Assembly: GCA_000965745.1 (NCBI GenBank) | Contig: CP009479.1 | Location: forward strand, 1,622,457 to 1,686,456 | Source of the DNA: an uncultured archaeon | GTDB taxonomy: Archaea > Thermoplasmatota > Thermoplasmata > Thermoplasmatales > Thermoplasmataceae | Direction: 5' to 3' | DNA length: 64,000 nt | Shown: positions 1 through 64,000 of the stretch, in pieces | Numbering within the stretch: position 1 is the stretch's first letter | Layout of the letters: every line of letters starts with the position of its first letter | Notes under the pieces: generated by a model | Told to the model about the DNA's origin: nothing | Databases searched by the model: none | Seen by the model: the letters and a program-made list of their open reading frames with translations, nothing else | Position numbers and translations under genes: made by a program

Positions 1-2
1 CT

Positions 3-599
3 GAAACTTACTCTGTCAAGTTTATTGAAAACGGCCTCCCCGATGGAACCACATGGAGCATTACCCTGAACGGGACAACCAAGACATTCACGACATCCAC
101 AATTCCGTACGATATGGCAAACGGATCTTACAGCTACAGCACAGGGATCGTGCAGGGATACTCCCCGGCGGCTGGAACAGGCACCGTAACAGTGGATGGA
201 ACCGGTGTCACGGTCAACATACAGTTTTCCGTGGTCACTTACAGTGTCATCTTCACCAACGTGGGGCTACCTTCCGGAATGAAATGGTACGTGAATCTCA
301 GCAGCGGCCAGTCATTCTCCTCAACAACAAGCTCAATATCCATGGACCTGGCGAACGGAACGTATTCTTACTCGGTTGACAAAGTAGGCAATTACAACCT
401 GACTCCGGAATCAGGCAACCTGACTGTTGCTGGTGCATCCCCATCTCCCGTGACAATCACGTTCAGCGAAAACACAACCGTACCGCCTCCTCTTGAGCAG
501 CCCGGTGGATTATCTTTCTGGATTTACATCATAATTGGAATCGTTGCAGGAGCAGCGGCAGTTGGAATCACACTCTCAATATACTACAGGAGAAAGTAG
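3..599 (+). CDS. Surface-repeat protein, C-terminal part (5' end outside window)
   Basis: The reading frame is open from the first bases of the window, so the start lies upstream. Two copies of a roughly 80-residue beta-rich repeat are visible, each with the signature aromatic-S-V-x-F...GLP-(D/S)-G-x-x-W and a later NG-(S/T)-YSYS block. A short Thr/Pro-rich stretch follows, then one hydrophobic segment (about the last 30 residues) ending in YYRRK. This is the layout of an extracellular protein anchored by its C-terminal membrane helix with a cytoplasmic basic tail. The same repeat and anchor occur in the proteins at 49500 and 50994. Function beyond a surface or adhesive role is not visible; a catalytic domain could lie in the missing N-terminal part, as in the thermopsin paralogue. 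Confidence 0.85.
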   Translation, partial: ETYSVKFIENGLPDGTTWSITLNGTTKTFTTSTIPYDMANGSYSYSTGIVQGYSPAAGTGTVTVDGTGVTVNIQFSVVTYSVIFTNVGLPSGMKWYVNLSSGQSFSSTTSSISMDLANGTYSYSVDKVGNYNLTPESGNLTVAGASPSPVTITFSENTTVPPPLEQPGGLSFWIYIIIGIVAGAAAVGITLSIYYRRK

Positions 600-677
600 G
601 TGTAAGATGAAAAGTAAACCAAAGAGGGAAAAAGAAAAGGAAGACTATCGGCTGGCAACAACCATATTCTCTTTGGC

Positions 678-1991
678 TTAGAAGCCCGGCTCTTTGAGGT
701 GCCAGTCTGTAAGCTTCTGGTACTCAATTCCAAGAGACACAGTTCGGGCATCGCAATTCCTCAACGAGACAACCTGGAGGCCAACAGGCAGACCCGCAGA
801 GAATCCGCAAGGCAGCGACAGCGCAGGCATTCCAAGGTAATTGAACTCCGCCTGGAACATGGCATATTCCGCATGGGCCGCCAGATCCATTTCATCGAAC
901 TCCTTGACTCTGGGGGCAGTTCTGGGAAGTGTTGGGGAAAGAAGTATGTCCAGTCCTTTCATCTGCCCTTTCATCCTTTCATAAAGGACATCACGCTTCC
1001 TGAGTGCCTGGATGTAATCGACTGCCTTTCGACTGAGACCCGCCTCAATCTGCTCTATGGACGTGCCCATATACATGCTTGGGTCCGATGCATACATATC
1101 CCGGTGAACAGTTGCAATCTCAGCCGTATCAATTATCTCGTGCAATCTTGCAGATTCCTCCAGCGCATCAGACTTGAAATCCACCGTTTCGACAATCCCC
1201 TCGGATTCGAGTGCGTCTATGGAAGAGTACACCACTTTTCGCACCTGTGGATCGGTCTCATCAAGATAGTCACTGATTATGCCCGCTTTCATGGGTACCC
1301 TCGGGGGAGGCACATCCATTGGACTGCCCATGGCTTCCATAACAAGGGGTATATCTTCGGCATACCTCACCATCGGGCCAACATGATCAAGGGACCATGA
1401 CTCGGGAAACACTCCGACCACTGGAACGGAGCCATAGGTAGGTTTAAGGCCGGTAACCCCGCACATCGCAGCTGGAATTCTGATGGAGCCGCCAGTGTCT
1501 GAGCCAAGCGCAAAAACTGCCATTCCTGCTGCAAGTGCAGCTGCTGATCCTCCGCTTGAGCCACCGGGAATTCTATTTGCATCATACGGGTTTACAGTGG
1601 GAGGGCTTTCCATTCCGAGCGCGAACTCATGCGTGTTGGTTTTCCCAAGAATGTAGGCGCCTGCCTTGACAAGCCTGTTAACAACTTCCGCACTTGTTTC
1701 TGGAATGTTGGATGAAAATCTGCTGTTGCCATAGGTGGTCCGTATTCCCTTTGTATCTATCAGATCCTTGGCTGAGACCGGTATGCCGTGCAACGGGCCC
1801 GAAAATTTGCTCTCCCTTGCAAGAGAAGATAATCTCTCCGCGTCCTCCCCGGCATTCCGGCTCAGCGTTGTATAGCTTTTTATTGCCCCGTCAAGCTTAT
1901 CAATATTCGAAACCAGGGCCTCGTAAAATTCACTTGGGATGAGGTCTCCGCTTTTTATTTCTGCTGCTGCCTGTTTAACACTCTTGATCAT
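678..1991 (-). CDS. Amidase-signature family amidohydrolase
   Basis: A member of the amidase signature family, which hydrolyses carboxamides with a Lys-cisSer-Ser triad in the cytoplasm. All three elements are visible: Lys in VSAKD, the Ser pair in PGGSSGGSA, and the nucleophile Ser in SDTGGSIRIPA 24 residues later, as in GatA. The length (437 residues) is normal. I start at the ATG at 1991 because the next upstream ATG would add a hydrophobic nonapeptide and a TATA-like A/T stretch lies near 2023-2030. GatA of the Glu-tRNA amidotransferase is the closest well-known relative, but no gatB or gatC is adjacent, so a free amidase is more likely. The substrate is unknown. Confidence 0.88.
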   Translation of the reverse strand: MIKSVKQAAAEIKSGDLIPSEFYEALVSNIDKLDGAIKSYTTLSRNAGEDAERLSSLARESKFSGPLHGIPVSAKDLIDTKGIRTTYGNSRFSSNIPETSAEVVNRLVKAGAYILGKTNTHEFALGMESPPTVNPYDANRIPGGSSGGSAAALAAGMAVFALGSDTGGSIRIPAAMCGVTGLKPTYGSVPVVGVFPESWSLDHVGPMVRYAEDIPLVMEAMGSPMDVPPPRVPMKAGIISDYLDETDPQVRKVVYSSIDALESEGIVETVDFKSDALEESARLHEIIDTAEIATVHRDMYASDPSMYMGTSIEQIEAGLSRKAVDYIQALRKRDVLYERMKGQMKGLDILLSPTLPRTAPRVKEFDEMDLAAHAEYAMFQAEFNYLGMPALSLPCGFSAGLPVGLQVVSLRNCDARTVSLGIEYQKLTDWHLKEPGF

Positions 1992-2142
1992 CGGGTTCAG
2001 TAATAGGAAACAAAACAATGTTCTTTTATTCTTTCAACACCACCGGTTCTTGTACTGTTGTGTCGAATAACGGCAATTAAACGAGAACCGGGCCTTGCAA
2101 TAACAGGATCTGTCTATTTTCTACATGACCGCTAATGAAGTT

Positions 2143-2200
2143 TTTTATACATTCCGAACATCATAAATTTAGGTAAGCCTAAATTACATTGGGCTAACCT
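2143..2200 (+). promoter_or_regulatory. TATA box and DtxR/IdeR-like operator for the ZIP gene
   Basis: A TATA box lies at about 2143-2149. About 25 bases downstream, over the expected transcription start, is a perfect inverted repeat with 8-bp arms: AATTTAGG (2166-2173), spacer TAAG, CCTAAATT (2178-2185). A further half-site, GGCTAACCT (2192-2200), is the near-complement of AGGTAAGCC inside the palindrome. The core closely resembles the TTAGGTWAGSCTAA boxes of DtxR/IdeR/MntR metal repressors. Inference: a metal-loaded DtxR-family repressor blocks transcription of the transporter when the metal is plentiful. No repressor gene is present in the window. Confidence 0.7.
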
Positions 2201-2217
2201 CGGGAAAAACTGATAGA

Positions 2218-3039
2218 ATGCTGAATTACACTGCACTCCTGGTACTAGGGGCCATTGCCGGATTTACGATATACTTTGGTCTGGCTTTCTCCAAGGTCAG
2301 TGTTATGAAAGCCCAGTCCAGGCTTATGATGAGTGCAGTAGCAGCAGGGATCCTCACTTTTTTGATATTTGATGTCCTGCAGGGATCATGGTCAGTTGTT
2401 GAAGACTCTTTCATCACCTCAATTTCAGCAGGGACTTCACTTAATAATCCAATACTTTATCTCGCAGTCTTCATGATAGGGCTTTCCCTTGGAAGCATCG
2501 GCCTTTCCGCATACGAAAGGGTGTTCATAGCCTCAATGGCCAGGAAATCCTCCAAACACGATGAAAACACCATTCTAGGCAACAGCTCTTACAGGCTTGC
2601 ACTGATGATCGCCATAGGCATAGGTGCTCACAACTTCGGAGAAGGGCTCGCCATTGGCCAGTCATACTCATCGGGGGCCATCGCCCTGGCACTCGTTCTG
2701 GTTATTGGATTTGGTCTTCACAACTCCACTGAGGGGTTTGGGATATGCGGGCCGCTTGTCCGTGAATCAGGCACTCCACGCACAAGCTTCCTGATACTTG
2801 CAGGACTGATTGGTGGAGGGCCCACTTTTCTTGGGACGGTTATAGGATCTTTCTGGGTTTCAGAAATAGCCAAGGTGCTGTTTCTTTCCTTTGCAGCCGG
2901 TGCCCTGATATACGTGACATTCACCATGTACAGGTCAATAGCCTCACAGATGTCCGGCAACAGGATATTTGTCGGTCTGTTTATTGGCGTGGCACTGGGA
3001 TTCCTTACAGATCTTGTTGTTACTATTGGCGGGGTTTGA
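2218..3039 (+). CDS. ZIP-family divalent metal transporter
   Basis: An integral membrane protein of 273 residues with about eight hydrophobic segments. The two metal-binding helices of ZIP transporters are clear: GAHNFGEGLA (His138, Glu142) and GLHNSTEGFG (His168, Glu172). A short charged loop (near residues 108-118, containing one His) separates the N- and C-terminal halves. ZIP proteins bring Zn, Fe or Mn into the cytoplasm. The operator directly over its promoter suggests the imported metal is Fe, Mn or Zn sensed by a DtxR-type repressor; which one cannot be told. It appears monocistronic, with a leader of about 45 bases. Confidence 0.9.
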   Translation: MLNYTALLVLGAIAGFTIYFGLAFSKVSVMKAQSRLMMSAVAAGILTFLIFDVLQGSWSVVEDSFITSISAGTSLNNPILYLAVFMIGLSLGSIGLSAYERVFIASMARKSSKHDENTILGNSSYRLALMIAIGIGAHNFGEGLAIGQSYSSGAIALALVLVIGFGLHNSTEGFGICGPLVRESGTPRTSFLILAGLIGGGPTFLGTVIGSFWVSEIAKVLFLSFAAGALIYVTFTMYRSIASQMSGNRIFVGLFIGVALGFLTDLVVTIGGV

Positions 3040-3053
3040 TCCTGCCGGGCCTT

Positions 3054-3070
3054 AACTAAACCGTTTAGTT
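3054..3070. promoter_or_regulatory. 17-bp perfect palindrome, probable repressor operator
   Basis: AACTAAAC-C-GTTTAGTT is a perfect inverted repeat with 8-bp arms about one centre base. It lies between the end of the ZIP gene and the ATG of the NTF2-like gene, 25-40 bases upstream of that ATG. This size and symmetry are typical of operators for dimeric TetR- or MarR-type repressors. It could also form an RNA hairpin, but a 1-base loop is impossible without opening pairs, so a DNA site is favoured. Confidence 0.5.
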
Positions 3071-3094
3071 GTAGGAACCAATAGAGTCATCGTT

Positions 3095-3862
3095 ATGGAA
3101 AGCACCCTTGAAGATCAGCTTAAGAATTTTTTCCAGCTCATAAAGGAAGGCAGGACGGAAGAGATTTACAGCATACTGTCGGAGAATCCCGTGATTGACT
3201 CCCCTGTGGCCGGGAGATTCGAGGGAAACGATTCTGTTAATGAGTACCTCCTGCAGAAGAAGAAGTGGCTCGATGATTATAACGCAACAGTCGATCCATT
3301 CTCAACCATAGTAACAAACGAAGCAATAGTGGTTGAATATAACTTCTTCATCTCAGTGGAAGGAAAAACTAAGGACCTCCCGGTCGCAATTGTGGGCATG
3401 ATCGAAAGGGATTCTGTGAAGGAGATCAGGATCTATTACAGTACCTGGCCACTTTATGGAAAGCACTCGGGACGCAGGCCAATTCTCGAAGAGAATCCAG
3501 GGCTGTTTATGCCTGATATTGTGAGAGATTACATGAACGCAATATCTGGAACGGACGCCGAGGCTGTTGTCAAACTCTTCACGGAATCGGGTTACATTCG
3601 GGAGCCCAGCGGATCTGAGTTCACCCATATAGGCGAGAAAGGCCTGCGTGGATTTTACAGCTCCGCGATTTCAGGAGGCGGAATCCCGCTCAAGCACTGC
3701 ACCTGCTTCACCGATGGCACAAGGACTGCTGTGGAATACAACTTTAGTGAATGGAACGGTGTGAAATTTCCGCCAGAAGCTGGAATTGCTGTGTACGTGA
3801 CCGGAAATGAAGGCAGGTTGCTCGCAGCAAGGATATATGACGACGCTGATCCATCGCGGTAG
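3095..3862 (+). CDS. Tandem NTF2/SnoaL-like domain protein
   Basis: A 255-residue soluble protein whose two halves (about 5-125 and 135-250) look like repeats of one alpha+beta cone fold. Each starts with a helix of the type 'V..Y..A(I)..GD...V..L...', has a 'G...I..F' strand segment, and ends with a long strand 'AVEYNF...G' and 'RIY'. This matches the SnoaL-like/NTF2-like superfamily, which includes ketosteroid-isomerase-type enzymes and small-molecule binding proteins. No unambiguous catalytic residues can be assigned. A palindromic operator lies directly upstream, suggesting inducible expression. Function unknown; the fold assignment is from pattern only. Confidence 0.65.
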   Translation: MESTLEDQLKNFFQLIKEGRTEEIYSILSENPVIDSPVAGRFEGNDSVNEYLLQKKKWLDDYNATVDPFSTIVTNEAIVVEYNFFISVEGKTKDLPVAIVGMIERDSVKEIRIYYSTWPLYGKHSGRRPILEENPGLFMPDIVRDYMNAISGTDAEAVVKLFTESGYIREPSGSEFTHIGEKGLRGFYSSAISGGGIPLKHCTCFTDGTRTAVEYNFSEWNGVKFPPEAGIAVYVTGNEGRLLAARIYDDADPSR

Positions 3863-3991
3863 GGACATTCGCACAAAGTGCGAAATAAACGGCCATTGCC
3901 CTATATCTAGTATTATACGTGCCGGGTGGCCTGTGATATCCTGGCTGTTCCAACACAATTATATATCGATTATCAGCTATTCTTTCCTATC

Positions 3992-4828
3992 ATGGCGTTT
4001 ACTGGCCTGAAAGCCGGCTGGAGTCTGGCTAAGTCTGTAAGGGCTCTTGTATCTGGGGACAGGAGTCTGCTAATTTATCCAGTCATATCCGGCATAATAG
4101 GTGTGGTTCTCTTTGGGTTAACCTTCCTTGGATCCCTTTTCATACCGATTGATTTCCCTGTTCACTGGAAGATCATCGTCGGCGTGGCTATCTCTTACGT
4201 TGTTACAGGATTTGTTTCCACTTATTTTCTTGTCGCGATGCTGATATCGTTCAAGTCTTACGAAGCAGGGGACAGGATCGGCATGGGTGAAGCACTTGCC
4301 AGGACACGCCCTTATACGGTTAGAATTCTCGAATGGGCAATCTTCTACACAATACTCGTAATGATCCTGAGGGCCATAGAATCCAGGTTTCGTGGCATAT
4401 CTCAAATCGTTGTGGCAGGTGTTGGCTCCCTCGGAATAACTATCGCAACTTTCTTCGCCGTTCCTGCCATTCTCGAGAAGAAAGTCGGCCCTATTGATGC
4501 TGTGAAGGAAAGCCTGGGCACCATAAGGAGAACTGTGGGTCCTGTTTTCGGTGGAGTAGTGTATATTGACCTCTACACCCTCATATTCACACTGGGAGGT
4601 ATGCTCCTGGCACTCGCCGGCGGAATATTCATGCCAAACCTTGTTCTGAAGGTGATCCTGATAGGGACCGGCGTCGCAATAATGGTCCTGGGGATGGTCC
4701 TCAATTTTACATACTTCAACATCCTGAAGCTGCTTCTTTATGACTATTTCAACGGTGAGAAACTTCCTGAAGGTATTGATGAAACCCTGGTCCAGCAGGC
4801 AATAAAAAGAAGGGGAAATTTGCTCTAA
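3992..4828 (+). CDS. Polytopic membrane protein, DUF6159-like
   Basis: A 278-residue membrane protein with about six hydrophobic segments. The N-terminal motif 'AGWSLAKSVRALVSGDRSLL' followed by 'YPVISGI' is typical of a family I recall as DUF6159. I place the start at the ATG at 3992 because a strong TATA box (ATTATATAT, about 3958-3966) lies 30 bases upstream, giving a leaderless or nearly leaderless mRNA. An upstream in-frame ATG at 3926 would precede this promoter. No enzymatic or transport motif is visible. Function unknown. Confidence 0.75.
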   Translation: MAFTGLKAGWSLAKSVRALVSGDRSLLIYPVISGIIGVVLFGLTFLGSLFIPIDFPVHWKIIVGVAISYVVTGFVSTYFLVAMLISFKSYEAGDRIGMGEALARTRPYTVRILEWAIFYTILVMILRAIESRFRGISQIVVAGVGSLGITIATFFAVPAILEKKVGPIDAVKESLGTIRRTVGPVFGGVVYIDLYTLIFTLGGMLLALAGGIFMPNLVLKVILIGTGVAIMVLGMVLNFTYFNILKLLLYDYFNGEKLPEGIDETLVQQAIKRRGNLL

Positions 4829-4878
4829 TCTGAAAACAGGGCGCCATCCGTTTCAATCACTTCCAGGCCCGATTGCCA

Positions 4879-5433
4879 CTACTCCAGCAGCCCTATGAGT
4901 TCGTCAGCTTCCTGGCGCGTCAGTTCCTTCATGTCCTTGCTAAGGGTCTGGTTAAGGAAGCGATCTGTAACTGCCCTCCTTTCCTCAGTATTCTGAAGCT
5001 CGTTCAGCACTTCGATCTGGTCTATGGTCATGGGGGCATCCAGCTTTTCCCCCTCGCTCGGGGGCCTCATTGACTTCAGGACAGCTATGAGTTCAGATGC
5101 CTCGCTGGAGGAAAGAGAATTTATGGATCTCTTATCCCTCACCTTAAGGAAGTAGTTCGTATAGTCCCTTCTCTGGGGAGTGTCCTGCAGCTGGTCAATA
5201 AAGATCAGTTGTTTTGGTGTCAGATATCTGTCGATCAGAACCTTTGCTGAAACTCTCTTCAATTCATCTATCAATTGCGACGCCTCCTTCATCGAGAGCC
5301 CCTCAATTTCCTCTTTCCCGGTTTTCAGAAGGTACTCACTCACATGATCCTTTGCTGCCAGTGACTCTTTCGCAAGCGTGGATATAATGTCGATCTGCCC
5401 GTCTGTTGGCGCCATTCTTTTTACCATAACCAT
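4879..5433 (-). CDS. Protein of three helical repeats (T..Q...L...EA..LI)
   Basis: The 184-residue protein consists of three tandem units of about 50 residues (10-60, 72-121, 135-184). Each opens with a Thr-x-x-(G/K/D)-Q helix start, has a charged middle, and closes with LS/T-xx-EA-xx-LI-xx-L. Similar single modules occur at the ends of some phage and archaeal DNA-associated proteins, but I cannot name the family firmly. It is divergent from the leucine operon. No membrane segment or catalytic motif is visible. Several Met codons (residues 1, 3, 7) are possible starts. Function unknown. Confidence 0.7.
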   Translation of the reverse strand: MVMVKRMAPTDGQIDIISTLAKESLAAKDHVSEYLLKTGKEEIEGLSMKEASQLIDELKRVSAKVLIDRYLTPKQLIFIDQLQDTPQRRDYTNYFLKVRDKRSINSLSSSEASELIAVLKSMRPPSEGEKLDAPMTIDQIEVLNELQNTEERRAVTDRFLNQTLSKDMKELTRQEADELIGLLE

Positions 5434-5615
5434 CTAAACCCCCCCTTTGGCACATATTGTGGCAGGCATCACACTTGACGATCAGAACATGAATATCCCG
5501 ATCCTTCCGCATGGACTGCTGCCATGTTAATCATGGATATGCAACTATTCTACCTTTACCGCTCAATAAGTAGGTATGGGGTGAGGGTGGCCTGATCTTA
5601 ACAGGAACGCGCAAG

Positions 5616-5666
5616 TATTTTATACAGTCAGTTAATCGGCAGGGAGTGTCATGGTTTGCCATGACA
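5616..5666 (+). promoter_or_regulatory. leu operon promoter with palindrome at the transcription start
   Basis: A TATA box (ATTTTATA, 5616-5623) predicts a transcription start near 5645. Directly there is a perfect inverted repeat with 8-bp arms, TGTCATGG (5647-5654), TTTG, CCATGACA (5659-5666). As DNA it would be a repressor site over the start point; as RNA it would cap the 5' end of the transcript with a stable tetraloop hairpin. Either would add a control layer above the leader-peptide region that follows. Confidence 0.6.
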
Positions 5667-5676
5667 GATTAGCCAT

Positions 5677-5778
5677 CGGGTGAAGGAAGAAATGTTGACC
5701 TTGGTATTGCATGAAGTACTTTTGTTGAACGAGTCAACGCTCTCACCCGTGGTTCTGTAAAGAGAATTTTTGGGTGAT
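5677..5778 (+). promoter_or_regulatory. Putative leucine attenuator: alternative RNA pairings around a Leu-rich leader ORF
   Basis: Several exact complementarities are visible. CGGGTGA (5677-5683, containing the leader ORF's ribosome site) pairs with TCACCCG (5743-5749, near the end of the leader ORF). GTTGAC (5694-5699) pairs with GTCAAC (5733-5738), nested inside the first. Competing with these, GTTGA/TCAAC (5724-5728/5734-5738) forms a local hairpin, and TCACCC (5743-5748) can pair with GGGTGA (5772-5777), the ribosome-site-like sequence just ahead of leuA. A T5 run (5767-5771) lies between. The two sets are mutually exclusive, and both involve codons of the leader ORF. Inference: ribosome position on the leader ORF selects the fold and so sets leuA translation or transcription read-through. 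Confidence 0.55.
5692..5760 (+). CDS. Leucine-rich leader peptide (22 residues)
   Basis: An ATG at 5692, preceded by GGGTGAAGGAAG, opens a 22-codon ORF ending in TAA at 5758-5760. The product reads MLTLVLHEVL then LLNESTLSPVVL: 8 Leu and 4 Val in 22 residues, including three consecutive Leu codons (CTT TTG TTG). Five of the eight Leu codons are TTG. It lies about 10-110 bases ahead of the possible leuA starts. Composition and position are those of leader peptides in bacterial branched-chain amino acid attenuators. It is too short for a conventional gene search. Coding is inferred from context and not proven. Confidence 0.6.
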   Translation: MLTLVLHEVLLLNESTLSPVVL

Positions 5779-5781
5779 AGT

Positions 5782-7017
5782 GTGTTTTCTGAAAGTGATA
5801 GTGTAAACTATGTTTTATCGAAGGGGCCGGTTCAGAACGTATTCCGTACGGGTGAATTCCACGACTGGGGGATGGACCTTAAGGATGTGGCAGGGAGGAT
5901 CAAAATTCTTGACACGACCCTGAGGGATGGCGAGCAGTCTCCCGGGGTTTCAATATCCGTTCATGAGAAGATCAGAATCGCCAGCCTTCTTGAAAGTGCA
6001 GGGGTAGACGTTATAGAAGCAGGCTTTCCCATTGCGTCGGATGCTGAGAAACATGCAGTTTCCCAGATAAACTCGGTCATCAGCAAATCCGAGGTGTGCG
6101 GTCTTGCTAGATGCACAGGGAAAGATATTGAGGCTGTAATGGGAACAGGTGTGAAGAGGGTGCATCTTTTCATCGCCACTTCTGACATTCACATGAGGCA
6201 TAAGCTGAAGATGGACAGAAGCCAGGTTATTGAAAGCATATCAAAGTCTGTTGACTCTGTTGCATCCAGGGGCGTAAAAGTGGAATTTTCCTGCGAAGAC
6301 GCAACAAGATCAAATATGGATTTTCTCAAGGAAGCTTTCAAGACGGCAAGGGACAGTGGTGCATCAGTCCTCAATATACCAGACACCGTTGGGGCCCTCT
6401 CTCCAACGGCCATGATGCATATCGTGAAAGAAATAAGGGGCGCGACTTCCACGGAGATAAGCGTCCATTGCCACAATGACTTTGGACTTGCAACCGCAAA
6501 CACCCTCTTCGGCATAATGGGCGGTGCAACACAGGCTCACGTAACCGTAAACGGCATCGGAGAAAGAGCTGGAAACGCATCACTGGAAGAGGTAGTCGTG
6601 GGAATCGAGTCATTCCTGTCATCAGGCACCGGCATGAGCAAGGAGAAGCTCTGGGAACTCTCGAAGGAAGTTTCATCCGTAACGGGCATGGCAGTTCAGC
6701 AGAACAAGGCAATTGTAGGTGAGAACGCGTATGCCCACGAGGCCGGAATACACGTTCATGGGATTGTGAACGAGGTGTCCACCTATGAGCCCATAGATCC
6801 TGCGGTGGTTGGAACCGAACGCAGGATAGTTGTTGGGAAGCATTCCGGGGTAAACTCGATCCGTTGGATTATGGAACGCAATGGAATAGAAGCTGACCTG
6901 GAGACTGCCAGGGAAATTCTCCGGGAAGTGAAAAAGATCCGTGAAGGTGGAACAAGAGTGGACGAGGAAAAAGTTGTCGAAATGTTCCAGGAATACACTA
7001 AGATAGGAGGAAACTGA
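5782..7017 (+). CDS. leuA: 2-isopropylmalate synthase-type enzyme (short form, no regulatory domain)
   Basis: It condenses acetyl-CoA with 2-oxoisovalerate, the first step of leucine synthesis. The HMGL-like TIM barrel is clear: KILDTTLRDGEQSPG at the N-terminus (Arg/Asp metal and catalytic site), HCHNDFGLAT, GIGERAGNASLEE, and HEAGIHVHG. After the barrel and linker the protein stops at about 380 residues from the ATG at 5872, so the usual C-terminal leucine-binding regulatory domain is absent. Homocitrate or citramalate synthases share this short form, but the leuCDB context supports LeuA. The start is uncertain: GTG 5782 follows GGTGAT, TTG 5770 is also in frame, and ATG 5872 best matches homologue length. 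Confidence 0.85.
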   Translation: MFSESDSVNYVLSKGPVQNVFRTGEFHDWGMDLKDVAGRIKILDTTLRDGEQSPGVSISVHEKIRIASLLESAGVDVIEAGFPIASDAEKHAVSQINSVISKSEVCGLARCTGKDIEAVMGTGVKRVHLFIATSDIHMRHKLKMDRSQVIESISKSVDSVASRGVKVEFSCEDATRSNMDFLKEAFKTARDSGASVLNIPDTVGALSPTAMMHIVKEIRGATSTEISVHCHNDFGLATANTLFGIMGGATQAHVTVNGIGERAGNASLEEVVVGIESFLSSGTGMSKEKLWELSKEVSSVTGMAVQQNKAIVGENAYAHEAGIHVHGIVNEVSTYEPIDPAVVGTERRIVVGKHSGVNSIRWIMERNGIEADLETAREILREVKKIREGGTRVDEEKVVEMFQEYTKIGGN

Positions 7018-7018
7018 A

Positions 7019-8299
7019 ATGGGTGATCGTATGGTTCAAACAGGAAAAACGGCAGTAGAAAAAGTGTTTTCGAAAAAATCGGGGAGAGATGTCAGGGCAG
7101 GGAGCATCATAGAGGCGGAAGTTGACTATGTAATGGTGAATGACATAACAGGCCCACCGGCAATGGATGCATTTTCACAGCTGGGAGTGGAGCCTAAAAA
7201 GGATAAAATTGTGCTGATACCCGATCATTTTGTCCCGAGCAAGGATATAGCCTCTGCCACGCAGTCAAAGAAAATGCGTGATTTTGCATGGAAATATGAG
7301 ATGCCAAATTATTTTGAAGTCGGCAGGGGCGGAGTGTGCCACCAGGTAATGATGGAGAAGGGTTTTGCCACTCCCGGTGCTCTCATAGCCGGGGCGGATT
7401 CCCACACCTGCACCTATGGGGGACTTGGAGCAATATCCGTGGGGATCGGGAGCACAGAAGCAGGCGTAATTTTCGGAACCGGAAAAATGTGGTTCAAGGT
7501 GCCCGAAACTGTGAGGTTCGATATAGATGGCCCACTAGATGAATCAGTCGAAGGGAAGGACGTGATTCTCAGTGTCATTTCACGCATAGGCCTTGAGGGC
7601 GGCAGGTACAAATGTCTCGAGTACCGGGGCTCAGCAATTCAGCAGCTGGGAATATCTGACAGGATGACCATTGCGAACATGTCATCCGAAGCAGGCGCTA
7701 AGTGTGCCTTCATACCTCCTGACCGAAAAACGGAAGCTTATCTGGAGGGAAGGGCAAGGAACAGTTGGGAATTCATGGATTCCGACATGGATGCAACATA
7801 CGAACAGATAATTCGCATAGATGCATCAGAGCTCGAACCTGTGGTATCAATGCCCGGGTCCCCCGCAAATGTGAAGCCTGTATCTGAAGTTGACAGTGAA
7901 ATAGACCAGGCTTACATCGGGTCATGCACCAACGGCAGGATAGAGGATATAAGAAGGGCAGCAGCGGTACTGAAGGGCAGGAAAGTACACCCGAGAACAA
8001 GGTTGATTGTTGTCCCTTCCAGCCAGCAGGTATTTGAGGATGCAGTATCGGAAGGGCTTGTAAAGATAATATCTGAAGCAGGAGGGTATGTCTCGGGGCC
8101 TACCTGCGGTGCATGCCTCGGAGGTTACATGGGCGTACTCGGCCCCGGTGAGAAATGCATATCGAGCACGAACAGGAATTTTCTGGGAAGGATGGGGGAC
8201 AAGGACTCAAGCGTCTATCTCTCTAATCCTTCTGTCGTTGCTGCAAGTGCAGTTGCAGGCAGGATAATCTCCCCCTCGGAGGTGCTCAAGGTTGCCTGA
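7019..8299 (+). CDS. leuC: 3-isopropylmalate dehydratase, large subunit
   Basis: The large subunit of isopropylmalate isomerase carries the [4Fe-4S] cluster that interconverts 2- and 3-isopropylmalate. Cluster ligands are visible as Cys in GSCTNGR and the CxxC of GPTCGACLGG. GADSHTCTYGG and VPSSQQV are also typical of the aconitase superfamily. At 426 residues it is the usual length of the archaeal-type protein. The ATG at 7019 follows GGAGG with eight spacer bases, one base after the leuA stop. The last 8 bases overlap leuD, implying translational coupling. Confidence 0.94.
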   Translation: MGDRMVQTGKTAVEKVFSKKSGRDVRAGSIIEAEVDYVMVNDITGPPAMDAFSQLGVEPKKDKIVLIPDHFVPSKDIASATQSKKMRDFAWKYEMPNYFEVGRGGVCHQVMMEKGFATPGALIAGADSHTCTYGGLGAISVGIGSTEAGVIFGTGKMWFKVPETVRFDIDGPLDESVEGKDVILSVISRIGLEGGRYKCLEYRGSAIQQLGISDRMTIANMSSEAGAKCAFIPPDRKTEAYLEGRARNSWEFMDSDMDATYEQIIRIDASELEPVVSMPGSPANVKPVSEVDSEIDQAYIGSCTNGRIEDIRRAAAVLKGRKVHPRTRLIVVPSSQQVFEDAVSEGLVKIISEAGGYVSGPTCGACLGGYMGVLGPGEKCISSTNRNFLGRMGDKDSSVYLSNPSVVAASAVAGRIISPSEVLKVA

Positions 8300-8795
8300 A
8301 CACAGAATTAGGGGAAAAGTCTGGATTCTTGGCGACAACGTCGACACTGACCAGATCATACCGGCGAGGTACCTGGTAACTGCAGAGCCCGAAAAACTTG
8401 CGCCACACTTCATGGAAAATACGATCCCGGGTCTTGCATCGTCCATATCCCGCGGCGACATAATTGTAGCCGGCAGGAATTTTGGGTGTGGCTCAAGCAG
8501 GGAACATGCCGTGAGGGCCATTCAGGGGTGTGGCGTCAGCCTGGTAATTGCTAAGAGCTTTGCACGGATATTCTTCAGAAATTCCATTAACCTGGGGCTT
8601 CCGGTTATTGAAGCTGATATATCTGTTGTTGAAGGGGCTGAAGTATCCGTTGACATGGAAAAAGGGACCATTGCGCATGGTCCGGAAACGACTAAGTTCG
8701 AGAAATACCCGGAATTCCTGAAAAAGATAGTGGATAGTGGGAGCATCATAAACTATGCCAAGGAGGAGTTGTTACGCCAGCAGTCGCAGTCATAG
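8292..8795 (+). CDS. leuD: 3-isopropylmalate dehydratase, small subunit
   Basis: The swivel subunit of isopropylmalate isomerase works with LeuC. Typical motifs are GDNVDTDQIIPARYL at the N-terminus and GRNFGCGSSREHA, the substrate-binding loop. It has 167 residues, normal for the family. The start is TTG at 8292, inside the end of leuC, placing the conserved DNVDTDQI at the expected distance. Its 3' end contains AAGGAGGAG, which serves as the ribosome site for leuB. Confidence 0.93.
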   Translation: MPEHRIRGKVWILGDNVDTDQIIPARYLVTAEPEKLAPHFMENTIPGLASSISRGDIIVAGRNFGCGSSREHAVRAIQGCGVSLVIAKSFARIFFRNSINLGLPVIEADISVVEGAEVSVDMEKGTIAHGPETTKFEKYPEFLKKIVDSGSIINYAKEELLRQQSQS

Positions 8796-9844
8796 AGGGG
8801 GACGGGATTGGCCGTGAGGTGATACCGGCAGCAACTGAATGCATAGATCACATCACAGGCGGATCGATTGAATATGTGAAATACGGAGCATCTTCTGAGA
8901 GGTATATCCGGGAAAGCACTCTGATAACGGAAAATGAAATGGAAGAGCTCAGAAAAATGGATGCAATTTTATTCGGGGCGATCGGGGACCCGAGGGTGAA
9001 ACCCGGAATAATGGAAAGAGGTGTAATTCTCAGGCTAAGAAGAGAACTTGGCCTTTTTCTGAACCTGCGCCCCGCAAGGTCCCTGCCTTTTTCCAAATTT
9101 GACATGAATATTGCCATTGCAAGGGAAAACACTGAAGAGTTTTACATGGGTTTCGGGGGAAAGATTGACGAAGGCGGGTCGAAATTCCTGCATAGAAGCA
9201 ATGCATGGTCCGGTGAGCTAGAAGTTTCAGGCAGTTCTGACGACGATTTGTACTTCAATCTCGGGGTAATGAGCAGAAAAAACCTGGAAAGATTTTTCAG
9301 AAAGGCCCTGTCATTCAAGCAAGCAAATGAGGGCAAGGGTGTAACTGTAGTGGACAAGGCAAATGCTGTAACCGGCCTTTACGAGATCTGGAGGGAAGTG
9401 GCCGGAGAAGAACTTGCAAAAGCTGGCATAAAGCCTCATTTCATGTATGGGGATGCAGTCGCATATGATCTTGTCATGGACCCTTCAAAATTTGGACTCA
9501 TCATGGCTTCCAACCTCTATGGGGATATCCTGTCAGATCTCTGTGCTGGTATGATCGGTGGCCTGGGATTTGCCCCAAGTGGAAGCTATGGACTGGGGAA
9601 AGTGGCACTTTTTGAGCCTGTACATGGAAGCGCTCCCGATATCGCGGGAAGAGGCATAGCCAACCCCATTGGCGCCATACTGTCAGGGGCCATGATGCTG
9701 GACCATCTTGGTATGAAGGAGAAGGGCCAGGCCCTGGAGGAGGCAGTCGGATTAGCTGTGCAGGACGGAGTAATGACCCATGACATAGGTGGAAGTGACG
9801 GCACGAAGAGAGTGGTTGCATCGGTCGTGAAACATCTTCCATAA
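8774..9844 (+). CDS. leuB: 3-isopropylmalate dehydrogenase, apparently with a near-cognate start
   Basis: It oxidises and decarboxylates 3-isopropylmalate to 2-oxoisocaproate with NAD. Motifs are VIEGDGIGREV at the N-terminus, the substrate arginines in LRLRRELGLFLNLRPAR, AREN(T)EEFYMG, the aspartate-rich YGDILSDLCAGMIGG, and EPVHGSAPDIAG. The frame has a stop at 8735-8737 and no ATG, GTG or TTG until GTG 8819, which would remove the essential GDGIG strand. AAGGAGGAG (8760-8768) sits 5-7 bases ahead of GTT 8771 / ACG 8774; I place the start at ACG 8774 tentatively. An assembly error at this spot is the main alternative. The coding region overlaps the end of leuD. Confidence 0.88.
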   Translation, partial: TPAVAVIEGDGIGREVIPAATECIDHITGGSIEYVKYGASSERYIRESTLITENEMEELRKMDAILFGAIGDPRVKPGIMERGVILRLRRELGLFLNLRPARSLPFSKFDMNIAIARENTEEFYMGFGGKIDEGGSKFLHRSNAWSGELEVSGSSDDDLYFNLGVMSRKNLERFFRKALSFKQANEGKGVTVVDKANAVTGLYEIWREVAGEELAKAGIKPHFMYGDAVAYDLVMDPSKFGLIMASNLYGDILSDLCAGMIGGLGFAPSGSYGLGKVALFEPVHGSAPDIAGRGIANPIGAILSGAMMLDHLGMKEKGQALEEAVGLAVQDGVMTHDIGGSDGTKRVVASVVKHLP

Positions 9845-9892
9845 TTGGTGCTCCATCATAATCTTTTAATATACAAATATTGTAAACAAAAG

Positions 9893-10219
9893 ATGGAACA
9901 AGACCGCATCGGGACTGTGCCTGTTTCGCAGAGAGACATCGGCATGGGAGTCATGATTCTGGGCATCAGCTATTCGATTGATTTCCTCTCATCACTGGGA
10001 TGGGTCAGCCTAATTCTGGGCCTGGTCTCAATAATAATACTATTGTACAGAAGGCATTCTATGAGCGTTGCGCAGGGAAGGCTACTCTATGCAAGCATCA
10101 TAATTTTCATACTCTCCCTGATAGTTTTTGTTGTTGTTTTTGTGGCGGAGGTCTTTGGCATCGCCAGCACGCTTATATCTCAGGGTTTCAACGGTGGGCC
10201 TATCCCTGAATGGGCATAA
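9893..10219 (+). CDS. Small membrane protein (108 residues)
   Basis: A short soluble N-terminus (about 20 residues) precedes three hydrophobic segments, with a basic loop (YRRHSM) between the second and third. The ATG at 9893 is about 25 bases after a TATA box (TTTAATATA, about 9865-9873), so the mRNA is probably leaderless; this excludes the upstream in-frame codons from 9845. It is followed after nine bases by another small membrane protein, with which it probably forms a pair. No family recognised; function unknown. Confidence 0.65.
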   Translation: MEQDRIGTVPVSQRDIGMGVMILGISYSIDFLSSLGWVSLILGLVSIIILLYRRHSMSVAQGRLLYASIIIFILSLIVFVVVFVAEVFGIASTLISQGFNGGPIPEWA

Positions 10220-10228
10220 AAGGAGACA

Positions 10229-10588
10229 GTGAACTTTTCACTGATATCTGGTTCAATCCTTGCGGTCCTATCCGGTTTCTGTTATTTCTTGATACCTTTT
10301 CCAATGGCAAACCGCAACCTCAATACTTACTTGATTGGTGCTTTCCTGGGATCCGTAGCGTTGAAAGTTTTTGAGGTATTTCTTCTGGCAGGAAGCCTTG
10401 TCAGCCTGAACTCGATGGATTTGAACAATGCCCTGACGGTTGTCAGGGCAGACCCGTTTCAGATGCCATATATCGCAATATCAGCCGCCTCGTCTCTCTT
10501 GCTGGGCATATTGATCATCTTTATTGGGCTGGCATTGAGGAAAGGAAAGTTAATGACAATTCCACAAAAGGAGGAAGAAAAGTTCTAG
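10229..10588 (+). CDS. Small membrane protein (119 residues)
   Basis: Four hydrophobic segments separated by short loops, with a basic C-terminus ending in KEEEKF. It starts at GTG 10229 after AAAAGGAGACA, a good ribosome site, nine bases behind the preceding small membrane protein. The two were probably expressed and inserted together, perhaps as a heteromeric complex. It is convergent with the CBS-domain gene (2-base gap). No family recognised. Confidence 0.6.
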   Translation: MNFSLISGSILAVLSGFCYFLIPFPMANRNLNTYLIGAFLGSVALKVFEVFLLAGSLVSLNSMDLNNALTVVRADPFQMPYIAISAASSLLLGILIIFIGLALRKGKLMTIPQKEEEKF

Positions 10589-10590
10589 AT

Positions 10591-11739
10591 TCACTTGGTC
10601 TTCCACTTCCTTAATCTTGGCTCATAAGTTTCAAAGATAAAGGAAAGGCATTTCCCATAATTCCAGTCGTGATGGTCCAGAGACATGGTAAGAGGTTCAG
10701 CAATGATCTTTGTTCTCACCGAATACTTCATCACTCCTTCGGTGTGGTATTTGATCACCTGGATATTCAGTTTTCCATGGCTGATGCCGGTTATCTTGGA
10801 GAATCTAACTATGAACTTGCTGGCCATAGCGTAGGTGATCTCGTACAGATCCTGGTCATCGGGATCAAGCCCGGTAACCTGTATCAGCAATCCTTCTTTT
10901 TCCTCCCCGGTGTCAAGCGAATCTATTATGTCAGAAATTCCGACAATGCCCTCTATCTGAAGGTCGTCATTCACAACCGGTACAATGTGAAGTCTTTGTG
11001 CCATGATTATCTCGGCGGTTTTAGTGATTGGCTCATGTCCGAAAACCCAGCGTGGATTGTCCATCAGTGAGGAGCATTTTATATCTACCTTGCTCTTGTC
11101 ACCACCTCTGTCACCGGCAACGTCGACCATTGAACCTCCTACATTTCCAAACGCCATATGACCTCCCCTTATGCCCTGCTTCTCTCTTCTGAAGGTGTCG
11201 GCAGCCACTTCGTCAAGTCTCAATATGCCAACAAGTTTGTTATCACTGTCCACAATCGGTATCTCAGTTTCATCAAGTCCGCGCATTTTATCTGCGGCAG
11301 ACTGTATATTGTCGTCGCCCAGTGCAGTTAGGGGAGCGCTGGACATGATCTGCCTGTTTCTGATGTTTTTAGCCTCTTCAAATTCGTCAAGGTGCTGGAT
11401 TATGTCCGACCTCGAAATTATGCCGACAATCCTGCTCTTGTCAAGAACCGGGAAGGCTGAGAGGCCAGTGTGAACGATGAGCCTGATGACTTCCCTGATG
11501 TCATCTTCAGGGGAAAGTTTCGGCGTGTTGATCAGGAAGGTGTCCACGCGGGCTGAAAGCTGCATGCTCCTCTTTCTCAAAATTTCCCTATAGTTCAGCA
11601 TTCCAACATATTTCTTGCCTGAAACTGCCGGAATCTGGTGGATATCGGTTGATCTCATCTTCGACATGGCATCCGATATCGTGGAAAGTTCCACATCTAT
11701 GACCTCCGGGTTTCCTGTCATAATGTCCTTTACAAGCAT
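10591..11739 (-). CDS. Four-CBS-domain protein with HPF-like C-terminal domain
   Basis: Two CBS pairs are visible: residues about 3-55, 68-117, 129-180 and 223-272, each with the 'P.V(D)...VGI(L/I)...D(I/L)' strand-helix pattern that binds adenosyl nucleotides. Residues about 285-382 form a further domain (GLDPDDQDLYEITYAMASKF..., a basic strand with HGKLNIQVIKYH, then YSVRTKII). Its beta-alpha-beta-beta-beta order resembles ribosome hibernation (HPF/S30AE) folds. CBS proteins sense cellular energy state; a role in nucleotide-dependent ribosome or RNA binding is possible but only inferred. Soluble; monocistronic. Confidence 0.75.
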   Translation of the reverse strand: MLVKDIMTGNPEVIDVELSTISDAMSKMRSTDIHQIPAVSGKKYVGMLNYREILRKRSMQLSARVDTFLINTPKLSPEDDIREVIRLIVHTGLSAFPVLDKSRIVGIISRSDIIQHLDEFEEAKNIRNRQIMSSAPLTALGDDNIQSAADKMRGLDETEIPIVDSDNKLVGILRLDEVAADTFRREKQGIRGGHMAFGNVGGSMVDVAGDRGGDKSKVDIKCSSLMDNPRWVFGHEPITKTAEIIMAQRLHIVPVVNDDLQIEGIVGISDIIDSLDTGEEKEGLLIQVTGLDPDDQDLYEITYAMASKFIVRFSKITGISHGKLNIQVIKYHTEGVMKYSVRTKIIAEPLTMSLDHHDWNYGKCLSFIFETYEPRLRKWKTK

Positions 11740-12027
11740 TTACGATCTCCATTTGAATTATGGGCTCCAGGCATAAAACCGGATACCCTCTCTGTTAACG
11801 TGCGTTAATTCCACGCTGCGACTCTTTGAGTGGATGGGGGCTCAGAAGCTGCCAGGGGCTTTTAAGAATTCAAAATTTTTATTCAATCACTGAATCCCGG
11901 TTTGAAACAGTCTTCAAGTATGGCAATGGCTGAATTCACCATGCAGTCACAAGGAAGCCCCATGGATCATGGCGGCGTAGTTGAATGAACCCAGTCCCGA
12001 GACTCCACATCTGCGGAAGTATCTGAA

Positions 12028-13242
12028 ATGCAAACAGGAGAGGCCGAAAGCACATTAATTGATAGAACAATTGAGAGGAGGTTCAATTTTCTCCTTATTT
12101 CAAGGGCTGCAAGAAGCATAGGCATTGTTTACGTCACACTATCCCTTCCGCTCTACCTGCTGTACCTGGGAATACCAGTATCAATAATCGGGACACTGCT
12201 CCTGCTCATGGTACTTTTTTCCGTTGCAATCTCACTGTTATCCGGCATGCTAGGAGACAGGATTGGATACCGGTATTCACTCTTGATCGGGGAAGTTCCA
12301 ATGCTTATTGCCACTTTCATCCTTTTTCATTACAATACCATCATACCAATCGAGATTGCAACAGTAATAGGAGGGATTGGGGGGACTCCCGGAGGCCTCA
12401 GGGGTGTCTTTGCACCTGGCCTGAATGCACTGATAGCCAGAAACTGGCCGGAATCAGGCGAAAGGGTCAAGAAAATGGGAAGGGTGATGGCGGTGGGGGC
12501 TTTTTCCGCCTTTGGTGGAGCAGTCCTTCTGTATTCACACGGCTACCTTGTTTCCATCATGGGTGCGGCCGAAGCTTTCAGGATGCTCTATCTTTCGTCA
12601 TTTCTTCTCGGGCTCCTGTCCTTTGCCTCATTGGTATTCATTAAGGAAAGGAAGGCGGCTAAGAAGAAACATGGCATAATCGACAGGAAGAGCGGGAAGT
12701 ACACCTTGAAAGTGATTCTCTCAAATATTGTCAACGGTTCTGGAGTCGGATTCTCGATTGCACTTCTTCCAGCATGGATTGAGTTGAGGTTTGGCGTTCC
12801 CCCCTCCACAGTAGGACTGATGTTTACTTTCTCCTACGTTGCCACCGCGGTGTCTTCCCTGATGGCTACAAGACGAATCGATATCCTGAGGTCTCCGGTC
12901 TGGACAGCATCGCTTTCAAGGATTATGCAGGGCGTTGTAATGATGGCTGTTGCCTTCTCACCATCGCTGCTGATCGTTGCATCGCTGTACATCGCGAGGT
13001 CAGCCGCAGCAGGTTTCGGAGCTCCCATAAGAACAGCCATAAATGTGAAGGGGGTGAGTGACAGCAATTTCGGGATAGCATCCAGTGCGCAGGGAATGGC
13101 GGTCAGAAGCTCCACAGGCACTTCAGCAATATCCGGGTACCTGATGGAATACTCCCTGCCAATTCCAATGGAGATCGGCGGTGTGCTGCAGCTTCTGGGA
13201 GGATTGGTGTACTATCGGCTCATGCGGCGTGACAACCGCTGA
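12028..13242 (+). CDS. MFS transporter
   Basis: A 404-residue carrier with about 12 hydrophobic segments. The motif-A-like loop between segments 2 and 3, GMLGDRIGYRYSLLIGE, is typical of the major facilitator superfamily. A basic central loop (KERKAAKKKHGIIDRKSGKY) separates the two halves. Substrate unknown. It precedes a PLP enzyme on the same strand by about 90 bases, possibly with its own promoter, so co-function is uncertain. The 290-base region upstream contains no convincing gene. Confidence 0.85.
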   Translation: MQTGEAESTLIDRTIERRFNFLLISRAARSIGIVYVTLSLPLYLLYLGIPVSIIGTLLLLMVLFSVAISLLSGMLGDRIGYRYSLLIGEVPMLIATFILFHYNTIIPIEIATVIGGIGGTPGGLRGVFAPGLNALIARNWPESGERVKKMGRVMAVGAFSAFGGAVLLYSHGYLVSIMGAAEAFRMLYLSSFLLGLLSFASLVFIKERKAAKKKHGIIDRKSGKYTLKVILSNIVNGSGVGFSIALLPAWIELRFGVPPSTVGLMFTFSYVATAVSSLMATRRIDILRSPVWTASLSRIMQGVVMMAVAFSPSLLIVASLYIARSAAAGFGAPIRTAINVKGVSDSNFGIASSAQGMAVRSSTGTSAISGYLMEYSLPIPMEIGGVLQLLGGLVYYRLMRRDNR

Positions 13243-13334
13243 GTCCAACACAGGATGTTGAAGGACTCCCGTCATCTTCCCCATGAGAAATTGTATTTAT
13301 CATTTGCCGTGATTTGTTAACTGGTGTTGGTAAC

Positions 13335-14558
13335 ATGAATGATTTTGAATCTGCCAGAGATGAGTTTAAGGCGCTGAAGAACATGGTTTATCTCAACTGG
13401 GCTGGCCTCGGGCCGCTCCCTTCAAGCGCAAAAATAGCAGTAGAAGAGCTTCTAAAAAATATTTATGAATGGGACAACCAGTATGTATCAGAAGCCATAT
13501 CTAGTCTTCAAGACGGAGCAAAAGGGCAGATTGCAAAACTTCTGAACACCTCGCCGGATCAGATAGCCATTACAGGCACCAATACAACACAGGGAATACA
13601 GACAGCATTTGAGGCAATAAGGCCTAAGAGCGGGGAATCAATTGTAACAAGCGATATGCAGTACGTGCTGACTGAGGCTGAGCTTCAGAAATGGCGCGAC
13701 AGGGGAGTGGACATAAAGGTAGTGAAGAACAGGGACGGAGTTTACGACCTCAATGATTTTCAGAGGGCAGTTGACAAAACTACAAGAGCAGTTTTCGTTG
13801 ACTCGGTAACATGGATCAACGGGTACAAATTTGACGTTCCTGAACTTTCAAAAATCGCCCATGAAAATAATGCATTCATGATAACGGACTCTATACAGCA
13901 TCTTGGCCAAGCCAAAATGGACGTTGAGAAATCCGGGGCCGACCTGGTTGCCGGAAGTGCCCAGAAGTGGCTTTCAGACTGGCTAGGTTTGGGATTCCTG
14001 TACGTCAGGAGGAAAGTGATTGAAGAACTGGAACGCCCATATTACGGATACAAGAACACCGAAGAGCCCGATGGAGGCTGGCACACTTATTTCACTCTTA
14101 CAGACAGGGAGCAGTTCCCGGAATTCAAGTTTTACAGCAGCGACGCAAGGAAATTTGAATACGGCGGCAGCCTGTACAATATGCCAGGGCTAACGGCTCT
14201 GGAAAAGACCCTGAAGCTCATAAACGGCATCGGGATGGATAGAGTACAGAGGAGAGTGCTTGAGCTAAAACATGAACTGCTGGAAGGCCTTGAGGCCCTG
14301 GACTTTGAGGTTCTGGAGCCATACGAGGAAAAACACCAGTCCGGAATAACTACCTTCAGGATGGGAGTCGGGCGCAAGAAAGAGATGGAAGTTGTTGAAA
14401 AGCTCAACAGCACCGGTTATGCCATTTCGTACAGGGCCGGCGGCGGCCTCTATGGTATCAGGGTATCCACCCACTACGTGAACAACTCGGATGATATACA
14501 AAGCTTGCTTGGGGCACTAAAATCCCTCAGGGCAAAGGCGGGTGTGAAAAGGAATTAG
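13335..14558 (+). CDS. Class V aminotransferase-fold PLP enzyme
   Basis: A cytoplasmic PLP enzyme of the cysteine desulfurase/aminotransferase class V fold. Visible features are VYLNWAGLGPLP at the N-terminus, ITGTNTTQGI binding the cofactor phosphate, DSIQHLGQ with the PLP-nitrogen aspartate, and the Schiff-base lysine in AGSAQKWL (about residue 211). The C-terminal domain has GGGLYGIRVSTHYVNN. I start at ATG 13335; seven more codons upstream are open. SufS/IscS-type catalytic Cys loop is not evident, so an aminotransferase or lyase activity (kynureninase- or isopenicillin-epimerase-like) is more likely than desulfuration. Substrate unknown. Confidence 0.85.
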   Translation: MNDFESARDEFKALKNMVYLNWAGLGPLPSSAKIAVEELLKNIYEWDNQYVSEAISSLQDGAKGQIAKLLNTSPDQIAITGTNTTQGIQTAFEAIRPKSGESIVTSDMQYVLTEAELQKWRDRGVDIKVVKNRDGVYDLNDFQRAVDKTTRAVFVDSVTWINGYKFDVPELSKIAHENNAFMITDSIQHLGQAKMDVEKSGADLVAGSAQKWLSDWLGLGFLYVRRKVIEELERPYYGYKNTEEPDGGWHTYFTLTDREQFPEFKFYSSDARKFEYGGSLYNMPGLTALEKTLKLINGIGMDRVQRRVLELKHELLEGLEALDFEVLEPYEEKHQSGITTFRMGVGRKKEMEVVEKLNSTGYAISYRAGGGLYGIRVSTHYVNNSDDIQSLLGALKSLRAKAGVKRN

Positions 14559-14654
14559 TCACCGAAAAGAGAACTTCATGCCCTTTCTTATTTTTCAAAA
14601 TCCTACTTTTTTGCACCATAATATTATTATTACTGAACACTGTAATATGATCCC

Positions 14655-15518
14655 ATGTCCACTGGAAGATGCGAATTCTGCCTAGAAATCAGGAATTGCC
14701 CTGTATGCAATGAGCCGGTTGAAAATTTTAGCCATGTGGGAGTCAGAGGGTCAGGCCTCACAAAATCTACGATATGGCATATAGCACATCCCTGCGGTCA
14801 CCGCGTCGAAATATCCCCGGAAAAGATATCGGGCACACCCGGGGGAGCCAAGCTCGCAAAATACAAAGGCGGTCCGGTGTGGAAGGATGGGTACCAGTGG
14901 ATTAATGTGTTTTGGGGGAGCTACTGGGTGGGAAACTCATGGGTTGGCAGGCTGAACAAGGCAGTTGAAGACATTGAAAGTAATTCTTCATACTCCGGCG
15001 AGCTCAGCCAGTACAATGTCGGTGCTGGAAGCCTTGAGGGGCATGCTCTGATTACTACTGATCCGCCATCCTCAGTGTCTGAGAAAGACATAGGCAATGC
15101 CATAAATTCATGGATCCAGGATTCCCTTGTCAAGAACATAGGCACAAAAGGGGCCTACAACATCTTTCTTCCCGCCGGTGTCACGGCAACTTTAGGGTCG
15201 GACAGGTCCTGCGCTAAGTTCTGCGATTACCACGATACTGCAAATGGGGACCAGGGGCCGTTCTTCACATGTGAACCCTTTCCTTGCGGGTCGGGATGCA
15301 ACCAGTGCAACAGCAGTGAATTTGACACTTTGACACAGGGGCTTTCCGAAGAAATGGTTGAGCTTAAGACAGACATGAATCCAGGAACCGGGTGGGTTAT
15401 CGGGAATGAGGAGATATGTGATTACTGTGACACTAATTTTGTCTGCAACAGGATTTCAACTGGAGAATATATCAATGCCTGGTACAGTGATGCAAAAGGT
15501 GCCTGCTGGAAACCCTGA
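14655..15518 (+). CDS. Cysteine-rich protein with N-terminal zinc-ribbon-like motif
   Basis: A 287-residue protein with more than 15 cysteines. The N-terminus CEFC...CPVC is a zinc-ribbon-like tetrad, with a further HPCGH. The middle part has YKGGPVWKDGYQWINVFWGSYW, a long serine-rich helix region, then LPAGV...S-x-C-x-x-F-C-DYHD. The last third carries CEPFPCGSGCNQC, GW...EEICDYC and a terminal AWYSDAKGACW. The order 'FWGxYW ... YHD ... GW ... EICDxC ... WS' recalls an extracellular protein family with an HExxE element, but here the equivalent reads SEEMVE, so a peptidase function would be lost. No signal peptide is evident. Unrecognised. Confidence 0.6.
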   Translation: MSTGRCEFCLEIRNCPVCNEPVENFSHVGVRGSGLTKSTIWHIAHPCGHRVEISPEKISGTPGGAKLAKYKGGPVWKDGYQWINVFWGSYWVGNSWVGRLNKAVEDIESNSSYSGELSQYNVGAGSLEGHALITTDPPSSVSEKDIGNAINSWIQDSLVKNIGTKGAYNIFLPAGVTATLGSDRSCAKFCDYHDTANGDQGPFFTCEPFPCGSGCNQCNSSEFDTLTQGLSEEMVELKTDMNPGTGWVIGNEEICDYCDTNFVCNRISTGEYINAWYSDAKGACWKP

Positions 15519-15531
15519 CCCTTTTTTTAAC

Positions 15532-15801
15532 AAAATTGAGCGGAAAATCCCCTTCCGAAAGGGAGGGGATGAAAGCGAAATCTTTTCCTACTTTCCAGAA
15601 ATAACACGCGGCTCACCAGCAGACAGAATGGAAGAAGGGTCGGATAACGTGTAGCTCCATGCGTTCCTGTGTCCGTAAAGTCGAATGGATTAGTGTGGAG
15701 GGCAAAGTACCCCCGGGCCGGAGGGAATTCATGCCTGCGGAGGTTCCGCTGGTAACCGTCGAAGCAGGAAGCCCCTTTCGAAGGATAGGGGAGGAGGTCA
15801 C
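15532..15801 (+). mobile_element. Non-autonomous IS200/IS605-type element, copy 1
   Basis: This 270-bp segment is nearly identical to the copy at 46076-46344 and shares both ends with the inverted copy at 58140-58381. It is preceded in every copy by TTTAAC, the presumed insertion target. The left end starts AAAATTGAGCGG and forms a hairpin (CCCCTTCC, GAAA, GGGAGGGG). The right end (GAAGCCCC...AGGGGAGGAGGTCAC) forms the hairpin typical of TnpB-carrying IS605 elements. No transposase is present, so it is a deletion derivative (MITE/PATE). The last 150 bases are an open frame resembling the tnpB 3' end/omega-RNA scaffold. It lies 76 bases ahead of the NnrS-like gene, same orientation. Confidence 0.75.
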
Positions 15802-15877
15802 TGACAATGAATTTGCCGATCAAGATTTATCGGGATACGATATGAGGTAAGGGGCCCTCGCATAGGGAGAGGTTATA

Positions 15878-17185
15878 ATGAGCCACGCACGAATTCCAGT
15901 CAACATGGAAGAGCAGAGAAAAATTGCACTTATGTTTATTGCCACGGGGTCGATATTCACTGGCATAGCGAGCGTTCTCGGGATGCTTTTGATCATAAGC
16001 AGCTCCCTTAAAATTAATCTCATAAGCGCTGAACTGTTCTCGGTGCACCCCCTCCTCCAGATTTTCGGTTTTCTTACTGAGTTTGTGCTTGGTGTCGCAT
16101 ATTCCCTGATTCCTTCGTTCAAGTCCCACGGTCTTCCATCTTACCCCTTGGCCTACTTATCCTATGGCATGATAACTGTTGCAAATGGCGGCTACATTTT
16201 TTCAATGTGGGTATCCATGCCCTCCGGCCTGTCAGAAGAATTACTTTCAATATTTCTCCTGCTGGAATTGGCTGCTGCCGCAATATTTCTCTGGCAAATC
16301 GGGTATGTCATAAGGAAAGGTAGGAAAACAAAGCTCGAAGGTGACGCGTATCTCTTCATTTCCCCTCTTTCACTTCTTCTCTCACTGTCTGCGGTAATAT
16401 ACAGCATTTTGAGAGGACTCGATCCGTTCAGCATGGGGGTGGTGTATCTTGCCCTTATAGGTTTTGCAGGCTCAATGATATTCGGTGTTTCATTGAAGAC
16501 CGTCGCCGTAAGGTTCACCACCAACATGGCAGGAACCTACAGATACGGAGTTTATGCCCAGTCTGCAGCGGTAGTTTCTGCCTTTCTGTCAGTATACTTC
16601 CAATCGTTCATCGCTTCGGTGGTGACTTCGGTCCTCTTCATGACTTCAGCGTCACTATTTGTTCTGACTGCAAGGACATTTTCACAGTCGCGCCTCCTTG
16701 TACCTGACCGGGACAGGCTTCTTGCACACAGGGGTTCAACCAGAGGGCATGGAAATCTTCTGTTCCTTGAAGCCAGTTTCATGGTCGCCTCAGCCTGGCT
16801 GATTTCTGGAGTCTTCTTCGGCCTTCTGTATTCCTTCTCTTTAGATTACTGGGTAAGAATAGCGTTCATCCATTCCTTCAGCATAGGCTTCATCGGATCG
16901 ACAATAATCGGCATTGCCCCAGTACTGCTTCCGGGCATACTCAGCAGGAATGTTCCTTCGGGGAAAAACAGCCTGATGCCTTTGTACCTTCTTAATGCCG
17001 GGCTTGTCATATTCATAGCCGGAGACCTAGTGGCTTTGAACAATGCTTTCCTGCCATTCTGGGCGGGAACCGGCGGGCCAATAATCATAATCTCTATGCT
17101 TTTTTTCATGTATGAAATTCACAGGAGCCTTATTTCAAGAAAGAGAGAAAACTCAGAAAGAGTGAGCTTTTCGGATGATTGGTAA
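15878..17185 (+). CDS. NnrS-like polytopic membrane protein
   Basis: A 435-residue protein with about 12 hydrophobic segments. Conserved-looking histidines occur in AELFSVHPLLQIFGFLTEFVLG and in RIAFIHSFSIGFIGS, at equivalent points of the two halves, as in NnrS and the related heme-copper-oxidase-subunit-I-like proteins. NnrS proteins bind heme and copper and are linked to nitric oxide or nitrosative stress. The ATG at 15878 follows AGAGGT with five spacer bases. A transposon relic lies just upstream and may now provide part of the promoter region. Family assignment is by pattern; a different quinone- or heme-binding function is possible. Confidence 0.6.
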   Translation: MSHARIPVNMEEQRKIALMFIATGSIFTGIASVLGMLLIISSSLKINLISAELFSVHPLLQIFGFLTEFVLGVAYSLIPSFKSHGLPSYPLAYLSYGMITVANGGYIFSMWVSMPSGLSEELLSIFLLLELAAAAIFLWQIGYVIRKGRKTKLEGDAYLFISPLSLLLSLSAVIYSILRGLDPFSMGVVYLALIGFAGSMIFGVSLKTVAVRFTTNMAGTYRYGVYAQSAAVVSAFLSVYFQSFIASVVTSVLFMTSASLFVLTARTFSQSRLLVPDRDRLLAHRGSTRGHGNLLFLEASFMVASAWLISGVFFGLLYSFSLDYWVRIAFIHSFSIGFIGSTIIGIAPVLLPGILSRNVPSGKNSLMPLYLLNAGLVIFIAGDLVALNNAFLPFWAGTGGPIIIISMLFFMYEIHRSLISRKRENSERVSFSDDW

Positions 17186-17543
17186 TGAAGTTTATGAAAG
17201 TTTAACTCATCGTCTTTGTTATCCATGTAAATTATGAAACCCCCAATCAAGTAATCTGAAATCCAAGATGAAATGGCAAACATTCATAACAGTGAGAGAA
17301 GGAGCATGTCTCTTAGTGAAAAGGAGAGACTTGCAGTATCACTGGTTCTGAAACACTGGGTGCGCCTTAATGAAATAATCAAGGCAAATGGATAAGTGCA
17401 CTTCTGAAATATTACAAGTACTATCTGCAGTTATCTCAACTATGAAAGGCTAATCTCCAAGCCCTAGTGTTATGGAACATTAGAGATTCACAAAGACATG
17501 TTTTGGGAGAAAGACTAAATATATTCATTGAAATAACAGGCTG
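17186..17543. other. Intergenic region before hicBA
   Basis: This 358-base stretch has no convincing gene. A 29-codon ORF (17306-17395, MSLSEKERLAVSL...) follows GGAGC and could be a small peptide or the relic of a longer gene; it has no recognisable relatives. The last 30 bases contain a TATA box (about 17516-17524) that would serve the hicBA operon. Confidence 0.4.
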
Positions 17544-17753
17544 TTGAGATACCACGTAATACTAGTAAGAGAAGAGGACGGAACATATTCAGTTCTCGTA
17601 CCCTCTCTCCCAGGATGTTACTCTCTGGGGGACACAAGAGAGGAAGCTCTTCAGAACATCAAGGATGCCATAAATTTACACGTCGAAGGGCTTAGGGAAA
17701 AGGGCTGGGCTGTTCCTGAAGATGGAGAAGAACTGGTAGAAGTAGATGCCTAA
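17544..17753 (+). CDS. hicB: HicB-type antitoxin
   Basis: A 69-residue protein with the small partial-RNase-H-like fold of HicB antitoxins: YHVILVREEDGTYSVLVPSLPGCYSLGDT then EEALQNIKDAINLHVEGL. It binds and neutralises the HicA toxin. The start is TTG at 17544, about 25 bases after a TATA box, so the mRNA may be leaderless; the preceding in-frame stop leaves little alternative. No C-terminal DNA-binding domain is present, so this short form may not autoregulate by itself. The gene order hicB-hicA with an 8-base overlap is one of the two usual arrangements. Confidence 0.85.
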   Translation: MRYHVILVREEDGTYSVLVPSLPGCYSLGDTREEALQNIKDAINLHVEGLREKGWAVPEDGEELVEVDA

Positions 17754-17973
17754 GGCGCCGGTCGTAACTGCTGAAAAGTTAATCAAAGTCCTGGCAAAGA
17801 AAGGTTTTGTTTTTGAAAGACAGAAAGGTAGCCATGTGAGGCTGAGCAGACAGAGTGATAAGAAGCAGGTAACATTACCTGTGCATCCTGGACGCCCTCT
17901 TCCAAGACGCGTGCTTGAAAGCATTCTCGATGTTGCTGGAATCTCTCATGAGGAATTAGTGGAACTTTTGTGA
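17746..17973 (+). CDS. hicA: HicA-type mRNA interferase toxin
   Basis: A 75-residue protein with the double-stranded RNA-binding-like fold of HicA toxins. The signature is KVLAKKGFVFERQKGSHVRLSR with the catalytic histidine in GSHV, followed by VTLPVHPGRPLPRRVLESIL. HicA cleaves mRNA when free of HicB. It starts at ATG 17746, overlapping the end of hicB by 8 bases, so synthesis of toxin is coupled to antitoxin. The pair is intact and lies next to mobile DNA (IS3 element at 18415), consistent with a horizontally mobile module. Confidence 0.9.
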   Translation: MPKAPVVTAEKLIKVLAKKGFVFERQKGSHVRLSRQSDKKQVTLPVHPGRPLPRRVLESILDVAGISHEELVELL

Positions 17974-17980
17974 ATAGAAT

Positions 17981-18406
17981 TCAGTAATCTAACTTTTCAT
18001 CATTTTTTGCAAACACTGTAGCTAGAAAAATTCCCCTTTGCAACAGGTCAACCTTTCCTTTGTTGTATAGTTCTTTACTTCTATTCCGTTCGATACTTCC
18101 TTCAATGCTTTCGAACAAGTGCTGTTCATCAACACCCTCAGGAACAGGGTAATTTATTCCATTGTTCTTCCTGTATACGGAAGGTCGACTGCCTTTGCGT
18201 ATCCATAGCGAAATGGTCATTCCAATAACAAAAAATACCGGAGCAATAATAGGTAGCAATAACTGCACCTTTGAAGTATACATTGTCTGAGTTTCGCCTG
18301 GATATAGGACTTTGGGAATTACTGCGGCCAATATAATTCCAAGTATAGCAAATCCACCAACAATAGCGAGGTCTATTCTTCTGTTGCCATAGCGGTTAAA
18401 TTTCAC
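17981..18406 (-). CDS. Small membrane protein with cytosolic tail, cut close by an IS3 element
   Basis: A 141-residue frame with two hydrophobic segments near the N-terminus (about 13-34 and 48-67) and a charged C-terminal region ending in KNDEKLDY. The frame begins with GTG at 18406, only 9 bases from the left end of the IS3 element. The element may therefore have removed its original promoter or N-terminus. No family recognised. It is convergent with hicA, 8 bases away. Confidence 0.5.
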   Translation of the reverse strand: MKFNRYGNRRIDLAIVGGFAILGIILAAVIPKVLYPGETQTMYTSKVQLLLPIIAPVFFVIGMTISLWIRKGSRPSVYRKNNGINYPVPEGVDEQHLFESIEGSIERNRSKELYNKGKVDLLQRGIFLATVFAKNDEKLDY

Positions 18407-18455
18407 TTTTGGTTTGGTCCCCTAATTGTGGACAGGATTGGCTTATGAGTCATGC

Positions 18456-19352
18456 TCATTCTTCTATTAGATTTTCTTTCCATCTTTCATAAACCTCCCT
18501 TGGTGCTTTATAGCCTATGGCTGAGTGTAGTCTCTCGTTGTTGTAGAATGCAATGAACCTATCAATGGTGTCATCAGCATCCTGGAATGAAGAGAACTCG
18601 AACCTTCTGATCACTTCCTTCTCAAGGATGGAATTGAAGGATTCGATGAAACCGTCCTCCTTGGGCGTTGCAGGATGGATCCTCTCATGTTCGATATGGG
18701 ATGAAGCGAGAAACAGCTCCACTATCCGTGATACGAATTGAGTCCCATTATCACTGCGGATCCTGACACTGGATATTGCCTCTATTCCCCTGTCCATGAA
18801 GGCAAAATCCATTGCCATCTTCACATCTGAAGAGGTGCAGTGGTATCCCAGGTACTTTCCGACAACTTCTCTTGTATAACAGTCAATCATTGCAAACAGG
18901 TATGCTGTCCGATTCTCTCCCTGTATGTACACATACTTGATGTCCATCTCCCAGACTTTATTCGGGTTATGAACCCTGACAATGGATTCAACCACCCTCT
19001 TTGCAGGGCTGCGGTAGTTGTATGTGTGGTTGAGAAGATGGTTCTCTTTCATGATGCGGAAGACCTTCTTCCTGTTGATCCTGTAGCCAGTGCGCTGCAA
19101 ATGTTTGGTGACCTTCCTGTATCCATAGCATACAAATTCCCTTGACAGCAACTCAATGATGTCGGCAAGGACCTGATCATCGGGAATCATTATGATATCC
19201 TGGCCAACAATGCGTTCAGTCATCGATGAAGGCTTCCTCCCTCTCTTGAGATGCAATGCAGGCGATGAATGATAGAATGTGCTCCGTGGTATCCTTAGAA
19301 GTTCCAGGATTCTGGTCGTTGAGAGCCCACGTCCAGCATACTCATTGATCAA
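18456..19352 (-). CDS. IS3-family transposase OrfB (DDE integrase core)
   Basis: The catalytic subunit of the IS3 transposase. A helical N-terminal region (ILELLRIPRSTFYHS, then YGYRKVTKHLQ) precedes the retroviral-integrase-like core. Its acidic triad is visible as D in WEMDIKYV, D in IRSDNGTQF, and E in PKEDGFIESFNSILEKE (DDE with the IS3-type 35-residue spacing). The C-terminal FYNNERLHSAIGYKAP is also characteristic. Its frame is -1 relative to orfA. An A7 run in the mRNA near the end of orfA (19375-19369) would allow -1 slippage to make the OrfAB fusion; the TTG at 19352 behind AGGAGG is an alternative start for OrfB alone. Confidence 0.93.
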   Translation of the reverse strand: MINEYAGRGLSTTRILELLRIPRSTFYHSSPALHLKRGRKPSSMTERIVGQDIIMIPDDQVLADIIELLSREFVCYGYRKVTKHLQRTGYRINRKKVFRIMKENHLLNHTYNYRSPAKRVVESIVRVHNPNKVWEMDIKYVYIQGENRTAYLFAMIDCYTREVVGKYLGYHCTSSDVKMAMDFAFMDRGIEAISSVRIRSDNGTQFVSRIVELFLASSHIEHERIHPATPKEDGFIESFNSILEKEVIRRFEFSSFQDADDTIDRFIAFYNNERLHSAIGYKAPREVYERWKENLIEE

Positions 19353-19651
19353 CGCGGTTTCCTCCTCGTTTTTTTATATGCTTCCTGGAGCAGTGATACC
19401 TCCAGTTCCTTCTCTGCAAGCATCTTCTTCAATCTCTCGTTCTCCTTCTTCAGCTTTCTGAGGCCTGGTTCCAAGGACCTTGTACGGGATCTGAGCCCAT
19501 CCATGCCTAGTGCATCGAAGGCCTGTTTCCAACGGTAGAACATGGATGGATCCACAGAATATTTTCTGCAGGTTTCAACGACATGTCCGCTTTCTTTGAT
19601 CTCGTTGATGAGTGCCAGTTTCTCTTCCGCTTTCCAGTATCTGCGAGTCAT
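19349..19651 (-). CDS. IS3-family OrfA (helix-turn-helix, leucine zipper)
   Basis: A 100-residue protein with the IS3/IS911-type N-terminal helix-turn-helix (AEEKLALINEIKESGHVVETCRKYSV.PSMFYRWK). A heptad-rich helix follows (LRKLKKENERLKKMLAEKELEVSLL) for dimerisation. It binds the terminal repeats. Its last four bases overlap orfB. The TATA AAA AAA CGA context near its end is a likely -1 frameshift site. Confidence 0.92.
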   Translation of the reverse strand: MTRRYWKAEEKLALINEIKESGHVVETCRKYSVDPSMFYRWKQAFDALGMDGLRSRTRSLEPGLRKLKKENERLKKMLAEKELEVSLLQEAYKKTRRKPR

Positions 19652-19822
19652 TTCCCCCTAGAACCCCCCTATATATACTTTTCTATTACTATAAGCCAAT
19701 GTTGTCCAATTATTTAAGGGGCCAGCACACTTTTACCGTAAGAATCCCCCATAAAGAAATTCGGATATCGTGCTTGAGCTATCCCAAAAACCCCTCCACA
19801 AACCTTTTTCATGACCTCATGA

Positions 19823-19966
19823 TCAAATAGTTTTAACCTGCTGCAATCAAGCTTCCCGGAGTGGTACAAGGAAGTTGAGTCACTTGGAGATCCACTTTTG
19901 GGTATTACCGGCAGAATTGACTTCGAGAAAATCAAGCCGATCCTCTCGGACCTGTATGAAGGCTAA
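19823..19966 (+). pseudogene. Fragment of a DUF772-type (IS5-like) transposase N-terminus
   Basis: A 47-codon remnant, directly after an in-frame stop, reads ...SSFPEWYKEVESLGDPLLG then ITGRIDFEKIKPILSDLYEG and ends in TAA. The pattern 'LGDPL..I...IDFE.IKPIL..LY' is the conserved N-terminal domain of many IS5/IS1182-type transposases. No catalytic core follows. It marks an older insertion next to the IS3 element, so the 18.4-20.0 kb stretch is a repeated landing site. The rest of 19725-20000 holds nothing recognisable. Confidence 0.55.
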
Positions 19967-20000
19967 AAATCTATAATCTAACTTAAATAAAATAAAGTCA

Positions 20001-20522
20001 TTATTTTACAAAGGGCGTGCTGAGCTTCAGGGCGTTGATCAGAAAATCGTCTGATACCCCTACATATTTCTCATACCTGGCTACACCGTAACGCCTTACT
20101 ATATCCCAGACTTCAGAGTTGACTTCATAGCTTTCGGGATACTCGTACACTTCTTCTCTGTTGAATATCTCAGTCTCCTCCTTCTGGTTGTGTTCAAGAA
20201 GAGTTTCAAAGAATAGCTCTATTCTTGTATCTATCAAGTCGTCCCTCCCCTGGGATTTCCATTTTATGAGATTCAGGGCAAGGGTCTCAAGCAACTTGTG
20301 ATCTGCAGAAATCCTCTTTATGCTCTCTTGTAGGTCATCAGGCATCCTCAGGTATGCAAGCATGCGTGGAAAAAAGATCATGTCCTCAGTCATTGCGTGA
20401 ACATTGAAAACGAAATCCTTGAGCCCCAGGAAAGTCTCATACCTGTTTTCCGGTGTTATATTATTGATGTACTTCTTGATAGCGAGATGTTCAATCTTGA
20501 GCATTTCAATGATATTCCGCAT
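20001..20522 (-). CDS. Hemerythrin HHE-domain protein
   Basis: A 173-residue four-helix protein. The di-iron ligands are in place: His12 (IEHLAIKKY), His42 and Glu46 (NVHAMTEDMIFFP), His75 (ADHKLLE), His111 and Glu115 (EHNQKEETEIF). Such proteins bind O2 or NO, or take part in iron-sulfur repair under oxidative stress. A C-terminal extension of about 50 residues carries no extra motif. It is divergently transcribed from pheA. Confidence 0.88.
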   Translation of the reverse strand: MRNIIEMLKIEHLAIKKYINNITPENRYETFLGLKDFVFNVHAMTEDMIFFPRMLAYLRMPDDLQESIKRISADHKLLETLALNLIKWKSQGRDDLIDTRIELFFETLLEHNQKEETEIFNREEVYEYPESYEVNSEVWDIVRRYGVARYEKYVGVSDDFLINALKLSTPFVK

Positions 20523-20785
20523 GAATTCAAATATAAGGCTGTTTTATTATACGCTATCCTAACATGTTAAGTATAAATGTGTGGAATAAGTCACATTTCC
20601 TATTTAATCGGGCTCCACATGTGTTGTATCGGTATTCCTGCAGCCCGGAAACAAGCCGATAGCCATGGCATGACGTGATAGAAACCCGCTGTGCAATGAG
20701 AAAATCCGAAGCAGTATGGCCTGTGCAGGAGGATAGTAAAGCGTCAATAATATCTACCAGATTCCAATGGAGGTTGGAAAAAATC

Positions 20786-21613
20786 ATGAAGGCCAGAACA
20801 GGCTTCTTAGGGCCCAGGGGGACATGGACCGAGGAAGCTGCAATGTCCTTTTCGGACTCCCTGGAACTTATTCCGTACAGCAATATATGCAATATAGTGG
20901 ATGACGTTGACAGCGGCAGGCTGACCTATGGTGTAATCCCGGTAGAAAATTCAATTGGAGGGGGTGTAGTTGATACGCTTGACTGCCTTGCCAACAGCAG
21001 GGATGCGCTCATAATTTCTGAGAAGATAATGAACATCAACCATGTTCTCATGTCTTCCGGGGAGTTGGAGCAGATTGAGGTCGTAATATCTCATCAGAAC
21101 GCAATAGCTCAGTGCAGGAAGACCATAGCAAATCGCCTGCCTGCTGCCAGAGTGGATTTTTCAAGTTCAACAGCTGAAGCTGGCAGGATCGCCTCGACTG
21201 ACAGCAGTGTTGGTGTTGTCGGAAGCAGAAGAATTGCGGAATTGTATGATCTCAGAATTCAGTCTGAGAGGATGTCGGACCTCAAGGACAACTACACCAG
21301 ATTCGTCATGATTGGAAAGGAATTTTCAGGAAGAACTGGCAAGGATCGCACTTCGATATGCGTTACTCTGAAGAAGAACGAATACGCATCCCTTTGGAGG
21401 TTTCTGGGCATCTTTGCAGCTCTGAAGATCAACCTTTCCCGTATAGAGTCCAGGCCTGATCCCGTTTCTCCGGGAGAGTACAAGTTCTTCTTTGATATGT
21501 TCGGGCACAGGGACGATATGGAGGTATCGATTGCACTGAATGCGATAAAAACATACTGCTCTACTGTCAGCATACTCGGCTCATACCCGAGGGAAGAGTG
21601 GCCAAGAGCATAG
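20786..21613 (+). CDS. pheA: Prephenate dehydratase with ACT domain
   Basis: It converts prephenate to phenylpyruvate in phenylalanine synthesis. The N-terminal catalytic domain has TGFLGPRGTWTEEAA, YGVIPVENSIGGGVVDTLD, the SSTAEAG region and the hallmark YTRFVMIG. The C-terminal third (from about residue 190) is an ACT domain with the ESRP motif, the site of phenylalanine feedback. The 275-residue monofunctional form is usual in archaea. I start at ATG 20786, 11 bases after GGAGGT; the frame is open to 20675 and ATG 20696 cannot be excluded. I found no Phe-rich leader ORF upstream. Confidence 0.93.
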   Translation: MKARTGFLGPRGTWTEEAAMSFSDSLELIPYSNICNIVDDVDSGRLTYGVIPVENSIGGGVVDTLDCLANSRDALIISEKIMNINHVLMSSGELEQIEVVISHQNAIAQCRKTIANRLPAARVDFSSSTAEAGRIASTDSSVGVVGSRRIAELYDLRIQSERMSDLKDNYTRFVMIGKEFSGRTGKDRTSICVTLKKNEYASLWRFLGIFAALKINLSRIESRPDPVSPGEYKFFFDMFGHRDDMEVSIALNAIKTYCSTVSILGSYPREEWPRA

Positions 21614-21654
21614 AAGCTCTCCGGCAGGACTTGAAATCGATAAAATGAGTGTTC

Positions 21655-22563
21655 CTAAAGGAATCTTATCCTCGTCTCAAGTTCTCCAACCTGTTCAATG
21701 CCGGCCTGAACAAGATCTCCATCCTTGAGGTATTCCCCAGTCATGGACCCGTTTTTCAAAGGTGTTCCGGTCGATATTATGTCCCCCGGCTCAAGGGTAA
21801 TTCCTTTTGAAATGTATTCAAGGAGGGCCGGGATCTTGTGGGTGATTGTATCTGTTCTTGCGCTCTGCTGTGTCTTGCCGTTTATGCGTACCTTGATCTC
21901 AAGATTATAGGGGTCCTTTACCTCGTCCTTTGTGACCATCCATGGACCCATCGGGGCTGCATTGTCCAGATTCTTCAGTCTCAGCCAGTTGACTTTGTGA
22001 ATCGGTGAAGGGTGAGCCCTAAGGTCCCTGAAACTGAAATCATTCATCACTGTGTAGCCTGCCACACAGTCCATCGCTTCATCTTTTGAGACATCCTTGC
22101 ATCTTTTCCCTATCACGAGCGCCAGTTCAATCTCATTGTCAGGCTGCCTTGAATATTCCGGAACGTTGACGGTCCCTTTATGGCCCAGAAGGCCGTTTGG
22201 AAGTTTTATGAAAACATAAGGCTCCTGCGGGGGTTTAGCCCCGGGCTCCGGTGCATGGGAGCTGTAGTTTATTCCCACCATCAGCATCTTGCTTGGCTTC
22301 AGAACAGGCGGAAGATACTCAATATTTCCCTCCTGGACGATGCAGGACTGTTCATTTCCATTCCTGCCCTCAAGAAGCTTCTTGAGGATTTCAAACGCAT
22401 GCTCTCCACCTTTGAGAAGACAATCAACTGAATCGAACCAGTCCGGCGCATTTGATGCATATCTGGTCTCGAACAGTTTCCTGACATCCAGCAATTCTCC
22501 ATTTTTGAACGTTCCAAGCCGTGGGCTGGAATTCTCTGTATATCTGTAATTCAGCAGCTTCAT
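21655..22563 (-). CDS. Fumarylacetoacetate hydrolase-family enzyme
   Basis: A 302-residue enzyme of the FAH fold, which cleaves C-C bonds of acyl-pyruvates. The core starts at LMVGINYSSHAPEPG; metal ligands are the acidic residues in DNEIELALVIGKRC and the Asp in GYTVMNDFSFRDL. The C-terminal GDIISTGTP is characteristic. An N-terminal domain of about 70 residues is present, as in fumarylpyruvate and acylpyruvate hydrolases. With two gentisate-dioxygenase-like genes in the same island, fumarylpyruvate or maleylpyruvate hydrolysis is the natural guess. It could equally serve oxaloacetate or homogentisate-type products. Confidence 0.85.
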   Translation of the reverse strand: MKLLNYRYTENSSPRLGTFKNGELLDVRKLFETRYASNAPDWFDSVDCLLKGGEHAFEILKKLLEGRNGNEQSCIVQEGNIEYLPPVLKPSKMLMVGINYSSHAPEPGAKPPQEPYVFIKLPNGLLGHKGTVNVPEYSRQPDNEIELALVIGKRCKDVSKDEAMDCVAGYTVMNDFSFRDLRAHPSPIHKVNWLRLKNLDNAAPMGPWMVTKDEVKDPYNLEIKVRINGKTQQSARTDTITHKIPALLEYISKGITLEPGDIISTGTPLKNGSMTGEYLKDGDLVQAGIEQVGELETRIRFL

Positions 22564-22784
22564 TTTCCGTCCCTTCTGAGAGTATTATCGTGCACTGTAT
22601 TAGAAATTTACCATTATGCAATTTTTTCCGGAACAAATGTGGAGCATGACGTAAAGTGGGCATTTCCTCACGTAATGATACGAGAACGGATTTTTGTGTA
22701 ATGCCTTATCAGGCATATCACAGATAATTGTGCATTGCCTCCGGCGTGCAAAATATATTTAGATATAATGTATGAGGGATTTAG

Positions 22785-23885
22785 GTGGGTTATTCGGAAG
22801 ACAGTGCAAAGCAGGAAAAACGTTCTATTGACAGAAGGCTGATACTTTTCTTTGCGGTTAACATATCTGTTACTGCTCTACTATTCCTGGTTCTTTTCGG
22901 AATCTCATCCACATTCACTGCAGGAACAAAAAAAATAATTCTTTCCTCTGGCATAATCACTTCAAATTTCATTTACCTTGGAGTCCTCGCTCTGCTTTTC
23001 GGCTTGAGGCATTCAGTGGATGCAGACCACATAGCTGCAATAGACACGTCTACTAGAAAGCTCATAAATGAGGGAAAACGTTCCGAATTTGCTGGATTCT
23101 TCTTCAGCATGGGCCACTCCACCGTGGTATTCGCGCTGTCGGTTTTACTCATGACATCCACAAGGTACGTTACCAGCCACCTGCCCAGCTTAGAGACCCT
23201 GGGGTCAGTCATAGGGCCTCTTGTCAGTTCAACCTTCCTATTCATAATGGCTGCGATAAACCTATCCATTCTATTCGGACTACGTGCCATTTTCCACAGG
23301 GCCCTCAAAGATGACGACGCCGGGAGATTGAGCATTGATGATTTAATAGGCAGAATGGGGATACTCAACAGAGTACTGAAAGGCCTTTTTTCTTCAGTGA
23401 AGAGCCAGGCATATCTATACCCCATAGGCCTTCTGTTCGGGCTTGGTTTCGACACCGCCTCTGAAGTGGTAGTTTTATCCATTTCAGCTACTCTTGCCGG
23501 ACTTTTCGTCCATGTTCCACTATACGTTCTTCTCATATTCCCTGCATTCTTCACTCTTGGAATGACCCTTATTGACACGACTGACGGGTATATGATGTTC
23601 AGAGCCTACAGATGGGCATTTTCGGATCCGGTGAAGAAACTCTGGTATAACATGGTGCTCACAGCTGCCTCAGTCGCCTTTGCAGTTCTGGCAGGCGGCT
23701 TCGAGATCATATCCACAGTTACGGGATATTTTGGCCTCAATGGTTTTCCGTGGGCATTTTTTGAATCGGTATCCAACACCTACTGGTACGTTCTTGGAAT
23801 TCTCATAATCTCGGTATTTGTTGTCATAGGTCTGCTCTCATACATGAGGTATAGAAAGTACCTGGTTTCGAGGACAACCAGTTAG
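22785..23885 (+). CDS. NiCoT-family nickel/cobalt permease
   Basis: A 366-residue membrane protein with about eight helices. The signature of the family is visible: GLRHSVDADHIAAID in helix 2 (His and Asp bind the metal), FGLGFDTASEV, and GMTLIDTTDGYMMFRAY. It imports Ni or Co at high affinity. The GTG at 22785 is about 25 bases after a TATA box (AAATATATTTAGATATA), which makes the gene leaderless; ATG codons at 22768 and 22772 are out of frame. Its place beside an EutA-like gene hints at cobalt for a B12 enzyme, but this is inference. Confidence 0.92.
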   Translation: MGYSEDSAKQEKRSIDRRLILFFAVNISVTALLFLVLFGISSTFTAGTKKIILSSGIITSNFIYLGVLALLFGLRHSVDADHIAAIDTSTRKLINEGKRSEFAGFFFSMGHSTVVFALSVLLMTSTRYVTSHLPSLETLGSVIGPLVSSTFLFIMAAINLSILFGLRAIFHRALKDDDAGRLSIDDLIGRMGILNRVLKGLFSSVKSQAYLYPIGLLFGLGFDTASEVVVLSISATLAGLFVHVPLYVLLIFPAFFTLGMTLIDTTDGYMMFRAYRWAFSDPVKKLWYNMVLTAASVAFAVLAGGFEIISTVTGYFGLNGFPWAFFESVSNTYWYVLGILIISVFVVIGLLSYMRYRKYLVSRTTS

Positions 23886-24023
23886 CGCCTTCTGATACTG
23901 GTTTAATCAGCGCGTCTGATCTTCAACTGCAAGTTGTTGCGTAGACTGTTCCATTAATAAGGTATTTTTATCGCAAAACTTCCTGAAAACAAAATTTATC
24001 TATAACTCCCTTCTATCAAAATT

Positions 24024-25124
24024 ATGAACAGCAAGCTGGAAGAGTTGGCGAAGAGGTTTGAAAAGGAGCGAAAACCTACATACTACCAGGATTGGGTCAG
24101 GAAGGAGGGGCTGCGCATCATTTCTGGCCATTACATTTACGATCTCAGGGACGTTGAGCTTGACCCCTGGGAAAGAAGGGGAGGTTCAGCAGTTTTCATA
24201 AACCATGAAGATTCCCACAATTCAAATGACTGCTATATCTGCGAAATTCCACCGGAAGGGCAGCTGAAACCACAGAGGCAGCTCTATGAAGAGATGATCT
24301 ACGTCCTGGATGGGCAGGGCGCAACTAGAGTGTGGAATGATGCGGGTGACAAGGTATCTTTCGAATGGCACTCTGGATCCCTTTTTGCCATTCCGCTAAA
24401 TTCATGGCACGAACATTTCAACACATCAGGGAAGAGGCCTGCCAGATTCATTTCCGTCACCAATATGCCGGTCGTCATGAACCTGTTCGAGGATGACGAT
24501 TTTGTCTTTAACACCAAGTTTGATTTCAAGAGCAGATTTTCCGGCCGATCCGACTACTATGATGCAAAAGACCAGCCGGAAGGTTTCTTCCTTGACACTA
24601 ACTTTGTACCGGATGTAAGGACGTTGAAGCTTGTTAATGCAAAGGAGAGAGGAGCCGGCGGAGGTCACATAAGATTTAATCTTGCCAGGGGAACGATGAA
24701 CAGCCATATCTCGGAATACCCTGTGGGGACTTACAAGAAGGCACACAGGCACGGACCGGGTGCACACGTGGTGATTCTCAGCGGCCAGGGGTACACCCTG
24801 ATGTGGCCGGAGGGTGAGGAAATAAAGAAATACCCTTGGAAAGAAGGAAGTATGGTAGTTCCTCCAAACCTGTGGTTCCATCAGCATTTCAATACAGGAC
24901 CACAGCCTGCCAGGTACCTTGCCTTGAAATATGAGGGAACCGCCATAAGGAATGAACTGGGAATACCCAAAGCCTGGATAAGCACCAAGCTTGGTGGTGA
25001 CCAGCTTGACTACTCAGACGAGAGTACCGAGATCAGAAAGATGTTTGAGGAGGAGCTGAGAAATAACAATGTTGAATCAAAAATGGCACCTTTCTATGCA
25101 AAGGAACTGGAGGAGAGCTCCTGA
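24024..25124 (+). CDS. Bicupin protein, degenerate N-terminal metal site
   Basis: A 366-residue protein with two cupin domains. The N-terminal cupin (about 70-145: QLYEEMIYVLDGQGATRV... then NSWHEHFN) keeps a Glu and the last His but lacks the HxH pair. The C-terminal cupin (about 235-305) has HRHGPGAHVVILSGQGYTL and WFHQHFN, a complete metal-binding set. The layout is that of ring-cleaving or hydroxylating dioxygenases, or of gentisate-dioxygenase relatives. A TATA box at about 23993-24000 predicts a leaderless start at ATG 24024. It is followed after 25 bases by the EutA-like gene and is probably co-transcribed with it. Confidence 0.82.
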   Translation: MNSKLEELAKRFEKERKPTYYQDWVRKEGLRIISGHYIYDLRDVELDPWERRGGSAVFINHEDSHNSNDCYICEIPPEGQLKPQRQLYEEMIYVLDGQGATRVWNDAGDKVSFEWHSGSLFAIPLNSWHEHFNTSGKRPARFISVTNMPVVMNLFEDDDFVFNTKFDFKSRFSGRSDYYDAKDQPEGFFLDTNFVPDVRTLKLVNAKERGAGGGHIRFNLARGTMNSHISEYPVGTYKKAHRHGPGAHVVILSGQGYTLMWPEGEEIKKYPWKEGSMVVPPNLWFHQHFNTGPQPARYLALKYEGTAIRNELGIPKAWISTKLGGDQLDYSDESTEIRKMFEEELRNNNVESKMAPFYAKELEESS

Positions 25125-25149
25125 AATTTCATCAGGCTGTGCAACTTAA

Positions 25150-26628
25150 ATGAGCAATGAGGATCCCCCGACATTCGCCATACAGCATGATGAGGGTTGG
25201 GACATAGATTCGGTGAAACTCACCACAATTGGCATAGACATAGGGACTTCCAGCACCATTGTATCTGTGGCCTCCCTTAGCATGAAGAGGATGGCGCGAG
25301 ACCTTTCCAGCCAGTTCACTGTTGTATCGAGGCGCGAGAATCATGGTTCCAGGATAATGTTCACACCCTATACCGGTGACGAACGAATAGACGGAGATGC
25401 TCTTAAAAAGATGATTGATGAATTCTATTCGGAGCATGGTGTCAGGCCTGACGATGTCGACACCGGTGTGGTTATTCTCACGGGCGAAGCTTTGCTGAAG
25501 AAGAACTCTGAAGCGGTTGCCAATATTGTATCTCTTGGAAGGGGCAGGTTCGTGACCATAGCCGCCGGGCACCTGATGGAAGCCACTCTTGCAGCATTCG
25601 GCTCAGGGGCTGTTGAACTCTCAAAGAAAGAGGGAAAACGCATTCTGAATATTGATATTGGCGGTGGAACCACTAAACTCTCAGTTATTGAGAACGGTGA
25701 GATCGAGTCCGTCCAGGCAGTTCGTGTGGGTGGGCACACCATAGTGAGGGGGCCTGATGGAAGAATCACACGCATAGAGGAATCGGGGAAGGCAGTTCTT
25801 GAATGGCTCGGTTATGAATCAAATCCAGGAGATCTGCTGGATGATGGAGCAATGGAAAAAGTGTCAGAATTCCTCGCACACTCCTTATTTGATGCCATTT
25901 TTGACGCAAAGAGTAATGACATAATCCCGGATTTCACACTCACGCCCTTAAGTGCTCCTCCCGGGAAAGATGTTGATGCTTTTGTAGTTTCAGGCGGCGT
26001 GGGTGAACATTTCTACGACCCGGATACCGAAGATTTTGGGGACCTCGGGAAAGGAATTGCCACGGTTCTCAGAAAAAGGCTTTCGGAGAGTGATATCAGC
26101 ATCATGAGGCCGGATCACTGCATCCGGGCAACAGTAATGGGGCTGTCCCAGTACACCGCTCAAATCAGCGGAAGCACAGTCTATGTTTCGGATGAGAATG
26201 CACTTCCGCTCTTCAATATCAGAACGGTCAAAATCGAGGCGGATCTCATCGGAGATATTGACAGTGAAAAGTTGAGGCAGAGAATCAAGGAAAGAACGGA
26301 GATGTTCGAAGTTGATGTTTCAAGCCCGTTTGCTATGTTTTTTCATTGGGATGGAGCCCCCTCCTACAGAAGGCTGAGGGCATTCTGCGAGGGCATAATC
26401 AGGTTCGTCGGCTCAATTGATGAAGGGGCCCCGCCACTTATTCTGATCTTCGATGAGGACGTTGCTTGGATAATCGGAGATATGTTAAAAAGTGAGATGG
26501 GAGTAAGGCGAAAGGTTGTCTGCGTGGATGGAGTTTCCCTTGGAGATCTGGAATTCATAGATATTGGCAGCAAGATATATCCTGCGGGTGTACTTCCCCT
26601 GACGGTAAAATCACTCCTCTTCCATTAA
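25150..26628 (+). CDS. EutA-like reactivating ATPase (HSP70-fold)
   Basis: A 492-residue protein of the EutA family, whose known members reactivate ethanolamine ammonia-lyase by exchanging damaged B12. The actin/HSP70-like fold shows phosphate loops GIDIGTSSTIV and NIDIGGGTTKLSVIENG, and the adenosine-site FVVSGGVGEHFY. Length and motif order fit the family. No eutB, eutC or other B12 mutase is in this window. It is in line with the bicupin gene 25 bases upstream. It may serve another B12 enzyme elsewhere, or act as a chaperone for a metalloenzyme of this island. Confidence 0.82.
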   Translation: MSNEDPPTFAIQHDEGWDIDSVKLTTIGIDIGTSSTIVSVASLSMKRMARDLSSQFTVVSRRENHGSRIMFTPYTGDERIDGDALKKMIDEFYSEHGVRPDDVDTGVVILTGEALLKKNSEAVANIVSLGRGRFVTIAAGHLMEATLAAFGSGAVELSKKEGKRILNIDIGGGTTKLSVIENGEIESVQAVRVGGHTIVRGPDGRITRIEESGKAVLEWLGYESNPGDLLDDGAMEKVSEFLAHSLFDAIFDAKSNDIIPDFTLTPLSAPPGKDVDAFVVSGGVGEHFYDPDTEDFGDLGKGIATVLRKRLSESDISIMRPDHCIRATVMGLSQYTAQISGSTVYVSDENALPLFNIRTVKIEADLIGDIDSEKLRQRIKERTEMFEVDVSSPFAMFFHWDGAPSYRRLRAFCEGIIRFVGSIDEGAPPLILIFDEDVAWIIGDMLKSEMGVRRKVVCVDGVSLGDLEFIDIGSKIYPAGVLPLTVKSLLFH

Positions 26629-26647
26629 TTTCTTTTGAGAATCGAAA

Positions 26648-27871
26648 TCACTGGGCCCCGGCCACTTCCGCTTTATCCCGGGAGTTCTTTTCCTGGAGCT
26701 TGAGGAATGGAAGCAGAAGGGAAGCGGATAGCGTGAAAATAAGCATTATCCAGAAAGAGAAATAGAGGCTTTCCCTGTAGACAAGGAAGCTCGATAACGC
26801 AATGCCCGCTGCTCCGCCCAGAAATTGCCCGACGCCCCACACAATTCCACCCGAAGAGGTTGAAATTTCCTTTGGGACGACCTGATTAAGATAGCCAAGA
26901 AGCGTTGGGAAACCACTGTAGGTGAAAAATGCATAAATGGAGAAGAAGAGTGCATCCAGTATCGCATTTGACCCCGACAGCAGGAGGAGGAAGAAGGCCA
27001 GCCCGGAGAATATAGTCGTCGTGGTAATTGAGAAAAACCCGCCTTTTCTCGTAGTCACAATTCCGAAGATGGTCTGCCCGGCTACTGGTGTTAAAACACC
27101 CATTGTAAAAATGAAAATTCCGAGAAACTGTGAATTTGTAACATTGGCGAGATAGGAAGGCCCATAGGTAGCTACTGCCCTTATAACCATGGCCCTCAGG
27201 AAGACCACAGTCATCAGGGAAAATATGAACACCTTGAAAACTGACATGTGCCCGGAGAGTGATTTCTTCTGCTTCCTGCCCCTTGATCTTGCAACGCCCT
27301 TAATCTTGGGCAATCCAAGGCTGACAAGAACAACAGCGGCGAACGTGAAGCCGAGTGCCCACATTATGAACATGCCCTCTACCAGGCCGAATATTCCGAT
27401 AAGGCCTGCAATTATCAATGGGAATATACCTCTCCCAAAACTTCCAAAAGAACCGTTTATTCCCAATATCATGGGAGTGTTTCTTCCGTATTCGGACCTT
27501 AGTATGCTGGAACCTATAGGGTGGTAGAATGACTGGCCGAAACCAAGAACTGTGACTCCAATTATGATGTAAAGGAATTCCAGGGTTCCATGCTGTACTG
27601 AAAATGCAAAGAAAAGTGCCGCCACTCCATTAAGTGCCAGTCCAAGTGCTATGAGGACACCCTTCCTCTCAAGTTTGTCTGCCAGTATTCCCACAGGGGT
27701 ACTCATCGCGCCGGAAACTATCGGGTTCATTATGGCAAGGACTCCCAGAATTGCCAGATTTGTGGCGGGAAATTCCGTGTAAAGGAAGGTTATCAGTACA
27801 GGATAGAGAAATGTGCTGCCATCGTTGGCAAAATGAGCGAATGATGTGATTCCAAATACTCTTTTTGACAC
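26648..27871 (-). CDS. MFS transporter
   Basis: A 407-residue carrier with about 12 hydrophobic segments. The motif-A-type loop GILADKLERKGVLIALG is between segments 2 and 3, and GQSFYHPIGSSIL follows in segment 4. A basic central loop (ARSRGRKQKKSLSG) divides the halves. The HPIGSS element is common in fosmidomycin-resistance-like and nitrate/organic-acid MFS proteins. It is convergent with the EutA-like gene. Substrate unknown; location suggests an aromatic acid or a pathway product. Confidence 0.85.
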   Translation of the reverse strand: MSKRVFGITSFAHFANDGSTFLYPVLITFLYTEFPATNLAILGVLAIMNPIVSGAMSTPVGILADKLERKGVLIALGLALNGVAALFFAFSVQHGTLEFLYIIIGVTVLGFGQSFYHPIGSSILRSEYGRNTPMILGINGSFGSFGRGIFPLIIAGLIGIFGLVEGMFIMWALGFTFAAVVLVSLGLPKIKGVARSRGRKQKKSLSGHMSVFKVFIFSLMTVVFLRAMVIRAVATYGPSYLANVTNSQFLGIFIFTMGVLTPVAGQTIFGIVTTRKGGFFSITTTTIFSGLAFFLLLLSGSNAILDALFFSIYAFFTYSGFPTLLGYLNQVVPKEISTSSGGIVWGVGQFLGGAAGIALSSFLVYRESLYFSFWIMLIFTLSASLLLPFLKLQEKNSRDKAEVAGAQ

Positions 27872-27975
27872 CTTTACTGACCCGTATTGTTATTTTTGTT
27901 GAATATAATCTGTAAGCGCTGAAACTGTCTATGAATGCTTCCAGAAAATATATCGGGAGAAAGGCCGATATGCAA

Positions 27976-28593
27976 TCAGCTTTTCTGGGCTATTTTGGAA
28001 CTTTCAAGAATTCTCTGGACTTCTGCAGAGTCGATCGTTTTGCCTTCCTGGTATTCGGGAGCATTCTCGATCTGTTCAAGGTCGTTGAGGCCACTGAATC
28101 TGTAAATCCTGTTTATGGCGGAAATTATTCTTAGAGGTTTGGTCTCTGATGAATTGAAGTGCTGATGGATTGTGTTTGGTGGTATGTAGACAACATCTCC
28201 CTGCCTCCAGTCGAACCTTTTCATCTCCCCCTGTGGGACAAATTCATACTTATCGGTTATCTCGACGTCACAGTCAACATGCTCGTCGTATCCCTTTCCT
28301 TCGAGTATGTAGAGGCACTCTTCAGCAAGATGCCTGTGTTTTCCTGACCTGCTGCCAGGAGGTATGATCTGCATGTAGACATCCACGGTCTCCATGAGGG
28401 TATCCATCTGGGAATTGATCATGTGCTTCAATATGCCCTGGGGTGCCAGTTCCCATGGCATTTCGATGGGCTTTACGACTCTCTTTTTTCCTTTGCTGTT
28501 CTCTGGCCTGTCCCTCGACTCATCGAGAAGACCTCTGTAGAAGTTGGCAGTCTGGTTCCCACTGAGCCATGTCTTGCTCTCTCCCCATGCCAT
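27976..28593 (-). CDS. Single-domain cupin (second of a coupled pair)
   Basis: A 205-residue protein with one cupin domain at about 75-160. The metal site is complete: KHRHLAEECLYILEGKGY (His, His, Glu) and NTIHQHFN (last His). Its start codon overlaps the stop of the preceding cupin gene by one base (TAATG), implying stoichiometric translation. Together the two genes look like the separated halves of a bicupin dioxygenase such as those at 24024 and 33041. They are the last genes of the ABC importer operon. The substrate is unknown. Confidence 0.82.
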   Translation of the reverse strand: MAWGESKTWLSGNQTANFYRGLLDESRDRPENSKGKKRVVKPIEMPWELAPQGILKHMINSQMDTLMETVDVYMQIIPPGSRSGKHRHLAEECLYILEGKGYDEHVDCDVEITDKYEFVPQGEMKRFDWRQGDVVYIPPNTIHQHFNSSETKPLRIISAINRIYRFSGLNDLEQIENAPEYQEGKTIDSAEVQRILESSKIAQKS

Positions 28594-29150
28594 TACTCAC
28601 CACCTTCCTGGTCCGGGTCGGCGTCTTCCCTTGGCTCATATCCTACTCCGTTTTCGGTAGGCTCAGTTGGCCTTGGAATAACAGTCTTCTGGAACAGCAT
28701 ATTCATGAACATGTACATTGGCTTGGTCTTTATGACAAGTGCACGAGCCGGTTTCTCAGTATCCGCGTTATTGTGCTGGTGAACGCAATTGTTGGGAACA
28801 ATGGCGACATCCCCCGCCTCCCAGTCATATCTTTCCCCGTCATGTATCTCATAGCCTTTTCCATCCAGTATGTAGAATGATGCCTCATTTACATGGCCAT
28901 GCTTCTGGGATTTCCCTCCGGGAGAATATTCTTCCAGGTGGATGTGAAGTGTTTGGCCAAGCCCGTCAACAGGCTCAATATAATGCTTGCTGAATGTCTG
29001 GGGCCCGTCAACGAATTTGATTTCCTCTGCCCTCCTCACTCTTGGCAAAGACCTAAGTCTTTTGAGTTCTTCCTTAAGATTGTATTCGCCAGATATGGCT
29101 CTCACGAATACTCGGTCCTTCTTGCTGTGATAATGAGATTCAGTTCCCAT
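28593..29150 (-). CDS. Single-domain cupin (first of a coupled pair)
   Basis: A 185-residue protein with a cupin domain at about 70-145. The metal ligands are intact: KHGHVNEASFYILDGKGY and NCVHQHNN. The C-terminus is very acidic (REDADPDQEGGE). It follows the ABC permease gene by about 120 bases on the same strand and is translationally coupled to the next cupin gene. A heteromeric dioxygenase made of both is the simplest idea. An isomerase or a non-catalytic binding protein is also possible. Confidence 0.82.
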   Translation of the reverse strand: MGTESHYHSKKDRVFVRAISGEYNLKEELKRLRSLPRVRRAEEIKFVDGPQTFSKHYIEPVDGLGQTLHIHLEEYSPGGKSQKHGHVNEASFYILDGKGYEIHDGERYDWEAGDVAIVPNNCVHQHNNADTEKPARALVIKTKPMYMFMNMLFQKTVIPRPTEPTENGVGYEPREDADPDQEGGE

Positions 29151-29272
29151 TTATACACCTCCTGAAAAATGAATAGCCAGCTTGCCCATAAATCGGTATT
29201 ATATTCATAATAAATATAGTTATTCTTATTGAGGCATAGCTCAAAAAGAATTTTTTGCTAAAAATATTTAAA

Positions 29273-30043
29273 TTACTCTTTTGCAACATTCCATCTGGTG
29301 AGGTATTTCTCCAACTGCAGCAATGCAAGGTTAATAGCAATACTGATGAGCGCGACTGCCGATACCACCACGTATAATTTTATCGGTTGAATGGTGTTTG
29401 CAAAGTGAGCTGCTAGGTCCCCTACACCCGATGAGCCGGCCCATTCCTCTGCAATCAAGACACCACCCAGCGTGAGGTTGAACGAGAGTCTGGCAGCACT
29501 GAGAATGCTCGGAAATACGTTTGGCAGCATGAGCTTCAGCTGGAGTTGAAGGGAACTGGCACCGAGTGATCTTGAGAGCCTTACGAGATTGGGGTCTACG
29601 TTGCTTACAGTATACATCGTAGTTATGAGTACGGGAAACATTCCGCTGATGAACCCGAAAAAGAACTCATAGCTGAAACCGTATCCAAGCAGGACAGAGA
29701 ACAGTGTCACGAACATTACCCTCGGGATCGAATTAGCAAGGACAAGGTAAGGCTCCAGAACCTTTCTCAGATACAGGACCTCTCCTATTATCATACCCAG
29801 GGCGGCACCTGCCGCTACCGTACTTACAAACGCTGAAAGCACTATCCCCAGGGAATATATGATCTGCGAGTAAATGGAGGGCGTGCCAATAATCGATGCG
29901 AAGTGCGTCACAGTATCAATTGGGGAACTGAGCAGTGGGTGAGGTACTATATTGGCTGAGTAAATGTACTGCCATATAGAAAAGAAGATTGCGAAAGCAA
30001 GTATTTGAAGGCCTACGATAATGGCGGTTTTCCTAATGAGCAT
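29273..30043 (-). CDS. ABC importer permease (NitT/TauT type)
   Basis: A 256-residue inner-membrane permease with about six helices. The EAA-type loop appears as RSLGASSLQLQLKLMLPNVFPSILSAARLSFN, which contacts the ATPase. It resembles SsuC/TauC proteins that import sulfonates, taurine, nitrate or thiamine precursors. It overlaps the preceding permease by 11 bases. The operon order is ATPase, permease, permease, cupin, cupin; the binding protein is probably the one encoded at 34272. Confidence 0.9.
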   Translation of the reverse strand: MLIRKTAIIVGLQILAFAIFFSIWQYIYSANIVPHPLLSSPIDTVTHFASIIGTPSIYSQIIYSLGIVLSAFVSTVAAGAALGMIIGEVLYLRKVLEPYLVLANSIPRVMFVTLFSVLLGYGFSYEFFFGFISGMFPVLITTMYTVSNVDPNLVRLSRSLGASSLQLQLKLMLPNVFPSILSAARLSFNLTLGGVLIAEEWAGSSGVGDLAAHFANTIQPIKLYVVVSAVALISIAINLALLQLEKYLTRWNVAKE

Positions 30044-30815
30044 ATGGCATCACCAACCTCTCAATTATGGCCAAAGCTACCAGTATCCCAGCGACTATCA
30101 ATACCAATATGATTATTACCGAAAACATGAGTCCAGGGTCAAAACTTCCAGAACTTATGCTTATCACACTTCCCAGACCATTCTCTGAAGCGATCACCTC
30201 GGCAAAAATAACGCCGATGATGGAAAAGACGAGAGAGATCCTTATGCCAGCAAGTATGGCGCCAGCCGATGATGGTATCATGACTTTCGAAAATATCTGT
30301 GCGTTCGAAGCACCATAAGACTGCGCCAGCCTGATGTATGACTGCTTGGTCCTTCGTATGCCCGAAGAGACAATTATGATCGAAGGAAAAATTGCAAGAA
30401 ATATTGCAATCGCTATCCTTGATGCTGGGTCAATCCCTAGTGTCAGGTACATAACAGGGTAGAGTATTGGCCCTGGTATTGAATAGAGCACATACACTAT
30501 GGGTTCGTAAGCCTGGCCGATGAGCTTGAAGTAACCGATGGCCATACCGACAAATATCCCCAGGCTCGAGGCAATTGCAAATGCGACGAGTATCTCGAAG
30601 AGGGTAAGCTTGAACGGAACTATGATTCCGTGAGGATAATTCGGATAGCTGCTTGGTGCCCCGAAATATGGCAGGAAAAGTCTGTGAAAAGAGAGAACCG
30701 TCTGGGTGAATCCTGTGAATACGAAGGGATTATCGTACAGGATGTGTGCCAGCTGCCATCCTAATGCAAATACAATGGGCACAGCTATTAAGCCGATGAG
30801 AACCTTAAGCTTCAT
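30033..30815 (-). CDS. ABC importer permease (NitT/TauT type)
   Basis: A 260-residue permease with about six helices and an EAA-like loop RLAQSYGASNAQIFSKVMIPSSAGAILAGIRISL. It is the partner of the permease downstream, so the importer has a heterodimeric membrane part. The gene overlaps the ATPase gene and the next permease gene by 11 bases each, a compact translationally coupled operon. Confidence 0.9.
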   Translation of the reverse strand: MKLKVLIGLIAVPIVFALGWQLAHILYDNPFVFTGFTQTVLSFHRLFLPYFGAPSSYPNYPHGIIVPFKLTLFEILVAFAIASSLGIFVGMAIGYFKLIGQAYEPIVYVLYSIPGPILYPVMYLTLGIDPASRIAIAIFLAIFPSIIIVSSGIRRTKQSYIRLAQSYGASNAQIFSKVMIPSSAGAILAGIRISLVFSIIGVIFAEVIASENGLGSVISISSGSFDPGLMFSVIIILVLIVAGILVALAIIERLVMPYAH

Positions 30816-31602
30816 TGCTTAGCGTCCCCTCTCCGCCCAAATCTGTCATTTTTGCGGACATGTATGACCACAGCTGTCGCCTTATTTCAACCAGCCCCGG
30901 ATCATCGGGATTTCTTGGTTTTTTCACATCAATGTTGATTTCTGCCTTCACCGCAGCCGGTTTGCCGGAAAGCACTATAATCTTGTCGGCAAGATAAGTA
31001 GCCTCTATGAGGCTATGGGTCACAAACAGAATGGTCTTGCCTGTTTCTTTCTGAATCCTGACCAACTCATCCCCAAGGGCAAATCTGCTCTGTTCGTCAA
31101 GTGCCCCGAAAGGCTCATCCATCACCAGGATTTTCGGATCAAGTGTCAAGGCTCTCGCCACGCTTACCCTCTGCTGCATTCCTCCGGAAAGCTGCGAAGG
31201 AAAATAATTCCTGAACTTGGCAATGCCAGTCAGTTCAAGATATTTCATTGCAACTTCCTCTCTTTTGGATTCCTCGACTCCCTTGAGTTCGAGTCCAAAC
31301 TCGACGTTTTGAATGGCTGTTCTCCAAGGGAAAAGGCTTGCGTCCTGGAAGACCATAGTCAGGACATCCGGTTGAGGTCCGGTAACCGATTCACCAACAA
31401 GCGTGATCTCACCTTCATCAGGTTTCTTCAGGCCGCCAACAAGGTCAAGGAACGTAGATTTTCCTATACCGCTTGGTCCAACAATTGTTACGAACTTGCC
31501 CTCTTCCACACTGACAGACAGGTTCTGTAGAACGTGATTTGTTGATCCGTCTGGAGCTTTGAACGATTTAGAGACGTTTTTAACTTCGAGTATTATAGAC
31601 AC
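30805..31602 (-). CDS. ABC importer ATPase (NitT/TauT type)
   Basis: A 265-residue cytoplasmic ATPase. Walker A is GPSGIGKST, the signature is LSGGMQQRVS, Walker B is ILVMDEPFGALD, and the switch His is in VTHSLIEA. The length and motifs fit SsuB/TauB-type subunits. It starts with GTG at 31602 and leads the five-gene operon. Its promoter is A/T-rich DNA at about 31610-31640, just outside the ISL3 element. Confidence 0.93.
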   Translation of the reverse strand: MSIILEVKNVSKSFKAPDGSTNHVLQNLSVSVEEGKFVTIVGPSGIGKSTFLDLVGGLKKPDEGEITLVGESVTGPQPDVLTMVFQDASLFPWRTAIQNVEFGLELKGVEESKREEVAMKYLELTGIAKFRNYFPSQLSGGMQQRVSVARALTLDPKILVMDEPFGALDEQSRFALGDELVRIQKETGKTILFVTHSLIEATYLADKIIVLSGKPAAVKAEINIDVKKPRNPDDPGLVEIRRQLWSYMSAKMTDLGGEGTLSNEA

Positions 31603-31708
31603 TTAACTTCCACATCCTTTGAATATTTTAATAAAAAAAGGTATTAATAATTGTTTGGGTCAAAACATCGTTGGACAGCGACCCAGTACTTTCTGATAAT
31701 AATTATTA

Positions 31709-33009
31709 GGTTCATCCTAGAATTGTGTGGGTATTTTTATCCTTCTTTTCATTATATTTCCCATGCAGGATGCTGAACAGTTGTACTCCGAGCTCTTAGG
31801 GCTCAAGAACCCTTGGAGGGTGAGAGTGTTTCACTTGATTCAAATGACAAGGTTGTTGAAGTCTTCATAGCACACGACAGGGGAGCTAAGCTCCCATGTC
31901 CCGAGTGCAGGAGGGAGTGCATGGTCTACGATCATCTGAGGGAAAGGGTCTGGAGGGATCTTGACAGCATAGGGTTCAAGACATTCATTCATGCCAGATC
32001 ACCAAGGATACAGTGTCCGGAGCATGGCATAAGAGAGGCGGTCATGCCCCTCTCCGAGAAGAGATCAAGGTTCACTCTCAGATTCGAATCAAGATCCATA
32101 AGGATGCTCCAGAACATGGATGTTGAGAATTTCACCCGGGTAATGGACATTTCCTGGAGCCGGGCATGGAACATCATCGATCATGCGGTTAAGAGAGGAC
32201 TGTCAAGGAAAACATCAAGGCCAAGGATCATAGGCGTTGATGACAAATCGTACAGGAAGGGGCACAAGTACATCACGCTGGTGATGGACATGGAGAACAG
32301 CGGTGTTGAGTTCATCTCCATGGACAGGAGGAAATCATCACTCGATGAGTATTACAAAACGATGAGTGATGATGAATTATCTCGCATAGATGCGGTATCA
32401 ATGGACATGTGGGATCCGTACATATCATCCACGCTTGAGCATGTACCACAGGCTCATTCAAAGATCGTCTTCGACAGGTTTCATGTCATGCGCCATGTGA
32501 ATGAAGCGGTTGATGCGGTGAGGAAGGAGGAGAATCGTGAACTGGTGAAGAAGGGTATCATGGACCTCAAAGGATCAAGGTACATATGGCTCTATTCCGG
32601 CGATCGCCTTCCCGAAAGGTACAGGGAGCGGTACAATGAGCTAAGGAATTCAGATCTAAGGACGGGCAAGGCGTACTCCATGAAGGAGAACATAAGGAAC
32701 CTGTGGAATCTCCCCTCAATGGAGGATGCAATGGATTACTGGAAGAGATGGCACTCCTGGATCGTGCACTCCTCGATTGATGCAATGAAGAAGGTGGCGA
32801 AGATGATGCGAATGCACATCGACAAGATACTGAACTATTTCATCCACAGGATAACAAACGCAAAGGCAGAGGGAATCAATTCAAAGATCGCGCTGATAGA
32901 GAAGATGGCGTATGGATTCAGGAACAGAGGCCATCTCAAGACAGCAATATATTTCAAATGCGGAAATCTGGAGCTTTATCCATGAGCCCACACAAAACTA
33001 GGAAGAACC
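31709..33009 (+). mobile_element. ISL3-family insertion sequence with 8-bp target duplication
   Basis: The element is 1301 bp. Its 23-bp terminal inverted repeats match at 20 positions: left 31709-31731 (GGTTCATCCTAG...TGTGTGGG), right 32987-33009 (complement GGTTCTTCCTAG...TGTGTGGG). It is flanked by perfect direct repeats AATTATTA at 31701-31708 and 33010-33017, the 8-bp duplication expected for ISL3. This proves transposition into an A/T-rich spacer between the ABC operon and the cupin gene at 33041. The intact duplication indicates a recent event. Confidence 0.95.
31764..32985 (+). pseudogene. ISL3-family transposase with an early frameshift
   Basis: The main frame (open from 31813, 390 residues) has the ISL3 zinc-finger region CPECRRECMVYDHLRERVWRD...CPEHG. 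The DDE domain follows: GVDDKSYRKGHKYITLVMD, SMDMWDPYI, and the terminal NAKAEGINSKIALIEKMAYGFRN. The family-typical N-terminus (QLYSELLGLKNPW) is encoded from ATG 31764 but in another frame; a +1 shift near 31815-31825 would join them. Either a one-base indel has damaged the gene, or translation starts in the short form, or a frameshift is used. The zinc finger and catalytic core are otherwise whole. Confidence 0.8.
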
Positions 33010-33040
33010 AATTATTATAAGATATAAGTGATCGTATAGC

Positions 33041-34114
33041 ATGGCCCTTCAGAAAGATTCAGAAGTTTTCTTAAACCAGCTTGTCCACAAAGGATTCAAC
33101 ACGTACTACGTTTCAAACCAGGGGGGCGGAAAAGGCGGGGGAACCTTTACGCGAAATCCCGCCCCCCTCTTCAGCCCCTACAGTTGGAAGTACACCGACG
33201 CGAGATCTTATCTTTACAAGCTTTCTGAATTCCTTTCCCACGAAGATTCTGAAAGAATAAACATCCAATATGAGCATCCCGACCTCAAGGACATCATTTC
33301 CGCTGCCACAAGCACCACGCAGAGAGCTGGCATCCAACTCGTGAAGAGTAAGGCCCATGGACCTGTCCACAGACATACGCCTAATTCATTCCGGGTGGTT
33401 CTGGAAGCTCCTGAGGAAGGTGCAATAAGCCGAATAGACGGGGTGAATCTGGAAATGCACCCGGGTGATGTAATCGGGAACACCAACTGGATCTGGCATG
33501 AGCACTTCAACCATGGGACTTCAGATCTAATATGGACATCTTTTCTGGATGCCATACTGGTTAAATGGATCGGAGGGGTTTTCTATGACCCACCGAAGAC
33601 ATTCAATGGGGACGTGAATTTTCCGGACATATCTCAGGAAGAATATGTAAGCGTGCTTGGCCGATCAACCCTTCCAGAGGAGCTTGGGACAAATCCCAAT
33701 ACTCCACTGCAGTTCTACAGATTCTCTGATGCCTGTAAATCGGTCAGTGCTCTCTCAAAATTGAAAAGGGGGAAGGAAAGGGTAGCGGTGGAATACAAGA
33801 ACCCAACCACCGGCGGATCGATTTCGGCAAACCAGTCGCTCAAGCTAAACCTGATTCCAGGTGGATGCTTAACCCCCATGACAAGGAAAACAGAGAACAT
33901 CATCTTCCTGAATTTTTCAGGTGAAACTACGCTGGAATTGGGTAACGGTGAAGGAGAATTTGTTCTTGGCAAGTACGATGTCGCAGTATTGCCTTCATGG
34001 ACCTCACACAGAGTGGTTAACAATTCATATTCTGATGAAGCTCTCTATTTTACAGCTTCTGACGCCCCGTTATTCAAAAATTGCGGCCTATATCGTGAAG
34101 AAATTGTCGGGTGA
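33041..34114 (+). CDS. Gentisate 1,2-dioxygenase-like bicupin
   Basis: A 357-residue bicupin similar along its whole length to the protein at 40696. The N-terminal cupin has the three-His iron site: His110 and His112 (HRHTPNSFRVVLE) and a His in NWIWHEHFN. The C-terminal cupin (about 255-345) lacks a clear metal set, as in gentisate dioxygenases. The family opens gentisate or salicylate-type rings with Fe(II) and O2. It differs from the 40696 paralogue at active-site-flanking positions (TPNWTWHDH is NTNWIWHEH here; FDGLD is FLDAI), so a different substrate is likely. The ISL3 element ends only 31 bases upstream of the start codon and has displaced the former upstream region. Confidence 0.82.
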   Translation: MALQKDSEVFLNQLVHKGFNTYYVSNQGGGKGGGTFTRNPAPLFSPYSWKYTDARSYLYKLSEFLSHEDSERINIQYEHPDLKDIISAATSTTQRAGIQLVKSKAHGPVHRHTPNSFRVVLEAPEEGAISRIDGVNLEMHPGDVIGNTNWIWHEHFNHGTSDLIWTSFLDAILVKWIGGVFYDPPKTFNGDVNFPDISQEEYVSVLGRSTLPEELGTNPNTPLQFYRFSDACKSVSALSKLKRGKERVAVEYKNPTTGGSISANQSLKLNLIPGGCLTPMTRKTENIIFLNFSGETTLELGNGEGEFVLGKYDVAVLPSWTSHRVVNNSYSDEALYFTASDAPLFKNCGLYREEIVG

Positions 34115-34271
34115 GAACCCGGCCCATGTGATAGAATCTCTCTCGCGGATGTGGTATTTCAGCATATGGAGATAGGGATATGTTGATAAGCTCGAAGAAT
34201 TAAAAATACAAAAGACATAAGTTTTAAATAATACCTTACTGATTGATTTTAAAACCCAAAGAGTTGATAAC

Positions 34272-35333
34272 ATGAATAAGACAACGACGATTGCAGTAGC
34301 GATTGTTGTTGCTGCTGTTGTCATAGCCGGCGGAATTGTTGGCTTTGGAACCATTACCAGTGGTAAGAGCAGCGGCAGTAACAACACGAACTACTTGTCT
34401 AAGACGAGTTTCAGCGTAGCCGATTTTGGAATTGATCACCCGGACGCTGGAGCTTACGGATGGATGGCGGGCACTAGTCACACAAATACGAGCAACACGC
34501 TGCAGAAGTACGATCCCAATATAAAGGTCGTAGACCTGAAGGGTGGAAGTGGCGCAGTAGCATCAGCAATTGCGGCTGGAACAGTACAGATGGGAATGCT
34601 CTCCGCTGATGGTGCACTTCACGCAATAAACTCCAGTGTGCCGATCAAGATAGTGGGAGTGTACAGAACGTCACCTATAGGTGATTTTGTGTATGTTTCG
34701 CCTAGCTCAACCTACAACAAGCTATCGGACCTATCGGGAAAGAACGTTACTTTCGCAAACAGCAAGCCAGGAAGCCTGGATGTTCTCCTGAATGGAATAA
34801 TTGCAGCAGACTACAAAGTGAACATAACACATGATTACGTAGGATCACATGAGGCACAGCAGGCAGCAGTGCTTAATGGGAAGGCAACCGCATCCACAGG
34901 AGCGTATTTCGATGTATACAAGCTTGTTAAGAGCGGATACCTAAAGTCCATCGGCAATATAACAGAGAACTGGCCGGCCTTCGTGGTTGTTGCCAACACA
35001 TCGTTCATACACAATCACCCCAACGCAGTGAAGGCAGCACTTATGGGAATGGAATACGGAAACTACCTGTTCGACCAGAACGCAGGCAACTTTGCATACA
35101 ACTTCCTGAAGTCATACTACAACTTCTCAGCAAGCGAAACTCAGTTCTTCATGAGCACAATGCACTATTCAACAAACGGAACAATATACCTCAAATCACT
35201 TAATGAAGAGCTTACGACCTTGCAGGCGGACAATATCATTTCACCGAACCTCAAACTATCACAGCTTTACACAGACCAGTTTTCACAGGTAGTGAATACA
35301 ACGTATCCGCCAGGAATAATAAGAGCAGCTTGA
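34272..35333 (+). CDS. ABC solute-binding protein, NMT1/SsuA type, membrane-anchored
   Basis: A 353-residue extracytoplasmic binding protein. An N-terminal hydrophobic segment (about 8-30) with no lipobox acts as signal anchor, followed by a Ser/Asn-rich linker. The two-lobed type II fold shows AIAAGTVQMGMLSADGAL, LSDLSGKNVTFANSKPGSLDVLLNGII and a C-terminal helical part. It resembles SsuA/TauA/NMT1 proteins. It is the only such protein near the ABC operon at 29273-31602 and probably feeds it; the two are now separated by the ISL3 element and a cupin gene. A TATA box lies at about 34223-34231. Confidence 0.88.
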   Translation: MNKTTTIAVAIVVAAVVIAGGIVGFGTITSGKSSGSNNTNYLSKTSFSVADFGIDHPDAGAYGWMAGTSHTNTSNTLQKYDPNIKVVDLKGGSGAVASAIAAGTVQMGMLSADGALHAINSSVPIKIVGVYRTSPIGDFVYVSPSSTYNKLSDLSGKNVTFANSKPGSLDVLLNGIIAADYKVNITHDYVGSHEAQQAAVLNGKATASTGAYFDVYKLVKSGYLKSIGNITENWPAFVVVANTSFIHNHPNAVKAALMGMEYGNYLFDQNAGNFAYNFLKSYYNFSASETQFFMSTMHYSTNGTIYLKSLNEELTTLQADNIISPNLKLSQLYTDQFSQVVNTTYPPGIIRAA

Positions 35334-35422
35334 GGATTTCATAATCCTCAATTTTTTTTAAAATGCATAGATTTGTTTACAATTTTAAAAATTGAAATAA
35401 AGAGATAAAAATTGAATTACTC

Positions 35423-37843
35423 TTATGCCCTGTTTATCAGGTTGCGTATCTTTTCAGGAGTGAGTGGCAGAGTAGACACCTTTGCGCCATATTCAGAAAG
35501 TGCGTCTTCAACTGCATTGCACATTGTGACCAGGGGTCCGAACGTTTCTCCTTCACCAATGCCCTTTATCCCTAGTGAAGAGCGAGGTGAAGGGGTAACC
35601 ACATGATCATCCACGATGTTTGGTATCTCCATGGTGGTGGGTTTCAGATAGTTCGCGAATGATGATGCTATAAGCTGCCCGTCTTCGTCGTAAACGAAAT
35701 CCTCCATCAAGGCCACGCCAATTCCGTGGGCGACCCCGCCGTGTAATTGCCCCTGCACTATCTGTGGGTTTATTACATTCCCGATGTCGTGAACAACGAA
35801 GTACTTCAGAATGCTGATGATCCCTGTTTCTCTGTCAACTTCTATCAATGCAACGTGTGCGGAGTTGGGGTACGTCATATATCCTGTTGGCGAGCCTGAT
35901 CCGGTCACAAGCTGGTGAGTGGCACCTGTTTCTATCTCTTTAGTCGCATCAAAGGCCTTGACAGCAGACTCGTTGTTCCCAATCCATGTTACCTCAAGGC
36001 CGGGGTCTATTTTGCCGGGTACAAGATAGGGATTCTGGTACGTTGCCTTTGCAATGTCCTGTATTGTTACCTTGTTTTCCGGGTTGGTCTTCGAGAATGC
36101 CACACTCTCGGATACCTCAATATCCTCGGGACCGGTTTTCAACATCGCAGCGGCATTCGTAACAACTTTTTGCCTCAGCAGCTTTGCTGCCATCACTGCT
36201 GCCTCCACGTCAGGCCCGGAGAATTTGTTTGCATGTGTCCCTGAGAATGGCGTCCAAGGGCTGTAGTACGAGTCAAACGGATGCACCCTAATGTCATCCG
36301 GCTTCATTCCAACAATATCAGAAACTATCTGCACAAATGCGGTAGAGTGTGAGGTTCCCATATCCGGAGAGCCAGATCTCACGGATGCTGTCCCCCTGGG
36401 GTCTATGTTTATGGTAATGCCCTCGATCTCCCTTGCCGTTGCAGATGCACCATGTATATATGTCGTGATGCCAATTCCAACCAGCCTTCCCTGCTCCTTA
36501 AGCCTGTCCCGTTCCTTTTTCATCTCTTCGTAACCAGAGACTTCCAGAGCTTTTTTGAGGACGGCCGGGTAATTCCCTGAATCATATATCCTCCCACTTG
36601 GTGTTACATATGGAAACTCATCGGGTTGGATGAAATTCCTGAACCGTATTTCTGCAGGATCCATCTTCAATTCCTGTGCGACAGTCTCGATCATTCTTTC
36701 CACAATGTATACAATTCCAGGTTTGCCGACACCCCTGTTGGGCATAGACGGGCATTCATTGGTAAGAACTGTATATGAATCCCACTCAATGTTATTTATT
36801 TTGTAGCATCCGCTTATGAGTGTGGCGTGCATTGAAGCATAAGTTCCAGCATAAGTGAGGGATGCACCGTCATTGTTTATGTCCCTGAACCTGAACGCAA
36901 GGATTTTTCCGTCCTTCTTTGCTGCAACTTCTATATCTGCCATAAGTCCGGCTGTCTGGCCTCCGGATGAAAGATGCTCCGTTCTGTCTTCGAGGTACTT
37001 TACATTCATACCGGGCAGCTTCATTGCCAGAATAGTTGCTATTGAGAGTTGCCTCCAAGGCCTGGTCTTCAGTCCAAAGCCACCTCCTATATCATTGATT
37101 ATCAGGTGCACGCTGTTAGATGGAATCCCGAAAATCTTCGAAATAGTCATCATCACGTGGCCCGGCATCTGGGCATTAGATTTCAGTGTAAGCTCTCCGG
37201 AAATGTCATCGTATGTGGCGATAACAGAGACTGATTCAAGCGGTGTTGAACTGTATCTCTGAAGGCCCACCCTCTTTTTTAACACGACATCCGCCTGCTT
37301 GAAGGCACCTTCCACGTCGCCCCACTTACCATGGTTATGGCCCACAACGTTCGTTCCAAATGAGTCATAGACTAGCGGAGAATCCTTTGACATAGCACTT
37401 TCAGGGTCCACTACAGGTTTTAGAGGCTCATATTCGACGTCTATCAATTCAAGAGCATCTTCCGCCAGTTCAGGAGAGATGGCTGCAACTGCCGCTACTG
37501 GCTCTCCCATGTACCTGACCTTCTTGGTTGCAAGACAGTATTCTTCGGACGGGAACTTTGATATGGCATAGGGAGGCAGTGGCTGGGAATATTTCAGAGC
37601 ATCATCGCCTGTTGCAACTTCTATTACCCCTTCCATCTTCCGGACCCGCGAAACATCCACCTTCAGTAATCTGGCATGTGCGTACGGGCTCCTCAGGATT
37701 GCCACGAATACGGTGTCCGCCACCCTCAAGTCTTCCACAAAGTTGGTGTTTCCCGTCAACAGTCTCTTGTCCTCTACCCTTCTAAGTGACGTGCCTATGT
37801 AATTTCTTCTTTCTTCCTGGGTTACCTGGATCTGTTCTACCAT
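35423..37843 (-). CDS. Molybdenum hydroxylase, large (Mo-cofactor) subunit
   Basis: An 806-residue subunit of the xanthine dehydrogenase/CO dehydrogenase family that hydroxylates a carbon with water as oxygen source. The N-terminal hammerhead domain (GTSLRRVEDKRLLTGNTNFVEDL) and cofactor-binding DIGGGFGLKTRP, SGTHANKFSGPD and GQLHGGVAHGIG are visible. The catalytic base Glu is in IKGIGEGETFGP. The substrate-channel loop reads MPNRGVGKPG rather than the VAYRCSFR of true CO dehydrogenases, so CO is unlikely. The context points to an aromatic or N-heteroaromatic acid, a purine or an aldehyde. Confidence 0.92.
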   Translation of the reverse strand: MVEQIQVTQEERRNYIGTSLRRVEDKRLLTGNTNFVEDLRVADTVFVAILRSPYAHARLLKVDVSRVRKMEGVIEVATGDDALKYSQPLPPYAISKFPSEEYCLATKKVRYMGEPVAAVAAISPELAEDALELIDVEYEPLKPVVDPESAMSKDSPLVYDSFGTNVVGHNHGKWGDVEGAFKQADVVLKKRVGLQRYSSTPLESVSVIATYDDISGELTLKSNAQMPGHVMMTISKIFGIPSNSVHLIINDIGGGFGLKTRPWRQLSIATILAMKLPGMNVKYLEDRTEHLSSGGQTAGLMADIEVAAKKDGKILAFRFRDINNDGASLTYAGTYASMHATLISGCYKINNIEWDSYTVLTNECPSMPNRGVGKPGIVYIVERMIETVAQELKMDPAEIRFRNFIQPDEFPYVTPSGRIYDSGNYPAVLKKALEVSGYEEMKKERDRLKEQGRLVGIGITTYIHGASATAREIEGITINIDPRGTASVRSGSPDMGTSHSTAFVQIVSDIVGMKPDDIRVHPFDSYYSPWTPFSGTHANKFSGPDVEAAVMAAKLLRQKVVTNAAAMLKTGPEDIEVSESVAFSKTNPENKVTIQDIAKATYQNPYLVPGKIDPGLEVTWIGNNESAVKAFDATKEIETGATHQLVTGSGSPTGYMTYPNSAHVALIEVDRETGIISILKYFVVHDIGNVINPQIVQGQLHGGVAHGIGVALMEDFVYDEDGQLIASSFANYLKPTTMEIPNIVDDHVVTPSPRSSLGIKGIGEGETFGPLVTMCNAVEDALSEYGAKVSTLPLTPEKIRNLINRA

Positions 37844-37845
37844 AA

Positions 37846-38400
37846 TTATGAACCTCCTGAATTTTTATTGTTCCTGTTTCCTGCTTCACTTCCGAAATTC
37901 GATGAGCTTGCCTCTTTAACTGCCTTGATTATGTTGAGGTACCCTGTGCACATGCAGAGATTTCCTGCCAGCCCTTTCCTTATCTCTTCTTCGGACGGGT
38001 GTGGGTTCTTTCCCAACAGATAAAGGGAAGACATCAGGAATCCAGGGGTGCAATAGCCGCATTGCAATGCATGGTTTCTGGCAAAGGATTCCTGCAGAGC
38101 GCTAAGATTGCCGTTGGAACTTATCCCTTCAACGGTGGTGACCTTTGTTCCATTCGCCCTCGCAGCGAGAACAGTGCAGGACTTGACGGATTTTCCGTCC
38201 ATGAGGACCGTGCATGCTCCGCAGTTTGTCGTGTCACACCCTACATGTATGCCCTTGACGCCCAGATGGTCCCTCAAAAAGAAAGCGAGGAGAGACCTCG
38301 GCTCAACGTCAGCCTCTACCGGTACACCATTAAGCTCAAATTCCAGGTCGATTTTCTGTACACTCACTTCTTTCCTCTTTTTCCTTTGGGAAGAGATCAT
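37846..38400 (-). CDS. Molybdenum hydroxylase, 2Fe-2S subunit
   Basis: A 184-residue electron-transfer subunit. The plant-ferredoxin-type cluster is bound by CDTTNCGAC and the later Cys in SCTVLAA; the second cluster by CGYCTPGF and CMCTGY. An extra N-terminal stretch (about 15 residues) and a Asn-rich tail (NRNNKNSGGS) are present. It overlaps the FAD subunit gene by four bases and lies two bases ahead of the large subunit gene. Confidence 0.94.
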   Translation of the reverse strand: MISSQRKKRKEVSVQKIDLEFELNGVPVEADVEPRSLLAFFLRDHLGVKGIHVGCDTTNCGACTVLMDGKSVKSCTVLAARANGTKVTTVEGISSNGNLSALQESFARNHALQCGYCTPGFLMSSLYLLGKNPHPSEEEIRKGLAGNLCMCTGYLNIIKAVKEASSSNFGSEAGNRNNKNSGGS

Positions 38401-39278
38401 TTCGTACCACCCCTTAACCTGTTCATTGCCTCAAGAAGAGCTCTCTTAACGTATTCGCTGCCCACCTCTTTCTTATATTCAGCACTCCCTCTGATTGCAT
38501 CATCGAGTGGGTCCATATCGTCTCTTGAAGATTCAGCGGCGTCTGCTATGCTTTCTGGCGTGAGTTCCTTTCCGATAAGTGCCTTCTCGGCACTCTCTGA
38601 CCTAATATTCGTCATTCCGAGTGAAGTCAACCCGATGCCCACATATTTGCATACATCCTGTTCATCAACTTTTAGCTGAACGGCTGCACCAAGAACAGCA
38701 AAATCCCCTGCCCGCCTTTCAAGTTTTGCATAAGTGCCGGAACTCCTTTCCCCGTAAACTGGAATAGTAACAGAAGATAGAATTTCGTCTTCTCCCAGGG
38801 CGGGCGTAAAACTGTCAACGAAGAAATCATCAGCCCTGATTTCCCTGCTTCCGTCCGAGCTCGACACTTGAACGGTACCTCTCATCGCTATCAACGCTGA
38901 TCCCCAGTCACCTGAAGGGTCTGCGTGGCAAAGTCCACCTCCTATGGTTCCCATGTTCCTGACCTGTTCGTCGCCTATATGGGAAGCAGTCTCTGACATC
39001 AGAAATGCTTTCTTCCGTATCAGGCCAGAAGCTTCAACTTCCCCGTGAGTAGCCAGTGCTCCAATTCTGATATGGCCCTTCTCTTCGGATATGTCGGCCA
39101 GCCCTTTTATGCCTGAAATGTCCACAATATGCTCAAACCTTGTCAGCCTTAGCTTGAGCACCGGTATGAGGCTCATACCGCCAGCCAGTACTTTCGACTC
39201 ACCTGAATGCTTGCGAAGCAATTCAGATGCTTCCCCAATATTCTTGGGCGTGTAATATTGAAATTGTGCCGGATACAT
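38397..39278 (-). CDS. Molybdenum hydroxylase, FAD subunit
   Basis: A 293-residue subunit carrying FAD and passing electrons to the acceptor. The two FAD motifs are VLAGGMSLIPVLKLRL and TIGGGLCHADPSGD. It is first in the M-S-L operon, the usual order for CoxMSL-type enzymes. Its ATG at 39276-39278 lies about 35 bases after an A/T-rich promoter-like stretch (about 39313-39324 on this strand). Confidence 0.93.
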   Translation of the reverse strand: MYPAQFQYYTPKNIGEASELLRKHSGESKVLAGGMSLIPVLKLRLTRFEHIVDISGIKGLADISEEKGHIRIGALATHGEVEASGLIRKKAFLMSETASHIGDEQVRNMGTIGGGLCHADPSGDWGSALIAMRGTVQVSSSDGSREIRADDFFVDSFTPALGEDEILSSVTIPVYGERSSGTYAKLERRAGDFAVLGAAVQLKVDEQDVCKYVGIGLTSLGMTNIRSESAEKALIGKELTPESIADAAESSRDDMDPLDDAIRGSAEYKKEVGSEYVKRALLEAMNRLRGGTK

Positions 39279-39575
39279 ATATTACATCACTCAAAGGGTA
39301 TGTAGCAAGTGATTAATATTATTATCGACCCATACCGCATTAGAAAGAGTTTTATAAACAAAACTGTGGAAATAACCCCGAAAATTGGCCATAAGTGTAG
39401 CACACCCCGGACTCTGTCGCCTAATTCTCGTTTTTTCCAAAACATGATGTGCTTTTGCCATTGAGCCGGCAAATACTGGCGTGCTAACTAATCCCGTATG
39501 GAGATAGCTATTAATTGATATAAAGAGTGCGCAATTTTAGAGAGAATAAATTTAATAACAAGTGCATATAGGTTT

Positions 39576-40580
39576 ATGGCAAACGTCCCAATAAGTCTAG
39601 CGATGGCAGACTATGATAGAACGAAAGCACTTATCGAAGGATTCCACAAGCCAGTCGGAATAGACCTTACATATGTCGTATCCCCACCATCGGAAACTTT
39701 CTGGAGAATGCTCAGATTTGCAGAGTTCGAGGCATCCGAAATGTCACTTTCAACCTTTCTGATTTCTAAATCCCAGGGCAGAAAATGGAAGGCAATACCC
39801 GTATTTCCTTTCAGGGGTTTTTTCCACACCAACATATTTGTATCAAGGAAGTCAAGTGTAAAAGAGCCCGAGGACCTGAAGGGAAAGAAGTTCGGTGTCC
39901 CTGAGTACCAGGTAACAGCAGCTGTCTGGCTGAGGGGAGCCCTCGAAGAAGATTTCGGGGTTGCACCTCAGGATATGACGTGGTACGTGGAACGCAAGAA
40001 AGGCCTCAGCCACGGCGGTGAAACTTCTTTCAAGCCTCCTGAAGGGGTTAAAATTGAGCAGGTTCCAGAGGGAGAAACGCTTGACTCAATGATAAGATCC
40101 GGGAAACTAGATGCCATAATGCCCAGCCCATATCCGGGCATGAAATCGCTGTTGAATAAGACCGATTATCTGGAGCTGAGTAAATCGGATGAAGTCAGGC
40201 TGCTTTTTGATGACCCAGTGGAGGAAGGTAGGAGATTCTTCAAAAAGCATGGATATAGCCACATAAACCACACTGTGATAGTGAGGGATGATGTGGTAGA
40301 GAAGTATCCATGGGTCCCACTTAACCTCTATAAGGCCTTTGAAGAGTCCAAAATAATCTCAAACCAGAAACTTGACAAGATGATCAAATCTAGTCTAGTC
40401 TTCGGATTTCCATACCTGATGAAAGAGAGGGAGATATTCGGAGGAGATGCGTTTCCTTATGGTATGGACAGGAACAGGAAAGCTCTGGAAGAATTGGTTC
40501 AGATGTCGGTTAATCAAGGACTTACCTCTAAGCCCCTAGATCTGGATTCCCTCTTCTATGAAGATACGTTGAATGCTTAA
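39576..40580 (+). CDS. 4,5-dihydroxyphthalate decarboxylase-like protein
   Basis: A 334-residue protein with the N-terminal pattern LAMADYDRTKALIEG...GIDLTYV..PPSETFWRMLRFAEFEASEMSLS, typical of 4,5-dihydroxyphthalate decarboxylases. That family has a periplasmic-binding-protein fold adapted to catalysis. There is no signal peptide, so it is cytoplasmic, favouring an enzyme over a transport protein. It probably removes a carboxyl group from an aromatic diacid before or after hydroxylation. A TATA box at about 39550 gives a leaderless start. It is followed by the gentisate dioxygenase gene on the same strand, which has its own TATA box. Confidence 0.8.
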   Translation: MANVPISLAMADYDRTKALIEGFHKPVGIDLTYVVSPPSETFWRMLRFAEFEASEMSLSTFLISKSQGRKWKAIPVFPFRGFFHTNIFVSRKSSVKEPEDLKGKKFGVPEYQVTAAVWLRGALEEDFGVAPQDMTWYVERKKGLSHGGETSFKPPEGVKIEQVPEGETLDSMIRSGKLDAIMPSPYPGMKSLLNKTDYLELSKSDEVRLLFDDPVEEGRRFFKKHGYSHINHTVIVRDDVVEKYPWVPLNLYKAFEESKIISNQKLDKMIKSSLVFGFPYLMKEREIFGGDAFPYGMDRNRKALEELVQMSVNQGLTSKPLDLDSLFYEDTLNA

Positions 40581-40695
40581 TTCCTGACCATTTTTAACCA
40601 ATTTTTTTTGTTATGCCCTATAATTGCTGATAAACTGAGTATATTACAATATAGTGGTGAGGTAAATTTATAATATTTCTTGATATCAATCCTTT

Positions 40696-41754
40696 ATGGA
40701 ACAAAAACTAACTGATCTACTGGAAGAACTGCCGAAGAATAACTACAACACATATTATCAGTCTTCAGCAGGCAGGGGAAAACACAAGACAATAATGTCA
40801 ACAATACCTTCACCCATAGCAGAACCCTTCAGTTGGGACTACGAAAGGACAAAAGAATTCCTCTACCGCCTTAGTGAAATCCTGACCCCGGAAGAAGCGG
40901 AAAGACTCAATATACAGTTTGAAAACCCATCGCTGAAAGACATAGTGCCTGCAGCCCTTGCACCTACCGTCAGGGGCGGAATACAGCTGCTGAAGCCAGG
41001 TCAGAAGGCACCAACTCATAAGCATTCCCCCAATGCCTTCAGGCTGATCCTGGAAGCTCCTGCCGATGATGCATACACTGTTGTTAACGGAGTGGAACTT
41101 CCAATGCACACCGGAGACCTCGTCCTGACCCCCAACTGGACGTGGCATGACCATCATAATGACAGCAGTGGCGACGTCATATGGTTTGACGGGCTTGACA
41201 TAATATTTGTTTACTGGATAGGCGGTGTGTTTTACTCTCTGCCCAAAGGTGAGAAATCACCCAATACAGTTGCGGAGGACGGCAATGATAATTTCAACGA
41301 GTATGGAAGCGGGCTGGTACCTGACACAGTGCACGGAGAGCTCGATTACGATCCGATGTTTTACTACCCGTATGAAAAGGCCAGGCAGGCCCTCGTGTCC
41401 CTTGCAAAGACAAGAACCGGGGAGAGCAGTGTGACCCTTGAATATACAAACCCGATAACCGGGGGGCCTGTATTTCCCTCGATGGGCCTCAAGCTTACCA
41501 TGGTGAGGGGAGGCAAGACGACTCCATTAATTCAAAGAACTGAAAACAAGGTCGTCATTTGCATGGAGGGCGAAGGAGAAATAACACTTTCATCAGGCAA
41601 AAAGATTGAGCTCAAATCTCACAACGTTGCAGTCATTCCTTCATGGGAACAGCACCGGATAAGTTCAGGAAGTTCGGACCTTGTTCTGTTTACATATTCG
41701 GATGAGCCGATTTTCAGGGCCATGAAACTGTTTAGAGAGAACCTCTCTAAATAA
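40696..41754 (+). CDS. Gentisate 1,2-dioxygenase
   Basis: A 352-residue bicupin that would cleave gentisate to maleylpyruvate with Fe(II) and O2. The N-terminal cupin has the complete iron site: His108 and His110 in HKHSPNAFRLILE, and His151 in TPNWTWHDHHND, followed by VIWFDGLD, all typical of gentisate dioxygenase. The C-terminal cupin (about 250-345) holds GEGEITLSSGK and SWEQHRI but no full metal set, as expected. A TATA box (AATTTATAATAT, about 40665-40675) predicts a leaderless mRNA. A salicylate or 1-hydroxy-2-naphthoate specificity cannot be excluded. Confidence 0.87.
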   Translation: MEQKLTDLLEELPKNNYNTYYQSSAGRGKHKTIMSTIPSPIAEPFSWDYERTKEFLYRLSEILTPEEAERLNIQFENPSLKDIVPAALAPTVRGGIQLLKPGQKAPTHKHSPNAFRLILEAPADDAYTVVNGVELPMHTGDLVLTPNWTWHDHHNDSSGDVIWFDGLDIIFVYWIGGVFYSLPKGEKSPNTVAEDGNDNFNEYGSGLVPDTVHGELDYDPMFYYPYEKARQALVSLAKTRTGESSVTLEYTNPITGGPVFPSMGLKLTMVRGGKTTPLIQRTENKVVICMEGEGEITLSSGKKIELKSHNVAVIPSWEQHRISSGSSDLVLFTYSDEPIFRAMKLFRENLSK

Positions 41755-41783
41755 ACATATTTTCTTGAGCCATACTCCGTAGT

Positions 41784-42590
41784 TCACAAGGAATTCTTCT
41801 TCAGGAACCCGGAGATGGTTTCAGAGTAAAGCTCAGGAATGTCATAGGAACAGAAATGGGCCGCGTTTTCAAAAATTTTCAGCTCCGATCCCTTTATCTC
41901 AGCATTCATTTTTTCCGACAGGGGCAGAGGTGTAAACGCATCCTCCCTTCCCACCATTATCAGCGTTGGCACATTGATTGTGGTCAGCAATTCGATATCG
42001 TCGGGTTTGTCGATCATTGCCTGAAGAGTTTCTTTTACCGCATCTTCCGTTATGTCAAGGCTAAGAAGCTTCATGCAGTCCATTACCCAGGGGCGGTCCT
42101 CACGTGTTTTTTCAGCCAGTCTTCTTGAAGTGTTCTCAACGAACTTTCCCAGCCCGTTTTCCTCTATGAACCTTATCTGGCTTCTTCTCCTTTCCTTTAT
42201 ATCTTCGGAGTCCGGATCAGCTTTAGTTCCACTCAATACCAAACCCGAGACTAATGAGCTATCCTGTTTCCATATTCTCAGGGCGACGTATCCGCCAAGA
42301 GAAGCGCCTATGATGCATACTTTATCGACACCAAGGTGTTTCAACAAGGATATTGCGTCCCGGGCAAATTGGTCAATGTTGTGATTTTCTCTCTTGAAGC
42401 CAGATTGGCCATGACCCCTCAAGTCCATGGCTATGACCCTGTAACCCTTGGAGCGGAAGTAGCTTAGCTGCTCAGACCACATTAGTTTAGACTGGTCGAA
42501 GCTATGCAAAAAAAGGAGGGCGTTTCCATTGCCTGAGTCGTAATAAGATATGTCTACATCTCCAGTACTGAATGACGGCATACTTTGCAA
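41784..42590 (-). CDS. Alpha/beta hydrolase
   Basis: A 268-residue cytoplasmic hydrolase. The oxyanion element LHSFDQS, strand-loop DLRGHGQSG, nucleophile elbow GASLGG, acid in MVGREDAFTP and catalytic His in AAHFCSYDIPE are all present. Such enzymes include enol-lactonases and meta-cleavage product hydrolases. Its place in the island suggests hydrolysis of a ring-cleavage product, but specificity cannot be read. Confidence 0.88.
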   Translation of the reverse strand: MQSMPSFSTGDVDISYYDSGNGNALLFLHSFDQSKLMWSEQLSYFRSKGYRVIAMDLRGHGQSGFKRENHNIDQFARDAISLLKHLGVDKVCIIGASLGGYVALRIWKQDSSLVSGLVLSGTKADPDSEDIKERRRSQIRFIEENGLGKFVENTSRRLAEKTREDRPWVMDCMKLLSLDITEDAVKETLQAMIDKPDDIELLTTINVPTLIMVGREDAFTPLPLSEKMNAEIKGSELKIFENAAHFCSYDIPELYSETISGFLKKNSL

Positions 42591-42672
42591 TATGATAGAT
42601 TTATTAGAAATTATTGATTGATAGCTACTAAAATTTTCCTCATGTGCTGCTTCGCTGGAATGTCACCTGTCG

Positions 42673-43689
42673 CTAAAGCTCAATCTTCAAAAGACGCATA
42701 GCAGTCTTTGAAAAAAGGTTCTCAAGTGCTTCACCATCAAGCCCAAGGTGCTCAATAAGGCCGGGGTAATTGGCCATTCTGACTTTACCTCCATCCGGAC
42801 CCCATGGATAATCCGTGGAGAAGATCATTTTTTCCTGGCCTACAACGTCCAGGCCCAGCTTGAGTGCGGAAAGGTTTCCGCCTATAGCTGTGTCATAATA
42901 GAAACTGTCCAGGTAGTCTTTGGGGTTATACCCCTCTACTCCATAGGACTCTCCCCTGACATTCAATACCTTGGACGCTTTGGAATCGTACGATTCCTGT
43001 ATTCTGCCGATCATATACGGAATTACGCCCCCGAGATGGTGCGTTATGATCTTCAAGCTGGGAAATTTCGAAAGTATGCCGGACAGCATGAGCCGCATCC
43101 AGATAAGGCCCGTTTCATAGGGCCAACCGAGAACATGCATAAGATCATATTCCTGCTCATAGCTGCGGCTGTTTTTCCCATATGTATCCACCGGATGTAT
43201 ATAGACTGGGACATCCAGCTTCGCAGCCCTTTCCCACGCTAGCCCAAAGTTGTCAACTGGCACCCCGCAGGCATTTGTTGGAACCATGAATCCCTTAAGG
43301 CCCAGTTCCCTGATTGCACGATCCATTTCTTCAAGACCGCCCTCTTCCAGAGAGTTAAGCGGAATGCTTCCTACGCCCATAATTCTTCCATGGGTATCCG
43401 ATTCCAGTGCACTGATCTCGTCATTAATTACCCGGACAAGCCTTAGATTTTCCTCATTAGTAAGCTCGAAAGTGTTTGGCTCGATGATGCTGTGCACCAT
43501 GGTCACCTGGGCCGCAAACCCAAACTGATCCATCTCCTTGATCCTGAATTCGGGGTCAATGAAACTCTTATTTTGTGAAGAGAGGTCCATAACGTGTCTT
43601 GCTTCGGCAACAGCAGACCCGTTCTTGACAGTACTGAGCTCTTTCACATAATTTGGAGGTGTCCAGTGAGTGTAAGCATCTAAAATCAT
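42673..43689 (-). CDS. Amidohydrolase-2 (ACMSD-like) enzyme with altered metal motif
   Basis: A TIM-barrel protein of 338 residues from the ATG at 43689 (13 more codons are open upstream). Family features are the N-terminal metal motif, VPVYIHPVD, ITHHLGG and the late Asp in FSTDYPWGPDGG. Members decarboxylate aromatic or dienoic acids or hydrolyse cyclic substrates. The first motif reads DAYTHW where DxHxH is usual, so the first His is replaced by Tyr while the second is kept; some decarboxylases tolerate Glu here. The altered site may mean a different metal arrangement. It is divergent from nothing nearby and follows the MFS gene on the same strand. Confidence 0.82.
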   Translation of the reverse strand: MILDAYTHWTPPNYVKELSTVKNGSAVAEARHVMDLSSQNKSFIDPEFRIKEMDQFGFAAQVTMVHSIIEPNTFELTNEENLRLVRVINDEISALESDTHGRIMGVGSIPLNSLEEGGLEEMDRAIRELGLKGFMVPTNACGVPVDNFGLAWERAAKLDVPVYIHPVDTYGKNSRSYEQEYDLMHVLGWPYETGLIWMRLMLSGILSKFPSLKIITHHLGGVIPYMIGRIQESYDSKASKVLNVRGESYGVEGYNPKDYLDSFYYDTAIGGNLSALKLGLDVVGQEKMIFSTDYPWGPDGGKVRMANYPGLIEHLGLDGEALENLFSKTAMRLLKIEL

Positions 43690-43856
43690 CAGACCACGAA
43701 TATCCTGAAAAATATTAAAATGTGGCATGTGGAAAATGATGTCCTTTCACCCAAGCATTTTATCTTGATATGCGGCGTATTTCAAAAAATGATCAAGGAT
43801 TCATAGCAATAAAAAAGGGGACCTCAAATGGGTCCACCTTAAAAGTTTCCAGAGGA

Positions 43857-45200
43857 TTAATTTGCCACTATTTCCTCCTTATAAGTCTCCTTGATGAAGA
43901 ACAGAGCCATCAAAGCCACAATGTTCAGTCCGGCCATAAGCAAGCCAATGTATGGCCAGGCATGCGAAGGACCATGCAGAAGGGACAGAATAGCGGGAGC
44001 TGCCACAGCTGTCACAAGACCGGCGAGCAGCTGCCCAAAGTTGTAGCTCAAAGTCACCCCGGAATACCTGACCCTTGAGGCAAACTGTTCAGCGAACAGG
44101 GAAGCCACTATGGCTATCTGTACACTGGCAGTTCCGTACATTATGATTTCGTCAATTATCAGCAGGGGCAGCGTCGGTTTCACCGATAGGATGTACAGAT
44201 ACGGAACGGACCATATGATTACGAGAATCATGCCCAGCCTCATAGCTAAAAGCCTGCCTTTCCTGTCCGCAAGCTGTCCCGCGAAGACCTTGATTATTAT
44301 GCCGACAATGGCAGCAATACCGAGGGCAAAAAGCGCATAGATAGGCGACAATCCCTGGCTTGCAATAAAACCTGGCGTGAATGCAGCCAGTTCAAATATT
44401 GCACCTGCTGAGGCCGCCTGAACAACCATCAGAACAATGATTTCCTTCCAGTGCGATTTAAAGACCTTCAGTGCAGGGAGGCTCTCTGTTCTTTTAGTTT
44501 CCTGAAGTTCCGAGAATATCTTAGTATCGGTGATCTTGAGGCGTATGATCAGGGCAGCAATTATTCCAAGTGCCCCTATGTAAAAGAGTATTCTCCATCC
44601 CTGAGTGAATACATAACTGTGAGGAAGAGAGGTGATCATGAAGAACAATATCAATGCAGGGGCTGTAACGCTTGCGGATTGTCCTATGCCAAGTGCGCTT
44701 CCCCACAAACCTCTTCTCTTTGATTTGGCAGCACTCTCCACGATCCATGCTCCATCCCCGACCATTGTTCCAATACCCATTCCTGCAATGAACCTGAAGA
44801 CTATCAGCAATATGATACTGGTCACTCCCAGAACGGAGAAGCCAGGGAGCAAAGAAATGCCTATTGCACCTGCTGCAGTGGTACCTAATGCAACTGCACC
44901 GACATTTCTCCTGCCACTTGTATCTCCATACTGGCCGAATATGAAAGCTCCGATAATTCCAGCCACATACCCTACTACATACGTGCTGAGACCCAGAAAC
45001 AGGCCCAGATCAGGCGCTACGCTAGGAAAAAACAGACTCGGCCATATTATACCGGAAACAAGTGCAGATGCTATGTTGTTGTAGTTGTGGAAAAATATGC
45101 TGACGAAAGACCCTCCAGTCGTTCTCCACGTACTGCTGTACTTATACTTTTCAGTTCGCCCACTATCAAAGGCGTCCCCGGAAACATCCTGATTTTTCAG
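43857..45200 (-). CDS. MFS carboxylate/aromatic acid:H+ symporter, apparently with CTG start
   Basis: The frame encodes 447 residues with 12 hydrophobic segments when read from CTG 45200. The N-terminal segment (FFHNYNNIASALVSGIIWPSLFFP) is the normal first helix of metabolite:proton symporters. It is followed by the motif-A loop GQYGDTSGRRNVG and GMGIGTMVGDGAWIVES. In frame there is no ATG, GTG or TTG between the TGA at 45207-45209 and GTG 44966, which would delete helix 1. GGTGA (complement of 45207-45211) sits six bases before CTG 45200. The likely substrate is an aromatic acid of this island. Confidence 0.82.
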   Translation of the reverse strand: MKNQDVSGDAFDSGRTEKYKYSSTWRTTGGSFVSIFFHNYNNIASALVSGIIWPSLFFPSVAPDLGLFLGLSTYVVGYVAGIIGAFIFGQYGDTSGRRNVGAVALGTTAAGAIGISLLPGFSVLGVTSIILLIVFRFIAGMGIGTMVGDGAWIVESAAKSKRRGLWGSALGIGQSASVTAPALILFFMITSLPHSYVFTQGWRILFYIGALGIIAALIIRLKITDTKIFSELQETKRTESLPALKVFKSHWKEIIVLMVVQAASAGAIFELAAFTPGFIASQGLSPIYALFALGIAAIVGIIIKVFAGQLADRKGRLLAMRLGMILVIIWSVPYLYILSVKPTLPLLIIDEIIMYGTASVQIAIVASLFAEQFASRVRYSGVTLSYNFGQLLAGLVTAVAAPAILSLLHGPSHAWPYIGLLMAGLNIVALMALFFIKETYKEEIVAN

Positions 45201-45476
45201 ATAAGTTCACCGGAAACCGTATCGACCAGTATTATTAAATATTATTCTTCTAAAATTTTATTAGCCTTATGTTGTTCAAATGAAGCATGAAGGACATGCA
45301 TATCCAAAGTTCTGTGGCTATTCTTCCCACTATCATGCTGCTTTTGGTGCAGGTACCTCCAACAAGCAAGTATTAAATATTTGAAAACACATTAATTGTT
45401 TAACTACGGGACTGAACTGTATAGCACTCACCCTCGCAAGTTGAAGGGACAGTAACCGTACTTGAAAGGGAATAGT

Positions 45477-45995
45477 ATGAGGGTCAGAGATCTTATTATC
45501 GAAGACATACCGAAAGCGGATGTTTCTACAAGCATCCTTGATGCCTGCACGATCATGATAGAGAGACGTGTGACAGGAGTAGCTGTTTACCAGGACGGGC
45601 AGCCGATAGGCATGGTTACGGAGAGATCACTTCTAAGAAGGTTTGTTCCATTAAATAAGCCCCCAGACAAAGTTTCCTGCAGAGAAGTAATGGTTCCAAT
45701 GCTGAAGGTAAGCTCAAAAGCCACAGTCAGAGACGCGGTTGATCTGCTGATAAAAAATGGGAGAACGAGGCTCGCAGTGTACAATGATGGGGAGTTCAAG
45801 GGCTGGGTTCTGCTTTCCGATTTGGTTCCCTATGCGATGAAAAGAGACATGATTCACATGTTCGGATTCCATGGCATGGAAAAGGGACATGATATAATGT
45901 GCCCTTCCTGCCAGTCTGAATACCTTGCCATGTCTGTTATGGAGGACGGCGTAACGGTTAGGTGGGAATGCCCCAAATGCGGGCATACCGAGTAA
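45477..45995 (+). CDS. Two-CBS-domain protein with C-terminal zinc ribbon
   Basis: A 172-residue soluble protein. Two CBS domains (about 3-55 and 66-115) form one Bateman module for an adenine nucleotide. The C-terminus has CPSCQSEYLA...WECPKCGHTE, a four-Cys zinc ribbon likely to contact nucleic acid or protein. I start at ATG 45477, five codons inside the open frame. It resembles archaeal energy-sensing regulators of unknown target. It lies between the aromatic island and the cyd operon. Confidence 0.85.
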   Translation: MRVRDLIIEDIPKADVSTSILDACTIMIERRVTGVAVYQDGQPIGMVTERSLLRRFVPLNKPPDKVSCREVMVPMLKVSSKATVRDAVDLLIKNGRTRLAVYNDGEFKGWVLLSDLVPYAMKRDMIHMFGFHGMEKGHDIMCPSCQSEYLAMSVMEDGVTVRWECPKCGHTE

Positions 45996-46075
45996 TTTCA
46001 TAATCCGATCAGGATCATATCTGCATTGGAAGATCCTGTTAGCCTTCAAAACATTCTTTATAAATTCAATTTAAC

Positions 46076-46344
46076 AAAATTGAGCGGGAAATCCCCTTCC
46101 GAAAGGGAGGGATGAAAGTGAAATCTTTTCCTATTTTCCAGAAACAACACGTGGCTCACCAGCAGACAGAATGGAAGAAGGGTCGGATAACGTGTAGCTC
46201 CATGCGTTCCTGTGTCCGTAAAGTCGAATGGATAAGTGTGGAAGGCAAAGTACCCCCGGGCCGGAGGGAATTCATGCCTGCGGAGGTTCCGCTGGTAACC
46301 GTGGAAGCAGGAAGCCCCTTTCGAAGGATAGGGGAGGAGGTCAC
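46076..46344 (+). mobile_element. Non-autonomous IS200/IS605-type element, copy 2
   Basis: A 269-bp copy differing from copy 1 at only about ten positions. It is preceded by TTTAAC and ends in GGAGGAGGTCAC. Both terminal hairpins are intact. The TATA box of cydA (about 46355-46363) begins 11 bases after its right end, so the element directly abuts the promoter of the cyd operon. Its open frame is fused in phase to cydA, which can mislead gene prediction into an N-terminal extension of 98 residues. No transposase is encoded. Confidence 0.8.
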
Positions 46345-46405
46345 CTGGTTGCCCTTATATTTTAGGCTCACCCTATTTGTGAAAAACACTCATTATGGCT
46401 CTGCC

Positions 46406-47770
46406 ATGATTCCAATGGATCTTTTTGACAGGTTTCTGTTCGCCTTCACAATAGGTTCCCATATAATCCTGGTGACTATGAGCATAACTCTGATAGTTCT
46501 TATTTCTGCATCGGAGTTCATCGGTACCCGGAATAACAATTCCTACTACATGGCTCTCTCAAGGAGGCTTACCAAGGTCTTTGTTGTTTCGTTCGGAGTC
46601 GGGACTGCCAGCGGAATTGTCATGGCCGTGGAGCTTGTAAACCTGTTCCCCGGTTTTATGACATTGGTTTCCAAAACAGGTGTAATAGCCCTGTTTTATG
46701 CTGAGGTTTTCGCCTTTTTCCTTGAGACAATGGCCCTGGTTATCTATGTATATTACAGAAATGCGTTCAAGGGGAAATACACCCACTGGGTCATATCATT
46801 GTTTGTAGGTGCGGGGACAATAGGCTCTGCTGTTTTCATAACGATGGTGAATGCCTGGATGAACAGCCCCAACGGATTCAACATACCCTTGTATGTATCT
46901 TCCGGCACTCTTTCTTCAATAAATCCATGGGCCCCCTTCATCACGCCCACAACACTTGCACAGGTGGCACACGTCATAACAACAACGATATTCACCGGTT
47001 CGATGTTTATAGGCGCATATTTTGCCCTTAGGTATATCAGGACTAAAGACCCTGATGAAAAGACATTCTTCAGGGGCGGCCTTAAGCTGTCCGGAGCAAT
47101 GTCAATAGTTTTCATAATTCTTTCAGGCCTTACCGGGAGCCATGAAATGGGCACTCTTCTTGTGAACCAACCGTTAAAGTATGCTGCACTGGACCTGAAC
47201 CTGCATCCCGGGTCAGGGATGCCTGAAAGGCTCTTCGGCTACCTGGTCAACGGCCAGTTTGTCGGAGGGCTGGAAATTCCCAATATCCAGGCTCTCCTCG
47301 CACAGTTTGAGACTGGGATTAGCTACCTCCCCGGCCTTCTCCAGTATCCCCAGACGGATTGGCCTCCTCTATGGGTTCACACAACATTCGACATCATGGT
47401 TACAGGAGGGCTACTTCTTGGCCTGTTCCTGTTCATTTACTTTGTTATGTGGGCAATGAAGAAGAAACCATACGAGAAAAGATTCATTCTTTACGGGCAG
47501 GGAGTGCTTGGTGCTGCATCTTTGATCGTGTACGAACTGGGGTGGATCACTGACGAGGTTGGAAGGCAGCCCTGGATTGTCTACAACGTCATGAGGGTAA
47601 GTTCTGCAGCTAACTACACTACCACTCTGCTTGTTCCGGGGCTGTTCATAGTTGCATTCTATATCTTCCTGATTCCCGTAACCTTCTACTTCTTCTCGAG
47701 GGTATTCAACGGAACTCCGCTTTCGGTTGAATTGAAGAAAGGTTTTGAAGAAGGGGGTGTGAACTATTAA
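46406..47770 (+). CDS. cydA: Cytochrome bd-type quinol oxidase, subunit I
   Basis: A 454-residue membrane subunit with about nine helices. It starts RFLFAFTIGSHIILVTMSI, with the helix-1 His expected to bind a heme, and contains HWVISLFVGAGT, TGSHEMGTLLVNQPLK, HTTFDIMVTGG and GWITDEVGRQPWIVY, the last a strong CydA signature. The quinol-binding Q-loop is short, as in archaeal CydA. The start at ATG 46406 is 45 bases after a TATA box, which lies just beyond the transposon relic. The enzyme reduces O2 to water at the membrane without pumping protons. Confidence 0.92.
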   Translation: MIPMDLFDRFLFAFTIGSHIILVTMSITLIVLISASEFIGTRNNNSYYMALSRRLTKVFVVSFGVGTASGIVMAVELVNLFPGFMTLVSKTGVIALFYAEVFAFFLETMALVIYVYYRNAFKGKYTHWVISLFVGAGTIGSAVFITMVNAWMNSPNGFNIPLYVSSGTLSSINPWAPFITPTTLAQVAHVITTTIFTGSMFIGAYFALRYIRTKDPDEKTFFRGGLKLSGAMSIVFIILSGLTGSHEMGTLLVNQPLKYAALDLNLHPGSGMPERLFGYLVNGQFVGGLEIPNIQALLAQFETGISYLPGLLQYPQTDWPPLWVHTTFDIMVTGGLLLGLFLFIYFVMWAMKKKPYEKRFILYGQGVLGAASLIVYELGWITDEVGRQPWIVYNVMRVSSAANYTTTLLVPGLFIVAFYIFLIPVTFYFFSRVFNGTPLSVELKKGFEEGGVNY

Positions 47771-48710
47771 CGGCATATTTTTCATAAATTTCTTCGTTTT
47801 CTCAATATTCGCTGCCCTGCTCATAACCGAGCTGATGGGATCAGTACTCCTTCTCCTCTTCTGGAAAGCTTCAAGCAAGAGGGTCCTGGATTACATAGTG
47901 CCAATCTGGGAAGTGACGGGCACCTTCGGTGCTTTCTGGGTAGTTATCACCGATTTCGCATTTCCCAACATACTCATTCCTGCCTCAAAGCTGTATGCGG
48001 TCGCACTAATGCTGTTCCTGATCCTGTTCGTAGCCAGAAATTCCACGATAGTGTTCGGGGAATACATCATAAAGAAACGCTGGCTCGACCATAAGAAATT
48101 ATACCAGATGTACTCGCTTTCAACAATTGCACTGGGGATAATAGCACTGACAATATTCTCCTCAATAATCAGCGGCAGCGGAATAAACATCGAGGCCGGA
48201 TATTTCTCAGTCCCACAGTGGATAGGTTCCGCGGGAAGCATACCTTTCATTCTTGGCGCCCTTCTGATAGGTGTTGGGCTCGCACCCGTATTCTATGGGC
48301 TGCACCCGTTCAGGAAGATTACCCTGCCGGTAACGGCTGCTGGCGTTGCACTCTCTTCCATTTCATTCTACTTTTCCTCTCCTGGCCTGGTAACTCCTCT
48401 GATTGCTGTTCCCATAGTCCTGACCATTCTTGTCCCGGTACTGTTCATGTATCAAAAGACTGCTGCACTTGTTTCCAACAAGCTTGTATTCTCCATTGTC
48501 GCGACTGCAATACTCTTTTCAATGAGCTTTCTCGTGTACCCGACAGCTTTCGGGAGAACCCTCAATGTGGATGACTTCACTACATCCGGGCCGATGTCTG
48601 GAGCTTTCCTGATAATCACAGCAGTAGGCGGAATCATGCTGGCAGTGATGGTCTATTTCTATCTAGTTGCGGTCAAGAGATCTCAGCTCGCCAGGGAACC
48701 TGCAGCTTGA
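47766..48710 (+). CDS. cydB: Cytochrome bd-type quinol oxidase, subunit II, apparently with ATT start
   Basis: A 314-residue subunit with about eight helices; DYIVPIWEVTGTFGAFWVVITDFAFP is the conserved CydB loop. In frame, the stop TGA at 47760-47762 is followed by no ATG, GTG or TTG until ATG 47835, which lies after the first helix (NFFVFSIFAALLITELMG). ATT 47766, six bases after GGTG and overlapping the cydA stop, would restore the full first helix. It pairs with CydA to form the oxidase. Confidence 0.88.
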   Translation: MNGIFFINFFVFSIFAALLITELMGSVLLLLFWKASSKRVLDYIVPIWEVTGTFGAFWVVITDFAFPNILIPASKLYAVALMLFLILFVARNSTIVFGEYIIKKRWLDHKKLYQMYSLSTIALGIIALTIFSSIISGSGINIEAGYFSVPQWIGSAGSIPFILGALLIGVGLAPVFYGLHPFRKITLPVTAAGVALSSISFYFSSPGLVTPLIAVPIVLTILVPVLFMYQKTAALVSNKLVFSIVATAILFSMSFLVYPTAFGRTLNVDDFTTSGPMSGAFLIITAVGGIMLAVMVYFYLVAVKRSQLAREPAA

Positions 48711-49022
48711 GCCATCAATCATAAGTTCATAGCATGCAGGGCTGCCAGGTTCATCTGTAATTCAGCAAACTATCCAACCCGGCTGATGCGTTAAACTGCC
48801 AAGGGAATGGTAGAGGGCTGTTATCGGCCAGAATTGCTGGGACCTGTTCCAGCGCATCAGAATCATACAAGACTGTGCACCCGGCATTTGCGGGAATCAT
48901 CGATACATCCACCCCTATTTACGGACCTTTTGAAAGGACTGAACAATAGCAGGCCATATATTATCTGCATAATCTTAATTATTAAGTGTAGAGCTTTAAC
49001 TTGAAGCTGCGATTCATTGTCT
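48711..49022. other. Intergenic region after cydB
   Basis: These 312 bases hold no convincing ORF, repeat or RNA gene. An A/T-rich stretch at about 48970-48986 (AATCTTAATTATTAAG) is a possible promoter for the NifX-like gene that follows. Confidence 0.4.
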
Positions 49023-49382
49023 ATGAGATTTGCTATAGCAGTTTCAGGAATCAAGGTATCAGGGCCGGGAGAAGCGGGTGAGATCCTTGTCTATGACATG
49101 GATGAGTCTTCAAAGCTATTGGAGAGCTATGAAAATCCTGCCCTCACTGTCCTGACGGCAAGAGGCATTGCAATGATAAAATCAGTCATTGACAAAGGGG
49201 TTGAGAAACTCGTGATCAGTGGCATAGGAGATCACGCATTCGAGTATGCCGCGGGAAGAATAGAGCTCCTAAACGGGCATGGCATGTCCAGGGACGAGGT
49301 GCTTGCGAAAATCCTGAAGGGAGAGCTCGAGCAAGTAAAAGTTGCCTCTCACAGAGTTGGGCATCACCATACGCATTCCTGA
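49023..49382 (+). CDS. NifX/NafY-like (dinitrogenase Fe-Mo cofactor domain) protein
   Basis: A 119-residue protein with the small RNase-H-like fold of the NifX/NifB C-terminal family: RFAIAVSGIKVSG...GEILVYDM, then GVEKLVISGIGDHAFEYAAG and a C-terminal helix. Such proteins bind iron-sulfur or metal-cofactor fragments. There are no nif genes nearby, so a general metal-cluster carrier is more likely. The tail is His-rich (SHRVGHHHTHS), suggesting metal binding. I start at ATG 49023; TTG 49017 is also in frame. Confidence 0.78.
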   Translation: MRFAIAVSGIKVSGPGEAGEILVYDMDESSKLLESYENPALTVLTARGIAMIKSVIDKGVEKLVISGIGDHAFEYAAGRIELLNGHGMSRDEVLAKILKGELEQVKVASHRVGHHHTHS

Positions 49383-49426
49383 TCAACAACGTTTATATTA
49401 TTCTGTCAGGAAACCTTCATTTTTAC

Positions 49427-49526
49427 TTAAACAGTATAAAAGGTAAGGTATAGTGCTAAAGAGTCGGTACAATATATTTTTATTACAAGGTGACAAAAAA
49501 TGGACACCTCTAATAAAAATAGAGTG
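49427..49526 (+). repeat. 100-bp direct repeat: promoter, ribosome site and signal codons, copy 1
   Basis: This segment is identical to 50921-51020. It holds a TATA box (CAGTATAAAAGG, about 49432-49441), a second A/T-rich box (AATATATTTTTATTA, about 49471-49485), the ribosome site AAGGTGACAAAAA, and the first nine codons (MDTSNKNRV) of the surface protein. Identity over non-coding bases shows recent duplication or gene conversion and implies identical expression control of both surface genes. Confidence 0.9.
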
Positions 49527-50753
49527 CTGGTTGCCATGATTGCAGTTGTTATGACGCTCTCTGCTCTCGCAGTAATTTTCGAGAGCCCTCAGAGCAATAG
49601 CGGCTTTGCATCTGGCGGCCATAACTTCAGCAATATAAATGAAGTGACGAATTCAGCAAATGCTGTAAACGATAAATCAGTTGCAGCTATGGTCTCTGCC
49701 GCAGTCACAACTGCACAGACCTATGCCGTAACATTCACGAACATTGGCCTGCCTTCAGGTATGACCTGGACAGTAACTATAGATGGTTCTACGACTTTGA
49801 GCAGCACCGGCACGTCAATAACGTTCCAGCTTCCCAATGGGTCCCATGCCTTTTCTGTCGGGAAACCACTCAACTACGTTGCGGACCCTGAAAGTGGAGT
49901 AGTATTTGTTTACGGGTCCGCTTCAACGCAGTACATCACATTTTCACTTCTTGAGTATGATGTAACATTCGTTCAGACCGGGCTTCAACCGGGGGCAACA
50001 TGGTCTGTTGACCTCAATGGAGTTGTCAAGACCTCTACGACAAACCAGATCTTCTACAGCATGGATAACGGCAGCTACAGCTACTCGATAACTGGGCCGG
50101 CAAACTATGCGGCAAATCCGGGCAGTGGTAAGGCAATAGTTTACGGTGGCAATGTTACCATAGATGTTTCATTCATCAGCACCCTGCACAAGATCACCTT
50201 CAACTTTGGAGGTGACATCGCAGGAACAAGCTGGACACTTACCTTTGCCGGGGACAGCTATACAGTTACCGGGAGCAGCCTTGCCCTTATGAAGAACAAC
50301 GGCATGTATGGCTATTCTGTATCTACCGCGAATGAATATGCCGCCACCCCGTCAAGCGGTTCAGTGCTGGTTCTTGACAAGGACGCATCTGTAAACATAA
50401 CAATACAGGTGAAGACATACACGGTGACCTTTGAGCACGTTGGCATGGAAGTAGGAGTTCCCTGGCAGGTGACATTCAACGGCGTGGTGCATAATTCCAC
50501 ATCCTCAATCATAACCTTTGAAACGCAAGCGGGAAATTACAGCTACACGGTTTCTGATGTAAATGGGTACACAGTATCCTCAGGCACTGGGGATGTGAAT
50601 GTGGCAAGCCAGAGCCAGTATGTCAACGTTGAGTTCAACAAGAATCCTGACATCTGGACCATGCCTCTGTTGATCATCGCGGGAGCTGCTATAGGGATTG
50701 GTGCAGGAGTTGGAATCGGTCTTCTGTATGTAAGGAGGATAAGACCTCCTTAA
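49500..50753 (+). CDS. Surface-repeat protein (four GLPSG-type repeats)
   Basis: A 417-residue protein with an N-terminal signal anchor (about 8-28, NRVLVAMIAVVMTLSALAVIF) and a short linker. Four repeats of about 75-80 residues follow, beginning near residues 76 (YAVTFTNIGLPSGMTW), 157, 237 and 308, each ending with a YSYS-type and 'NP.SG' block. A C-terminal helix (LLIIAGAAIGIGAGVGIGLLYV) ends in RRIRPP. It is thus displayed outside and anchored at the C-terminus. No catalytic domain is seen. It is a paralogue of the thermopsin protein downstream and of the protein at 3-599. A structural, adhesive or cell-envelope role is likely. Confidence 0.88.
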   Translation: MDTSNKNRVLVAMIAVVMTLSALAVIFESPQSNSGFASGGHNFSNINEVTNSANAVNDKSVAAMVSAAVTTAQTYAVTFTNIGLPSGMTWTVTIDGSTTLSSTGTSITFQLPNGSHAFSVGKPLNYVADPESGVVFVYGSASTQYITFSLLEYDVTFVQTGLQPGATWSVDLNGVVKTSTTNQIFYSMDNGSYSYSITGPANYAANPGSGKAIVYGGNVTIDVSFISTLHKITFNFGGDIAGTSWTLTFAGDSYTVTGSSLALMKNNGMYGYSVSTANEYAATPSSGSVLVLDKDASVNITIQVKTYTVTFEHVGMEVGVPWQVTFNGVVHNSTSSIITFETQAGNYSYTVSDVNGYTVSSGTGDVNVASQSQYVNVEFNKNPDIWTMPLLIIAGAAIGIGAGVGIGLLYVRRIRPP

Positions 50754-50920
50754 TCTTTTTTTACCACACCGGCGTTATAATACTCAACCTTTTTTCCCCA
50801 ACTGATTCCTGCCAGAAAACAGATGTTGTGCCAGTGCTGGACTTTTCTGACTAGGGGCATTGACCGGAATTCCATGGTGAAAATGTTTATAACCTGATAT
50901 CCACTCTTTCAGTTTCTCCT

Positions 50921-51020
50921 TTAAACAGTATAAAAGGTAAGGTATAGTGCTAAAGAGTCGGTACAATATATTTTTATTACAAGGTGACAAAAAATGGACA
51001 CCTCTAATAAAAATAGAGTG
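50921..51020 (+). repeat. 100-bp direct repeat: promoter, ribosome site and signal codons, copy 2
   Basis: Identical to 49427-49526, ending nine codons into the thermopsin gene. The two genes diverge directly after codon nine, so the repeat covers the control region and the very start of the signal sequence only. Confidence 0.9.
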
Positions 51021-54000
51021 TTGGTTACGATAGTGGCGACTGTAATGGTACTGTCGGCCCTGGTGGTTTTCTTTGAATCCCCGGGTCCCGGCAACGTTCA
51101 GGCGGCCACTGCCGGCAATCAAGTGCTCAATATAGTAAATGGAGACAATCAGAACTCGCCCTCTGTGACATCTCAGCCACTGGACGATGCTACTGTTCTA
51201 AAACTACTCAGTGAGAACGGAGTTCCCACGAAGTATGCTTACCTTCCAAACTTCAACTTCAACAGCACATCTTCTGCAGCAGTGAATCCACTTTATGAGA
51301 GATCACCCGCACCAATAGGGGTATCTGACTATGGGTATTCTACGAATTCCGGTGTGAAGACGACCTACTCATACGACACAAATGGATTCCTGGGGTCATT
51401 CATGTATGAAGGAATGGACCCTTTCTACCTGCAGAACAACAATCCGGGAACAGTTGCAATTCAGCTCAACTCTGTCCTTAACCACGTAACTGTCCAGGGC
51501 AACTCTAGCTACGTTTTCTGGATACAGAACGTGATGCTGTTCACGCCGAGTGAACACACCATGCAGATCGTGGCAAACATATGGAGTTTCTCAACCCCAG
51601 GAATGCAGTTCCCAGGCAATGCGATCCTCTCAGGTAACGGAGCGGTTATACCCGGACTTTTCTACTATTCTGTGGGCCCGCTTCTCACCAATCTGCCTGA
51701 AGCGTTTACAACAATTGTTTATGCTGACTCCGTGATGAATGGCCTGAACAATGCTGTGGATTTCAAGTATGAAGTAACGGGAACGGAATCCAGCTCTACT
51801 GTCCCCATCACGACCTATGACACAGTGACTTTCAACTCGGTGGTTCCTGGAGCTGTTCTTCCTGCACCGGCCGCAAAGTTCCACGTAAGTGGTACAGCTA
51901 CGACACCGGCGGGCTACCTCTATGACTCAGAACTAGTTGTAACAGGGCCTGGAAGCGGCAGCACTTCCACAATGTACGCAGCCAACGGCCAGCTAAAGCT
52001 TCAGTTCAAGAACAGTGCTGGAACATACAATAACGTTCCAGCCGCTTACAACTTCGGCTCGAATACCGGCGAAACAATACAGGGCCTCTCTTCCTGGTGG
52101 ACCTCGACCCAGAGTCCAATAGCTCATCTAAGCCTTGGTCCGTCGATTCTGGTCCCACTGTGGGGTTCAGATGTGACCCGATCCGGCGCAACTAATGTGC
52201 AGGGAACACTCGATCCGCCGAACTCATTCATGTTCATAAGCGCGGGAACTTCCTTTGACAGCACGACAGCAGCCTGGGCTCCAGTGAGTCAGAACGGCTC
52301 TTTTACCTTTGCACTGCCCGGCGGCCTGACATACTCTGCCAAAGTCATGATGAGTGAGTTTGTAGCGCAGACCTTCAACCCGATGTTTGCAGAAGAAGAG
52401 ACTAATGAGACTGACGGAGGAGGGCCACCGAGTGACGTTGGGGGCGGCGGAGATGAAAACGAAACAGCGGCTTACTTCAATGTAACACTCAGTTTAGACA
52501 AAAGTACGGGAATATACACACCACTTTATGCATATGGCAATGACCAGGTCAAGTACCTTACGCTCGGAAACTCCAACGTTACCGGACCCGTGAGTGCTAA
52601 GAACCTGACGCCTGGCATGATAGCCGGAGCAGGAACACCTGGAGATCCATACCTGATAGAGAACAACCAGTACAGGCAGCTTGACCAGCTGTTTGCACGG
52701 ACCAATGGCTTCATGTTCCCGGTATTCTCAGGAATAATGCTTGTTGGCACCAACGCATCGGTTGAAATCAATAATCCTGCACCTTTCGCAGTCCAGTATC
52801 CCGCAACCATGGCGTCAACGCTCCAGAACTTTGGCCTGCCCTATTCCAACAACCTGAACCTGATGTTCTACAACACATCAAGTGTCGCAGTGTTTGGAGG
52901 GACGTCAATAACGGGATGGTTCAGTTCGTCACTGGCAGGATTCCCTGCAGCCAGCCTCATGTTCTGGAATTCGACTGATTTCCTGGTAGGGGGCAACCAC
53001 TTCAATACCATGAGCAATGGCCTGTTGGTGTACAACGGTAATGGGGCTGATTCCAACGGTGTCGTCTGGGGCAACTATTTCGTCAAGAACCATATATCAG
53101 GCAGCACCTACGCACCACATCTGCTCAATGGGACTGATCCGGTTGGTGTCATGATTCTTGGCTCCGGGAATCTGGTTTACAATAACTACTTTGGTCTTGA
53201 ATCGTCTGCCTACAGCCCGGACACCGACATATACACAGGTGGCCAGGCGAGCTATTCCAACAACTGGGACCTCGGATCCAAGCTGCCTACTAACTACACC
53301 AATACTGTCTTAGGGCACGTTCTCACAGGAGTTATTGTGCAGGTATCATACCAGGGAGGAAATTACTGGTCCAGCTTCGACGGAAATATTCCCTTCACCG
53401 ACAGCGGCAGGATTGCAAGCGGTGGAGACTACTACCCCCTGATAGTCCCAAAATATGACGTGACATTTGCAAGCACTGGACTTCCATCAGGGCTATCCTG
53501 GACCGTTACCCTGGATGACACCACAGTCATTTCGACCTCCTCCACGATAGTGATTCAGGCTGAAAACGGAACGCATTCCTTCAAGATAGGAAAACCACAG
53601 AACTATATGGCTACCCCATCAACAGGCACTGCAATTGTGAATGGAGAGAACATAATCAAGGATATCACGTTCTCCCTGATTGAATTCCAGGTTACCTTTA
53701 CGCAGTCCGGACACCCTGCAGGGGCACTTTGGACTGTTAACCTGAATGGTGATGTCAAAACCTCCACTGGTAGCACTATCACATACATGAAGGACAATGG
53801 CACATACAGCTACTATATTACCGGGCACTCCCATTACACAGCAACGCCTGATTCAGGGAAGATACTGGTCTACGGTGCTGATGCTTTAGAAAGCATTACA
53901 TTTGTGAATACGACTTATTCTATTGTGTTCATGGCGAGTGGCATGCCTTCCGGAAGCCATTGGGGAGTGACTGTAAACGGTATAGTGCACACCACTGACG

Positions 54001-54479
54001 CAGCGAGCATGTCTGTAATGGTGTCAAATGGAACCTATTCCTACACAATTGCACCACCTGCAGGATATGACGCTTCACCTGCAAGCGGAATGCTCCTGAT
54101 CCTTGGGAGCGATGTGACGGTTGAAGTCCAGTTCACCGAAAAGACTTACCCTGTCGTGTTCGATGTCAGAGGAATACCCAGTGGAACAGAATGGGGAGTG
54201 ACCTTCAATGGCCAGGATTTCAACACGACTACGTCCTCCATAACCTTTGACGTGGTGAATGGAAACTACAACTATACGGTTACTTCGGTGAACGGGTATA
54301 CAGCACAGGTAAGCCAGGACAGTGTAACTGTAAATGACCAGGGCATAACGGTAGAGGTTCAGTACCAGCAGAATCCCAACCACCTCATGACTGCAGGCCT
54401 GATGGGTGGAGGGGCAGCAGCCGGCATTGGTGCAGGCATAGCAGTTGCCTACATGTTATGGAGAAAGCCCCCAGCCTGA
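50994..54479 (+). CDS. Membrane-anchored thermopsin-family acid protease with beta-helix and surface repeats
   Basis: An 1161-residue multidomain surface protein. Residues 1-40 form the signal segment. Residues about 70-480 match the thermopsin family (peptidase A5): ERSPAPIGVSDYGY, then TNGFLGSFMYEG..., GNSSYVFWIQNVMLF and the Gly-rich TNETDGGGPPSDVGGGG. Thermopsins cleave proteins at low pH. Residues about 520-810 have GTPGDPYLIEN and 'N.F....NGLLVYN' rungs like a right-handed beta-helix. Four GLPSG-type repeats start near 820, 899, 975 and 1051, then a C-terminal helix and RKPPA. It probably digests external protein for peptide uptake. Monocistronic. Confidence 0.87.
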   Translation: MDTSNKNRVLVTIVATVMVLSALVVFFESPGPGNVQAATAGNQVLNIVNGDNQNSPSVTSQPLDDATVLKLLSENGVPTKYAYLPNFNFNSTSSAAVNPLYERSPAPIGVSDYGYSTNSGVKTTYSYDTNGFLGSFMYEGMDPFYLQNNNPGTVAIQLNSVLNHVTVQGNSSYVFWIQNVMLFTPSEHTMQIVANIWSFSTPGMQFPGNAILSGNGAVIPGLFYYSVGPLLTNLPEAFTTIVYADSVMNGLNNAVDFKYEVTGTESSSTVPITTYDTVTFNSVVPGAVLPAPAAKFHVSGTATTPAGYLYDSELVVTGPGSGSTSTMYAANGQLKLQFKNSAGTYNNVPAAYNFGSNTGETIQGLSSWWTSTQSPIAHLSLGPSILVPLWGSDVTRSGATNVQGTLDPPNSFMFISAGTSFDSTTAAWAPVSQNGSFTFALPGGLTYSAKVMMSEFVAQTFNPMFAEEETNETDGGGPPSDVGGGGDENETAAYFNVTLSLDKSTGIYTPLYAYGNDQVKYLTLGNSNVTGPVSAKNLTPGMIAGAGTPGDPYLIENNQYRQLDQLFARTNGFMFPVFSGIMLVGTNASVEINNPAPFAVQYPATMASTLQNFGLPYSNNLNLMFYNTSSVAVFGGTSITGWFSSSLAGFPAASLMFWNSTDFLVGGNHFNTMSNGLLVYNGNGADSNGVVWGNYFVKNHISGSTYAPHLLNGTDPVGVMILGSGNLVYNNYFGLESSAYSPDTDIYTGGQASYSNNWDLGSKLPTNYTNTVLGHVLTGVIVQVSYQGGNYWSSFDGNIPFTDSGRIASGGDYYPLIVPKYDVTFASTGLPSGLSWTVTLDDTTVISTSSTIVIQAENGTHSFKIGKPQNYMATPSTGTAIVNGENIIKDITFSLIEFQVTFTQSGHPAGALWTVNLNGDVKTSTGSTITYMKDNGTYSYYITGHSHYTATPDSGKILVYGADALESITFVNTTYSIVFMASGMPSGSHWGVTVNGIVHTTDAASMSVMVSNGTYSYTIAPPAGYDASPASGMLLILGSDVTVEVQFTEKTYPVVFDVRGIPSGTEWGVTFNGQDFNTTTSSITFDVVNGNYNYTVTSVNGYTAQVSQDSVTVNDQGITVEVQYQQNPNHLMTAGLMGGGAAAGIGAGIAVAYMLWRKPPA

Positions 54480-54624
54480 TATTTAAATAATCCAACAAAT
54501 TTTTTTACTCATTTTCAGGCATTAAAGAACAGTTTCCCCGTGTCAGGACGATTCGCGTTCCACGTTGTTAAGGCTACCGTTTGAATAGATACATGAGAAT
54601 AGAACCGAAGGCAGGTATTCGATT

Positions 54625-55005
54625 GTGAAGGCTAACAGGTTATCTGATTACGTCTGGGTCATGATCGGAGTAGCGTCATTTGTGATTGCAGGGGTGTTGG
54701 TCCTGGCAACCCTGTTCGGGCCATTCAGGCCTTACTACTATGGGTACTATGGAATGATGGGGAGTTACGGCATGGGATTATTCCCCATTGTCTGGTTCGG
54801 CGCAATAGCACTCGTGATCCTGCTTGTTTACCTTCTCTTTTCCCTGACCCAAAAGGGGTATGGCCCAGATAGCACCGCCAAACCGAAAGACATACTGAAA
54901 AAGCGCCTGGCAACTGGAGAAATCAGCAGGGATGAATTCGAGGAGAGAATTGCCGCACTGGATAATTCGGAAGATCATCATACCACAGGCAAGAAGGTCG
55001 ATTAG
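54625..55005 (+). CDS. Small membrane protein with SHOCT domain
   Basis: A 126-residue protein with two hydrophobic segments (about 12-32 and 52-72) linked by a Tyr/Gly/Met-rich loop (PYYYGYYGMMGSYGMG). The C-terminus has a SHOCT motif, DILKKRLATGEISRDEFEERIAAL, a short helical hairpin for oligomerisation. The start is GTG 54625. The Met-rich extracytoplasmic loop may bind copper. It ends one base before the cupredoxin gene, so the two form an operon. Confidence 0.8.
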   Translation: MKANRLSDYVWVMIGVASFVIAGVLVLATLFGPFRPYYYGYYGMMGSYGMGLFPIVWFGAIALVILLVYLLFSLTQKGYGPDSTAKPKDILKKRLATGEISRDEFEERIAALDNSEDHHTTGKKVD

Positions 55006-55006
55006 C

Positions 55007-55585
55007 ATGAGAATTCACAAACTTTTCGGAATAGCAGGCATCATTACGCTAGTTGTTGTCGGAATTCTGCTTTCAGCCTTTCCGCAATTATATTCTGCCG
55101 TCCCGCAGCAGGACACTTCAACGATCACGGAGAATCAGCTAAATGAATCTCTTGCTGCACCAGCCGGTGTCGTTGTTTCAAATAATTCGATAAACATCAC
55201 AATCGATGCTGCTGTACTGATAGAGACCGGCCCCATGGGAGCGAATGCAAGCATGTTTTCTTTCCTTGTCTATGGACAGGATAATCCTGTCCTGAACGTC
55301 AAGCAAGGGGTTTCAGTAAAATTCATGGTTGTAAACATCGATACAGACGCAATACATAACTTTGCGATTACAACAATGGCGCCACCATACCCTGACATGG
55401 GACCGGGCATGATGTTCAACAGTGGTGAAATGTTTAACACACCCTACCTGGATCCCCATGCTGGACCGGGATACTCAATCTACAATGGTACATTCCACGC
55501 TGGGCACACTGGTAGTTACTGGTATGTGTGTGATGAATTCGGGCATGCGTCAGACGGCATGTACGGCTGGTTGAATGTTTACTGA
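55007..55585 (+). CDS. Cupredoxin (type 1 copper protein), membrane-anchored
   Basis: A 192-residue protein with an N-terminal hydrophobic anchor (about 6-27). The cupredoxin barrel follows from about residue 60. The type 1 copper ligands are visible: His in DTDAIHNFAIT, then Cys, His and Met in YVCDEFGHASDGMYG. A Met-rich insert (MGPGMMFNSGEMF) lies between. It is exported and probably shuttles electrons between membrane complexes, as sulfocyanin and rusticyanin do, or handles copper. It is translationally linked to the SHOCT protein, one base upstream. Confidence 0.88.
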   Translation: MRIHKLFGIAGIITLVVVGILLSAFPQLYSAVPQQDTSTITENQLNESLAAPAGVVVSNNSINITIDAAVLIETGPMGANASMFSFLVYGQDNPVLNVKQGVSVKFMVVNIDTDAIHNFAITTMAPPYPDMGPGMMFNSGEMFNTPYLDPHAGPGYSIYNGTFHAGHTGSYWYVCDEFGHASDGMYGWLNVY

Positions 55586-55638
55586 AGCCTGCAAACGTCA
55601 CAGTTGATGCCCCGGAAGTTCGGGACACCTGTGATGAA

Positions 55639-56361
55639 TCAGCGCTGCCTCCATCTTGTAAGATATCTTGCCAGTGCGTAATAAAAAACTGTCTGCGCGA
55701 CCATGAAATACGCCATTCCCATGTGGAAGGGTGCTAGATGGAAAACTCCCTGTGCCAGTATAGCAGCAGGAGTGGCAGGCGATATTGCGAGAGCATAGAT
55801 GGCCACCTGCGGCAGGTACGTATAAGGATAGAAGGTGGGAGGAAGCACTGTCATCACCACCGAGAGAATGCCCGCTATACCCCAGACGTTTCTTATATGG
55901 CCTATGCTGCTCGCTATTATGAAGGATATAGCTGAAGTTGACATCACAAGAGTTATCAGGATCAGTGCCAGAGCAAGGGCGCTGATGAGAGTGAAAAGGT
56001 GATAGTATGTCCCAAGCGCAACGTAGAGGATTATGCCCGGAAATGAAAACACAAGGTAGCTCATGGTGAGTCCAAGTATGTAATCCACAGGCGTGATAGA
56101 ACTTGCCACAAAGAGGTCCTGAATTCTCAGTTGAAGCCTGAAAAAGGCTGCATCACCGGAGCTGGACAATGCAACTGATGCCACAAGCCCGATAAAACCA
56201 CCTATTATGGCATACTTAACGAGGGTTCCTGCCGATATTATGTATATTATGAAAAGAAGTGTCAGTGGTGCACTCAGGGATGCAATAATGTAGGACGGCC
56301 CGCGAATTATTGTCCTGAAACCATAGTACCATGCCAGAAGGCCGACAAACCTAAGATTCAA
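55639..56361 (-). CDS. ABC-2 type exporter permease
   Basis: A 240-residue membrane protein with six hydrophobic segments, resembling DrrB/NodJ-type ABC-2 permeases. The loop LRIQDLFVASSITPVDYILGLTMSYLVFSFPGIILYV and the late 'LPPTFYPYTYLP' are typical. It overlaps the ATPase gene by 11 bases and forms a two-gene exporter. Substrate unknown; drug, lipid or polysaccharide are the usual ones. Confidence 0.85.
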   Translation of the reverse strand: MNLRFVGLLAWYYGFRTIIRGPSYIIASLSAPLTLLFIIYIISAGTLVKYAIIGGFIGLVASVALSSSGDAAFFRLQLRIQDLFVASSITPVDYILGLTMSYLVFSFPGIILYVALGTYYHLFTLISALALALILITLVMSTSAISFIIASSIGHIRNVWGIAGILSVVMTVLPPTFYPYTYLPQVAIYALAISPATPAAILAQGVFHLAPFHMGMAYFMVAQTVFYYALARYLTRWRQR

Positions 56362-57190
56362 GTGCCATCCCTCTGCTTATAAAAAGGTCATCCAGCGTGA
56401 TTCGTTTGATGTTGTAACCTTCACCGAGGTACTTTTCCGCGTCCTCTTCCTTTACGTATTTAATGTATAACCTTCCTATCTGGAGGCCCTTTTCCTGCGG
56501 GACTGTGGTTTCGACTCTTACAAGCCCCTTGAATCTTGAGAGAAGAGACTTTACGTTTCCTTTTTCGAGCACTTTCCCACCATGGATCATTACCACCTCA
56601 TCGGAAAGTTCGTGCGCCTCGTCCATATAATGTGTTGTCAGGATCACGTTCCCTTCGAGCTGCCTGATTGCAGACCAGACTTCCATTCTTGAAAGCGGGT
56701 CCAGGCCGGTTGTCGGCTCATCGAGAAATATCGTATCAACATTAGCTGAAAGGGCCATTGCAACGAACACCTTCCTCTTCATGCCTCCGGACAGGGTGTC
56801 CGAGGGCTTATGCTTGAATTCGCGCAGCTCAAGCTGGTCGAGGGAGATGTTCGCGTTTCGTTCCGCCTCTGACATGGACATGCCCCTCCCCACCAGGTAC
56901 AGCTTGACATGCTCAAATGGAGTAAGAATACCTATCGGAGATGCTTCCTGTGGAATACTTACAATGTTCTTTCTGATTTGAGAAGCATTCTTCATTATAT
57001 CCAGGCCATTTATCTCAGCTTTTCCGGAAGTTGGTTCAAGCTGAGTCGAAAGGATTCTGATAAGGGTTGTCTTGCCTGCACCATTCATCCCGATTACCGC
57101 GGTCACTCTTTCATCAAGGTCTAAAGTAATTCCATGAAGGGCAACTGTCCCATTGCGGTACCTTTTAACAATCTCATCAGTCCTTATCAT
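56351..57190 (-). CDS. ABC exporter ATPase (DrrA/NodI type)
   Basis: A 279-residue ATPase. Walker A is GMNGAGKTT, the signature is LSGGMKRKV, Walker B is IFLDEPTTGLDP, and the switch His is in TTHYMDEA. It lacks a membrane domain and works with the overlapping permease gene. The C-terminal 60 residues (from LLSRFKGLVRVETTVP) are the usual regulatory extension. Confidence 0.92.
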   Translation of the reverse strand: MIRTDEIVKRYRNGTVALHGITLDLDERVTAVIGMNGAGKTTLIRILSTQLEPTSGKAEINGLDIMKNASQIRKNIVSIPQEASPIGILTPFEHVKLYLVGRGMSMSEAERNANISLDQLELREFKHKPSDTLSGGMKRKVFVAMALSANVDTIFLDEPTTGLDPLSRMEVWSAIRQLEGNVILTTHYMDEAHELSDEVVMIHGGKVLEKGNVKSLLSRFKGLVRVETTVPQEKGLQIGRLYIKYVKEEDAEKYLGEGYNIKRITLDDLFISRGMALES

Positions 57191-57311
57191 GAATATTCTC
57201 TTCCAGTAATACTGCCAGCCAGATTCAGAAATATCATAACCGGTTTAAAACTATTTGATGCGCCCATAGATCATAGCCTCAACAGGTGGTGCAGAATGTA
57301 CCAACAGACTT

Positions 57312-57590
57312 ATGAACTCCTCTTTTTACAATATTCATGTGGAAGAAACCGGAAATCACAGCGCAGTGCACATAAGATACCTGGTTCGACTTGCAGTTGG
57401 GACCATTGTTCTCTTTACAGGCACAGATCTTCTTATAGCAGGGGACAGCATGAGATCAGGTTACGGACGCTCTGTCTTCTCATTCCCTTTCATACTTTCT
57501 GGCCTGGGTGCGGCGTTCATAATCTATTCACTGTTTATCTTCTTCAACGTTGTCAGGTCTCCAGGAATTCTCGGAAACCCAGAATCTTAA
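57312..57590 (+). CDS. Small membrane protein (92 residues)
   Basis: Two hydrophobic segments (about 24-43 and 55-78) follow a polar N-terminus. It is divergent from the ABC exporter. No family recognised, and no functional motif is seen; the alternating hydrophobic and polar composition supports real coding. Confidence 0.5.
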   Translation: MNSSFYNIHVEETGNHSAVHIRYLVRLAVGTIVLFTGTDLLIAGDSMRSGYGRSVFSFPFILSGLGAAFIIYSLFIFFNVVRSPGILGNPES

Positions 57591-57629
57591 GCTGAATATC
57601 AAAAAAAATGGAATAAAAAGGTGAGAAAA

Positions 57630-57800
57630 TCAGCCATATTCGGGTTGTTCTTCATCTTCATTAACGTATGACACCTCACGCTCTTCCTGCCTTTGCCTCT
57701 CACTCACAAGAGTCCATCGATCGTCTATTCGCCTAAAAACGAGCGGCTTTGTTTGGTGTATCGTAATTTCTTCCCTCTTTTTCAGCCTCCAGAGAGCCAT
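57630..57800 (-). CDS. Small highly charged protein (56 residues), candidate
   Basis: A 57-codon frame from ATG at 57800 to TGA at 57630. The product starts MALWRLKKREEITIHQTKP, continues LVFRRIDDRWTLVSE, and ends in a Glu/Gln-rich tail (NEDEEQPEYG). The composition is unusual for random DNA, with a basic N-terminal half, an acidic tail and a V-F-R-R-I-D-D-R-W-T-L core like a small beta hairpin. I see no clear promoter or ribosome site. It is the only gene candidate in the 550 bases between 57591 and 58139; the rest (57800-57960) is A/T-rich without recognised structure. Confidence 0.4.
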   Translation of the reverse strand: MALWRLKKREEITIHQTKPLVFRRIDDRWTLVSERQRQEEREVSYVNEDEEQPEYG

Positions 57801-58139
57801 TTACAGAACGCCTAATCTACTCATTCTAATCTGCTATTTCAACTTTGCTAATAATATATATTTTCTGAATATATTAACATGATTAAATACACTACCATAT
57901 ACACTAGTTTCTCTAGATCATTACATTTAGGATTAAGATAAATTTGTTAATATAATGCCCTGATAATCTGTAGGCATGGCGAAGATAGCGCACAAGAAAA
58001 CAGAGAAAAAGGCTGGCGTGTGAGAGTCGTGTTGTGTTGAAGGTTTTTTTATGGGGTTGGGCAATCACTGCAACTACCATGGGATACAAGGCGTAGAATG
58101 AGATGGTTGATGAAAGATGAATATGGCCATGACCAGGCC

Positions 58140-58381
58140 GTGATATCCTCCCCGCCCTATCGAAGGGGCTTCCCGCTTCCCAGACCTGAGTTACCCATGC
58201 AGGTGGCCCTGATCGCCGCAGGCGTAACTTCAGGAGCGCCCCTTCCTGCCTTTTCCAGTGATCGCATCTGAAATCTCTCACCGAGGGATTCATTTCTTCC
58301 TTCTTATATCCGCTGCCTGCGGGCAGGTCAGAGATCTGTACCTTCCATTCCCTTTCAGAAGGGGATTTCCCGCTCAATTTT
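58140..58381 (-). mobile_element. Non-autonomous IS200/IS605-type element, divergent copy 3
   Basis: On the minus strand this 242-bp segment is preceded by TTTAAC and starts AAAATTGAGCGGG with the same left-end hairpin (CCCCTTCTGAAAGGG). It ends GGAAGCCCCTTCGATAGGGCGGGGAGGATATCAC spread over the usual right-end hairpin. The middle differs from copies 1 and 2, but the right-end scaffold has the same plan. It is therefore a distinct subfamily sharing target and ends. No transposase. Confidence 0.65.
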
Positions 58382-58843
58382 GTTAAAAAGAACCAACCGG
58401 TACTCCTATTTCATGCTTTTTTCACTTGGACAGAAGCGCAAGTTTGGTTGAAATTTCCAGGAACTTTGAAGACAGTGTCTTCAACTTCATACCTTCTTTG
58501 CCTGGAGCTCCCGCTGTACCGGCAAGTTTCAGAAAGGAGTTCCGACATCCGCCATTATCTCAGTTGAGTTCATGGTACGCTTTCCTTTCAGGCCATCCTT
58601 CAATGGTGGATCTACTGTCAAAAAACACTGAACCTGGAGATTATGGGAGCAATTAAGCACATACTGTCACATTATAAGTTTCTCCTCGGGGCAAATATAT
58701 TCAAAGAGTGCTTTATCATTATACTTTCAGACACTTCGACACTTCTATTCCTCATGATGTATCCTGAAAATCGGTCAACCAATAAGTACTAAAAGTCGAT
58801 CCTGAAAGGTTATTAGTGCCTCACCTGACGAGGTGCGGGGTGG
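58382..58843. other. Intergenic region before the multidrug MFS gene
   Basis: These 462 bases hold one weak frame (58426-58656, 76 codons, TTG start) with no recognised relatives and no clear ribosome site; I do not call it a gene. Just upstream of the MFS start, CACCT-GACG-AGGTG (58822-58835) is an inverted repeat that includes the GAGGTG ribosome-site-like sequence. It could hide that site in RNA or act as a repressor operator. Confidence 0.4.
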
Positions 58844-60292
58844 ATGCAATCAATGGTAGAGCGCAAGAGCATGGTGCTGGTCAGTGTTCTGCTCGGGACA
58901 CTGATGTCGGCCATAGATGCAACAATAGTGATACTCGCAATTCCAACTATTACAGACGACCTGAGCACCTCGCTCTTTCTGTCAATATGGACTATTATCC
59001 TGTATCTCCTGGTTCTAGCAGTGCTTACAACACAACTTGGGAGCATGAGTGATACATACGGAAGAAGAAAGCTATTCATTGTGGGCTTTGTGATTTTCAC
59101 CATAGGTTCCGGGCTATCAGGCGCATCCCCGGACATACTGCTCCTGATAATCTTCAGAGGTCTTCAGGGGATTGGTGCAGCAATGATCCAGGCAAATGGT
59201 GGCGCAATTATCGCAGACACCTATGAAGCAAAGGAACGTGGAAGGGCTTTTGGCTTCATCTCTCTCGGCTGGAACATCGGCGGGGTCCTTGGAATCGTGC
59301 TAGGCGGCATAATCACCACATTCGTGGGCTGGCGCTTCATATTCTATATAAACATTCCCATTGGAATTCTCGGTGTTTATCTCGGCTGGAGATACATCAA
59401 ACCAAGCGAGAGGCTCCCTTCGAAAATAGACCTAAGGGGGATGCTGTACCTGGCGGCCTCACTCTCGGCCATTTCCTACGGGGCAACAGACATCGCAGGG
59501 CAAGGAACCAGCCTGTTCAACATCTCACTCATTGTTGCAGGATTCCTGATTCTCGCCCCATTCATTCTTGCAGAAAGAAAAGTACCCAACCCTATTATAA
59601 ACCTCAAGGCATTCAGCAACAGGATTCTCACATTCTCTCTCATTGCGGCCATGTCGCAGGCAATTGGATACATCTCCGTTGTCTTCATTCTGATTATGTA
59701 TCTGCAGGGAATCCGTGGGTTGACGCCTTTTCAGGCAGGACTTCTTCTTGTCCCGGGCTATGTGATCGCAAGCTTCCTGTCACCCAGGATGGGGCACTAC
59801 TCAGACATAGTGGGTCCGAGAATAATGGCCACATTGGGGATATTTCTAATGGCAGTGGGCGTGCTGTTTTATTTCTTCCTTGGCGTCAACACTACCTACT
59901 GGGTCGTAATTGCGGGGTCCTTAGTGTCTGGCATAGGGGCATCAATGTTCTGGCCGGCAAACAATTCCTCTGTAATGTCCAGTGCGCCCATGGAGATATA
60001 CGGCTCAATATCTGGGCTTCTTAGAACACTCTCAAACATAGGCACTCTATTCAGTTTTGTAATGGCAATATCGGTGGCCTCTGCATCGGTTCCCAGGCAG
60101 GTTGCCTTTGAGGTTTTTGCGGGAACAAGCAATCTCGTTGGCGGCGTGACTACGAAGTTCCTCGGAGGGATACACTCAGCACTGCTCATATCAATACTGA
60201 TTCTCGTGGTTGCAGGCATGCTCTCAATTCTCAGGGGAAGCAAGCAGATAAAAGAGGAAACAAAAAAAGGACCGAAAGTAACGAATAAATAA
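58844..60292 (+). CDS. MFS multidrug transporter, DHA2 (14-helix) type
   Basis: A 482-residue carrier with about 14 hydrophobic segments. LGTLMSAIDATIVILAIPTI is the characteristic first helix with the DHA2 Asp motif. GSMSDTYGRRKLFIVG is motif A and RGLQGIGAAMIQANGGAIIADTY is motif C-like. Relatives export drugs or biocides by proton antiport. The ATG at 58844 follows GGGGTGG closely; an inverted repeat over the ribosome-site region suggests regulated expression. A second ATG lies three codons on. Confidence 0.9.
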   Translation: MQSMVERKSMVLVSVLLGTLMSAIDATIVILAIPTITDDLSTSLFLSIWTIILYLLVLAVLTTQLGSMSDTYGRRKLFIVGFVIFTIGSGLSGASPDILLLIIFRGLQGIGAAMIQANGGAIIADTYEAKERGRAFGFISLGWNIGGVLGIVLGGIITTFVGWRFIFYINIPIGILGVYLGWRYIKPSERLPSKIDLRGMLYLAASLSAISYGATDIAGQGTSLFNISLIVAGFLILAPFILAERKVPNPIINLKAFSNRILTFSLIAAMSQAIGYISVVFILIMYLQGIRGLTPFQAGLLLVPGYVIASFLSPRMGHYSDIVGPRIMATLGIFLMAVGVLFYFFLGVNTTYWVVIAGSLVSGIGASMFWPANNSSVMSSAPMEIYGSISGLLRTLSNIGTLFSFVMAISVASASVPRQVAFEVFAGTSNLVGGVTTKFLGGIHSALLISILILVVAGMLSILRGSKQIKEETKKGPKVTNK

Positions 60293-60300
60293 GGTTTGAG

Positions 60301-62169
60301 TTACCAGTTCCTGAGCCTTTCCTCAAGTTTCTGATACTCTACCCATAGAGTCTTTGGAAGCCTGTCTCCAAAAGATTCCAGGAAAGGCTTGACTTCTTCA
60401 AGTTCCTTCAGGAATCCTTTGCTGTCCACATGAACAAGCTTTTCCATGTCTGCTCTTGAGGTTTCCCCGTACTCGAAAGTGTCAAGATCCGGAACATACC
60501 CAATTGGAGTTTCAACTGCATCAGCTTTGCCTGAGACTCTGTCAATTATCCATTTAATCACGTACATGTTTCTGGAAAAGCCCGGCCAGATGAAATCTCC
60601 GTTCTTATCTTTCCTGAACCAGTTAACGTTGAATATTGCCGGCGGGTTGCCTATTTCCTCTCCCATCTTTATGTGGTGGGCGAAGTAATCTGCCATGTTG
60701 TATCCAAGGAATGGCCTGATTGCCATCGGATCATTTCTCAAAACTCCCACCTTGCCAATCGCAGCGGCTGTCGTCTCAACCCTTTGCATTGCACCTATGA
60801 GAACTCCGTGCTCCCACGAATATGCCTGATATACCAGGGGAATCAGGTCCTTTCTTCGTCCGCCGTACAGGATCGCTGAAACGGGAACCCCGGAGGTGTT
60901 GTTATACTCCTTTGAAAGTTTCGGGTATTGCTCTATTGGCGTGGTGAACCTTGAATTTGGATGTGCTGCTTTCCCTTCCCCATTGAACCTGTTTCCTTTC
61001 CAGTCATAGAGAACTTCCGGGGACCCATTCATCCCTTCCCAGTATGGAAGCCCTTTGTCGTCCATTGCAACATTCGTGAAGATTGTGTTGGAATGAATTG
61101 CGGTCATCGCATTAGGGTTGGTTTTTTCGTTTGTTCCCGGGACAACTCCAAAAAATCCATTCTCAGGGTTTATCGCATTGAACTTGTTTCCCTTCGGATT
61201 CATCCAGATGATATCATCGCTCACCAACTCGGTGCTCCAGCCCTCTTTCCTGAATGATTCCGGAGGCTCCAGCATAGACAGGTTGGTCTTGCCACTGGCG
61301 CTTGGAAACGCTCCTGATATGTAAGTTACCTTGCCGGCGGGATCCTTGACGCCGATGAGCATCATATGCTCGGAAAGCCACTTTTCCTTCCTTCCACGCA
61401 CTGTTGATATTCTCAGGGCGTGGCATTTCTTGCTCAGAAGCGCGTTTCCGCCGTAGTTGGAATTAATGCTGATTATCAGCCCCTGGCCCTGGTTTTCGTC
61501 AGGGAAATGGCATATGTACCTGTTCCTGGAGTCAAGGTTCTTCATGGAATGTATTCCAAGAACAAAGTCTCCCGATCTGGACATTTCCCTTATCGCGCTC
61601 TCTCCTCCACGTGTAATGATCATAAGGTTTGCTACTACATATGGGCTGTCCGTTATTTCTATGCCCCCCTGCGCATAGCTTGAGCCAATGGGTCCAAGCC
61701 AGTATGGTATGACATACATTGTCCTTGATCTCATTGAATCCTTGAGGAGGGAGTACAGTTTCTGCTTGGCCTCATCACTGTGCATCCAGTTGTTTGTGGG
61801 CCCGACATCCTCCTTGCTCCCGGAAGTGCAGATGTATGTGTCGCCTTCCGATCTTGCAACATCCTGTGGATTGCTCCTGTGAAGGTATGAATTTGGATAC
61901 TCCTGTTGGTTGAGCTCAAGAAGAGTCCCATCATCTTTGAGCATATTGATGAGGTCTCTTTGTTCCACTTCGCTTCCATTCATTATGCGGATGGATGAAG
62001 GATTAGTAATTTCCGCTGCTTCAATAATAGCTGATTTCAATCTATCGGCAAACTCTCCATTCAGGGATTCAGCAAGTTTCATCATGTCGTTGCTGTCTAT
62101 CCGCTCGAGATTTTCCTTGGTCATCTGGTTGCTTAGGTCAGGCGCGTATTTTCGCTCGAAATCTAGCAT
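60301..62169 (-). CDS. pckG: Phosphoenolpyruvate carboxykinase (GTP)
   Basis: A 622-residue enzyme that converts oxaloacetate and GTP to PEP, CO2 and GDP for gluconeogenesis. The kinase-1 loop is in FPSASGKTNLSML, with the reactive Cys of the GTP class replaced here by Ala-Ser-containing sequence; the metal-binding SDDIIWMN, the NPENGFFGVVPGTN and the guanine-side FNVNWFRKDKNGDFIWPGF are present. The N-terminal GSKEDVGPTNNWM is also typical. Length and motifs identify the GTP form rather than the ATP form. Convergent with the MFS gene. Confidence 0.94.
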   Translation of the reverse strand: MLDFERKYAPDLSNQMTKENLERIDSNDMMKLAESLNGEFADRLKSAIIEAAEITNPSSIRIMNGSEVEQRDLINMLKDDGTLLELNQQEYPNSYLHRSNPQDVARSEGDTYICTSGSKEDVGPTNNWMHSDEAKQKLYSLLKDSMRSRTMYVIPYWLGPIGSSYAQGGIEITDSPYVVANLMIITRGGESAIREMSRSGDFVLGIHSMKNLDSRNRYICHFPDENQGQGLIISINSNYGGNALLSKKCHALRISTVRGRKEKWLSEHMMLIGVKDPAGKVTYISGAFPSASGKTNLSMLEPPESFRKEGWSTELVSDDIIWMNPKGNKFNAINPENGFFGVVPGTNEKTNPNAMTAIHSNTIFTNVAMDDKGLPYWEGMNGSPEVLYDWKGNRFNGEGKAAHPNSRFTTPIEQYPKLSKEYNNTSGVPVSAILYGGRRKDLIPLVYQAYSWEHGVLIGAMQRVETTAAAIGKVGVLRNDPMAIRPFLGYNMADYFAHHIKMGEEIGNPPAIFNVNWFRKDKNGDFIWPGFSRNMYVIKWIIDRVSGKADAVETPIGYVPDLDTFEYGETSRADMEKLVHVDSKGFLKELEEVKPFLESFGDRLPKTLWVEYQKLEERLRNW

Positions 62170-62287
62170 ATGCCTCTAAAATCCGCATTTTATTCTTAAT
62201 AATTTGCACCGATCAGTTATGTAATGGCACGATTTTTCTCGTCTATTGTCGATTTTTCTTAGATTAACCGGACAACTGCTGGCTATT

Positions 62288-62812
62288 CTATCTGACAAGG
62301 TACAGAAAATCGCCAGCCCAAGCCACAACAATCCCGATAATAAACATCATTATTATCCAGAAGAAATAGTTCCCTTTAACAGATTTTCCTATGCCGAAGC
62401 CGAGCACTGCAAGTGATGCTTCCGCAGAAGCTATTGCAACGATCGGATCGGATGGAAGCATCACACTGGTAACGAGCGGTATCAGAGCACCCACAAAACC
62501 AAAGAACCCTGCAGAAGCTGCTCCTGCAACTGATTCAAATATGATATCCCTTCCCAGCTTGCTCTTGATGAGGTATGTGGGCGACCTCAGGTTAAGCTGC
62601 CTTGAGGTCCTCGATAGCTCTCCTCTCAGCTCAGAATACTGGGCTATAAAATAACTGAATGTCCCCACAAAGGATGACCCGTATGCTACCCTGAAAGCAA
62701 GCCCCAGGTAGATGTGGTCCCCCCTCAGTATGTCCCCGGCAACCAGCATTAAAGCCGTGATGATGCCGTCGGACAATCCTATTGTTATTGGAAATATTAG
62801 CTTATACCTCAT
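62288..62812 (-). CDS. VIT1/CCC1-like membrane protein
   Basis: A 174-residue membrane protein with about five helices. It starts with GLSDGIITALMLVAG, the hallmark first helix of VIT/CCC1 iron-manganese transporters, and has a hydrophilic loop after helix 2 (AQYSELRGELSRTSRQL). It is shorter than eukaryotic VIT. It overlaps the DUF211 gene by four bases, an arrangement seen repeatedly in archaea as I recall. A metal-efflux or storage role is likely. Confidence 0.75.
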   Translation of the reverse strand: MRYKLIFPITIGLSDGIITALMLVAGDILRGDHIYLGLAFRVAYGSSFVGTFSYFIAQYSELRGELSRTSRQLNLRSPTYLIKSKLGRDIIFESVAGAASAGFFGFVGALIPLVTSVMLPSDPIVAIASAEASLAVLGFGIGKSVKGNYFFWIIMMFIIGIVVAWAGDFLYLVR

Positions 62813-63093
62813 TCTATGTGTCTAACACTCTCTGTTAGTCTTCTCCCTACTGCAATCTCATCAACAGAATGAATCGCAGCTCCAGTTCTTTCAATGGTCT
62901 CAATAAGTTTGTCAAATTCTATGTTCGTCCCCTCTACCGTGATGTTTGTCCCCATGGTCTCCATGTCCATCTCGGTAACACTGATATTCAGGGCTTCAAC
63001 GCCAGGGACAGCCTCTATGGCTTCTGCTAATTCGATCAGGGTAGGTCTGTTAAGACTCTTATCAACATCAAGAACAACACGTCTAACATTCAT
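62809..63093 (-). CDS. DUF211 protein
   Basis: A 94-residue archaeal protein with the ferredoxin-like beta-alpha-beta fold of DUF211: VRRVVLDVDKSLNRPTLIELAEAI, GVEALNISVTEMDMETMG, and INSVDE-like SVDEIAVG. Known structures form ring-shaped dodecamers; no catalytic residues are established. It is coupled to the VIT-like gene and may sense or deliver metal ions for it. Confidence 0.88.
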   Translation of the reverse strand: MNVRRVVLDVDKSLNRPTLIELAEAIEAVPGVEALNISVTEMDMETMGTNITVEGTNIEFDKLIETIERTGAAIHSVDEIAVGRRLTESVRHIE

Positions 63094-63366
63094 TTTACAT
63101 CAGTTCAACAAATTCATTTCTTGCGGAGAATATGCTATCCGCTACACTAATTCGCAAAAATCGTTTACCATCCGATACAGCGCTCATGTGCTGCATCCCT
63201 TCCGGCCACTTCTGGTCATGGAAAAAAGGAAACTCCTATTCTGTAATAGATTGTTATTCCCCAATTTTATCCTTTGTGAAAGATTATTTTTTTATGCTTA
63301 ATAAACCTTGCTTCGAATTCAAGCGAAAGGTACTGGCAGTGGCATCTGAAAGGTTCATGATGGCAG
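63094..63366. other. Intergenic region between DUF211 and corA
   Basis: These 273 bases show no convincing ORF, repeat or RNA gene. It should contain the promoter of the DUF211-VIT operon; an A/T-rich stretch at about 63110-63135 is the best candidate. Confidence 0.4.
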
Positions 63367-64000
63367 TTATATCCAGCCATATCTCCTGAACAGGAGAATC
63401 AGGGTTAAACCCAATCCTCCAAGTATTGCAACGAAAATATAGAAGCCAAAGCTCAGGTGGGTTAACGGAATATTTATGCCAGAAGTGAAATTTGTCCCGA
63501 AAACACTTGCCAGCAAGGAAAGGGGCAGGAATATGGTTGCAACGAGTGTCAAGAGCCTCAGGACCTCATTTGTTACTGCTGACATAAGGTTGAGATACAG
63601 GCTACGTATGTCGCTCGACCTGCTGATGTAGGAGTCCACCATCTCGATCAGCTGAAAAGTGTGGTCATAGATATCCCTGAAATTCTTCAGGTTACCTGTC
63701 TGCACAAAAGGTACTCCCCCTTTCATTATGTTACTCAGGATATCTCTTGTCGGCGTGATCGTATTTCTCAATTCAGATAGTTCAGCCCTTATGTCCGAAA
63801 ATTTTGAACTGATCTCCCTGACGGTAACTATCCTGTTCTTTCTTCTGGCAATCGTGGAAACTGCACCTTCATCAAGGCGATCGAGCTCATCATCCCATGA
63901 ATAGAGTATCGGGTAGAACGAATCAACGGAGTTGTCAAGCAGGAGATAATAGATCAGATCGGTAGATGGAGTCTTGGAAAACGGGCTCAAGCCACGGACC
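63367..64000 (-). CDS. CorA-family metal ion transporter, C-terminal part (5' end outside window)
   Basis: The frame runs off the window end, so about the last 211 residues are present. The long coiled helix (LSELRNTITPTRDILSNIM ... YDHTFQLIEMVDSYISRSSDIRSLYLNLMSA) leads to two membrane helices at the C-terminus, as in CorA pentamers. The selectivity motif, normally GMN, reads GTN here (SVFGTNF). That change is found in CorA/ZntB-like relatives and may alter ion preference, for example from Mg to Zn, Co or Ni. The final residues are RRYGWI, a typical basic end. Confidence 0.88.
   Translation of the reverse strand, partial: VRGLSPFSKTPSTDLIYYLLLDNSVDSFYPILYSWDDELDRLDEGAVSTIARRKNRIVTVREISSKFSDIRAELSELRNTITPTRDILSNIMKGGVPFVQTGNLKNFRDIYDHTFQLIEMVDSYISRSSDIRSLYLNLMSAVTNEVLRLLTLVATIFLPLSLLASVFGTNFTSGINIPLTHLSFGFYIFVAILGGLGLTLILLFRRYGWI

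Follow-up and report, generated by a model that had tools for sequence, protein, structure and literature searches.

The cydA-cydB junction

The window, that is, the whole stretch of 64,000 nucleotides that we analyzed (G000:C1:1622457-1686456), comes from an archaeal genome of 2.23 Mb in one contig whose nearest named relatives are Thermoplasmata MAGs. It contains adjoining genes for the two subunits of a cytochrome bd oxidase, cydA and cydB, and two further genes, a leuB-like gene and a gene for an MFS transporter, with proposed starts at codons that differ from ATG by one base (Table 1). Archaeal genome annotation presumes that genes start with ATG, GTG or TTG. In the frame of cydB there is no ATG, GTG or TTG from the TGA at 47760 to ATG 47835, which is the first standard start in that frame and lies 23 codons past ATT 47766. 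Positions 47750 to 47780 read GAAGGGGGTG TGAACT ATT AAC GGC. The in-frame GTG at 47757-47759 cannot start cydB because the TGA comes straight after it. The ATT begins exactly 6 nt past the GGTG of the Shine-Dalgarno-like (SD) sequence, and it puts a codon one base off ATG at the homologous start position, where relatives have ATG or TTG. An earlier, sequence-only reading of this DNA had pointed to the six-base spacing and to the lack of a standard cydB start before 47835, and both were verified in the sequence. It had also taken ATT 47766 to be the sole start-like codon. This ATT is the best placed one, but ATA 47775 and others are present as well.

Just 5' of cydA, at 46070-46344, a dispersed element some 275 nt long artificially lengthens the listed cydA ORF. 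The element occurs again at 15526-15801 of the window; L147 and L159 have copies that are 94-97% identical, and two other genomes, G015 and G010, have weaker ones. We found no Rfam match to it; a MITE is one possibility, an IS-derived RNA end another. The window also contains a gene for an ISL3-family transposase (DDE_Tnp_ISL3) at 31813-32985.

Table 1. Coordinates, in the window, of the cydA-cydB junction and of two other genes with proposed near-cognate starts
Feature	Position	Strand	Remarks
cydA, cytochrome bd oxidase subunit I	46406..47770	+	Likely start ATG 46406, stop TAA 47768-47770; Pfam PF01654, E 3.9e-87; translation
Shine-Dalgarno-like GGGGGTG	47753..47759	+	GGTG at 47756-47759; genomic 16S 3' end CTGCGGATGGATCACCTC; GAGGTG at that place in Thermoplasma relatives
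In-frame TGA that shuts the cydB frame	47760..47762	+	TGA also in G015 and L243
ATT, proposed start of cydB	47766..47768	+	Homologous to ATG in L010, L011 and L227-L229 and to TTG in L012; ATT also in G015/L002
ATTAA, 5 nt shared by the cydB start and the cydA stop	47766..47770	+	Stop of cydA at +2 wherever cydB has ATT, at -13 with ATG and at -4 with TTG (one genome)
cydB, divergent cytochrome bd oxidase subunit II, 314 aa	47766..48710	+	PF02322 co-linear; adjoins cydA
leuB-like isopropylmalate/isocitrate dehydrogenase	8774..9844	+	Proposed start ACG 8774-8776 after AGGAGG 8761-8766; leuD stop TAG 8793-8795 inside
MFS transporter	43857..45200	-	Proposed start CTG 45200-45198 after GGTGA 45211-45207; Pfam MFS_1

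The amino terminus and identity of CydB

The sequence-only reading placed the coding sequence of the first CydB helix 5' of ATG 47835, and ortholog identities, codon usage and a co-linear profile agree with this. The 23 codons ahead of that ATG give 13-18 identities per 24 positions with orthologs that are 48-63% identical overall, and they rate as coding by codon usage. They also lie under the Cyt_bd_oxida_II Pfam profile, which is co-linear with the protein and whose position 6 corresponds to CydB residue 5 (in a match below the family cut-off). Asn2 is invariant among the 12 aligned CydB orthologs. As the first standard start codon in frame, ATG 47835 could still be where cydB begins, giving a protein without its first 23 residues. 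We consider this very unlikely: the upstream codons are conserved and look coding, the ATG has no SD ahead of it, and a start there would cost the protein most of its first membrane helix.

The CydB family here is divergent, and CydB therefore falls below the curated cut-off of PF02322 (17.1 bits against 35.6; E 0.0038), in a match that is co-linear over 296 of 302 positions. PF02322 likewise matches 8 of 12 CydB orthologs, co-linear along their full length, with a best E of 9.8e-06. The gene is adjacent to and co-directional with the PF01654 gene at 46406-47770.

The cydB start in relatives

G015, the nearest relative, has a CydB that is 58% identical and an identical GTG-TGA-ACT-ATT. The same TGA-ACT-ATT at this level of divergence makes a sequencing error very unlikely. 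In Thermoplasma-type genomes (L010, L011, L227-L229, L253 and L254), GAGGTG is followed after 6 nt by ATG and then AAT or AAC, and the cydA stop is 13 nt upstream of the cydB ATG; L012 has TTG AAT, with a TGA at -4. This genome and G015 keep the SD and its spacing but have ATT AAC after it, and the cydA stop is shifted to +2.

The reading frame upstream of the ATT depends on a valine codon of cydA. In relatives the base after its GT is T, C or G, so that the cydB frame reads TTA, TCA or TGA there. The TGA means that nothing 5' of the ATT is read as CydB in this genome or in G015. Most of the other relatives with ATT have a cydB frame that is open to a GTG three codons upstream, and in the GC-rich MAGs L236, L237, L240, L241, L245 and L248 that codon is ATG. 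In most relatives this in-frame GTG or ATG leaves the ATT ambiguous and no independent proof of initiation there. We therefore do not count the ATTs of about 14 relatives as proof, and ATT is forced as the cydB start, judging from the frames, only in this genome and G015. Among the genomes with GTG at -3, we counted 17, and in all of them the penultimate codon of cydA ends in T (30-60% is usual). This favors retention of the ATT, but we do not take it as proof: the genomes are related, and a conserved Ile4 in CydB could have the same effect. The T-ending codon is compatible with ATT in use or with a conserved isoleucine.

It could be argued that cydB still starts at the GTG at 47757, by readthrough or skipping of the TGA after it. 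Most relatives have this GTG in frame, the GC-rich ones have ATG in its place, and L243 likewise has GTG-TGA, while the codon where its cydB would start by homology is not a near-cognate one. However, the Thermoplasma relatives have GAGGTG-TGA-AAC and then a plain ATG, which indicates that the GTG belongs to the SD, and we saw no other signs of UGA readthrough. We regard initiation at this GTG as very improbable.

Two relatives have other arrangements. In L243:1954 (cydB of JASHPO010000054.1) the sequence is GTG-TGA-ACC-TTT-AAC; the cydA stop is again at +2 (TTTAA), and TTT at the homologous start position is neither a standard nor a near-cognate codon. In L252:1934, the cydB of a GC-rich MAG, CTG occupies the start position and overlaps cydA as CTGA; the closest upstream standard start is 125 codons away.

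Proposed near-cognate starts of other genes

The ACG of leuB and the CTG of the MFS gene, each with an upstream SD, are both present as the sequence-only reading claimed. The leuB ACG is found also in G032/L032 (59% identity; GGAGGGGTTAAT ACG), seven more distant orthologs (L033-L039) have ATG or GTG exactly at the ACG site, and the ACG residue corresponds to Met1 of 1x0l in an alignment to solved enzymes. By this comparison, the proposed ACG start of leuB is confirmed. The G015 ortholog of the MFS gene (73%) has TTG with GAGGTGAT at the matching place. The CTG start is only plausible because we looked for a second close ortholog and did not find one.

Our survey of start codons took in samples from three genomes: 864 kb from this one, 753 kb from G015 and 800 kb from G010. 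We sought near-cognate starts both by ortholog comparison and by a codon-usage scan. The near-cognate count is a lower bound, since the scan is blind to any gene in which a standard codon occurs within 22 codons. SD use is weak throughout this genome, which makes a pure SD-to-codon enrichment count uninformative.

Four more genes in this genome look near-cognate. A tyrA-like gene (L154:12868) has ATT straight after TAA at a position where 10 orthologs have ATG, 2 have TTG and 1, from Thermoplasma, has CTG, and it matches the NCBIfam prephenate dehydrogenase family from position 2. In queC (L154:7802), an ACG in an 8-nt overlap with the upstream gene corresponds to residue 1 of QueC structures, and the PP-loop precedes the first standard codon of the gene. 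The ACG of arsB (L146:12147) aligns without gaps to a TTG in G015. The ATA start of aroB (L103:10828) is less certain. The Thermoplasma tyrA (L301, in G005) has its CTG after GGGTGAT, where other relatives have ATG; neither the 70 codons upstream nor the 18 downstream contain a standard start.

Several candidates were not counted. We put the permease gene in L105, together with fragments in L155 and L091, down to frameshifts; L091:15695 (IMPase) could start at a TTG; and a PIN-domain-like gene (L098) and an ABC gene (L177) were left out as uncertain. The L105 gene (16322-17590, minus strand) encodes an amino-acid permease and is frameshifted at a GGGGGG run. A gyrA-like gene (L155:11971) and other fragments (L091:4263) appear to be similarly split; the assembly thus has indels or pseudogenes.

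Such defects lend something to the view that sequencing or assembly errors hide standard starts at cydB, leuB and the MFS gene, which we nonetheless hold to be extremely improbable. TGA-ACT-ATT in G015 and the leuB ACG in G032 come from separate assemblies with less than 60% protein identity. A change of the cydB ATT to ATG would remove the cydA stop. Finally, if errors had produced about 7 substitutions in 1,800 start-codon bases, stops should interrupt many genes, which we did not see. The argument of the sequence-only reading that these codons are not random error therefore holds for the cydB ATT and the leuB ACG, which recur in relatives; homologs place the start at just these positions.

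Frequency of proposed near-cognate starts and the initiation machinery

Of the 599 genes sampled in this genome, about 7 (1.2%) look near-cognate. G015 has at least 3 of 514; its cases are the ATT of cydB, an ATT at L186:6696, a likely CTG in a DUF3800 gene (L191) and an ACG in an MFS gene (L176). In G010 we found no clear near-cognate starts among 541 genes. The difference between this genome and G010 gives p = 0.016 with the window's cases included, and that between this genome and G015 together (10 cases counted) and G010 gives p = 0.036. Outside the window the count is 4 of 552 (0.7%), which is not distinguishable from G010 (p = 0.12). Because the window was chosen for its cases, a fair rate is about 0.7% (0.2-1.8%). 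Cases in four of the seven genes (cydB, leuB, queC and tyrA) are at an overlap or straight after an upstream stop, and the MFS gene, arsB and aroB are apparently without gene overlap. Most of the seven have a good SD.

These counts bear on the possibility that some change in initiation has globally relaxed start selection both in this genus and in the sister genus, g16, with near-cognate starts spread over the genome. The excess over G010 and the variety of codons (ATT, ACG, ATA and CTG) speak for it. Against it, the rate outside the window does not differ significantly from that in G010, and single near-cognate starts occur elsewhere too, as in the Thermoplasma tyrA and the cydB of L252. We also checked three parts of the machinery: aIF1 is present and ordinary in sequence, the anticodon stem of the initiator tRNA is intact (GGG/CCC), and the 3' end of 16S rRNA has the usual canonical anti-SD. 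Thus, none of these three was found to be missing or divergent, and the initiation-factor differences that the sequence-only reading proposed are unsupported as far as tested. It had also suggested relaxed starts as a pattern of the whole genome: more cases do exist (tyrA, queC, arsB and aroB), but their rate outside the window does not set this genome apart from G010. Overall we think global relaxation unlikely, and the evidence for a lineage-wide shift in start codons is at most suggestive. A narrower version would have the two sister genera start about 1% of their genes, cydB, leuB, tyrA, queC, arsB and aroB among them, at ATT, ACG, ATA or CTG through a lineage-specific relaxation, with ATTAA a maintained overlap that sets the subunit ratio; this we find similarly doubtful.

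A proposed mechanism

We conclude that cydB in this archaeon very probably starts at ATT 47766. We postulate that initiator Met-tRNA would start cydB at this AUU, and that ribosomes ending cydA at UAA 47768 would terminate on top of the cydB start, where the GGGGGUG SD 6 nt upstream would hold the small subunit and allow reinitiation on the overlapping AUU. The other near-cognate starts would reflect the same tolerance of starts that are one base off, in about 1% of genes, rather than altered initiation factors. We give this account a probability of roughly 0.78. The best reading of the seven genes is that near-cognate starts are tolerated locally, aided by SD sites and, in four of the seven, by termination-reinitiation.

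For cydB there is a local reason to keep T at the third position of the start codon, namely the overlap. Every stop codon begins with T, so a start that shares its third base with an upstream stop must end in T. The third base of the AUU must stay U, since the cydA stop begins with it, and the codon cannot revert to AUG without the loss of that stop. Overlaps of 5 nt have been ruled out unless the start is ATT (PMC3887535, PMC10666635). The junction has just such an overlap, -5 nt in phase 1, at ATTAA 47766-47770, and the cydA stop is at +2 in all the relatives with ATT. Translational coupling of overlapping pairs has been demonstrated in Haloferax (PMC6728339). The overlap, the SD and the membership of both products in one complex would fit a termination-reinitiation pair, and we infer that the ribosome uses the AUU, that cydA and cydB are coupled and that the codon is locked. 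Besides the ambiguity of ATT in most relatives, two considerations count against the AUU. L243 has TTT at the homologous place after its GTG-TGA, and ATT in E. coli has about 0.3% of the efficiency of ATG (Hecht 2017, as quoted in PMC10666635), which is low for a respiratory subunit. Coupling and the SD together could offset a weak start codon.

If these starts are used, core metabolic genes would be truncated or misplaced under the ATG/GTG/TTG rule, as the cases placed by homology suggest. The same cases offer concrete sites for probing near-cognate initiation in archaea, and the ATTAA junction offers a natural, conserved instance of a 5-nt overlap deemed impossible with standard starts.

Comparison with known systems

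Non-standard starts are known from bacterial genes. infC of E. coli, which encodes IF3, starts at AUU (PMC5472188), as we propose for cydB. Whereas infC is a bacterial initiation-factor gene in an IF3 feedback loop, cydB encodes an archaeal respiratory subunit and its AUU overlaps a stop. Since aIF1 is ordinary, there is no reason to assume that an autoregulation of the infC type, through IF3 or aIF1, acts on the cydB start. Streptomyces sigR has a GTC start that is repressed by IF3 (PMC5472188). Like cydB, it has a non-standard start, lies beside a partner gene and was missed by annotation. In contrast to the cydB ATT, which comes from sequence, the sigR start was shown experimentally; it is regulatory, uses another codon and has no such overlap of stop and start.

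The closest parallels in gene arrangement are the termination-reinitiation pairs of archaea and bacteria with overlaps of -4 or -1 nt (PMC6728339, PMC10666635). These pairs share with cydA-cydB an overlapping stop and start, an SD within the upstream gene and products that are subunits of the same complex. The cydA-cydB overlap differs in being -5 nt (ATTAA), a class described as impossible unless the start is ATT (PMC3887535, PMC10666635) and so far put down to annotation error or rare starts. In the literature on archaeal near-cognate starts we found one inferred ATT, that of the tubulin gene atubA of Asgard archaea (Kariarchaeaceae) (PMC13394414). As with cydB, amino-terminal homology and a suitably spaced ribosome site pointed to the ATT, but atubA is a single gene and an overlap with an upstream stop was not described. 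The near-cognate starts are a real phenomenon, known in kind and rarely documented in archaea, and the cydA-cydB junction is a structurally neat instance.
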